IMG/VR virus record: IMGVR_UViG_3300025889_000610
Location: 1-30,691 of that record
DNA length: 30,691 bases
Reading direction: 5' to 3' (one strand)
DNA from: a virus
The notes under the pieces are model-generated. The model was given only the letters and a program-made list of their open reading frames with translations, ran no database searches and was not told the DNA's origin. A program made the translations under genes and the position numbers. Of the stretch, positions 1 through 30,691 are shown in pieces. Every line of letters begins with the position of its first letter. Positions within the stretch are counted from its first letter, which is position 1.

Positions 1-1
1 C

Positions 2-343
2 GCCCGCAAAACCAGCGGCGTGGGACTCACCGACCACAACATCTTGCGCCGCAGCGGTTTCAACGTCTCCAGCCCCCGCGCCCCCTGGAAAATCCGCGAC
101 AAAATCACCTGCGTCAACACCGCCCTCCTGGATGCCTCTGGTGCACGCCGCACCTACATCCACCCGCGCTGCAAAGAGTTAATCAAATCCCTCAGAACAC
201 TAACTTATGCACCTAACACCGGCCTTCCCAACAAAAACTTAGGCGTAGACCACGCTTTCGACGCCTTCGGCTATCTTTGCCTCCAACAATTCAACCTCGC
301 CAAGATCGGCACCCTCGGCCAAACCTCCTACCGCCTCTACTAA
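2..343 (+). CDS. terL: Terminase large subunit, C-terminal part
   Basis: The reading frame is open from the window edge (first full codon at base 2) to the TAA at 341-343, so the 5' part is outside the window. The final ~114 residues are visible. The segment DHAFDAFGYLC near the end matches the C-terminal nuclease domain of large terminases, where an Asp followed by DA-x-x-Y lies in the last helix of the RNase H-like fold. The protein would cut concatemeric DNA and power packaging through the portal encoded at 2010. The late genes follow directly, as is usual after terL. The ATPase domain and most catalytic acids lie outside the window and cannot be checked. The first in-frame GTG at base 20 is not the real start. 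Confidence 0.82.
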   Translation, partial: ARKTSGVGLTDHNILRRSGFNVSSPRAPWKIRDKITCVNTALLDASGARRTYIHPRCKELIKSLRTLTYAPNTGLPNKNLGVDHAFDAFGYLCLQQFNLAKIGTLGQTSYRLY

Positions 344-376
344 TCCCCCATAAAATATCTATATCGCTGGAGCTAC

Positions 377-526
377 ATGCCTCTAAAGCGCGGCTATTCC
401 GAGAAAACCATCTCCGAAAACATTCGGATGTTGGTGAAGGAGGGTTATTCCCAGAAGCAAGCCGCCGCTATTGCGTATGAAACAGCTCGCAAGGCGAAAA
501 AGTCTGCCTCCAAGAGGAAAAAGTAG
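377..526 (+). CDS. Small basic conserved phage protein (49 aa)
   Basis: ATG at 377, TAG at 524-526. The protein begins [16 protein letters not shown] and ends in a lysine-rich tail (KKSASKRKK). I recognise the type: a short phage protein with a 'P-L-K-x-G-x-S-x-x-x-I-S-x-N-I' start and a 'QKQAxAIA' helix, often found near terminase and head genes. Its function is not established. The strong positive charge and small size suggest binding to DNA or to another virion protein, which is inference. It lies 33 nt after the terminase and 2 nt before the next small gene, so the two are probably co-translated. Confidence 0.75.
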
Positions 527-528
527 TT

Positions 529-690
529 ATGGCCGCCAAAAAGAAGGGTCTTTACGCAAACATCGCCGCCAAACGCAAGCGCATTGCCGCTGGCTCAGGC
601 GAAAAGATGCGTAAACCCGGCTCCAAGGGCGCCCCAACTGCCAAAGCCTTCAAGGAAGCCGCCAAAACCGCCAAAAAACGGAGGAAATAG
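529..690 (+). CDS. Small basic conserved phage protein (53 aa)
   Basis: ATG at 529, TAG at 688-690. The sequence is almost entirely Lys, Arg, Ala and Gly, with the core GLYANIAAKRKRIAAGSGEK followed by RKPGSKGAPT. This core is shared by many short phage proteins of unknown function, including ones in cyanophages and other aquatic phages. No catalytic motif is visible. It starts 2 nt after the stop of the preceding small gene and ends 2 nt before the next start. The GGAGG at 680-684, inside its last codons, probably serves the gene at 693. It may be a DNA-associated or head-internal protein, which is inference. Confidence 0.78.
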   Translation: MAAKKKGLYANIAAKRKRIAAGSGEKMRKPGSKGAPTAKAFKEAAKTAKKRRK

Positions 691-692
691 TC

Positions 693-1043
693 ATGGCCAA
701 CGTCGGTACAACCCAAATCGACCGCTTTACCAACACGGTCGAGCACACGGGCAACGTAATGGACGCCTTGGACGAGTGGTTTGAGGTCCACGCCCACTCC
801 GCGTCTTACACCTTTGCCGCCAACGTCACCAGCGAAGCCAACTTCACACTGGCACTAGAGGCCAACTTCAACGGCAACGGCGCCTGGTTCACGATTGACA
901 CGGGCAAAACAATTAACACTGCCGGCCAATACGTGTACTTCTACGACGGCCGTCCCGCCACAAGAGTCCGAATGCGCGTCGCCTCAATCTCCTCTGGGAC
1001 GGTATCGCTAACCCCGCACATTGTGGTTGGTTACCACGGCTAA
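693..1043 (+). CDS. Unknown protein, probably virion structural
   Basis: 116 aa starting at ATG 693, with a clear Shine-Dalgarno GGAGG 8 nt upstream. I do not recognise the family. The composition is rich in Thr, Val, Ala, Asn and aromatic residues, with alternating hydrophobic positions (for example YTFAANVTSEANFTLALEAN) and no charged helices, as in a beta-sandwich or beta-barrel protein. No signal peptide or membrane segment is seen. It lies between small basic proteins and the tail tube gene, so a minor head or tail role such as decoration is possible. That is inference from position and composition only. Confidence 0.65.
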   Translation: MANVGTTQIDRFTNTVEHTGNVMDALDEWFEVHAHSASYTFAANVTSEANFTLALEANFNGNGAWFTIDTGKTINTAGQYVYFYDGRPATRVRMRVASISSGTVSLTPHIVVGYHG

Positions 1044-1074
1044 AACTGCGCCGTGGATTCTCACAGTTAAAGAG

Positions 1075-1096
1075 TTAGACTCCGGGATATAGACCC
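1075..1096 (+). promoter_or_regulatory. TAGACT plus hairpin element before tail tube gene
   Basis: TTAGACT (1075-1081) is followed by CC and a small stem-loop GGG-(7 nt)-CCC at 1084-1096, about 30 nt before the ATG at 1112. A near-identical arrangement precedes the tape measure gene at 8130-8150. TAGACT matches 4 of 6 bases of a bacterial -10 box, but I see no convincing -35 box. It may be a late promoter with a 5'-end hairpin, or an mRNA processing or stability element. Confidence 0.35.
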
Positions 1097-1111
1097 TTCC
1101 CCTGTCTAGTC

Positions 1112-1534
1112 ATGGCCATTCTTCGCGGCGAAGAAGGTTCTGTTCAGTTCGATGCTGCTGGCTCTACCAACGCAACCATCGTTGGCACCCGCAGCTGGAC
1201 GCTGAACATTACCAAAGACACCCTTGATGTCACCGACCACGGCGACACCTTCCGCTCCTTTGTTGGCAGCCTGATCTCCGGTTCCGGCACCGTCGAGCTG
1301 GTTTACAACGCCGATGCCACCGGCCAACCCGGCTTCATCGAAGACGTGCTGACCACCGGCGACACCGCAGACGCCACCTTCGAGCTGTTCACCACCGGCA
1401 GCACCTCCGGTTCCGACTCCGTGAGCTTCGCTGGAATCATCACCAGCATGGACATCGCCTCCACCGTGGGCGATCTGGTGGTTGCCACCTGCAACTTCGT
1501 GACCAGCGGCACCATCACCGGCAACCTTGAATAA
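1112..1534 (+). CDS. Major tail tube protein
   Basis: 140 aa. The pattern G-x-x-G-x-V-x-F near the start, then R-x-W-x-L-x-I-x-K-D-T-x-D-V-T-x-x-G-D around residues 27-45, F-x-G-S-L and S-G-x-G-T-V-E-L-x-Y, is the typical layout of siphovirus tail tube proteins (lambda V / TP901-1-like fold). These polymerise as stacked hexameric rings around the tape measure. The sequence is rich in Thr, Gly, Ser and Asp and has no membrane segment. The gene has unusual codon purity (mostly C- or G-ending), as expected for a highly expressed virion protein. It sits between terminase and portal, rather than next to the tail terminator and chaperone as is usual. Confidence 0.82.
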   Translation: MAILRGEEGSVQFDAAGSTNATIVGTRSWTLNITKDTLDVTDHGDTFRSFVGSLISGSGTVELVYNADATGQPGFIEDVLTTGDTADATFELFTTGSTSGSDSVSFAGIITSMDIASTVGDLVVATCNFVTSGTITGNLE

Positions 1535-1557
1535 GGAACTGCCAGGAGGCTGAGATC

Positions 1558-1740
1558 ATGGGAACCCGCATCTGCCCCGGTGGTTGTACCCACATGGAGG
1601 TGGATGCGGAAACTCGCATGACCACAGCCACCTTCACTTTCTTGACCCCCACCGACCCCGGCGACTTTGGTGCGTTAATGACGCGCCTCGCCAGCGGCGT
1701 GGAGGTAATGATCGAAGTGGAGGATGAGGACGATGATTGA
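1558..1740 (+). CDS. Small acidic unknown protein (60 aa)
   Basis: ATG at 1558 is preceded by a perfect AGGAGG (1544-1549) at 8-nt spacing, one of the best ribosome sites in the window. The protein has a CPGGC motif near its N-terminus (residues 6-10), a central Thr/Phe-rich part and a very acidic end (EVEDEDDD). I do not recognise it. It directly follows the tail tube gene and overlaps the following gene by 8 nt. The strong initiation site suggests appreciable expression. It could be a small tail or connector accessory protein, but this rests on position only. Confidence 0.6.
   Translation: MGTRICPGGCTHMEVDAETRMTTATFTFLTPTDPGDFGALMTRLASGVEVMIEVEDEDDD
1719..1723 (+). promoter_or_regulatory. 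Shine-Dalgarno deciding the start at 1733
   Basis: GGAGG lies 9 nt before the ATG at 1733 but directly abuts the alternative ATG at 1724. The 1733 start is therefore preferred for the next gene, and the site lies inside the end of the preceding gene (translational coupling). Confidence 0.6.
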
Positions 1741-2005
1741 GCGTCGCGGCGAAAAATTTGCTGGTTACAACAAACCCAAGCGCACCCCGAACCACCCGAC
1801 CAAATCCCATGCCGTCTTGGCCAAGGAAGGGGACAAAGTGCGGTTAATCCGCTTCGGGCAACAGGGAGTCAGTGGCTCACCGGCACGCAAGGGCGAGAGC
1901 GAGGCAGCAAAGAATCGCCGCGAAGCTTTCAAAGCACGTCACGCGAAGAACATCGCAAAAGGCAAGATGTCAGCCGCTTATTGGGCGGATCGCACCAAGT
2001 GGTGA
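1733..2005 (+). CDS. Conserved basic phage protein
   Basis: 90 aa from the ATG at 1733 (chosen over 1724 because of the ribosome site at 1719-1723). The protein is strongly basic. Its C-terminal half, RREAFKARHAKNIAKGKMSA then AYWADRTKW, is a motif I associate with a widespread family of small phage and metagenome proteins of unknown function. The middle contains VRLIRFGQQGVSGSP, a probable short beta hairpin. It lies 4 nt before the portal gene, and relatives are commonly found near portal or head genes. A structural or DNA-binding role is plausible but not shown. Confidence 0.75.
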   Translation: MIERRGEKFAGYNKPKRTPNHPTKSHAVLAKEGDKVRLIRFGQQGVSGSPARKGESEAAKNRREAFKARHAKNIAKGKMSAAYWADRTKW

Positions 2006-2009
2006 CTAA

Positions 2010-3497
2010 ATGACTTACTCCGTCCCTGGCCGCATCCGAACCCATCTCGTCAGCTCCACCTACATGGGCGGATCTGACAACCCCTTCACGCGCACAGCCG
2101 CCGTGATGGACCAGATGAAAGGCTGGGAAATCATGAAGGCCGTCACGCTTGGGACGGAATACCTGCGCGAGAACAGCGAAGCCTTCCTCCCGCTGGAACC
2201 CCGCGAGGACTACACCGCCTACCTCGCCCGCGTAAACCGCGCTGTCTTCTCGCCTTACACGCAGCGACTGATCCGCGCTGCCGCCGGCCTAATCCTGCGT
2301 AAACCCGTCACGCTGACCGGCGACCCCTACTGGAGCGAAGTTTTCGCCAAGAACGTCGATGGTTGCGGCTCCGACCTAGACGAGTACGCCCGCCGCAGTT
2401 TGATCTGCGCGTTGACCTACGGCCACAGCCACACCCTGGTCGATTTCCCAGCCCCGACTGGCGCCCGCAGCCTCGCCGAAGAGCGTGCCCTCAACCGCCG
2501 CCCCTACTGGATCGAGATTGACCCCGCCAACATCTACGGCTGGCGTCTCGACCGCGAGGTCAACTACGGCAACTTGATCCAAGTCCGCATCGCAGAAAAA
2601 GCTGTCCTCCCCGACGGCGACTTCGGCGAAAAGGTGTACGACCAAGTCCGCGTCATCGAACCCGGCCGTTACCGCATCTTCCGCCAGACGGAAACCAAGA
2701 AAGAGCAGGTCGGCGGCTTCCCCTATCCGAATGCCTTCGATGCAACGACCAGCACTTCTGACTTTGAGCTGGTGGAATCCGGCGATTACAGCCTGGGCGA
2801 AATTCCGCTCGTCACGCTGTACTCCAACAAGACCGACACGCTGGTCAGCAAGCCCCCGCTGCTGGACATCGCTTACCTAAACCTGGCCCACTTCCAGCGC
2901 CAAGCCGACCTCATCCACAGCCTCCACATCGCCTCCCAACCCATGCTCGTCCTTGAGGGCTGGGACGACCAGACCAAGGACATGGCGGTCAGCGTGAACT
3001 ACGCAATGGCCACCCAACCGGGCAACAAGGTCTACTACGTGGAGCCCGCATCTAGCGCATTCGAGGCCCAATCCAACGAAATCCGCGAACTCCAGCAGCA
3101 GATGTCCACTCTGGGCATCAGCACCCTGAGCCAGCAGAAATTCGTCGCGGAATCTGCCGACGCCCGCCGCCTCGACCGCGTAGACACCAACTCCATGCTG
3201 TCCATGGTCTCCATGGACCTGGAGCAGACCCTGCAAGGCGCCTTCAACCTGGCCGCCCGCTACCTCCAGCTGGAGCCACCCGAAGTCAAGATCAGCCGCG
3301 ACTTCGACCTCGACCGTCTAATCGGCCAAGACATCACCGCTTTGAACGCCCTCTTCGAGCAAGGCGTAATGGACCGCGACGAATTCCGTCAAATCCTGGT
3401 CCAGGGCGAAATTCTCCCCACAGCTACCGAATCCACGGCCGAAGAGGAACTGCTGGAAACTCCTGAGCAGGAAGTAGCAGAAGACGAAATGCTCTAG
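2010..3497 (+). CDS. Portal protein (DUF4055-like)
   Basis: 495 aa. The portal ring sits at the unique head vertex and is the channel through which terminase pumps DNA. The N-terminal ~120 residues follow the DUF4055 pattern: W-x-x-M-K-A-V near residue 40, YLRENSEAFLPLEP, a Y-x-x-R-x-x-R-A-x-F-x-x-Y-T repeat, and a G-L-x-L-R-K-P-V turn. The middle carries the wing-like region, and the long helices near residues 330-440 (SSAFEAQSNEIRELQQQM and following) fit the portal stem and clip. Length is normal for portals. The acidic C-terminus (EEELLETPEQEVAEDEML) is common in portals. It lies 4 nt downstream of a small conserved gene and is followed by a hairpin that begins inside its stop codon. Confidence 0.85.
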   Translation: MTYSVPGRIRTHLVSSTYMGGSDNPFTRTAAVMDQMKGWEIMKAVTLGTEYLRENSEAFLPLEPREDYTAYLARVNRAVFSPYTQRLIRAAAGLILRKPVTLTGDPYWSEVFAKNVDGCGSDLDEYARRSLICALTYGHSHTLVDFPAPTGARSLAEERALNRRPYWIEIDPANIYGWRLDREVNYGNLIQVRIAEKAVLPDGDFGEKVYDQVRVIEPGRYRIFRQTETKKEQVGGFPYPNAFDATTSTSDFELVESGDYSLGEIPLVTLYSNKTDTLVSKPPLLDIAYLNLAHFQRQADLIHSLHIASQPMLVLEGWDDQTKDMAVSVNYAMATQPGNKVYYVEPASSAFEAQSNEIRELQQQMSTLGISTLSQQKFVAESADARRLDRVDTNSMLSMVSMDLEQTLQGAFNLAARYLQLEPPEVKISRDFDLDRLIGQDITALNALFEQGVMDRDEFRQILVQGEILPTATESTAEEELLETPEQEVAEDEML

Positions 3498-3519
3498 TGC
3501 AGTAAAGTATTACTGCACT
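3496..3519 (+). repeat. Perfect 10-bp inverted repeat after portal
   Basis: AGTGCAGTAA (3496-3505) and TTACTGCACT (3510-3519) form a perfect 10-bp hairpin with a 4-nt loop, starting in the portal stop codon and ending 13 nt before the next start. There is no T-tract, so it is not a classic intrinsic terminator. It may be an operator, an RNA processing site or an mRNA stabiliser. Confidence 0.6.
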
Positions 3520-3532
3520 GTGTATCTTTGTC

Positions 3533-3709
3533 ATGGCTCTATCGCTTGACGAAGTTCTGCAACCAGACGGCACCTACAAGTGGCAACTTGTGGATTTGAA
3601 CGACGCCTATGTCGGTCGTGCTGATGCTGCGCCTGTAGAACCCCCCAAGGCAAAACGCCGCACCAAGACCGAAGACACCACTCCCCAAATCACTAAGGAC
3701 GAATACTGA
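3533..3709 (+). CDS. Small hypothetical protein (58 aa)
   Basis: ATG 3533, TGA 3707-3709. The N-terminal part (MALSLDEVLQPDGTYKWQLVD) looks folded. The C-terminal half is a charged, proline-containing tail (PPKAKRRTKTEDTTPQITKDEY) that is probably disordered. No family is recognised. It is placed between portal and scaffold with 2-nt spacing to the scaffold gene. In other phages this place often holds a head protease or a small internal head protein, but nothing here resembles a protease. It may be a minor head or assembly protein. Confidence 0.6.
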   Translation: MALSLDEVLQPDGTYKWQLVDLNDAYVGRADAAPVEPPKAKRRTKTEDTTPQITKDEY

Positions 3710-3711
3710 GT

Positions 3712-4434
3712 ATGGAAGAGCAAGTCATCCAGGAATTTCCCGTGGAGACTCCTGCCCAGCCTGTGGCTGGAACCGACACCGCTCCCCAACCTGACCAATC
3801 AGCTCAACTTCGAGCTGAGTATGAAGGTCAGCTTGCTGCGTTGAAGACTCAGGCGGTCGAAGCCGAGGAAAAATTCCAAGGCATCAAGGCCAAGCTCGAC
3901 GAGGTCTACAAAAAGCAGGACGACCAGCGCAAGAAAACGCTGGAAGACCAAGGCCAGTGGAAGGATCTCTGGGAGGAAGCCAACAAAACCGCCCAAGAAA
4001 AAGACCTTCAAATCGCCGAACTAAACCGCCAGCTGGAGGAACTCCGTACTTCCAACGAGCAGGCCACCATCCGCACCAGCGCTCTGTCTGCGATCAGCCA
4101 ATCTGGCGCGATCAACGCGGAGCAAATGCTGCAACTCCTGCAAAACAATCTCCGCAAAAACGACACCGGCAGCGTTGTCATTTTGAACGGCGGCGTGGAG
4201 CAGGATATCAATACTTACCTCTCCAACCTCAAGAACCCCGGTTCTGGATTCGAGCATCATTTCAAGCCAAGCAGTGCAGCTGGAATGGGCGCCAAGCCCA
4301 CTCCAAACGCGACGATTGCGCCTGGAATGACTAATCCTTACAAGGAGGGTAGTATTAACCTAACGAGGCAAATGGCCTTGGAAGCTAGCGACCCCGATCT
4401 TGCAGCTGTGCTCAAGAGAGAGGCGGGTCGTTAA
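3712..4434 (+). CDS. Capsid scaffolding protein
   Basis: 240 aa. An acidic, Pro/Gln-rich N-terminus is followed by a long, highly charged coiled coil (about residues 35-120, rich in Glu, Lys, Gln and Ala, e.g. EAEEKFQGIKAKLDEVYKKQ). A region with Asn/Leu/Gln-rich helices follows, then a Gly/Pro/Asn-rich segment and a basic C-terminus ending LKREAGR. This is the usual build of phage scaffolds, which direct assembly of the major capsid protein into a procapsid and then leave. Its position immediately before the capsid gene supports this. No protease domain is fused or adjacent, so the scaffold may exit intact or be cut by another enzyme. Confidence 0.8.
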   Translation: MEEQVIQEFPVETPAQPVAGTDTAPQPDQSAQLRAEYEGQLAALKTQAVEAEEKFQGIKAKLDEVYKKQDDQRKKTLEDQGQWKDLWEEANKTAQEKDLQIAELNRQLEELRTSNEQATIRTSALSAISQSGAINAEQMLQLLQNNLRKNDTGSVVILNGGVEQDINTYLSNLKNPGSGFEHHFKPSSAAGMGAKPTPNATIAPGMTNPYKEGSINLTRQMALEASDPDLAAVLKREAGR

Positions 4435-4469
4435 GTCCCCGTGGGACACCACTCAAGTCTGTGACTTGA
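4435..4469 (+). promoter_or_regulatory. Two hairpins in the capsid gene leader
   Basis: Directly after the scaffold TAA, GTCCC/GGGAC (4435-4439 / 4443-4447) forms a 5-bp stem. TCAAGTC/GACTTGA (4453-4459 / 4463-4469) then forms a perfect 7-bp stem with a 3-nt loop. Neither has a T-tract. The capsid start follows 30 nt later, with GGAG at 4490-4493 as ribosome site. These may set relative scaffold and capsid mRNA levels by processing or stabilisation. Confidence 0.5.
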
Positions 4470-4499
4470 ACCACGTAAACCTTTCCCCTGGAGTTTGAA

Positions 4500-5582
4500 A
4501 TGGCCGCGCCGTTTCAGAACTATTCCGGCGGTGTCCTTCTGGCGGACATCGTCAAGCGCAATAATCTCAGCACCTACGTGTCTGAGGCGATCAAAGAGCG
4601 CAGCCTCTTCCTGAAGAGCGGCGCCGTTGTTCGCAACGCCCTGCTGGATGCCCGCGAAGGCGGCACCCGCATCCAAGTTCCCGAGTTCAACCCCGTGTCT
4701 CCCACTGAGGAGATCATGAACGGGACCGCCACCTGGGGCACCAGCACCGCTGGCTACCTGACCCCCCAGAAGATCGGCACTGCCACCCAAATCGCCACCA
4801 TCTGCCATCGCGGTTTCGCGTATGCCGTGGATGACGTTGCGATGCTCGCGGCCGGTGAAGACCCCATGCTTCACATCCGCAACCAGCTGGCCGATGCCAT
4901 CAACAAGCTGAACAGCGCCCGCCTGTTCTCCCAGCTTGCTGGTCTGTTCGGTTCCGCCCTGAGCGGCCACTCCCTGGACGTTGCTGTTGGCGCCACCAGC
5001 GGCCAAGCCGAAGCCAACTTCCTGACCGCTGCCACCGTGGCCCGCGCCCGCGCCCTTCTGGGTGAGCGCGGCGACGAGCTGGACACCCTGGTTGTCCACC
5101 CCTCCGTCGGCTTCTACCTGTATCAGGTTGGCCTGCTGACCTTCTCCACCTCCGCACTCGCCGCTTCCGGCGCTGTGACCTGGGGTGGCGGCGGCGTCGG
5201 CGTTGGTGCACGTTCGATCGGCGAATTCGCCGGTATGCGCGTGATCATGGACCCCGCAGTCAACACTGTCCGTCCTGGCACCAGCACCCACGTCAGCGAG
5301 TTCCGTTGCTTCCTCGCCAAGGGCGGCAGCATCCTCGAAGGCGTCCAGCAGGACCTCCGCATCGAGGCCGACCGCAACATCCTGTCCAAGCAGGACGTGC
5401 TCTCGGTTGACTACCACTCTGCCTACCACGTGATGGGCACCAAGTGGACCTCCGCCAACGACAACCCGACCAACGCCACCCTGGCCACCTCGGGCAACTG
5501 GAGCGCCACCTACGACATCGACCTCATCCCCGTCGTCGAAGTCATCGTCAACACCCCTCTGGACACCACCGCTATCCCCTAA
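4500..5582 (+). CDS. Major capsid protein
   Basis: 360 aa, preceded by a GGAG ribosome site at 6-nt spacing. The sequence begins with a helix-rich N-terminus (YSGGVLLADIVKRNNLSTYV) and then a beta-hairpin region with R-I-Q-V-P-E-F. A long helix follows (residues ~120-150), then L-D-T-L-V-V-H-P-S-V-x-x-Y-L near the middle. The last element is typical of the HK97-type fold A-domain in phage coat proteins. Position after the scaffold, strong G/C-ending codon bias and a strong terminator after the gene agree with the most abundant virion protein. There is no long N-terminal delta-type domain, which fits a separate scaffold. Confidence 0.85.
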   Translation: MAAPFQNYSGGVLLADIVKRNNLSTYVSEAIKERSLFLKSGAVVRNALLDAREGGTRIQVPEFNPVSPTEEIMNGTATWGTSTAGYLTPQKIGTATQIATICHRGFAYAVDDVAMLAAGEDPMLHIRNQLADAINKLNSARLFSQLAGLFGSALSGHSLDVAVGATSGQAEANFLTAATVARARALLGERGDELDTLVVHPSVGFYLYQVGLLTFSTSALAASGAVTWGGGGVGVGARSIGEFAGMRVIMDPAVNTVRPGTSTHVSEFRCFLAKGGSILEGVQQDLRIEADRNILSKQDVLSVDYHSAYHVMGTKWTSANDNPTNATLATSGNWSATYDIDLIPVVEVIVNTPLDTTAIP

Positions 5583-5606
5583 CTAGCGGTTTCAGATCCA
5601 ACCTCG

Positions 5607-5630
5607 GCCCCACTTCGGTGGGGCTTTTTT
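5607..5630 (+). terminator. Rho-independent terminator after capsid gene
   Basis: GCCCCAC (5607-5613), TTCG loop (5614-5617), GTGGGGC (5618-5624), then TTTTTT (5625-5630). A perfect 7-bp GC-rich stem closed by the very stable C(UUCG)G tetraloop and followed by a U-tract is a textbook intrinsic terminator. It lies 25 nt after the capsid stop and would keep connector and tail expression below capsid expression. Confidence 0.93.
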
Positions 5631-5667
5631 ATTAGCGCTACACTGCAAGAAAGTACGTGTAGTAGTT

Positions 5668-6198
5668 GTGGCCGCCACGATCAACGCCACATTGAGTAGC
5701 GCCTCCGCTAACAGCTATGTGACGCTGGCCGAGGCAAATACCTATTTCGAGACCGTACCCAGCTCCGCCACCTGGGACGACAAAACCGACGACCAAAAGA
5801 ACCGCTCGCTAATTTCCGCGACCCGCTGGATCGACAGCCTGAACTTTTACGGCGACCGCTGCGACAACGACCAAGCGCTGAAGTGGCCCCGCAACAATTA
5901 CCACGTCGATAACGTCGAGCTGGTCTGCAGCGCCATCCCCGCCGACATCAAATACGCCACCTACGAGCTGGCACGCGCATTAGCCAACGACACCGGCGCC
6001 ATCACCGACGCCACAGGCGAAACCGGCCTCTACGAAGCCGTCAAACTGGGTGACATCGAAGTCAAATACAACAAATCCAGCCAAGCTGTTGGCACCATCA
6101 ACAACGTCTTCGATGTTTATCCTTGGCTGCAGTCTTATCTCGGTGCTTATTGCCTTGGAGGTAGCGGCAGCTATCAAGTACGTGTTGTGAGGGGTTAA
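5668..6198 (+). CDS. Head-tail connector / DnaT-like protein
   Basis: 176 aa from GTG 5668. The start A-T-I-N-A-T-L-S-S-A-S-A-N-S-Y-V-T-L-A-E-A-N-x-Y-F followed by A-T-x-W-I-D and a L-x-W-P-R-x-x-x-x-V stretch is the hallmark of the phage family often named 'putative DnaT-like ssDNA binding protein'. By position this family acts as the head-tail adaptor that docks below the portal. It is the first gene after the capsid terminator, and genes for closure, tail completion and tail terminator proteins follow. The replication-type name found in databases is probably misleading here. The final ~20 residues (LGGSGSYQVRVVRG) are typical of adaptors. Confidence 0.77.
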   Translation: MAATINATLSSASANSYVTLAEANTYFETVPSSATWDDKTDDQKNRSLISATRWIDSLNFYGDRCDNDQALKWPRNNYHVDNVELVCSAIPADIKYATYELARALANDTGAITDATGETGLYEAVKLGDIEVKYNKSSQAVGTINNVFDVYPWLQSYLGAYCLGGSGSYQVRVVRG

Positions 6199-6200
6199 TC

Positions 6201-6587
6201 ATGGCCGGAGCACTCGACAGCCTCTTCAAAAGCGTCGCCAAATCGGTGGTATCAGACCTTGGTACTGCTCTCGACACCAGCATCACTTACACCCGCAAAG
6301 CGTCCCCTAGCTACAACTACGCAACTGGCGCACTAACCACAACCGACACCAGCTACTCCAGCATCAAAGTCCCCGTCGAATTTGTCGTTTCTCAGGAAGA
6401 AGAAGGACGCGAAGAACGCCAAGCCAAGATTTACATCACCCCAGACAAAATTGGAGGTAACCAGCCCACCTTCGAGGACCAAGTCACTCTTAGCTATGCC
6501 GGTGCCTCTCGAACCGCGCAGATAACCGACATCCGCACTTATCGCGGCGGTCAAGAGTATCTCTACATCCTGCTGGTGCGCTTCTGA
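6201..6587 (+). CDS. Head closure (stopper)-like protein
   Basis: 128 aa; ATG 6201 follows the previous stop by 2 nt and has a GAGGGG sequence (6189-6194) upstream. The helical N-terminus and the later beta-rich part (ITYTRKASPSYNYATGALTT, then VPVEFVVSQEEEGREERQ and QVTLSYAGASRTAQITDIR) resemble small phage head-closure proteins that plug the adaptor after packaging. Place in the order adaptor, stopper, tail completion and tail terminator supports the assignment. Sequence similarity alone would not prove it. Confidence 0.6.
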   Translation: MAGALDSLFKSVAKSVVSDLGTALDTSITYTRKASPSYNYATGALTTTDTSYSSIKVPVEFVVSQEEEGREERQAKIYITPDKIGGNQPTFEDQVTLSYAGASRTAQITDIRTYRGGQEYLYILLVRF

Positions 6588-7138
6588 TGGGACGAGATAT
6601 TAAGCACATGAAAAAAGACCTTATGAATCGTCTGGAGGACGATCTAAATGGTCTTATTCAGATTGCGCTCGACGAACTCGCAACCCCGGAAGTTAGCCCT
6701 GTGTTGACGGGCTTTTTTGCTTCTAGCTGGAAAGCAGCTACCAGCCGCCCCCGTGCCCGCGACGAACGAGAAAACTTCAGCCCTTGGGACAAGATCGAAA
6801 CCGTTACTATGCCTAGCGGTTATGTAAAACTCGCTTCAGGCAGCCAACCAATCATCCAGCCCCGCCATTCGGTCCCCCGATTCAAATTGAACCAGTCCGT
6901 ATTTATCGGTAACACCGTTAAATACGCCTCAGACGCACTTGCGTCGCCCAAAAACAACATCTCGAACTATGTGCAGGGCGAATTCAAAGACCTAGTGAAG
7001 TACGTTTTTAGCGATAAGAAGTCCCCAACCCGCATCCGCGTCGCGTCTGGTCAAGGTAGCGGTGGTAGGAATCTGTTCAATCTGTTCTCCCCTGGGACTA
7101 AGTATGTTTCCTATGAGGTTCCGGGAGAATCATCATGA
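6587..7138 (+). CDS. Tail completion / neck protein (HK97 gp10-like)
   Basis: 183 aa. The start overlaps the previous stop (TGATG), indicating coupled translation. The N-terminal half is helical, with the segment S-P-V-L-T-G-F-F-A-S-S-W-K, which matches the 'tG-x-x-x-x-s-W' pattern of gp10-like neck proteins that join the tail to the head. The remainder is basic and rich in Ser, Lys and Gly. The assignment depends on this short motif and on gene order. Base use is slightly more AT-rich at the 5' end than in neighbouring genes. Confidence 0.6.
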   Translation: MGRDIKHMKKDLMNRLEDDLNGLIQIALDELATPEVSPVLTGFFASSWKAATSRPRARDERENFSPWDKIETVTMPSGYVKLASGSQPIIQPRHSVPRFKLNQSVFIGNTVKYASDALASPKNNISNYVQGEFKDLVKYVFSDKKSPTRIRVASGQGSGGRNLFNLFSPGTKYVSYEVPGESS

Positions 7139-7563
7139 CGCTAGTAAACGCTCGCGCTGCCTTCGAGAAAGCAGTTACCGACGCAGTCAGCGATGCCGAC
7201 AGTGCCGTGAGGATGGTGTACGACAACGTCACCTTCACCACCCCTGGAAAAAGCACGAAGTACGTGCTCATGTCGGTCAACTTCAACCGATCCACGCTTC
7301 AAACCCAAGGCGCCGCCCAGGATTATTACTCCGGGGTAATCCAGTGCACTGTCTACGTCCCCAAAAACGCTGGAACGAGCGTGTTGTCTGCAATTAGCGA
7401 GGCCATAATTGACGGCCTGACATCCGTCAACGCAAGCGGCTACACCGATACCTACAGTGCATCCCCTCGTGTGCTCGACATTGTCGGCCCCACCCCGATC
7501 AATACGGAGGACCGCTCGCACTTCATCGGCATCGTTTCTTGCCAATTCACCGCACGGGCGTAG
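7135..7563 (+). CDS. Tail terminator protein
   Basis: 142 aa; ATGA overlap with the previous gene. An N-terminal helix (NARAAFEKAVTDAVSDADS) is followed by beta strands and a central Y-Y-S-G-V-I-Q-C-T-V-Y-V-P segment. A helix with A-I-S-E-A-I-I-D-G-L and a final strand pair (IVSCQFTARA) complete the pattern. This alpha/beta layout and length suit the lambda U-like tail terminator family, which caps the growing tail tube and joins the neck. It precedes the tail chaperone gene as in many siphophages, but the tail tube gene that usually comes between them is at 1112. Confidence 0.7.
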   Translation: MTLVNARAAFEKAVTDAVSDADSAVRMVYDNVTFTTPGKSTKYVLMSVNFNRSTLQTQGAAQDYYSGVIQCTVYVPKNAGTSVLSAISEAIIDGLTSVNASGYTDTYSASPRVLDIVGPTPINTEDRSHFIGIVSCQFTARA

Positions 7564-7591
7564 TATTCTGTAGTAACCAACAACTTCATTT

Positions 7592-7942
7592 ATGCGTGCT
7601 ACCGAACTGCTCCGTAACAAGTTCGGAGTCAGCCAGCTCTACAAGCACGAAGTCAAAGTCGAAGGCGAAGTCGTGCTGGAGATCTACTGGCACCCCTTGA
7701 CCATCGCCGAGCGCGAGTCAATCCAGAAAAAATCCGACTCCGAGGACGCCAACGACTTTGCTCTGAGCCTAATGATCGAGAAGGCTCTCGACAAAGACGG
7801 CAAGCGCTTGTTTTCCGACGGCGAACGCGCTGCTCTGCGCCGCGATGTCGAAGCCAGCATTCTCCAAGAAATCCAGCTGGCGATGCTGACTTCTGGCGCC
7901 GAAAACAAAGTGGAGGAAGCGAAAGCCGCCCTCAAAAGCTAA
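7592..7942 (+). CDS. Tail assembly chaperone, short form (gpG-like)
   Basis: 116 aa, ATG 7592. This is a charged, mainly helical protein, with the typical chaperone segment E-I-Y-W-x-P-L-T-I-A-E-R-E-x-I, then K-A-L-D-K-D-G-K-R-L-F and a C-terminal helix. Lambda gpG-like chaperones coat the tape measure protein and recruit tail tube subunits, and they are not part of the final virion. The reading frame ends at TAA 7940-7942 just before a second frame that encodes a gpT-like extension, so this is the unshifted product. It lies between the tail terminator and the tape measure gene. Confidence 0.82.
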   Translation: MRATELLRNKFGVSQLYKHEVKVEGEVVLEIYWHPLTIAERESIQKKSDSEDANDFALSLMIEKALDKDGKRLFSDGERAALRRDVEASILQEIQLAMLTSGAENKVEEAKAALKS

Positions 7943-8123
7943 TAAAGACTGGTTCTTCATTTACTTCCTCGCCAAAGAGCTGGGTCAGACAGTGACCCAG
8001 CTTTCTCAGAGCTTGACGACCGAGGAGCTTGTCGGCTGGGCGGCGTTCTTTGAACTCCGCAACGAAGAAGAGCAGAAGTCGATGGATCAGGCCAAGATGA
8101 AAGCCCGTACCGCGTCAAGGTAG
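7592..8123 (+). CDS. Tail assembly chaperone, frameshifted long form (gpGT-like)
   Basis: A second frame is open from 7890 to TAG 8121-8123. It has no convincing start codon near its beginning, and it encodes a gpT-like domain: DWFFIYFLAKELGQTVTQLS, then TTEELVGWAAFFELRNEEE. It lies at +1 relative to the short form. A slip at C-AAA-A (7934-7937), where the Lys anticodon can re-pair perfectly after moving one base forward, would give a 176-aa fusion: 115 residues of the short form plus 61 residues of extension. Translational frameshifts joining G and T equivalents are well documented in tailed phages, usually -1, sometimes +1 or -2. A -2 shift would need poor re-pairing here. Confidence 0.75.
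7934..7937 (+). promoter_or_regulatory. Candidate +1 frameshift slip site
   Basis: The codons read CTC AAA AGC TAA in frame 0. Skipping one A gives CTC AAA (A) GCT AAT AAA GAC TGG. AAA to AAA re-pairing is perfect, and the slip is followed two codons later by the frame-0 stop, which may slow the ribosome. The exact site is inferred. Confidence 0.55.
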
Positions 8124-8129
8124 TCGCAG

Positions 8130-8150
8130 TAGACTGGGGCACAAGACCCC
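8130..8150 (+). promoter_or_regulatory. TAGACT plus hairpin element before tape measure gene
   Basis: TAGACT (8130-8135) runs into GGGG, then CACAAGA, then CCCC (8147-8150): a 4-bp GC stem with a 7-nt loop ending in AGA. The same pieces in the same order lie at 1075-1096 before the tail tube gene, at nearly the same distance (about 27-30 nt) from the start codon. A promoter or mRNA 5'-end element is plausible. Confidence 0.35.
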
Positions 8151-8162
8151 TGGCGCACCACA

Positions 8163-11100
8163 GTGGCTGAATATAACGTCGATATTCTTGTAAAGGCCAA
8201 GATCCAGCAGGCTGAGCGTGCGCTCGACGCGCTAAAGAAGAAGATTGACAGTATATCTAAAAACCCTGTAATAAAAGTAGGCGCACGTGGTATACAAGAC
8301 CTTAAAACATACAGTGGTGCACTTAAAGATTTAGGGCTAAAAGGAGCCGCCGTTCGCGGAGGTTTGGCCGCCGTCACTCTGCAACTTGGCAAGTTTGGGA
8401 ACGTCACAAAAGCGGCTACAGGTTTTGCAGCCACCCTAACAAGTGGGTTGGGCGGCCTTGTTGCCAAGACAACGGCCGTTGCCGCTGGCTGGGGAACTCT
8501 CGGCACTGCAATTGCTGCTTCAGGGCAAGCTTTTAATCTTACCACAAAGGCAACAGCCGGGGTCGAACAAGTTCTTGGGCAAGTACTCGCAACCCTGGGG
8601 CAGCTGCCTGCCACATGGGGAGCTGCTGCGATTGCAGCACTGGCGTTTGCCCCACAAGTTGCAAAAGCCGGGACAGCGCTAAACAATGCCGTTGGAGAAA
8701 AAGCTACAAAATCTATTGCAGCAACAGTACAACAATTTAATAACTTAAACGAGCAAGTTAAATTTACGGCTACATCTTTTCAAGACTTAATTAAAGGTTC
8801 TACACTTAATCAATTAAACGCCCAATTACAGGACGCTAACCGTCAAATAGGAGCGTACCGTTCAAATACTGAAGAAGCGAGAGTATCAGCTCAGCAACTT
8901 CTAGCTGTAACCAAAGCGCAAGTAGCAGAACAACGAGCAATAAATGATTTAGTGCGGCAAACTCGTGGCATAACACAAACAGAACTAGAAGAATCCAAAG
9001 CTATAAAAACTTTGGAGACTAAGCGACGCAAACAAGCTTATTTAACCGAAGAAGCAAATAAGTACAATCTCGAAATTGACGAGTACAACCGTTTAGCGCG
9101 GGAAGCAGCAGAGGTTACTAAAAAGTGGGAACAGAGCCTGAGAGCTGCTAACACGGCCGCTAAAGCAGGTGTTCTAGGCAGCACTAACCAGATTCGTGCG
9201 CGTCTCCAAGAGATGCGTGAAAATCGTCAATCGGCGGAGATTGCACGCCAACGCTCCGCCGTGCTGATGGGTACTTCAGGCGCAATGCAAGGCCCTGGTG
9301 CTCTGGGTGACGTTGCCCGCGCAGAAGCAAACAGGGTAGCGCTGCGAGCGCAAGCTGTGAAATTGCTGGAACAAGAGCGCCAGAAGGCCCAACAAAATAT
9401 CCAGTTAATGCAGAACTGGACCAATGTTCTACGACAGGGACCAGTAATCCTCACGGATATGCAGCGCCTTCGTGCGAAGGAATTGCAGGACAGAAAAGAT
9501 GCCTTTGTAGTTGCTAACAGAGAACTACAACTTGAAATTAAATTGCGAAATTTACAAGAAGGACGAACGGCACGCGCAGGTTTAAGAAAGTCTGCTCAGG
9601 GACGTCTTAGTTCTGCAGCAATCGGTGGTGCATTCCCGCTGTTGTTTGGTCAAAGCGGTTTAGCAGCCGCAGGCGGCGCTATCGGCGGTTTGCTTGGTGG
9701 CGCGGGTGGTGGTTTTGCAGGTTCTTTGGTTGGCACCTTAATCGGTGATCTAATCAACGTTAAAAACGGCATCAAAGAGCTAGCCCGAGAAATGGGCTTA
9801 GGTGCCGAGGGCACCAAGCTTTTAGGTCAAGCATTTAGACAGGCTGGGGCAGACGCCGATAAATTCCAAGCAGCAGTCCAGAACATCAGAGGCGTCGGTT
9901 TTGTTGATCGTGACGAACTAACAGTTATCCAGCTTGCTTCAAGACTTACAGAAGACTACGGCGGCAAGGTAGATAGGCTTTCTCAAGCCTACGCAAACAT
10001 TGCAAGTACGGGTAAATCTAGCTTGGCAGATATAAATAAGTTTACTGCTCAAGGCGTCCCTATCCTTAAGCAACTAGAGAAAAACCTCGGCGTAAATCGT
10101 CAAGAACTACTCAAACTAGCTAAAGATGGAAAAATCAGCGCTCAACAAGTATCCGATGCACTTATAGACATTGCCAATGCCGGAAGAGACTCCAGCTTGG
10201 AAACCGAAGATGCTTGGTACGATTCTTGGAAGAGTATCAAGGATAGTGCCAACAAATCTTTGAACGCAATAAAAGTAATTTTGCGACCTTTTGTATCTGA
10301 CATTAAAAAAGTTGCCTTGAAGATCATGGAGTACTTTGCTGAGGTGTACAAGTTTGTAGTTGAGGGAGCTGTAAAAGCTGCAACTGGAATGACCCGGGCC
10401 TTTGCCGGAGGCTTTGAGGGGCTAGCGGACAAACTTACGGAGCTAGACAAGCTCCCTGGTGTACGACAGTTTCTCGGTGGGGATGGATTACTGCAAGATG
10501 CAAAACGCCTTAGAGCTGCCGCTAAAGATTTTCGAGGCAGTGCTGACGAGTTAGAAGGGGTGCTAAAAACCCCAGAGCTTGAGCCACTTGCCAAGCCGAC
10601 ACTACCCGGCCTCCAAGAACTCTCCAGAGACAAAACCACAACCAAAAAAGGACGCGAAAGCCAGTTGGCACAACTGCAAAATGCCTACATTTTGCTCGTG
10701 GAGCAGACAGCTGTCCAAAATGAACTGTACGCCGCACAACTCAAAGGCAACGAAGTTGCTGCCGTTCAACTGAACAAAAAACTAAAACTTCTTGAAATCA
10801 GCAAACAAGAAAGAGACGTTAATTTAGAACGCATACCTGCCCAAGAGAAAGCTGTTAAGTTACAAACTTTGCAAGTAGAAAAGTACCGTGCAGAGCTAGA
10901 AGCGCTATACCAAATTAGCGTTATTGAGCAAAAAATTAACGATGCACGTGATGCAGCTTTAGGAGACAGCAATGCGCGTATAAACCAGTTACAAGCAGAA
11001 ATACAAGGACGTGGACGCGACTATGAGCTGACCCAGCGTATTCAAGAGCTTGAAAAAGCCGGTGTTGAGAATGCCGCAGACCAAGCAAATGCAGAGTTCC

Positions 11101-11621
11101 AGCTCTTGGACATTAAAAACCAGCAAATCGAAGCACAGCAACAATTAAATAGCCTTGTAAATCAGCTTGGTACATCTACGACAAAGGTGTTTGAGGACCT
11201 TATTTTTGCGACCGACTCTTGGCGTCAAAGTCTTGCCAATGCTTTGCAGACAATGGCAAGCGCCTTGTTCCGCTTCGGACTCAACACACTTGCCGACGCG
11301 GGAGATCCTGCGGGCCAAGGGGTCGGGCTGTTCAGCATCCTTGCAGGCAGGTTTGGTAAGAGGGCTAACGGCGGACCCGTAACTTCCGGCTCGCCTTACC
11401 TCGTCGGTGAGCGCGGCCCGGAGCTGTTTGTCCCTGGCGCCAGCGGCAACATCGTTCCGAACAACGCGATGGGCAGCAGCAACATCGTCGTTAATGTGGA
11501 TGCAACCGGATCCAGTGTCCAAGGCAATGGGGACGAGTCCAAGCGTCTGGGCGAGGCCATCGGCATTGCCATCCGCCAAGAGCTGATCAAACAGAAACGT
11601 CCCGGAGGCTTGCTCGCGTAA
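8163..11621 (+). CDS. Tape measure protein
   Basis: 1152 aa from GTG 8163. Its length sets tail length, and it is ejected ahead of the DNA. The N-terminus is helical (ILVKAKIQQAERALDALKKK). Hydrophobic Ala/Gly-rich stretches occur near residues 80-190. Long coiled coils cover about residues 200-460 and 820-1010. A Gly-rich hydrophobic region near residues 480-535 could insert in the host membrane, followed by a segment with the tape-measure-domain look (G-x-D-A-D-K-F-Q-A, FTAQGVPILKQLEKNLGVNR). The C-terminal GERGPELFVPGASG motif is characteristic of phage tape measure proteins. Much of the middle uses A/T-ending codons, unlike the flanking genes, while the last ~350 bp returns to GC-rich codons, suggesting a mosaic gene. 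Confidence 0.93.
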   Translation: MAEYNVDILVKAKIQQAERALDALKKKIDSISKNPVIKVGARGIQDLKTYSGALKDLGLKGAAVRGGLAAVTLQLGKFGNVTKAATGFAATLTSGLGGLVAKTTAVAAGWGTLGTAIAASGQAFNLTTKATAGVEQVLGQVLATLGQLPATWGAAAIAALAFAPQVAKAGTALNNAVGEKATKSIAATVQQFNNLNEQVKFTATSFQDLIKGSTLNQLNAQLQDANRQIGAYRSNTEEARVSAQQLLAVTKAQVAEQRAINDLVRQTRGITQTELEESKAIKTLETKRRKQAYLTEEANKYNLEIDEYNRLAREAAEVTKKWEQSLRAANTAAKAGVLGSTNQIRARLQEMRENRQSAEIARQRSAVLMGTSGAMQGPGALGDVARAEANRVALRAQAVKLLEQERQKAQQNIQLMQNWTNVLRQGPVILTDMQRLRAKELQDRKDAFVVANRELQLEIKLRNLQEGRTARAGLRKSAQGRLSSAAIGGAFPLLFGQSGLAAAGGAIGGLLGGAGGGFAGSLVGTLIGDLINVKNGIKELAREMGLGAEGTKLLGQAFRQAGADADKFQAAVQNIRGVGFVDRDELTVIQLASRLTEDYGGKVDRLSQAYANIASTGKSSLADINKFTAQGVPILKQLEKNLGVNRQELLKLAKDGKISAQQVSDALIDIANAGRDSSLETEDAWYDSWKSIKDSANKSLNAIKVILRPFVSDIKKVALKIMEYFAEVYKFVVEGAVKAATGMTRAFAGGFEGLADKLTELDKLPGVRQFLGGDGLLQDAKRLRAAAKDFRGSADELEGVLKTPELEPLAKPTLPGLQELSRDKTTTKKGRESQLAQLQNAYILLVEQTAVQNELYAAQLKGNEVAAVQLNKKLKLLEISKQERDVNLERIPAQEKAVKLQTLQVEKYRAELEALYQISVIEQKINDARDAALGDSNARINQLQAEIQGRGRDYELTQRIQELEKAGVENAADQANAEFQLLDIKNQQIEAQQQLNSLVNQLGTSTTKVFEDLIFATDSWRQSLANALQTMASALFRFGLNTLADAGDPAGQGVGLFSILAGRFGKRANGGPVTSGSPYLVGERGPELFVPGASGNIVPNNAMGSSNIVVNVDATGSSVQGNGDESKRLGEAIGIAIRQELIKQKRPGGLLA

Positions 11622-11968
11622 TGGCCACTTTCCCCTCGATCACTCCCCGCTACGGCGCCCAAAAGACCAGCCGCCCCAACACCCGCACGGTGCAATTCGG
11701 CGACGGCTACCAACAGCGCCTGCTGTACGGCATCCCTTCGCACATGAATCCGAAGGAGTGGAACCTGACTTGGGAAGTGTCCGAAACCGACGCCGACACC
11801 ATCGAGACCTTCCTGAACGCCCGCGCCGAGGATTCCGCCAGCTTCGACTGGACGCCACTAGACGAAACCACGGCATATAAGTGGATTTGCCCAGAGTGGA
11901 GCAAGACCATTCCCTATAACAACCGTGCCACGATCACAGCCACCTTCCGCCAGGTCTTTGAGCCCTAA
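11621..11968 (+). CDS. Minor tail protein, lambda gpM-like
   Basis: 115 aa; its ATG overlaps the tape measure stop (TAATG). Features of the M family are visible: an F-P-x-I-x-P-R-Y-G start, F-G-D-G-Y-Q-Q-R near residue 27, the W-N-L-T-W strand, F-L-N-A-R, F-x-W-T-P and a last strand ending A-T-F-R-Q-V-F-E-P. In lambda, gpM acts in tail tip assembly between the tape measure and gpL. Here it starts the block of M, L, K, I and J equivalents in the same order as lambda. Length matches lambda gpM closely. Confidence 0.88.
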   Translation: MATFPSITPRYGAQKTSRPNTRTVQFGDGYQQRLLYGIPSHMNPKEWNLTWEVSETDADTIETFLNARAEDSASFDWTPLDETTAYKWICPEWSKTIPYNNRATITATFRQVFEP

Positions 11969-12711
11969 TGGCGATTCCGGTTTCTGAATTACAGAAGATC
12001 AACCCAAGCAGCATCATTGAGCTGTTTGAGCTTGAGCTGTTTGCCAACATCCACGGCAGCGCCTTCACCTACCGCTTTCATGCTGGCACCAACGCACTGA
12101 CGACAAACGGCGACATCGTTTGGGACAGCAATACCTACAGCAAGTTGCCCATTGAGGCTGAGGGATTTGAGTACAACGCCGAAAGCGGCAGCCTGCCCCG
12201 TCCGACAATCCGCGTCGCCAACCTGCTGGGCAGCATCACAGCAATTCTGCTTGACGTAAATACCACCACGGCAGGCAACGATCTGACTGGTGCCAAGCTG
12301 ACCCGCATTCGCACCTTGGTGCGTTACATCGACGGTGCAAATTTCACTGGCGGTACCAATCCTTACGGCACCCCAGACACCACTGCCAAGCTGCCTTCTG
12401 AGATTTATTACGTCGCCCGTAAGGTCACAGAAACCAGAGATCTTGTTGAGTTCGAGTTGTCCGCAGCTTTTGACCTCGCTGGTGTTCGCGCCCCCAAGCG
12501 TCAGTGCAGCGCCAACCTTTGCCCGTGGATTTACAAGGGTTCCGAGTGCGGTTACAGCGGCAGCAGTTATTTCGACGAGAACGACAAAGCGGTGACGGCT
12601 TCTGCCGACGACAAATGCGGCAAACGCTTAAGCAGCTGCCAAGCACGATTTGGCTCCACTGCTGAATTGCCTTTTGGTGGCTACCCCGGCATTGGAGCAT
12701 TTAACGGATGA
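11968..12711 (+). CDS. Minor tail protein, lambda gpL-like (Fe-S)
   Basis: 247 aa, TAATG overlap with the M-like gene. The N-terminal ~150 residues are beta-rich. The C-terminal third has five cysteines: C180, C185, C194, C217 and C224. C185/C194/C217/C224 have spacings of 9, 23 and 7, which, as I recall, is the spacing of the four cysteines that bind an iron-sulphur cluster in lambda gpL. The segment ends in a Gly-rich [11 protein letters not shown]. The protein would lie in the tail tip hub. It overlaps the K-like gene by 4 nt. Confidence 0.88.
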
Positions 12712-13415
12712 ACCCGACCGCTAAGGCTGCAGCATTGGAACACGCCAAGGCGGAAGATCCACGCGAAGCTTGCGGTTTGCTGGTGGTCATCAAGGGTCGC
12801 AAGCGCTATGTCCCATGCCGGAATCTGGCAGAGGGCAATGAGTTTTTCATTCTTGACCCTGTTGATTACGCCGCCGCCGAAGACAAGGGCGAAGTTGTTG
12901 GCGTGGTGCATAGCCACCCGGTCACGCCACCGATTCCAAGTGAGGCTGACAAGGTTGCTTGCGAGAAATCTGGCTTGCCCTGGTACATCGTCAACCCCAA
13001 AACCGAGCAATGGGGCGAGCTGTCGCCTGAAGGCTACAAAGCACCTCTGATTGGGCGGTCATGGGTTTGGGGCGTCAGCGATTGCTGGACGCTGGTCCGC
13101 GACTGGTACGGCGAGCAGGGAATTGAGTTGCCCGACTGGGATCGTCCGACGACTCCAGAAGAGTTCAACCAAAACCCAATGTTTGATGACTGCTGGCGTG
13201 AGGCTGGCTTTTACGAGGTGGACATTGCCGAAATGCAGGCTGGCGACGCCATGTTGATGGCGATTGACTCCAACAAACTGAATCACGTCGGCGTCTACAT
13301 CGGTGACCAGCTGGTGTTGCATCATTTACGTGGTCGCCTGTCCAGTCGTGACTTATTGGGCGAGTGGCTTTTAAAATGCACCGGTAGGGTCTTGCGTTAT
13401 GGAAAAGGAAATTAG
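12708..13415 (+). CDS. Tail tip peptidase, lambda gpK-like (JAMM + NlpC/P60)
   Basis: 235 aa with two domains. Residues ~1-105 form a JAB/MPN metalloprotease-type domain with E20, H68-S-H70-P, S78 and D81, the full zinc-site pattern. Residues ~115-235 form an NlpC/P60 cysteine peptidase domain with C126 (GVSDCWTL) and H193 (NHVGVYIG). Both sites look intact. In lambda, gpK is needed for tail tip assembly, and the NlpC/P60 domain may help cut peptidoglycan during entry. The ATGA overlap with the L-like gene and 17-nt overlap with the I-like gene place it in the tip operon. Confidence 0.92.
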
Positions 13416-14067
13416 GCTCTACGGACCACTGGCCAAGTTCATCGGTCAGCGCAAGTTTTTAGCGGAAATCAGCAGCGCAGGCGAAGCGGTCAGGATGCTG
13501 CTGGCTAATTTCCCCGGACTGGAACGCCACATGGTAGACCAGCATTACAAGGTAATAGTTGATAACTACGAAACTGATTTAGATGAGATCCACTATCCCG
13601 CTAGTCAAACAATCAAGATCGTTCCTGTACTGGGCGGTGCTGGTGGTGGGACGGGCAAGATTTTGGCTGGTGTCGCCTTAGTTGCGGCTGCGATACTTGC
13701 CGGTCCAGCCGGATCTGTCTTTGGCTTAGGCGCGGCATTCGGACAAACTGCAACATTTGCAGGAGGCATTGTTGGTGGTGCCTTTGCAACCGCGGTCGGC
13801 TCAATCGGTGTCGCCCTGGTTTTGGGCGGTGTTTCACAGCTGCTATCACCTACGCCTCAACTGGCTCAGATTGGTCCAGCTTCTCAGTCACTAGGCGGCG
13901 GGCGCACTACAACAACAGAAGGCACTGAAATGGACCCGCAAGAGTCCTACAGCTTTAGTGGGATTCAGAACACCAGTCGCCAAGGGACTCCCGTGCCTGT
14001 GGTGTATGGCGAAACTATCGTGGGATCGGTGGTGATCTCCGCTGGCATCGACGTTGACACGATCTGA
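13399..14067 (+). CDS. Tail assembly protein, lambda gpI-like
   Basis: 222 aa. The N-terminal ~80 residues have the beta-grasp-like pattern of tail protein I ([12 protein letters not shown], then [11 protein letters not shown]). A strongly hydrophobic Ala/Gly stretch follows at about residues 80-150 ([20 protein letters not shown] and on), enough for two or three membrane-type helices. The C-terminal segment contains G-T-P-V-P-V-V-Y-G, typical of the family. In lambda the protein is needed for tip assembly but is not found in the virion. It overlaps the K-like gene and ends 1 nt before the J-like ATG. Confidence 0.87.
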
Positions 14068-14068
14068 C

Positions 14069-17000
14069 ATGGCGAAGAAAAAGCAGAATCAGATCATCGG
14101 CGCAGGTGGTGGCGGCGGTGGTGGTAGTCAACCAGTCGTACAGCAAACGGTCGTTGTCCAGCAGTCAGCACCCCCAGCTGTCAGAACGCCAATCCGCACG
14201 GCGGACAATCTGGCGTCTACTGCCTTTGGCAATATTCTCGATTTGCTTTGCGAAGGCGAGATCGAAGGATTCCCGTCTGCGCGTGATTACACCCGTGGCA
14301 CGGATAATTACAACAAAGCACTGCTTAAAGATGTTTATCTGACTGATACGCCAATCCTGCGATCTGGCGCTGATGTAACAAATCTTACGGAAGCAGATTA
14401 CAACTTCAAGGGTGTCACCGTTGAGGCAAGGTATGGCACCAACGCGCAAACCTACATTCCCAAGTTTGGTGAGACGACTGAAGACATCAAAAGCGTCAAC
14501 GTAGAGATTCTTCAAGCAACGCCAGTTACTCGGCAGATCACAGACTCCAACGTTGATGCAGTGCGCGTCAGCATTGCAATTCCAAGGCTTGAGCGTGGCA
14601 CTGCTGAGGGCGATGTGCTTGGCACTAGCGTCACGATCAGCATCCAACTGCAATACAACGGCGGCGGCTACACCACCGTCAAAACTGACACGATCAGCGG
14701 ACGCACGGCGGACAAATACGAACGTGACTATCTGGTCGATATTGATGGCGCATTTCCTGTTGATCTGCGCGTGGTGCGTGATTCAGCAGATAGCACTGAC
14801 ACTGACGTAAGTCCGACCTACTTCACGGCTTACACCGAACTGATTTACCAAAAACTACGCTATCCCAACAGCGCATTGGCAGCGGTCAGATTCCAAGCAG
14901 AACAGTTCAACAATATCCCTGCACGGGCGTATCGAATTCGTGGCATCAAGGTCAAGATCCCGAACAACGCCACTGTCGATGCCGCTACTGGGCGGCTGAC
15001 CTATAGCGGCACTTGGACTGGCACTTTTGGTGCTGCTCAATGGACCACCTGCCCGGCGTGGATTCTGTATGACCTGCTGATCAGCAAGCGCTACGGTTTT
15101 GGCGATCACGTTGCTGAGGCGCAACTAGACAAATTTGCCTTCTATTCGGCATCGCAATACGCCAACGAACTTGTAGACGATGGCACGGGCGCCGGCACTA
15201 AAGAAGCGCGTTTTAGCTGTAATGCCCTGATCCAAAACCAATACGAGGCATACAAGCTGATCAATGACCTTTGCTCGGTCATGCGCTGTCAGCCGTATTG
15301 GGCGACTGGTGCGCTGACGATCACGCAAGACAAGCCGACTGATTCCAGCTACCTGTTCAACCGCTCCAACGTGCTGGAGCCAGGGTTTAGCTATGCCGGC
15401 AGCGACCTGAAGACCCGCCACACAGTTGCAGTTGTCAGCTATTTGGATCTGGACAGCCGCGAGCAGAACTACGAAATTGTTGAAGACCGCGACGCCATCG
15501 ACAAATACGGCTGGGTCGCTACTGAGATCAAAGCCTTTGCCTGCACCTCACGCGGTCAAGCCAACAGGCTGGGGCAGTGGATCCTTTACTCCGAACAGCA
15601 GGAAACAGAAGTCTGCAGCTTTAGCGCATCAATCGACGCTGGCGTTCTGGTCCGTCCCGGTGCTGTTGTTGACGTGCAAGACCCAATGCGGTCTGGCGTT
15701 CGTTTCGGCGGCAGGATTGTCGGCTCTGGTGCAAAGACGGTTTCGGTTGATGACACCACCGGACTGCCAAGCAAGGATGCAACGATCAGCGTCTTGCTGC
15801 CTGATGGCACGCTTGAAACGCGAACCATTGTTAGCCGCACTGGCGTTCTGATCACGGTTGACAGCAACTGGACAACGCAACCGCAGAAGAACAGTGTTTG
15901 GGTGATTCAAACCACCGCAATTCAGACCCAGCAATATCGCGTGCTGACGGTCAAAGAGCGTGAGGGCAACGTCTATGACATCACCGGACTGCTCTACAAC
16001 TCCAGCAAATACGATTACGTCGAGCGTGGGTTCAAGCTGGCGACGCGCAGCATCACGAACCTAAACCCGATCCCTGCAGCACCCACCAGTCCAAAGGCAG
16101 AAGAGAAGTTTTACGCCGCCAACGACCAAGCCAAGGTCAAGATCATTCTTAGCTGGGCAGCGGTCAAGGGCATCCCGCAGTACAAGGTGCGCTATCGCGC
16201 TGGTGACGACAACTGGGAGCAACTAACGGTTACTAAGCCTGACACCGAGATTCTCGATACCCGCGCCGCCACTTATACGTTTGAGATTTACAGCATCAAC
16301 TCGCTGGGTCGGCAGTCATCTGAATTTGCCAGCCTGACGTTTAACGCCATCGGCAAAACTGCTGTTCCGACTCAGGTCCAGAACCTGCGGTTTGAGGCGA
16401 CCAGCGAGAAAGAAGGCACGTTGAAGTGGGACGAATCGACCGAACTTGACGTTAAAAACGGCGGCAAGGTCTACATCCGCCATTCGAGCCTGACCGATGG
16501 CAGCGCCAGTTGGAGCAACTCGGTTGACCTGATCGAGGCTGTCGCTGGTTCTGCCACTAGCGCCACGATCCCGCTGATTGAAGGCGAAGTGCTGGTCAAG
16601 TTCGCGGATGATGGCGGACGACTTAGCACCAATGAGACGAGCATCATCATCGACCTGCCCGACACGCTTGGGCGGTTGCTGGTGGAAGATCGCCGCGAGG
16701 ATCAAGACGCCCCGCCATTCCAAGGCAACAAAACCGACACGTTCTACAGCGAGGAATTTGACGCGCTGACGCTGGATGGCACCGAGGATCTGGACGACAA
16801 AACGGACTTTGACGACATCCCATCGTTCGATTTTCTTGGTGACATAACCAGCAGCGGTGAATACGCCTTTACCGACACGCTTGATCTTGAGGGCGTGTTC
16901 TCGCTGGATCTGGAGCGGCGGTTTGTCACTCGCGGCTTTTACCCCGGCGACCTGATCGACGCCAAAACCGAACTGATCGACGACTGGGACGACTTTGACG

Positions 17001-17485
17001 GTGACACGGTGGATAAGGTCAACGCCAAGCTGCTGGTGCGCCGCACTGACGACGACCCAACCGGCACGCCAACTTGGACTAGCTGGCAGGATTTCGCCAA
17101 CGGCACGTTCAAGGGTCGGGCATTCCAGTTCAAGGCTGAGTTGACCAGCACCGACACCGCTCAGAACATCCTTGTCGATGAATTGGGGTATCTGGCGCAG
17201 TTTGCTCGCCGCCAAGAGCAGAGCAGTGCAGCGGTTGCCAGCGGTGCAGGCGCCAAGGCAATCACTTTCGGCAATGCCTTCTTTACTGGTACGGCATCAT
17301 TGCTGGGGACCAATAGCAACTTGCCTAGCATCGGCATCACGGCTCAGAACATGCAGAGCGGTGATTACTTCGAGGTGAGCAGCGTCAGCGCCACGGGGTT
17401 CACGGTGACGTTCAAAAACAGCAGCGACACGGCAGTGGATCGTAATTTCAACTGGACTGCTGTTGGCTATGGCAAGGCTGGTTAA
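14069..17485 (+). CDS. Tail tip attachment protein, lambda gpJ-like
   Basis: 1138 aa from ATG 14069. An upstream in-frame TTG at 14054 lies inside the previous gene and is less likely. A basic start and a Gly run are followed by the conserved J-type segment A-F-G-N-I-L-D-L-L-C-E-G-E-I-E-G-F. Hub domains follow with W-x-x-C-P-A-W-I-L-Y-D-L-L-I-S-x-R-Y-G-F-G (about residue 330) and R-A-N-x-L-G-Q-W-style repeats. Two fibronectin-III-like regions lie at about residues 680-870. An Asp-rich part leads to a C-terminal beta domain ending FNWTAVGYGKAG. The last part probably touches the host receptor. The C-terminal tip of J proteins is usually the most variable part and determines host range. Confidence 0.92.
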   Translation: MAKKKQNQIIGAGGGGGGGSQPVVQQTVVVQQSAPPAVRTPIRTADNLASTAFGNILDLLCEGEIEGFPSARDYTRGTDNYNKALLKDVYLTDTPILRSGADVTNLTEADYNFKGVTVEARYGTNAQTYIPKFGETTEDIKSVNVEILQATPVTRQITDSNVDAVRVSIAIPRLERGTAEGDVLGTSVTISIQLQYNGGGYTTVKTDTISGRTADKYERDYLVDIDGAFPVDLRVVRDSADSTDTDVSPTYFTAYTELIYQKLRYPNSALAAVRFQAEQFNNIPARAYRIRGIKVKIPNNATVDAATGRLTYSGTWTGTFGAAQWTTCPAWILYDLLISKRYGFGDHVAEAQLDKFAFYSASQYANELVDDGTGAGTKEARFSCNALIQNQYEAYKLINDLCSVMRCQPYWATGALTITQDKPTDSSYLFNRSNVLEPGFSYAGSDLKTRHTVAVVSYLDLDSREQNYEIVEDRDAIDKYGWVATEIKAFACTSRGQANRLGQWILYSEQQETEVCSFSASIDAGVLVRPGAVVDVQDPMRSGVRFGGRIVGSGAKTVSVDDTTGLPSKDATISVLLPDGTLETRTIVSRTGVLITVDSNWTTQPQKNSVWVIQTTAIQTQQYRVLTVKEREGNVYDITGLLYNSSKYDYVERGFKLATRSITNLNPIPAAPTSPKAEEKFYAANDQAKVKIILSWAAVKGIPQYKVRYRAGDDNWEQLTVTKPDTEILDTRAATYTFEIYSINSLGRQSSEFASLTFNAIGKTAVPTQVQNLRFEATSEKEGTLKWDESTELDVKNGGKVYIRHSSLTDGSASWSNSVDLIEAVAGSATSATIPLIEGEVLVKFADDGGRLSTNETSIIIDLPDTLGRLLVEDRREDQDAPPFQGNKTDTFYSEEFDALTLDGTEDLDDKTDFDDIPSFDFLGDITSSGEYAFTDTLDLEGVFSLDLERRFVTRGFYPGDLIDAKTELIDDWDDFDGDTVDKVNAKLLVRRTDDDPTGTPTWTSWQDFANGTFKGRAFQFKAELTSTDTAQNILVDELGYLAQFARRQEQSSAAVASGAGAKAITFGNAFFTGTASLLGTNSNLPSIGITAQNMQSGDYFEVSSVSATGFTVTFKNSSDTAVDRNFNWTAVGYGKAG

Positions 17486-17512
17486 AGTAGACGAAAGACT
17501 GTGTGAGCGGCT

Positions 17513-18304
17513 GTGGCTACCCACGATTACAACATTGCTAACGGCACGGGTAGCGCCGTCCGTAGTGACATAAACAACGCCCTCGCCGCAATCGTCAGCA
17601 ATAACAGCAGCAGCACGGAACCCGCCACCACCTTTGCGTTTCAGTGGTGGGCAGATACCAATAACACCCTGCTGAAAATCCGTAATGCGGCGAACTCGGC
17701 ATGGGTAACGGTTGGCGATTACAGCACTGCCAACTTCGGCTTGCTGACCAGCGCCACTGCTAACAGCACCTACTTGGCATTGGCTGGTGGCACCGTTACT
17801 GGTGCGCTGAACATTGGCACCGCTGGTTCGCTGGTGTTTGAGGGCGCCACGGCGGATGACTTTGAAACCACGCTGGCGGTTACGGATCCAACTGCTGACC
17901 GGACGATCACGCTGCCCAACGCCACTGGCACGGTTCCGCTGCTCAGCTTGGCGCAGACCTTTACGGCAGCACAACGCGGCAGCATTTCGGCAATCTCGGT
18001 TGCTTCTGGCGATACCACCAAGACGCTGGACTTTGCTACCGCTAATAACTTCGCCTTGACGCTTGCCAATACGGCATCGTGCCAGCTTGCCAACCCCAGC
18101 AACTTGACGGCAGGACAAAGCGGTTCGATCTTTGTGGTGCAAGACGGAACTGGCGGGCGATTATTGACTTACGGCAGCCAATGGGATTTTGCGGGCGGAA
18201 CTGCGCCTACTCTGTCCACGGCTGCATCGGCGGTTGATCGTATTGATTACGTCGTCCGCACGACCAGTTCCATCCACGCTGTCTTCACCGCTGCTTACTC
18301 ATGA
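17513..18304 (+). CDS. Tail fibre-like virion protein
   Basis: 263 aa from GTG 17513. The first ~65 residues (A-T-H-D-Y-x-I-A-N-G-T-G-S-A-V-R-S-D-I-N-N-A-L-A, then F-Q-W-W-A-D-T) are a conserved N-terminus found in tail fibre proteins of cyanophages and other aquatic phages, probably the tail-docking part. The rest is rich in Thr, Ala, Ser and Gly with beta-helix-like repeats (YLALAGGTVTGALNI is a common fibre repeat). The end has a compact domain finishing IHAVFTAAYS. It overlaps the next gene by 4 nt (ATGA). The fold is most likely a trimeric fibre. Confidence 0.8.
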   Translation: MATHDYNIANGTGSAVRSDINNALAAIVSNNSSSTEPATTFAFQWWADTNNTLLKIRNAANSAWVTVGDYSTANFGLLTSATANSTYLALAGGTVTGALNIGTAGSLVFEGATADDFETTLAVTDPTADRTITLPNATGTVPLLSLAQTFTAAQRGSISAISVASGDTTKTLDFATANNFALTLANTASCQLANPSNLTAGQSGSIFVVQDGTGGRLLTYGSQWDFAGGTAPTLSTAASAVDRIDYVVRTTSSIHAVFTAAYS

Positions 18305-20712
18305 GCATCATTGGTAGCAATATCCTTGCTGGCTCTAGCGGTCAGGGCGGCGGGTATGAGATCGAGCAAAGCTTGCGGTTTGATGGGAGTTCTAAACTAA
18401 GCCGTGCCTCGGCTTTTGGTAATGCCAATGCCAGTTGGACTTTAAGTTTTTGGTTTAAGAGAAGTCGTCCGCTGACAACAACAGATGGAGACTCGCAAGT
18501 TCTTGTCTGGTCCGAGCCGGGAGGAGGCGATACAAACACCGGAACTATTCAGTTCTTTTATGACAGCCGCTATACAGCAACAAAAACTAACAGAATCTTG
18601 TCAGTTTGGAGCGATACTACCGAAATGTACACTCCGGGTGTGCAGCGTGATTTTAGTGCTTGGTATCATCTTGTAATCAAATCAGCTGCTACATCAGGCA
18701 CATCTGGCACGGTTACTTACTACTTAAATGGCGTCGAGCAGGTATCCAATACCGTGGCAGAGGCGTATATGTTTGGACCAAATCGCCAACCGAATATCGG
18801 CGCTAGAGCAAGCAGTGCTTATTTCAGCGGATACATGGCTGAGTTCCATTATGTGCATGGAACCACAAAAAATTATACCGACTTCGGTGAGTTTGACGAT
18901 AATGGCGTCTGGCGTCCCATTGAGTACACAGGCGGTTCCTACGGCGCTAACGGCTTCTACCTAAAGTTCGACCCCAGTGCCACCAACGGCATCGGACACG
19001 ACCACAGCGGCAACGGCAATAACTGGACCGCTTCTGGCTTCACCACCTCCGGCACTGGTACGGACGTGATGAGCGACACGCCGACGACGAACTATCCAAC
19101 TTGGAACGCACTTGAAAGGGGTGACGATCCGGCAACCTCGATGGGCGTTGATCTTAGTGAAGGGAATCTCGTTGCGGCAATGAATCGTGATGTAGGTGAT
19201 GGTGCTTGGGTTGCAAACTTCACGGTTCCTACATCAGGAAAATGGTATTGGGAAGTTGAACAGCTTACTGCTGGATCGCCTAATCCGTTTATAACGACAG
19301 GTATCATTGCTTATCCGTGGACTTGGAATAGTTCGGATCACGTTAGATACGATTCACGCGGGAGAATCGGTAAAGACTGGAATGATGTAACTTACCAAAG
19401 CGTGAGTGCGTGGGGTGCAGGTTATGGCAGTGCAAGTGATGTTTGCGGAGTTGCTGTTGATGCAGACAATAATACTGTCCAATTTTATAAGAATGGGACA
19501 TCTCAAGGGACAACAGAGTCTTACTCTGGCAGCACATATACCTATGTCCCGCATTGCACGACCGCTGCAAATACTGCCCAGAACGTGCGTTACAACTTCG
19601 GTCAACGCGCCTTTGCCTACACCCCACCGACCGGCTACAAGGCACTGAACACCGCCAACCTGCCCGCGCCGGACATTGCGGATGGGTCGCAGTATTTCAA
19701 TACGGTGCTTTATACGGGTACGGGTACAACCAATGCTCGAACTGATGTTGGGTTCCAGCCTGATCTTACTTGGATAAAAACTAGAAGCATCGGCAGTAAT
19801 CACAGTTGGTACGACGTACTTAGAGGCACAAATAAAGTTATAGGTTCTAGTGCGCAGGACCCTGAAATTACGGACGGCAGCGTAACTCCAACAGCCACAG
19901 GTTTTACGTTGGGTAGTGATAACACCAGCTTTGGATCTACTAACTACAGCGGTGCTACCTACGTCGCTTGGAACTGGCTTGCAGGCGGCGCTGGCTCAAG
20001 CAACACCGACGGCAGCATCACCAGCACGGTAAGCGCCAACCCCTCCGCTGGGTTCTCGATTGTTATTTGGAACGGATCCGCTGCAAATGGCACGGTTGGG
20101 CATGGCTTGGGAGTGGCACCTAGTCTGATAATTTTTAAGCGTCGAAACGCTACTACTAGCTGGCCGGTCTATCACTCAACCATTAGTCCAAGCAACGTTC
20201 TTTATCTGAACGAAACTGCTGGTCAAGCATCGTCTGGCAACTCATTTGGTTCTACTCCAACGGCTCCGACAAGTACTCTTTTTTCGGTAGGCGATAAAGG
20301 AGACACTAACTATGGCACTATGGTTGCCTACTGCTTTGCCGAAGTCGAAGGCTACAGCAAGTTCGGCAGCTACGTCGGAAATGGTTCCACAACAGACGGA
20401 CCTTTTATTTGGTGCGGCTTCACTCCCAGATGGATTCTAATTAAGTGGTATCAGGACGTGAACAGTGCAGAATCGTGGCACATTTACGACACTGCGCGTC
20501 AAACATACAACGCCAATAACACTATACTTCAACCTGATTATGCTGGTATTGAGGAGACACCTTCTGACCGCTATATCGACATCTTGAGCAATGGATTTAA
20601 GCCCCGCCAAAACGGACAGCAGATCAATCGCTCTGGTGCGTCTTACATCTTTGCCGCCTTTGCTGAGCATCCATTTGGCGGCTCCGGTGTTTCGCCCGCC
20701 ACTGCTCGCTAA
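18301..20712 (+). CDS. Multidomain tail fibre / adhesin (LamG-like, SPRY-like)
   Basis: 803 aa. Residues ~20-200 resemble a LamG / concanavalin-A-like lectin fold: S-L-R-F-D-G-S, W-T-L-S-F-W-F-K-R, W-Y-H-L-V, Y-L-N-G-V. Residues ~265-450 resemble a SPRY domain: G-K-W-Y-W-E-V-E, V-C-G-V-A-V-D-A-D-N-N-T-V-Q-F-Y-K-N-G. Residues ~465-803 contain W-I-K-T-R, H-S-W-Y-D-V-L-R-G and a repeated layout (F-S-I-V-I-W-N-G and T-P-R-W-I-L-I-K-W) known from aquatic phage fibres. All are sugar- or surface-binding-type folds, so the protein is a good candidate for host recognition. GC-rich and AT-rich stretches alternate along the gene, suggesting domain swapping. Confidence 0.82.
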   Translation: MSIIGSNILAGSSGQGGGYEIEQSLRFDGSSKLSRASAFGNANASWTLSFWFKRSRPLTTTDGDSQVLVWSEPGGGDTNTGTIQFFYDSRYTATKTNRILSVWSDTTEMYTPGVQRDFSAWYHLVIKSAATSGTSGTVTYYLNGVEQVSNTVAEAYMFGPNRQPNIGARASSAYFSGYMAEFHYVHGTTKNYTDFGEFDDNGVWRPIEYTGGSYGANGFYLKFDPSATNGIGHDHSGNGNNWTASGFTTSGTGTDVMSDTPTTNYPTWNALERGDDPATSMGVDLSEGNLVAAMNRDVGDGAWVANFTVPTSGKWYWEVEQLTAGSPNPFITTGIIAYPWTWNSSDHVRYDSRGRIGKDWNDVTYQSVSAWGAGYGSASDVCGVAVDADNNTVQFYKNGTSQGTTESYSGSTYTYVPHCTTAANTAQNVRYNFGQRAFAYTPPTGYKALNTANLPAPDIADGSQYFNTVLYTGTGTTNARTDVGFQPDLTWIKTRSIGSNHSWYDVLRGTNKVIGSSAQDPEITDGSVTPTATGFTLGSDNTSFGSTNYSGATYVAWNWLAGGAGSSNTDGSITSTVSANPSAGFSIVIWNGSAANGTVGHGLGVAPSLIIFKRRNATTSWPVYHSTISPSNVLYLNETAGQASSGNSFGSTPTAPTSTLFSVGDKGDTNYGTMVAYCFAEVEGYSKFGSYVGNGSTTDGPFIWCGFTPRWILIKWYQDVNSAESWHIYDTARQTYNANNTILQPDYAGIEETPSDRYIDILSNGFKPRQNGQQINRSGASYIFAAFAEHPFGGSGVSPATAR

Positions 20713-20721
20713 GATTTAGCT

Positions 20722-21288
20722 ATGGGATTCCTACTCAACGGTCAGCCGCTCCGCGTTGGTCGCCCCTTCACTGATGCTGACGGGGTGCAATACCCCTCGA
20801 ACTGGCTTCGCCTTGCTAGCGAGGCTGATAAAGCTGCAATCGGCATTACTTGGGAGCCTGACCCTGCCCCAGTTGATACCCGCTTTTACTGGGACCACGA
20901 TCTCCCTAAGCGGCTTGAAGATGAGCCTGCGGTGGATGAAGACGGCGACCCCGTGCTGGATGCTGACGGCGTTCAGATCATCAACAAAGGTCTGAAGACT
21001 GAGTGGGTCAAAAAGCAGAAAGAAATCGCTGGCAGCCTGTTTGCCCCAACCGACTGGTACATCATCCGCAAGTCTGACACTGGCATTGATGTGCCTGCAG
21101 CAGTCAAGCAATACCGCGACAACGTTCGCATCACCAGCGGCTTGCGCGAAGACCAGATCGCCCAAGTGACTACCACCGAAGAACTGGCAGCACTGGTGAC
21201 AAATCCTGCGGAAGTCTATTTCGAGGATCAAAACGCCCACATGCCGAATCCTGAACCCCACCTCACCCCTTGGCCTGAGGCTGACTGA
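20722..21288 (+). CDS. Tail fibre assembly-like protein
   Basis: 188 aa. The N-terminal ~70 residues contain a short adaptor-like segment with Y-P-S-N-W-L-R-L-A-S-x-x-D-K-A-A-I-G-I. The C-terminal half has P-T-D-W-Y-I-I-R-K-x-D-T-G-x-x-V-P-A-A-V-x-x-Y-R-D-N-V-R, the core seen in tail-fibre-assembly-type proteins and in many cyanophage proteins of the same place. It probably helps fold or attach the fibres encoded just upstream. It could also be a minor fibre component. It is followed by TGATG coupling to the next small gene. Confidence 0.72.
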   Translation: MGFLLNGQPLRVGRPFTDADGVQYPSNWLRLASEADKAAIGITWEPDPAPVDTRFYWDHDLPKRLEDEPAVDEDGDPVLDADGVQIINKGLKTEWVKKQKEIAGSLFAPTDWYIIRKSDTGIDVPAAVKQYRDNVRITSGLREDQIAQVTTTEELAALVTNPAEVYFEDQNAHMPNPEPHLTPWPEAD

Positions 21289-21425
21289 TGGCGGTCAAGT
21301 CGAAGACGGCACTGGGGCGGGTTGAGCACAAAGCCGGTCGCCCCAAAACAACATCCCAGGGTTACGGGCAACATTCCCGCCCTCGCCGTCGCGGTAAGAA
21401 ACCCTTGCGCGGTCAAGGCAGATAA
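21288..21425 (+). CDS. Small basic conserved phage protein (45 aa)
   Basis: ATG 21288 overlaps the previous stop; TAA 21423-21425. The protein starts MAVKSKTALGRVEHKAGRPK and ends KKPLRGQGR, with many Lys, Arg and Gly. I recognise the pattern (A-V-K-S-K-T-A-x-G-R-V-E-H-K ... R-G-Q-G-R) as a short protein common next to tail fibre and lysis genes of cyanophages. Function is unknown. It contains no hydrophobic segment, so it is not a holin. The next gene starts at the very next base. Confidence 0.78.
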   Translation: MAVKSKTALGRVEHKAGRPKTTSQGYGQHSRPRRRGKKPLRGQGR

Positions 21426-21665
21426 ATGAACAACCGGCTGTCGTTGCTCGGTGGTGCACTCGCATTGCTAACCACTGTTGTGGCGACAACGGTCACCATC
21501 GACTCGCGCTACGCCAAGTCTGCCGAAGTCAAAGAACAGTTCTGCCAAGCACGCAAACAACAACTGCGTGATCGCATTTTTGAACTGGATCTAAAGGCGG
21601 ACAAAACACCAAACGACAAAGCCTTGCGAGAATACCTACAGCAACAACTCAACGACGGCTGCTAG
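21426..21665 (+). CDS. Small membrane-anchored protein
   Basis: 79 aa, ATG immediately after the previous TAA. An N-terminal hydrophobic helix (residues ~6-25, LSLLGGALALLTTVVATTVT) follows a short Arg-containing start. The remainder is a charged helical region with two cysteines (C41 and C79). This is the layout of a single-pass inner-membrane protein with a periplasmic tail, as in i-spanins or lysis regulators. No family is recognised. Its place ahead of the lysin supports a lysis role, which is inference. Confidence 0.62.
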   Translation: MNNRLSLLGGALALLTTVVATTVTIDSRYAKSAEVKEQFCQARKQQLRDRIFELDLKADKTPNDKALREYLQQQLNDGC

Positions 21666-21678
21666 CCGTTTTGCTGCT

Positions 21679-21960
21679 GTGGACAAAATCAACATCGAGT
21701 TGATTGGCGGCATTCTTGCTATCGCCGTACAGGCTGGTATTGCTGTCTGGTGGGCAAGCGGCATCAACTCCAAGCTTTATCACGTCGAACACGAACTGAT
21801 GAAGATGGGCATGAACGTCGAGCAAAACACGGAGTTCCGCATCCTCTGGCCGCGGGGCGAAATGGGAGCTTTACCTGACGACGTTAAACAGGATTCCGCA
21901 ATTCAGGTATTGCAAGCAGAAGTGGAGCGACTTAGACAGCGGACAGTATGTAATCGCTAA
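21679..21960 (+). CDS. Small membrane protein, possible holin
   Basis: 93 aa from GTG 21679. One hydrophobic helix lies at residues ~7-27 (LIGGILAIAVQAGIAVWWAS). It is followed by a charged region that ends in a coiled-coil-like helix (IQVLQAEVERLRQR). A single N-terminal membrane helix with a soluble coiled coil fits a class III-type holin, an antiholin or a membrane-bound accessory. No family is recognised with certainty. It is followed with no gap by the gene at 21961. Confidence 0.6.
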   Translation: MDKINIELIGGILAIAVQAGIAVWWASGINSKLYHVEHELMKMGMNVEQNTEFRILWPRGEMGALPDDVKQDSAIQVLQAEVERLRQRTVCNR

Positions 21961-22104
21961 ATGGACTCCCAAAGGTTAGAAAACTGGAGGAAAGTAAAAG
22001 AAGGACTTGAAAAGGCAGGCAAAACCGATTGTGACTACTACCGGCGAGCGGTTGTAATTCTGCAAGGACAACCGGATCCTTGGCGTCCACCTTCGATAAA
22101 ATAA
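21961..22104 (+). CDS. Small conserved cyanophage-type protein (47 aa)
   Basis: ATG 21961 directly after the previous stop; TAA 22102-22104. The protein (SQRLENWRKVKEGLEKAGKT, then DCDYYRRAVVILQGQPDP) is mainly helical and ends in prolines. The pattern 'E-N-W-x-K-V-K-x-x-L-E ... Y-Y-x-R-A' is one I associate with small cyanophage proteins near lysis genes. There is no membrane segment, and no function is known. Confidence 0.62.
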   Translation: MDSQRLENWRKVKEGLEKAGKTDCDYYRRAVVILQGQPDPWRPPSIK

Positions 22105-22122
22105 TTACAACGATTGACGCCC

Positions 22123-22323
22123 GTGGACCCCTTTCTGACGCCACTAGCCACGGCAGCGATCATCGCTGGGGTCGGCGCACTATGGCGCATCGACAAACGC
22201 GCCAGCATCATGGACACCCGAATGGCCTTGATCCTGGAGCAAATCACCGCGCTGCGGAGCGATCACAAAGAACGGCTCGACGATCACGAGCGCCGCATAC
22301 GCACCATCGAACAGAAACTGTGA
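22123..22323 (+). CDS. Small membrane protein, holin-like
   Basis: 66 aa from GTG 22123; an in-frame TTG at 22114 would add three residues. A hydrophobic helix at residues ~4-22 (FLTPLATAAIIAGVGALWRI) is followed by a basic stretch and a charged coiled coil (residues ~35-66). As with the two small membrane proteins upstream, this is a single-pass lysis-type layout. It overlaps the next gene by GTGA. Holin, antiholin and spanin-like roles cannot be separated by sequence reading alone. Confidence 0.6.
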   Translation: MDPFLTPLATAAIIAGVGALWRIDKRASIMDTRMALILEQITALRSDHKERLDDHERRIRTIEQKL

Positions 22324-22664
22324 CCACCATCGTCCACTCCACCCGCTTTGAAGGCGGCTTTGCACTGGAGCAACTGGAGAACGAGCGAAACGAGATTTAC
22401 TACCGGGCCTGCAAGGACAGCATCTGCCGGTATGCCGAGGACGAATACATCGCCCGCATGTACCTAGAGGGCATGGGCTGGGACCCTATGCAGCCTCCGC
22501 TTCCCGAGGATCAATCCACTCCTCAATCTCAACCTCCAAGCGTTGATCCCAAAAATCCTGCTCCCGAAACCACTCCCGCCACTCCCGACTCGCCTTCCGC
22601 ACATTGCACGACAGACAAGCCGGAATCAGATTCCTCGGATGGGTATGCCCGCCTTTACTTTTAG
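22320..22664 (+). CDS. Unknown protein with C-terminus antisense to HNH gene
   Basis: 114 aa from GTG 22320, coupled to the previous gene (GTGA). The first ~55 residues look folded, with aromatic and charged residues and an A-E-D-E-Y-I-A-R-M-Y-L-E-G-M-G-W helix. From about residue 56 on, the gene lies opposite the HNH gene (22486-22812, minus) and the sequence changes abruptly to a Pro/Ser/Thr-rich, low-complexity tail. That tail is probably a by-product of the antisense coding sequence. The original protein may have ended near residue 55-60. No family is recognised. Confidence 0.55.
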   Translation: MTTIVHSTRFEGGFALEQLENERNEIYYRACKDSICRYAEDEYIARMYLEGMGWDPMQPPLPEDQSTPQSQPPSVDPKNPAPETTPATPDSPSAHCTTDKPESDSSDGYARLYF

Positions 22665-22812
22665 CCAGCACATGATCGAGTGTTGCTGATCGCCCCAGAT
22701 CCGAATTGCAGTAAGCACACCGATTTCTCCACTTCCAAATTATTTCTTGCCTAAACCTTAACTTGGCCTCCTTTTTATTTAAGTATTCGCCACCCTCTAT
22801 GCGATGGTCCAT
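22486..22812 (-). CDS. HNH endonuclease
   Basis: 108 aa, ATG at 22812 reading leftward. Core HNH features are present: C32-x-x-C35 (RCAYCN), L-D-H47 (D46-H47), K-x-K-G-G, N61-L-I-P-A-C66-x-x-C69-N70 and K73. The two CxxC pairs would bind a structural zinc ion and the H-N-N residues a catalytic metal. It is the only gene on this strand inside the plus-strand late region. It has no neighbours in its direction, and its base use is more AT-rich at the 5' end. A free-standing homing endonuclease is the likeliest reading. HNH proteins also take part in packaging in some phages, but those sit next to terminase. Confidence 0.9.
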   Translation of the reverse strand: MDHRIEGGEYLNKKEAKLRFRQEIIWKWRNRCAYCNSDLGRSATLDHVLAKSKGGHTHPRNLIPACLSCNVRKASREWREWFREQDFWDQRLEVEIEEWIDPREAEAA

Positions 22813-22909
22813 ACCTAGGCGTCGCTAGTCAGAAGGTAGCCGCAGAAACACTTAAGTGCTGGCTCTTCTTATCTAGTACAGCTAAACTTTCGCAAGATTC
22901 CAGTATTCA
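22813..22909. other. Divergent intergenic region with palindrome
   Basis: This gap separates the leftward HNH gene from the rightward small membrane gene at 22910, so it should carry a leftward start signal and perhaps a rightward one. A perfect 10-bp palindrome, CACTTAAGTG, lies at 22849-22858. No convincing -35/-10 pair was found on either strand. Confidence 0.4.
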
Positions 22910-23050
22910 ATGGATCCCACGACTCTTGCAGCCATCGCAATCCTGGCTGCCGCCGGAAGCGAAATCCTCACCCTGCTGCCCATCCGCAGCAACAGCTGGG
23001 TGCAACTGGTGATCAGCGTCCTCAACGCCATCTCCAGAAAAAAGTCCTGA
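22910..23050 (+). CDS. Small membrane protein, probable holin (46 aa)
   Basis: ATG 22910, TGA 23048-23050. Nearly the whole protein is hydrophobic or small: an Ala-rich helix (DPTTLAAIAILAAAGSEILT), a Pro turn, a second helix (WVQLVISVLNAIS) and a basic end (RKKS). This hairpin of two helices with a positively charged tail is a class II-type holin layout. Very similar short proteins accompany lysins in cyanophages. It is the holin candidate closest to the endolysin gene. Confidence 0.68.
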   Translation: MDPTTLAAIAILAAAGSEILTLLPIRSNSWVQLVISVLNAISRKKS

Positions 23051-23064
23051 CCACGACCTGGCTG

Positions 23065-23283
23065 GTGCGATTCAGTACGAGGGATTGGCGCGACAACGTC
23101 CACCAAGCGGCAAAGGACTTCAAGTTCCAAGCCACCCTCAAACCCCGGCTGGATCGCACCATCGAGGACTGGCACGCAGCACAACCCGAAGCACTCAAAC
23201 CTGTGGTGAGAGAACACGCTGACGGGGGTTTCAGTATCCACGCTCCCTGGTCCGATGGCGCAAAACAAGATCCGCCTAGCTGA
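23065..23283 (+). CDS. Unknown small protein overlapping the lysin start
   Basis: 72 aa if GTG 23065 is used. The frame is open back to the previous gene's end, so the start is uncertain. It contains F-S-T-R-D-W-R-D-N-V-H-Q-A-A-K-D-F-K-F and a G-G-F-S-I-H-A-P-W end. I do not recognise the family. It overlaps the endolysin start by 29 nt, which suggests coupled translation and perhaps a role in lysis control. It is not membrane-bound. Confidence 0.5.
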   Translation: MRFSTRDWRDNVHQAAKDFKFQATLKPRLDRTIEDWHAAQPEALKPVVREHADGGFSIHAPWSDGAKQDPPS

Positions 23284-24379
23284 TCTCTTCCGGTACTACA
23301 AAGCGCTGCCCCACCAGACAGCTGCTATTACCGAGCTAGAGGAAGCCATCAACAAGGCCAACCCCCACGTGCTGGGGCGCGACCAGGGCTGGTTCAAAAC
23401 CTGGAGTGTGGCCGGCAAACAGACCAACTTCCCCAACACATGGGAAGGCGTGCTCGAAGCCGCCCGAGTTGCTGGAGCAAAATTTCCCGAACTCGTCGCC
23501 GCCCAGTGGGCTTGCGAATCAGGTTACGGCAAACATGTATCTGGCCGAAATAATTTTTTCGGCCTAAAAGGGGATGGCACCGCCACCAAAACTCAAGAAT
23601 TTATCAACAACCAGTGGATCACAATCACCGACAGTTTCATTGATTTTCCCGACCTCGTCTCCTGCGTCATCTACCTCGTAGATCGCTGGTATCGGGACTA
23701 TAAGAAATACAAAGGCTGCAACAACGCCGCCACCCGCGAAGAAGCAGCCAAGTGGCTGGTGAAGGAGGGCTATGCCACCGACCCCAACTACGCCGAAAAA
23801 CTAATCAAGCTCATGAAAGAGCACGCTGGAACTGAACCAGCGATCAAGCCTCACGAAAAAATTCTGAAGGTGCCGTATGAGTACCAGCTTGGAGCTGACG
23901 ATGGCCCCCAGGGTTACCGCCAGTGCTTTAGCTCCAGCTGCGCAATGGTGGCTCGCTTCTACGGCAAGATCTCGGGCGACTACGAATACAACAAAGTCCG
24001 CGCCCGCTTCGGCGACAGCACCAATCCCCAAGCCCAAAAGGCCGCTCTGCATTCGCTGGGACTGAAGGCCGAGTTCGAGATGGATGGGACGGCGGACATG
24101 CTGATCGAAGAAATCTCAAACGGCCACCCGGTTGCAGTCGGCTGGCTCCACCACGGACCCGCGAGTGCCCCAACCGGCGGCGGCCACTGGACCGTCGTTG
24201 TCGGCTACACGCCAACCCACTTCATCCACAACGACCCCTACGGCGAAGCCAACCTTGCCGCCGGGGGCTACTCCAACCACAAAGGTGGTGCTGGCGCGGC
24301 CTACTCCCGTAAAAACTGGTTACCACGGTGGCTCGTGGACGGACCTGACACGGGCTGGTACATGAAAATTCGCCCATGA
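23255..24379 (+). CDS. Two-domain endolysin: glucosaminidase + C39-like peptidase
   Basis: 374 aa. Residues ~60-190 resemble the FlgJ/LYZ2-type endo-beta-N-acetylglucosaminidase fold: A-A-Q-W-A-C-E88-S-G-Y-G-K-H with E88 as the likely catalytic acid, then N-N-F-F-G-L-K-G, and L-V-x-R-W-Y-R-D-Y-K-x-Y. Residues ~205-374 form a papain-like C39-type peptidase domain: Y-R-Q-C224-F-S-S-S-C-A-M (C224 as nucleophile), G-G-G-H311-W-T-V-V-V-G-Y and H-N326-D327-P-Y-G. It would cut glycan and peptide bonds of peptidoglycan, releasing virions. There is no signal peptide, so export depends on a holin. Confidence 0.88.
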   Translation: MAQNKIRLADLFRYYKALPHQTAAITELEEAINKANPHVLGRDQGWFKTWSVAGKQTNFPNTWEGVLEAARVAGAKFPELVAAQWACESGYGKHVSGRNNFFGLKGDGTATKTQEFINNQWITITDSFIDFPDLVSCVIYLVDRWYRDYKKYKGCNNAATREEAAKWLVKEGYATDPNYAEKLIKLMKEHAGTEPAIKPHEKILKVPYEYQLGADDGPQGYRQCFSSSCAMVARFYGKISGDYEYNKVRARFGDSTNPQAQKAALHSLGLKAEFEMDGTADMLIEEISNGHPVAVGWLHHGPASAPTGGGHWTVVVGYTPTHFIHNDPYGEANLAAGGYSNHKGGAGAAYSRKNWLPRWLVDGPDTGWYMKIRP

Positions 24380-24383
24380 CGCC

Positions 24384-24605
24384 ATGCGCCCCATCGAACA
24401 CTCGACCGAGTCCTGTTTCCACAAAGCGGCCACCGACCAATGGTTAGTTGACCGCTTCAACGCCGGCGATTACCGAGGTTTGCTGGAGGCGGCGCTAATC
24501 CTCAACACGCTCCACCAACTGGAAAAAACAAAAGCCAGCTGGGCTATCCAGGAAGCGGCGGATAACCTAGCTGACCATTACGGACTAGACCGCGACTCAG
24601 CCTAG
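24384..24605 (+). CDS. Hypothetical protein at the end of the late arm
   Basis: 73 aa, starting 4 nt after the lysin stop. It is mainly helical (D-Q-W-L-V-D-R-F-N-A-G-D-Y-R-G-L-L-E-A-A-L-I-L, then A-S-W-A-I-Q-E-A-A-D-N-L-A-D-H-Y-G-L). No membrane segment or motif is recognised. It is the last rightward gene and its final 9 nt overlap the end of the leftward gene at 24597. Its role is unknown; regulation of lysis or a post-lysis function is possible from position only. Confidence 0.65.
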   Translation: MRPIEHSTESCFHKAATDQWLVDRFNAGDYRGLLEAALILNTLHQLEKTKASWAIQEAADNLADHYGLDRDSA

Positions 24606-24764
24606 TTTCTGGAGCGTGTACTTCTGGTATAGACCGGTATAGGTCCCGTGCAGTGGATGGCTCACTTGGTCACGGCCATCCTTAAAGAACAGCTCGTCCA
24701 GATAGTCAGCCCGCGCCATCTCGGCAGCGGCCTTGGTGAAGTTGAGCTTGGGAGGAGGCGTCAT
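24597..24764 (-). CDS. Small conserved phage protein (55 aa), leftward
   Basis: ATG at 24764 (ATGA overlap with the preceding leftward gene), TGA at 24597-24599. The core M-A-R-A-D-Y-L-D-E-L-F-F-K-D-G-R-D followed by H-P-L-H-G-T-Y-T-G-L-Y-Q-K-Y resembles small proteins I have seen in cyanophages. No function is known. It is the last gene of the leftward arm and ends inside the final codons of the rightward gene at 24384-24605, with no intrinsic terminator seen between the arms. Confidence 0.75.
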   Translation of the reverse strand: MTPPPKLNFTKAAAEMARADYLDELFFKDGRDQVSHPLHGTYTGLYQKYTLQKLG

Positions 24765-25072
24765 TTTCCTTCAGCGGCTTTTTTGCGTCGCCTGTCCACC
24801 AGGCTGGGGCTGGTGTGCGAACGAGCCAGCTTAGGTTTCTTGGCCGCCTTCGGGGGCACATCCACCCGGCAATTCGGGTAACGATTCTGGGCAAATTGAA
24901 TCGCCTGCTGGAGCGACTCCGCCCGAATCAAATCCCGCATAGCGCCCTGCCCGCCAATCCAAATCATCAGCTCGAACAGCTCAGACTTTTCCGAGCTGGT
25001 GCGGGACCGACCTTCCCCGAGTCGCTGGGACTTCTCGAAGTCCTCTTTCCACTGCATGACTGCGTTGTTCAT
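24761..25072 (-). CDS. Hypothetical protein (103 aa), leftward
   Basis: ATG 25072, overlapping the preceding gene's stop (ATGA). An alternative ATG at 25057 would give MQWKEDF. Helical N-terminal half with F-E-L-M-I-W-I-G-G-Q-G-A-M-R-D-L-I-R-A-E-S-L-Q-Q-A; the C-terminal third is a basic, Lys/Pro-rich tail (PPKAAKKPKLARSHTSPS). No family is recognised. A basic tail on a small early protein fits nucleic-acid or host-protein binding, as inference. It belongs to a three-gene leftward operon (25278 to 24597) behind the promoter at 25312-25340. Confidence 0.65.
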   Translation of the reverse strand: MNNAVMQWKEDFEKSQRLGEGRSRTSSEKSELFELMIWIGGQGAMRDLIRAESLQQAIQFAQNRYPNCRVDVPPKAAKKPKLARSHTSPSLVDRRRKKAAEGK

Positions 25073-25278
25073 GACTTTCGGTAGGAAGGTTCTTCAATGC
25101 TGTGCACAGCCACCAGGCTGTTGGTGCAATCTGCCGCAGCGCGTGCCGCAACTACTGCCCTCTCGTAATTCGGCCAGCTGGAGGCATCCTCCCTATTGCT
25201 GGTGACACCAATACCTTTTCCGGGTCCATAGATCGCAGTGACCCAGCGGTCTCCCGCCATCACGACGTAGCGCGTCAT
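25069..25278 (-). CDS. Hypothetical protein (69 aa), leftward
   Basis: ATG 25278, TGA 25069-25071 overlapping the next start. It begins T-R-Y-V-V-M-A-G-D-R-W-V-T-A-I-Y-G-P-G-K-G and continues with an Ala-rich helix (YERAVVAARAAADCTNS). The beta-beta-alpha-like order suggests a small globular protein. No family is recognised. It is the first gene behind a good promoter (25312-25340), and its leader is about 30 nt long. Confidence 0.62.
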   Translation of the reverse strand: MTRYVVMAGDRWVTAIYGPGKGIGVTSNREDASSWPNYERAVVAARAAADCTNSLVAVHSIEEPSYRKS

Positions 25279-25311
25279 TTCAAATTAAAAATTTACTGTG
25301 TAAGCTTAAGG

Positions 25312-25340
25312 ATTATACCGGACTCGGACCAGACTATGAA
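25312..25340 (-). promoter_or_regulatory. Sigma-70-type promoter, leftward
   Basis: On the minus strand a perfect -10 box TATAAT (25317-25312) lies 17 nt after TTCATA (25340-25335), a 4/6 match to TTGACA. The start codon at 25278 follows 33 nt further. The region is AT-rich after the -10 box. This is the clearest consensus promoter in the window, and host RNA polymerase should be able to use it for the three last leftward genes. Confidence 0.7.
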
Positions 25341-25356
25341 GCATTGCGACTGAGTC

Positions 25357-25629
25357 TTATGCGTCTTTACCTGACTCATTTTTGTCTTGCTTGGAGCGTT
25401 GTCTGCCCTCTACCCGCCTTTGGACTGATTCTGCCCAAGCCTCCTTATCCGCCTGCTCGGCAATGCCATATTCCTGCGGCTGGATCTGAGAAAGCGCCGA
25501 ATAAACGAACTCGCGCAGCATGGCGGTTACGCGCACGCCTCTTTCAGCTGCCAAGTTTTCGGCCAGTTTGTACCGATTGGAGTCCAGCAAGAGCTGGCAG
25601 TACATTTTTGACCCGTGTTTCAGCGGCAT
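25357..25629 (-). CDS. Small RHH-like protein, leftward
   Basis: 90 aa, ATG 25629 with GAGG upstream. The segment K-M-Y-C-Q-L-L-L-D-S-N-R-Y-K-L-A-E-N-L-A-A-E-R-G-V-R-V-T-A-M-L-R-E-F-V-Y-S-A-L has the strand-helix-helix pattern of ribbon-helix-helix DNA-binding proteins. The C-terminal half is charged (VEGRQRSKQDKNESGKDA) and probably flexible. It may act as a transcription regulator of early genes. The gene stands alone, with a 49-nt gap upstream and the 25312 promoter just downstream. Confidence 0.6.
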   Translation of the reverse strand: MPLKHGSKMYCQLLLDSNRYKLAENLAAERGVRVTAMLREFVYSALSQIQPQEYGIAEQADKEAWAESVQRRVEGRQRSKQDKNESGKDA

Positions 25630-25678
25630 CGCCCTACCTCTAGTCTCCTACACAATAGCATACTGAGACACAGTAGAC

Positions 25679-25882
25679 CTACCACCTGACATCCCGATCC
25701 ACACCTTTTCTCCACGCATTGGCCTGAGCCACCCGAGCCCCACCCCTCTGCTTGGAGCATCCTTTCCGAATCCCCCGCGCCCACTCCAAGAAAGCGGCAG
25801 CCCTCTGCAAATCCGCCGTCTTCGCCAGCCGAATCTCCTTATACAACCACTCCAGCATCATCTCCCTGCCGGTGCGACTCAT
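25679..25882 (-). CDS. Hypothetical protein (67 aa), leftward
   Basis: ATG 25882 overlaps the stop of the preceding gene (ATGA). The N-terminal part is helical (MLEWLYKEIRLAKTADLQRA, then AAFLEWARGIRKGC) and the C-terminal part basic (SKQRGGARVAQANAWRKGVD). No family is recognised. The many tryptophan and arginine residues and small size are typical of early phage proteins that act on host targets or nucleic acids, which is inference. Confidence 0.58.
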   Translation of the reverse strand: MSRTGREMMLEWLYKEIRLAKTADLQRAAAFLEWARGIRKGCSKQRGGARVAQANAWRKGVDRDVRW

Positions 25883-26091
25883 GAGACTCGTTCTTCGACT
25901 AGATCAATCAGGGGTTTAATCGCCAGGATCCGATGATCGGGGTAAACCCGCCGGGTGTACTGCTGTGCCGTGTAAACGTCTGGGGCTTCCATGTAAATGT
26001 TCTCGGTCGCCCCATGCTTCGGGTACAGAGTCACCCGGTATTGGGTGAGTTTGATTGGATTATTTGGCGTCGAGCCAACTGCTTCCGACAT
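25879..26091 (-). CDS. Hypothetical protein (70 aa) after the polymerase gene
   Basis: ATG 26091 lies inside the end of the polymerase gene (32-nt overlap, different frame), suggesting coupled translation. The middle is beta-rich and then helical (TQYRVTLYPKHGATENIYME, then DVYTAQQYTRRVYPDHRILA). The pattern of strand, helix with T-A-x-x-Y-x-R-R-x-Y-P, and strand I-L-A-I-K-P resembles small phage proteins I have seen next to replication genes. Its function is unknown. Confidence 0.6.
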   Translation of the reverse strand: MSEAVGSTPNNPIKLTQYRVTLYPKHGATENIYMEAPDVYTAQQYTRRVYPDHRILAIKPLIDLVEERVS

Positions 26092-27898
26092 GAGCTTCCG
26101 CTAGTGCTGGAACTTTTCCTAGCCACTCTGACTCGGCCTTTTCCATTGTGGTCTGAAGAATTTCAGCCCATTTTTCGGCTACATCTTCACGCGCAACGAG
26201 GATGATTTCGTCGTGCACGACCCCGGACAGCCGAACTTCATCCTCACCGCTCTGGAGCAATAACGGCCAGAGCATTCCCAGTGTCCGCTTGAGAACCGCC
26301 GCGCCAGCAGCCTGTATCGGCGTGTTGCAGCGCGTGGTGAGTTTGTTGTGGTCGCCAGGAAGAAACCGCCGGAGGTTCGAGACGCGAACCCGGACCTGAC
26401 CAATTCCCTTAGTCGTGTCAGCCGCATGAGCAGCTCGACGCTGCCATGCGTTGATGCCCGCATAAGCAGCGTGGAATTTCTGGCGGACTTCCGATGCTTC
26501 ATCCAAATCCATTTCGATACCCATCCCAGCGGCGTACTGCCGCAGACCCTTTGCGCCCGATCCATATAAGAGTCCGAAGTTGGCCGACTTGGCGATCTGA
26601 CGCTGCTCCTTGGTGACAGCCTCCTCGGGCACGTCATAGATCTCCATCGCAGTCAGCGTATGCAAGTCGAGCCCGTCTTGGAAGGCTCCAATCATTAGTT
26701 CATCCTGTGCTTCCGCCGCCGCCAACCGCAGCTCCATCTGCGCGAAGTCGGCCACCACCATCTTCCAACCAGCTGGAGCCTGCACACAGATCCTGAACCG
26801 TGGATCCCTAGGCACCTGCTGCAGATTCGGGTTCCGGCAACTCATCCGAAAAGTATCTGCCCCGGCCTGCATATAGCTGGCACGGATATATCCATCCGGC
26901 TCCAGGTGACTGATCAGCGTCTCCACCATCTGGCGCCGCTTCTCAACCTTCTTCCACTTCAAGTACGTGCGAATAACCGAGTGCTCGGCCACGTACTGCT
27001 GCATGGTGACCCGATCCACGCTCGGCTTTTGGGTCTTCTCACTGATTGGAACTTGTCCCAGGATCACCGTGAATTTTTGCCGCAGCTGTGCCGGCGAGTT
27101 GATATTGAACCCGGCCAGCTTCTTGGTGCCCAACCGCACGTGACCCTCAGCCTTAGCCCGAAGATTCAGCGACCCATCAGGATCACGCGGCAACTTGTGC
27201 TCCTCGGGCAGCGCCTCATCCAACTCCTGAATGAATTGCTCACCCAACTCGACCTGTTCTTTGCCGAGATCTTCCTGCAGCTGGAGCAGCAAATCTTTGT
27301 CGAACGGCAGGCCATTCCGCCAGAGCGACGCCATCGCCGGCAGCGCAATGCACTCCAGCATCCAAGCCTTGTGCAGATTGCCGGTGGCCATCATCTGCTG
27401 GATCGGGTTGTAAAGCTCCATCAGCACGCGCACGTCATTGGCGCCGTACTCCAGTTGCGACATGGTCAGTTCCGCCGACCAATCGCTGCGCTGCTCTTCC
27501 TTACTCAGCTCCTGCTTGAGATACCGCTTCACCACTGACTGGAGCGTGTGCGGATGCTTCGGCAGGATCATGCCATTGGTCAAAACCCGGCTGGCGAGCA
27601 TGGTGCAGAACACCATCCCGCCCGGATAAATCCCGTGCGCCTGCAGCCACCCCAGGTCAAACACCGCGTTGTGGGCAACCCATTTCCGCGACTCAGAAAA
27701 GAACTGGCGCAGCGTGTCCCAACCTGCGTCGTCTAAGTCCCAGCAGTCGATCACCACGGGTAACCGATTGTGGGTAGCCAGCTGGAGCAAACGCATCTTG
27801 CCCTCAGCCGGCTGGAGCTGAGTGGTCTCGCAGTCAAACGCGACGACTTCTGCATCCTGCAGAGTGTCGAGGTGCTGCAGGCCAAGTAGGAAGTTCAT
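26060..27898 (-). CDS. DNA polymerase, family A, with 3'-5' exonuclease domain
   Basis: 612 aa, ATG 27898. Exonuclease motifs are intact: D22-C-E24-T (Exo I), H-N77-A-V-F-D81 (Exo II) and Y151-G-A-N-D155 (Exo III). Polymerase motif A is V-V-A-D384-F-A-Q-M-E-L-R. Motif B is R433-x3-K437-x3-F441-G-x-x-Y445-G. Motif C is V-H562-D563-E564. No 5'-3' nuclease domain or primase is fused. F441 corresponds to Phe762 of E. coli Pol I. It replicates the phage genome with proofreading. Length is somewhat shorter than T7 DNA polymerase, and I see no thioredoxin-binding insertion. It lies in the leftward arm between cysteine-rich genes and small unknown genes. Confidence 0.96.
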   Translation of the reverse strand: MNFLLGLQHLDTLQDAEVVAFDCETTQLQPAEGKMRLLQLATHNRLPVVIDCWDLDDAGWDTLRQFFSESRKWVAHNAVFDLGWLQAHGIYPGGMVFCTMLASRVLTNGMILPKHPHTLQSVVKRYLKQELSKEEQRSDWSAELTMSQLEYGANDVRVLMELYNPIQQMMATGNLHKAWMLECIALPAMASLWRNGLPFDKDLLLQLQEDLGKEQVELGEQFIQELDEALPEEHKLPRDPDGSLNLRAKAEGHVRLGTKKLAGFNINSPAQLRQKFTVILGQVPISEKTQKPSVDRVTMQQYVAEHSVIRTYLKWKKVEKRRQMVETLISHLEPDGYIRASYMQAGADTFRMSCRNPNLQQVPRDPRFRICVQAPAGWKMVVADFAQMELRLAAAEAQDELMIGAFQDGLDLHTLTAMEIYDVPEEAVTKEQRQIAKSANFGLLYGSGAKGLRQYAAGMGIEMDLDEASEVRQKFHAAYAGINAWQRRAAHAADTTKGIGQVRVRVSNLRRFLPGDHNKLTTRCNTPIQAAGAAVLKRTLGMLWPLLLQSGEDEVRLSGVVHDEIILVAREDVAEKWAEILQTTMEKAESEWLGKVPALAEAHVGSSWLDAK

Positions 27899-27920
27899 GC
27901 CAAGTTAGGCAACCGAATCC

Positions 27921-28202
27921 TTACTCTAGCACACTAACAGTCTCCCGTGCCGGACAATCCGCCGCGTAGACCGAGCCAGCCTCTGGAATCCCAAGCAGGC
28001 ACCTGTGCTCCCAGTGCACGCAGTTCCGACAAGTCGCCCCACCATCCAAGCGGGCATACTTCCGCATCATCACCTCACGCTTCATTTCCACCCGCCCTGC
28101 TGGAGTTTTGTTGTAACACTTGCAGCAATAGATGGGGTTGCGAGTGTTCTTGCCGCAGCTGTAGCAAAGCCGCTCATTGATGTTCAGCGAAACCTGAGTC
28201 AT
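27921..28202 (-). CDS. Cysteine-rich metal-binding protein, paralogue B
   Basis: 93 aa from ATG 28202, which overlaps the stop of the previous gene (ATGA); upstream extension is possible but less likely. N-terminal cluster: C13-x2-C16, C26-C27-x-C29. C-terminal cluster: C58-x2-C61-x-H63-W, C68, then P-E-A-G and C83. The C-terminal cluster is shared with the neighbouring gene at 28199-28540 (CxxCxHW ... C ... PEAG ... A-x-D-C), so the two are tandem paralogues. Zinc binding is likely. Function is unknown; a nucleic-acid or polymerase-associated role is possible because the polymerase gene follows 22 nt later. Confidence 0.75.
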   Translation of the reverse strand: MTQVSLNINERLCYSCGKNTRNPIYCCKCYNKTPAGRVEMKREVMMRKYARLDGGATCRNCVHWEHRCLLGIPEAGSVYAADCPARETVSVLE

Positions 28203-28540
28203 TGTTTTTTGAATAGAGAACAATCCTGGGCAAAAGTTCCACCAGCTTCGGGTAGTTGCATGGTGCAACCCTTGTTATCCCAGTGGATGCAGTCATAACA
28301 AGCATCGCCCTCAAGGGTATCAAGCTTCATGTATTTGAGAACTGCCTCCTCAAACTTTTGAAGCTTCTCAAAGTGCTTCATTTGAGACGCATCAATCTCA
28401 AAAGAAGTCGCAGCGTATCCACAAGTAAGACACTTGCGTCTAATCCGCGTGGCTGGAACCCGTTGCCGCACCTGAGGTTGGCGGTCCCGTATTTCTGTGG
28501 CGCGGAACGTTTTGTTACCGCACTTCGGACAAAATTTCAC
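28199..28540 (-). CDS. Cysteine-rich metal-binding protein, paralogue A
   Basis: 113 aa from GTG 28540 (GTGA overlap with the preceding gene). N-terminal zinc ribbon: C4-P-K-C7-G, then C37-L-T-C40-G-Y about 30 residues later. A central helix (residues ~50-75) follows. C-terminal second cluster: C81-Y-D-C84-I-H86-W, C92, P-E-A-G (97-100) and C107. The first pair resembles regulators with a single zinc ribbon. The second cluster is the one shared with the gene at 27921. The function is not recognised. It could be a transcription or replication accessory protein. Confidence 0.78.
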   Translation of the reverse strand: MKFCPKCGNKTFRATEIRDRQPQVRQRVPATRIRRKCLTCGYAATSFEIDASQMKHFEKLQKFEEAVLKYMKLDTLEGDACYDCIHWDNKGCTMQLPEAGGTFAQDCSLFKKQ

Positions 28541-28740
28541 TTAAGCCAAGTCCAAGCCTGATTGTTACAGATACGCCAAGCGTGTTTTTCATCAACATCA
28601 AATTCAAAGGCCAGTTGCCTGTAAGACCAGCCATCTTTCTGCAGCTGGCGCATTTTGCGAACCAGCTCAGGCGTTAGAAGTGCAGCGATGTTTTCCTCGC
28701 CGCGTTTGAATTTGACTCCTTGGGGCATTTGGTTAGTCAT
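28537..28740 (-). CDS. Small helix-turn-helix protein
   Basis: 67 aa, ATG 28740. A basic start is followed by L-T-P-E-L-V-R-K-M-R-Q-L-Q-K-D-G-W-S-Y-R-Q-L-A-F-E-F-D-V-D-E-K-H-A-W-R-I-C-N. This is a helix, a 'G-x-S-x-R-x-L-A' turn and a recognition-type helix, as in HTH domains of resolvases and HNH-linked DNA-binding modules. It is the first gene after the bidirectional terminator and precedes the two cysteine-rich genes, so it may regulate this segment. Confidence 0.7.
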   Translation of the reverse strand: MTNQMPQGVKFKRGEENIAALLTPELVRKMRQLQKDGWSYRQLAFEFDVDEKHAWRICNNQAWTWLK

Positions 28741-28801
28741 TCCAGTGACGAATAACTCCGGCGCAAATGAAGAGGTTTGTGGTCATGTAAGCGCTGAGGA
28801 T

Positions 28802-28857
28802 AAAAAGACGCACCAGTGCAACCTGATCAGCGATCCGATTGTGCTGGTGCGCTTTTT
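28802..28857. terminator. Bidirectional intrinsic terminator
   Basis: CGCACCAG (28809-28816) pairs with CTGGTGCG (28844-28851), with flanking AAAAAG on the left and CTTTTT on the right that extend the stem with one bulge. It ends in a T-run in both directions. The loop (about 27 nt) holds TGATCA. It lies in a gap between two leftward gene groups, so it would separate the dCTP deaminase group from the polymerase group and stop any rightward transcript. Confidence 0.8.
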
Positions 28858-28893
28858 CACCGACAGCGAGGGCGAGAACTCGCCACCAATGCC

Positions 28894-29157
28894 TCATTTC
28901 TCGACGTAAGCCTCCGTGGCCATCCGGTTAATGAGGCGAGTCAAGTACCACTGAGCCTTGCGGGCATCTTCGTATGCGTCATTTTTTAACCACATACGAC
29001 TGAGATACTTGATAACCTGCCATTGAAGGCCCCCAAGCACAGGATCGGGCGCGGCCTTCACCCAGTCTTCGAGCACATCAATCACCTCCGTCTTCCCAGC
29101 TGTGTAGTGGGCGGGGTGATTAACGGAATCCACAGAGGTCAGTCGAAATTCGTTCAT
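28894..29157 (-). CDS. DUF3310 protein (nucleotide-metabolism-linked)
   Basis: 87 aa. The pattern V-N-H-P-A-H-Y-T-x-G-x-x-E-V-I-D-V-L-E-D-W-V, Q-V-I-K-Y-L-S-R-M-W-L-K-N and E-D-A-R-K-A-Q-W-Y-L-x-R-L-I is the DUF3310 domain. It is found in many phages, and the domain occurs in the T7 gp1.7 nucleotide kinase. Whether this short form has kinase activity is not known. Its ATGA overlap with the dCTP deaminase-like gene supports a joint role in dNTP supply. Confidence 0.85.
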   Translation of the reverse strand: MNEFRLTSVDSVNHPAHYTAGKTEVIDVLEDWVKAAPDPVLGGLQWQVIKYLSRMWLKNDAYEDARKAQWYLTRLINRMATEAYVEK

Positions 29158-29666
29158 CCTTTAGATGCCTGAACGGTTTGATCGCCCTGGTAGCGCCCGG
29201 TCACTGAATAGTCGTTATTCGGCAGGAGTGACATCTTGTGGAACACAATCTGCGCAATCCGCATTCCTGGCCAAAGCGGCACAGGGTGAAGTACACGAGC
29301 ATTCACGAGTTCGAGCGTGAGGCGGCCCTCATAGCCCGGGTCGATGTACCCGGCCATAAGGTGTTCGATCCCTTCTCGCGCCCGACTGGACTTAAGCGCG
29401 AGTTGCCCCGCAACAACGTTTGGGACCTTGAACTGCTCCAGCGTTTCCGCCAGTACGAACTCGCGTGGCTGGAGCATGAACGGCGCTTCCTTCGTATGCC
29501 CAGCGATCGAGAAAGGCTGTAGCTCGGAAGTCTGCTTGTCCTCAATCAGGAGATTCTCGCCAAGCCTTACGTCCAAGCTGGCCGGATTGACCAGCGTTGG
29601 ATCGTAAGGATTGACCATCCCCCTTTTGCTGAGACAAACAATCTCGTAATCAGGAAGGATTCCCAT
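29154..29666 (-). CDS. dcd: dCTP deaminase-like protein (Dcd/DUT family)
   Basis: 170 aa. Family motifs: N-P-A-S-L-D-V-R-L-G (27-36), S93-S-R-A-R97-E-G, G-Y-I-D-P-G-Y-E-G (106-114), T-L-E119-L and P-L-W-P-G-M-R-I-A-Q-I-V-F. E119 aligns with catalytic Glu138 and R97 with Arg115 of E. coli Dcd (one residue shorter between them), which favours deamination of dCTP to dUTP over a pure dUTPase. The C-terminal G-R-Y-Q-G-D-Q is the lid-like motif. It would raise dTTP precursor levels for phage replication. A bifunctional deaminase-diphosphatase cannot be excluded. Confidence 0.87.
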   Translation of the reverse strand: MGILPDYEIVCLSKRGMVNPYDPTLVNPASLDVRLGENLLIEDKQTSELQPFSIAGHTKEAPFMLQPREFVLAETLEQFKVPNVVAGQLALKSSRAREGIEHLMAGYIDPGYEGRLTLELVNARVLHPVPLWPGMRIAQIVFHKMSLLPNNDYSVTGRYQGDQTVQASKG

Positions 29667-29672
29667 TCCGCC

Positions 29673-30041
29673 TCAAACGTTGACGGAGACGGGAGTTGCA
29701 TCCTGCTGGATCGAGACGTGCTTCCAGGTCAGGCCGTACTTGATGCTGTAGATCACGTTGGCGGCCACGCCGTAATCCCGAGCAATCTTGGCAGCGGACT
29801 CACCAGCCTCAAGACGAGACTTAATGGTGACGACCTTGGTTTCGTTCAGGATGTTGCGACGCCCCCGGCGGGTGCGGCTGGTTGCCTTGGGCTTGGCGGC
29901 GACAGTGGCCTTAGCCACCGGGGCACTAGCAGGCTTGGAATCCAGAGAGACACTTACGGAACCACCAAGAATCGACTGGAGCTTCGAGAGAGTTTCAGTC
30001 AGTTCCTTGTGTTGAGAGTCAGAAAGGATGTGCATTTGCAT
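29673..30041 (-). CDS. Helix-turn-helix DNA-binding protein
   Basis: 122 aa, ATG 30041. The N-terminal ~30 residues are helical (SQHKELTETLSKLQSILGG) and may dimerise. A low-complexity Ala/Pro/Lys linker is followed by T-R-R-G-R-R-N. Residues ~70-112 form a HTH: V-V-T-I-K-S-R-L-E-A-G-E-S-A-A-K-I-A-R-D-Y-G-V-A-A-N-V-I-Y-S-I. They end W-K-H-V, a pattern seen in phage DNA-binding proteins and in DNA-recognition modules of homing endonucleases. It is probably an early gene regulator. The Arg-rich segment before the HTH would add DNA-backbone contacts. Confidence 0.75.
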   Translation of the reverse strand: MQMHILSDSQHKELTETLSKLQSILGGSVSVSLDSKPASAPVAKATVAAKPKATSRTRRGRRNILNETKVVTIKSRLEAGESAAKIARDYGVAANVIYSIKYGLTWKHVSIQQDATPVSVNV

Positions 30042-30075
30042 GGGTTGGAACGTGGGGACTTTAGTGCAGAGGGAG

Positions 30076-30330
30076 CTATTTGGTTAGCTCGATCTGAATG
30101 GCTGCCTGAAAGTAGCCAGCCATCTTCATGCGGCGGTACTCGCCTTTGGCATCGTCGGTCTGCTTGTCTTCAAGCAGCTCATACCGATGCCTGGATTCAT
30201 TGAGTGCCGAGCGGGTGTCGATGTTGAGCATATTCAGCTCATCATCCGAGAGCTTGTCCAGCTCATTGAGATAGACGACCCGATTCAACAGAAACGAGCG
30301 ATAGAAGGGAATCAGTGTGCTTTCAGTCAT
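30076..30330 (-). CDS. Hypothetical protein (84 aa), leftward
   Basis: ATG 30330 is chosen over the TTG at 30333. It lies 3 nt after the stop of the preceding gene. Mostly helical and charged, with L-N-E-L-D-K-L-S-D-D-E-L-N-M-L-N-I-D and R-H-R-Y-E-L-L-E-D-K-Q-T-D-D-A-K. No family is recognised. It is followed by a 34-nt gap and the HTH gene. It is probably an early accessory protein, but nothing shows its function. Confidence 0.6.
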   Translation of the reverse strand: MTESTLIPFYRSFLLNRVVYLNELDKLSDDELNMLNIDTRSALNESRHRYELLEDKQTDDAKGEYRRMKMAGYFQAAIQIELTK

Positions 30331-30333
30331 CAA

Positions 30334-30519
30334 TCAGCCGAAGTAGTCCTGTCGTTTTTCTTCGACCCAAGCATCGTATGCGGCACGATCAGCGAACTCG
30401 TGCTTGAAGCAGTCGGGCACGGCCAGGTCAGTCCGACGCTTCTGCTGGCGCAGTTCGCGCAGATCGTTCCAGTTGTACCCGCGTGATTGGCGGTAGTAGT
30501 CGGCGTACCAGTCAGTCAT
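30334..30519 (-). CDS. Hypothetical protein (61 aa), leftward
   Basis: ATG 30519 overlaps the stop of the preceding gene (ATGA). Rich in aromatic and charged residues (T-D-W-Y-A-D-Y-Y-R-Q-S-R-G-Y-N-W, then H-E-F-A-D-R-A-A-Y-D-A-W-V-E-E-K-R). No cysteine cluster or membrane segment. The family is not recognised. Tight overlap on both sides shows it is part of the same leftward operon. Confidence 0.6.
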   Translation of the reverse strand: MTDWYADYYRQSRGYNWNDLRELRQQKRRTDLAVPDCFKHEFADRAAYDAWVEEKRQDYFG

Positions 30520-30691
30520 GCGAAAAAATTGGGGTCTTGGTGTTTTAAGCGGGTGAGATCAGTAAGTCTCAGTTTGAGAATCTCGTGGATGGCAGCGCTG
30601 GCGAGTTTGCTGGAGCAAATCGTGTCGCTGGTGGTGAAAACGTAGATGAGGTGGCGGTAAAGCTGGGTCAGGGTGCGGACCTTGACCCAGT
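30516..30691 (-). CDS. Unknown leftward gene, C-terminal part
   Basis: An open frame runs from the right edge to TGA 30516-30518, overlapping the next start. The visible 57 residues include W-V-K-V-R-T-L-T-Q-L-Y-R-H-L-I-Y-V-F and I-H-E-I-L-K-L-R-L-T-D-L-T-R-L-K-H. This is a basic, helical C-terminus and no family is recognised. The start and most of the gene lie outside the window. A perfect inverted repeat (CTGGGTCA 30663-30670, TGACCCAG 30683-30690) falls inside this coding stretch. Confidence 0.55.
   Translation of the reverse strand, partial: WVKVRTLTQLYRHLIYVFTTSDTICSSKLASAAIHEILKLRLTDLTRLKHQDPNFFA

Follow-up and report, generated by a model that had tools for sequence, protein, structure and literature searches.

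A probable programmed +1 ribosomal frameshift at AAA AGC in a phage tail assembly chaperone family that also uses -1 shifts

The tail assembly chaperone gene of the phage studied here is probably translated into a gpG/gpGT pair by a programmed +1 ribosomal frameshift. We put the probability of this reading, which rests on comparative sequence analysis, at about 0.88. The slip would very probably take place at AAA AGC, in this phage and in hundreds of its relatives. The whole stretch of DNA analysed (30,691 nt, virus record IMGVR_UViG_3300025889_000610, hereafter the window) is a fragment of an aquatic tailed phage, likely with a cyanobacterial host, judging from its named relatives. Most ribosomes would read gpG through to its TAA. 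In a minority, the peptidyl-tRNA-Lys on AAA (7934-7936), with AGC in the A site, would move one base forward and re-pair on the AAA at 7935-7937, a perfect AAA-to-AAA match. The shifted ribosomes would then read GCT AAT AAA GAC TGG and onwards, giving a gpGT of 176 aa whose T part is expected to bring the tail tube protein to a tape measure protein coated with gpG. We infer that the slip happens in cells, at some rate, and that its direction is much likelier to be +1 than -2.

The tail module of the window has the order tail terminator, gpG-like chaperone and tape measure, with gpG directly upstream of the tape measure gene (Table 1). The tail assembly chaperone family phrog_344 is matched by 29 of the 37 gpG members, and the predicted fold of gpG (pLDDT 77) has as its best solved-structure match the HK97 tail assembly chaperone (2OB9, Foldseek probability 1.00, E 0.006, TM about 0.5). 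A Pfam scan of the G and T of the window gave no match, and thus nothing that would place G close to lambda G in sequence; a sequence-profile search of the PDB gave no real match. Taken together, the HK97-like fold, the phrog_344 matches and the place before the tape measure gene support a lambda-like role for gpG and gpGT. The original prediction, made from the window sequence, had followed the logic of the lambda G/GT pair, which is upheld. Lambda gpG/gpGT has the same order before the tape measure gene, the same pair of a short and a long product, a slip shortly before G ends and a T without a start codon. It shifts by -1 at G_GGA_AAG, whereas the window phage would shift by +1 at AAA_AGC, without a heptamer and with a conserved 5' element. 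The tail tube gene of the window is displaced: the major tail protein gene (1112-1534, + strand, phrog_10528, E 3e-19) lies upstream of the portal gene, while cyanophage S-2L has it between the tail terminator and gpG.

Table 1. Positions, in the window, of the putative frameshift and of the neighbouring tail genes.
Feature	Position	Strand	Evidence
Tail terminator protein, upstream neighbour of gpG	7135..7563	+	PF13554 E 1e-6; phrog_179 E 9e-14
gpG-like tail assembly chaperone, frame 0, 116 aa	7592..7942	+	ORF; phrog_20784 E 2e-21; phrog_344 E 7e-6; fold match 2OB9
+1-frame open stretch (T-like domain 7938-8120, stop 8121-8123)	7890..8123	+	protein conserved in 269 loci; third-position bias
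5' element GTG GAG GAA GCG with SD-like GGAGG (7912-7916), probable stimulator	7910..7921	+	near-invariant synonymous sites, 133 relatives
AAA AGC, putative site of the +1 slip; tRNA moves from P-site AAA to the AAA at 7935-7937, then GCT (7938-7940) is read	7934..7939	+	268/268 conservation
Frame-0 TAA of gpG, which shifted ribosomes would escape	7940..7942	+	position variable in relatives
Tape measure protein, expected gpG partner	8163..11621	+	PF20155 E 1e-11; phrog tape measure families

The gpG gene ends in GCC GCC CTC AAA AGC TAA. The +1 frame opens after a TGA at 7887-7889 and runs to 8120, and its overlap with gpG is confined to 7890-7942, as originally described. The T-like domain does lie in this frame, and its lack of a plausible start was borne out: the T frame of the window has no ATG, GTG or TTG upstream of the domain or within its first 15 codons. 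The domain thus lies in a frame other than that of gpG and appears reachable only via a frameshift. Reading GCT after AAA gives a fusion (...AALKANKDWFF...) of 176 aa, the length that had been predicted. T also bears a coding signature in the +1 frame, with 58% of the pairwise differences at third codon positions. The -1 frame of the window closes 53 nt past the frame-0 stop and, with T in +1, the locus does not follow the -1 X_XXY_YYZ scheme. In the annotated relatives examined, T was either absent or called as a separate short ORF. The viral protein D6PII1 in BFVD has 179 aa, a length like that of the GT fusion, and is 77% identical to gpG; it may be a relative fused in frame or the product of a sequencing indel.

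Six IMG/VR scans, together with phage records, yielded 303 distinct loci in which a gpG homologue is present and the junction can be read, and we placed T in each of them by profile searches in all frames. T was in the +1 frame in 269 loci, in the -1 frame in 29 and in frame 0 in none. It went undetected in five, which are truncated contigs or have a T that is too divergent (e.g., HTVC026P). The 269 loci include the window, and the 268 others were used for the motif counts. As a control, the same frame rules placed the T of lambda in -1 with GGGAAAG, as is known. We call clade A the 133 window-like loci and clade B the 69 AT-rich loci resembling MH327491 (L082, L126-L205). MH327491, a single-cell marine virus record with the +1 form, was the only match of the T domain in a tblastn search of phage records. 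A nucleotide search of the window against phage records and a plasmid search using a clade C relative gave no matches, and a scan of a genome collection matched a single bacterial MAG contig (L380). None of the cultured phages searched was of the +1 type.

The proposed slip at AAA-A (7934-7937), with perfect re-pairing of tRNA-Lys, agrees with what is found in the relatives: an in-frame AAA AGN is present inside the frame overlap in all 268 other +1 loci, far more than chance would produce. The A site holds a sense codon throughout, AGC in 260 loci, AGT in six and AGG in two. CAAAAG, the motif whose conservation the original prediction had proposed to check, is indeed part of a strongly conserved site, but the core of this site is AAAAGC and the C at its 5' side varies. 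Nearly all +1 loci have a Leu or Met codon just before AAA, with six Leu codons in use, and clade C mostly has ATG AAA AGC. In clade A (133 loci), we counted synonymous changes as the minimum number of changes on a tree inferred from the other codons, and found 0 for AAA and 1 for AGC. Most neighbouring codons have 13-37 such changes, including 37 for the Leu codon just before AAA, 22 for the Ala codon three positions upstream of it and 21 for the Lys codon four positions upstream. In the genes of this clade AAA makes up about half of the Lys codons and AGC a fifth of the Ser codons. In clade B, AGC is used at 64 of 67 Ser slip sites, as compared with 2% of the Ser codons upstream in the gene. 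In L194 and L196, the slip region reads AAA AGG GAA GAA TAA, with Arg AGG replacing Ser AGC.

The stop codons around the site delimit it further. In 205 of the 268 loci, a +1-frame stop overlaps the last two bases before AAA; since this stop abuts AAA, the T frame cannot be entered earlier. In 117 of those 205 loci a frame-0 stop directly follows AGN, and having both stops adjacent confines the switch to the six bases AAA AGN. Over all +1 loci, the distance from AGN to the frame-0 stop ranges from 0 to 7 codons. AAA AGC is thus kept while the stop position varies, and the signal does not include the frame-0 stop. The slip was said to fall just before the frame-0 TAA, which is true of the window, but this closeness is not conserved.

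These observations bear on four other explanations. A -2 frameshift would enter the same frame, and its product would have one residue more (177 aa); such a shift was put forward for the tail chaperone pair of mycobacteriophage Tweety (PMC2884959). Yet it would leave the P-site tRNA-Lys on TCA, TAA or TGA, a stop codon in 205 of the 268 loci, and a tRNA-Ser moved from AGC to AAA would pair at one position only. An invariant AAA followed by A is, on the other hand, what a +1 slip of tRNA-Lys requires, and we regard -2 as unlikely. A +1 shift driven by slow termination at the TAA, like that of the prfB shifty stop, is very unlikely: even if a stop directly follows AGC in the window and in many relatives, the A site is occupied by AGC when AAA is in the P site, and in many loci of all clades the stop comes 1 to 7 codons further on. 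The SD-like motif also ends 17 nt before AAA, and not 3 nt as in the prfB type. A stop placed anywhere from 0 to 7 codons downstream points to an elongation slip of tRNA-Lys rather than to a shifty stop.

Less probable still is that T is started independently, without any frameshift. The strong SD-like GGAGG upstream speaks for such a start, but the T-frame codons 5-10 nt past it are not start-like and most loci have no ATG, GTG or TTG in the T frame before the conserved domain. An upstream start is excluded in the 205 loci with a T-frame stop directly before AAA. Finally, the frame change might reflect an error of sequencing or assembly, or a decayed T. One base in a short A run would suffice for this in a single sequence, but the frame change recurs across many samples, in 268 further loci, and T is conserved at the protein level, which makes such an origin next to negligible. 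Sequencing error, named in the original prediction as what could overturn it, is excluded by the independent contigs from these samples, by MH327491 and by the MAG contig.

The proposed +1 shift at AAA AGC also seems to involve sequences upstream of the slip. The AAA-A slip originally proposed stands, but the signal appears to extend to the A-site AGC and to a 5' element (Table 1). Codons -8 to -5 of clade A (GTG GAG GAA GCG) have 0, 0, 0, and 4 synonymous changes, and codons -6 to -3 of clade B (GAG GCT AAA GCC) have none across the 69 loci. The strongest anti-SD pairing among 530 scanned positions coincides with the 5' element in both clades. The motif is GGAGG at -22 to -18 in clade A and AAGGNGG at about -30 to -24 in clade B. 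In clades C and D, the SD-like motifs are weaker and are located at about -24 to -18. We infer from this pattern that the element stimulates the slip, perhaps via anti-SD pairing. In published cases, the SD spacing is 3 nt at +1 sites and 9-14 nt at -1 sites (PMC5009743). An element located 17 nt or more away would either obey other spacing rules or have another mode of action. Conservation extends to the C-terminal peptide VEEAKAxLKS, and the nascent peptide may possibly contribute to the shift. As for a 3' stimulator, the sequence downstream of the slip site gave no strong signal of folding, and its synonymous sites are not conserved. In the other genes of clade A, AAA_AGC occurs 38 times for 48 expected, a weak avoidance at most. 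This near lack of avoidance suggests a part for the 5' element in efficiency, and AAA_AGC alone is probably weakly shifty and in need of it. In the conserved GAG GCT AAA GCC of clade B, the GAGG part is SD-like and the rest is not.

Frameshifted G/GT pairs are well established and mostly -1 (PMC5009743). The +1 direction in tail chaperones is not new, having been reported or inferred before. It is called very likely for the G-T pair of HSTV-2 (PMC5009743), and the actinobacteriophage training sites of PMC10885494 comprise 350 forward and 2368 backward shifts. The forward sites in SEA-PHAGES genomes, most of which belong to tail chaperones, and that of HSTV-2, explicitly in a G-T pair, share the +1 direction with the window (PMC10885494, PMC5009743). 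They are mostly annotated sites, for which the text consulted describes no AAA_AGC motif or 5' element. The Listeria phages PSA, A118, and A500 and SPP1 (CCC_UGA, CCC_UAA) also have a +1 P-site slip in structural genes (PMC5009743, PMC6316719). Their slips use Pro codons of the genes for the capsid and the major tail protein, next to a stop in the tail genes, whereas the window has a Lys codon, a sense codon in the A site and a chaperone gene. Ty1 (CUU_AGG_C) and Ty3 (GCG_AGU_U) share with it the forward slip and an A-site codon of the AGN type (PMC5009743). These are yeast elements that depend on a slow A-site codon, whereas AGC is common in the window phage, and the likeness implies no common descent. 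AGC is the commonest Ser codon of the window (42%), so that a simple stall at a rare A-site codon is unsupported there; in clade B genes it is rare.

The +1 direction holds for the window and for the 268 other loci, but it is clade-specific, and close relatives use -1. The cyanophages KBS-S-2A and S-H1 and the Pelagibacter phages HTVC202P and HTVC026P have G and T homologous to those of the +1 loci and would slip at the homologous Lys codon. They differ in having A_AAA_AAC, a -1 shift and a T offset by one base. S-2L has the -1 form with C_CCA_AAG. The correspondence can be seen by comparing KBS-S-2A (junction GTA AAA AAC TAA AAC AGG, T reading KKLKQELKKDN) with the clade C locus L110 (ATG AAA AGC GCT AAA GAT, T reading KALKIELKKDN): the two slip codons are homologous, either of AAC and AGC has given way to the other, and T is offset by one base. 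The gpG tree of 57 representatives, which is short and unrooted and does not distinguish gain from loss of +1, requires at least three changes of direction. A single +1 clade is rejected by the AU test, if modestly (p 0.012). Judged by these junctions, one chaperone family has changed slip direction in evolution, with the same Lys codon serving for +1 or for -1.

The direction of a frameshift is commonly regarded as a fixed property of a gene. In the literature searched, mainly open-access papers, we found no AAA_AGC or AAAAGC frameshift signal, no switch of direction at the same site and no stimulator layout made of a frozen distant 5' element without 3' structure. We see about an even chance that this is a bacterial +1 signal new to the literature, with AAA as its P-site and AGC as its A-site codon, a fixed 5' element and neither stop nor 3' structure, gained or lost several times in alternation with -1 at A_AAA_AAC. 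If so, a single A-site base (AAC or AGC) and a one-base indel would set the direction of the slip. The homologues differ chiefly in the next codon and in one downstream base, and would thus provide a natural experiment on slip direction. The present reading corrects the annotation of these genes; tools based on heptamers or on shifty stops would not look for the AAA_AGC site. Two -1 loci have other slip sequences. One (L120, IMGVR_UViG_3300047275_000126) has CAG GGA AAG TAA, the G_GGA_AAG of lambda, within a -1 group that otherwise has A_AAA_AAC. The other, Prochlorococcus phage MED4-184 (L379), has T in -1 with GCA AAG GAA TCC TAA, without a full heptamer, and probably slips at A_AAG.
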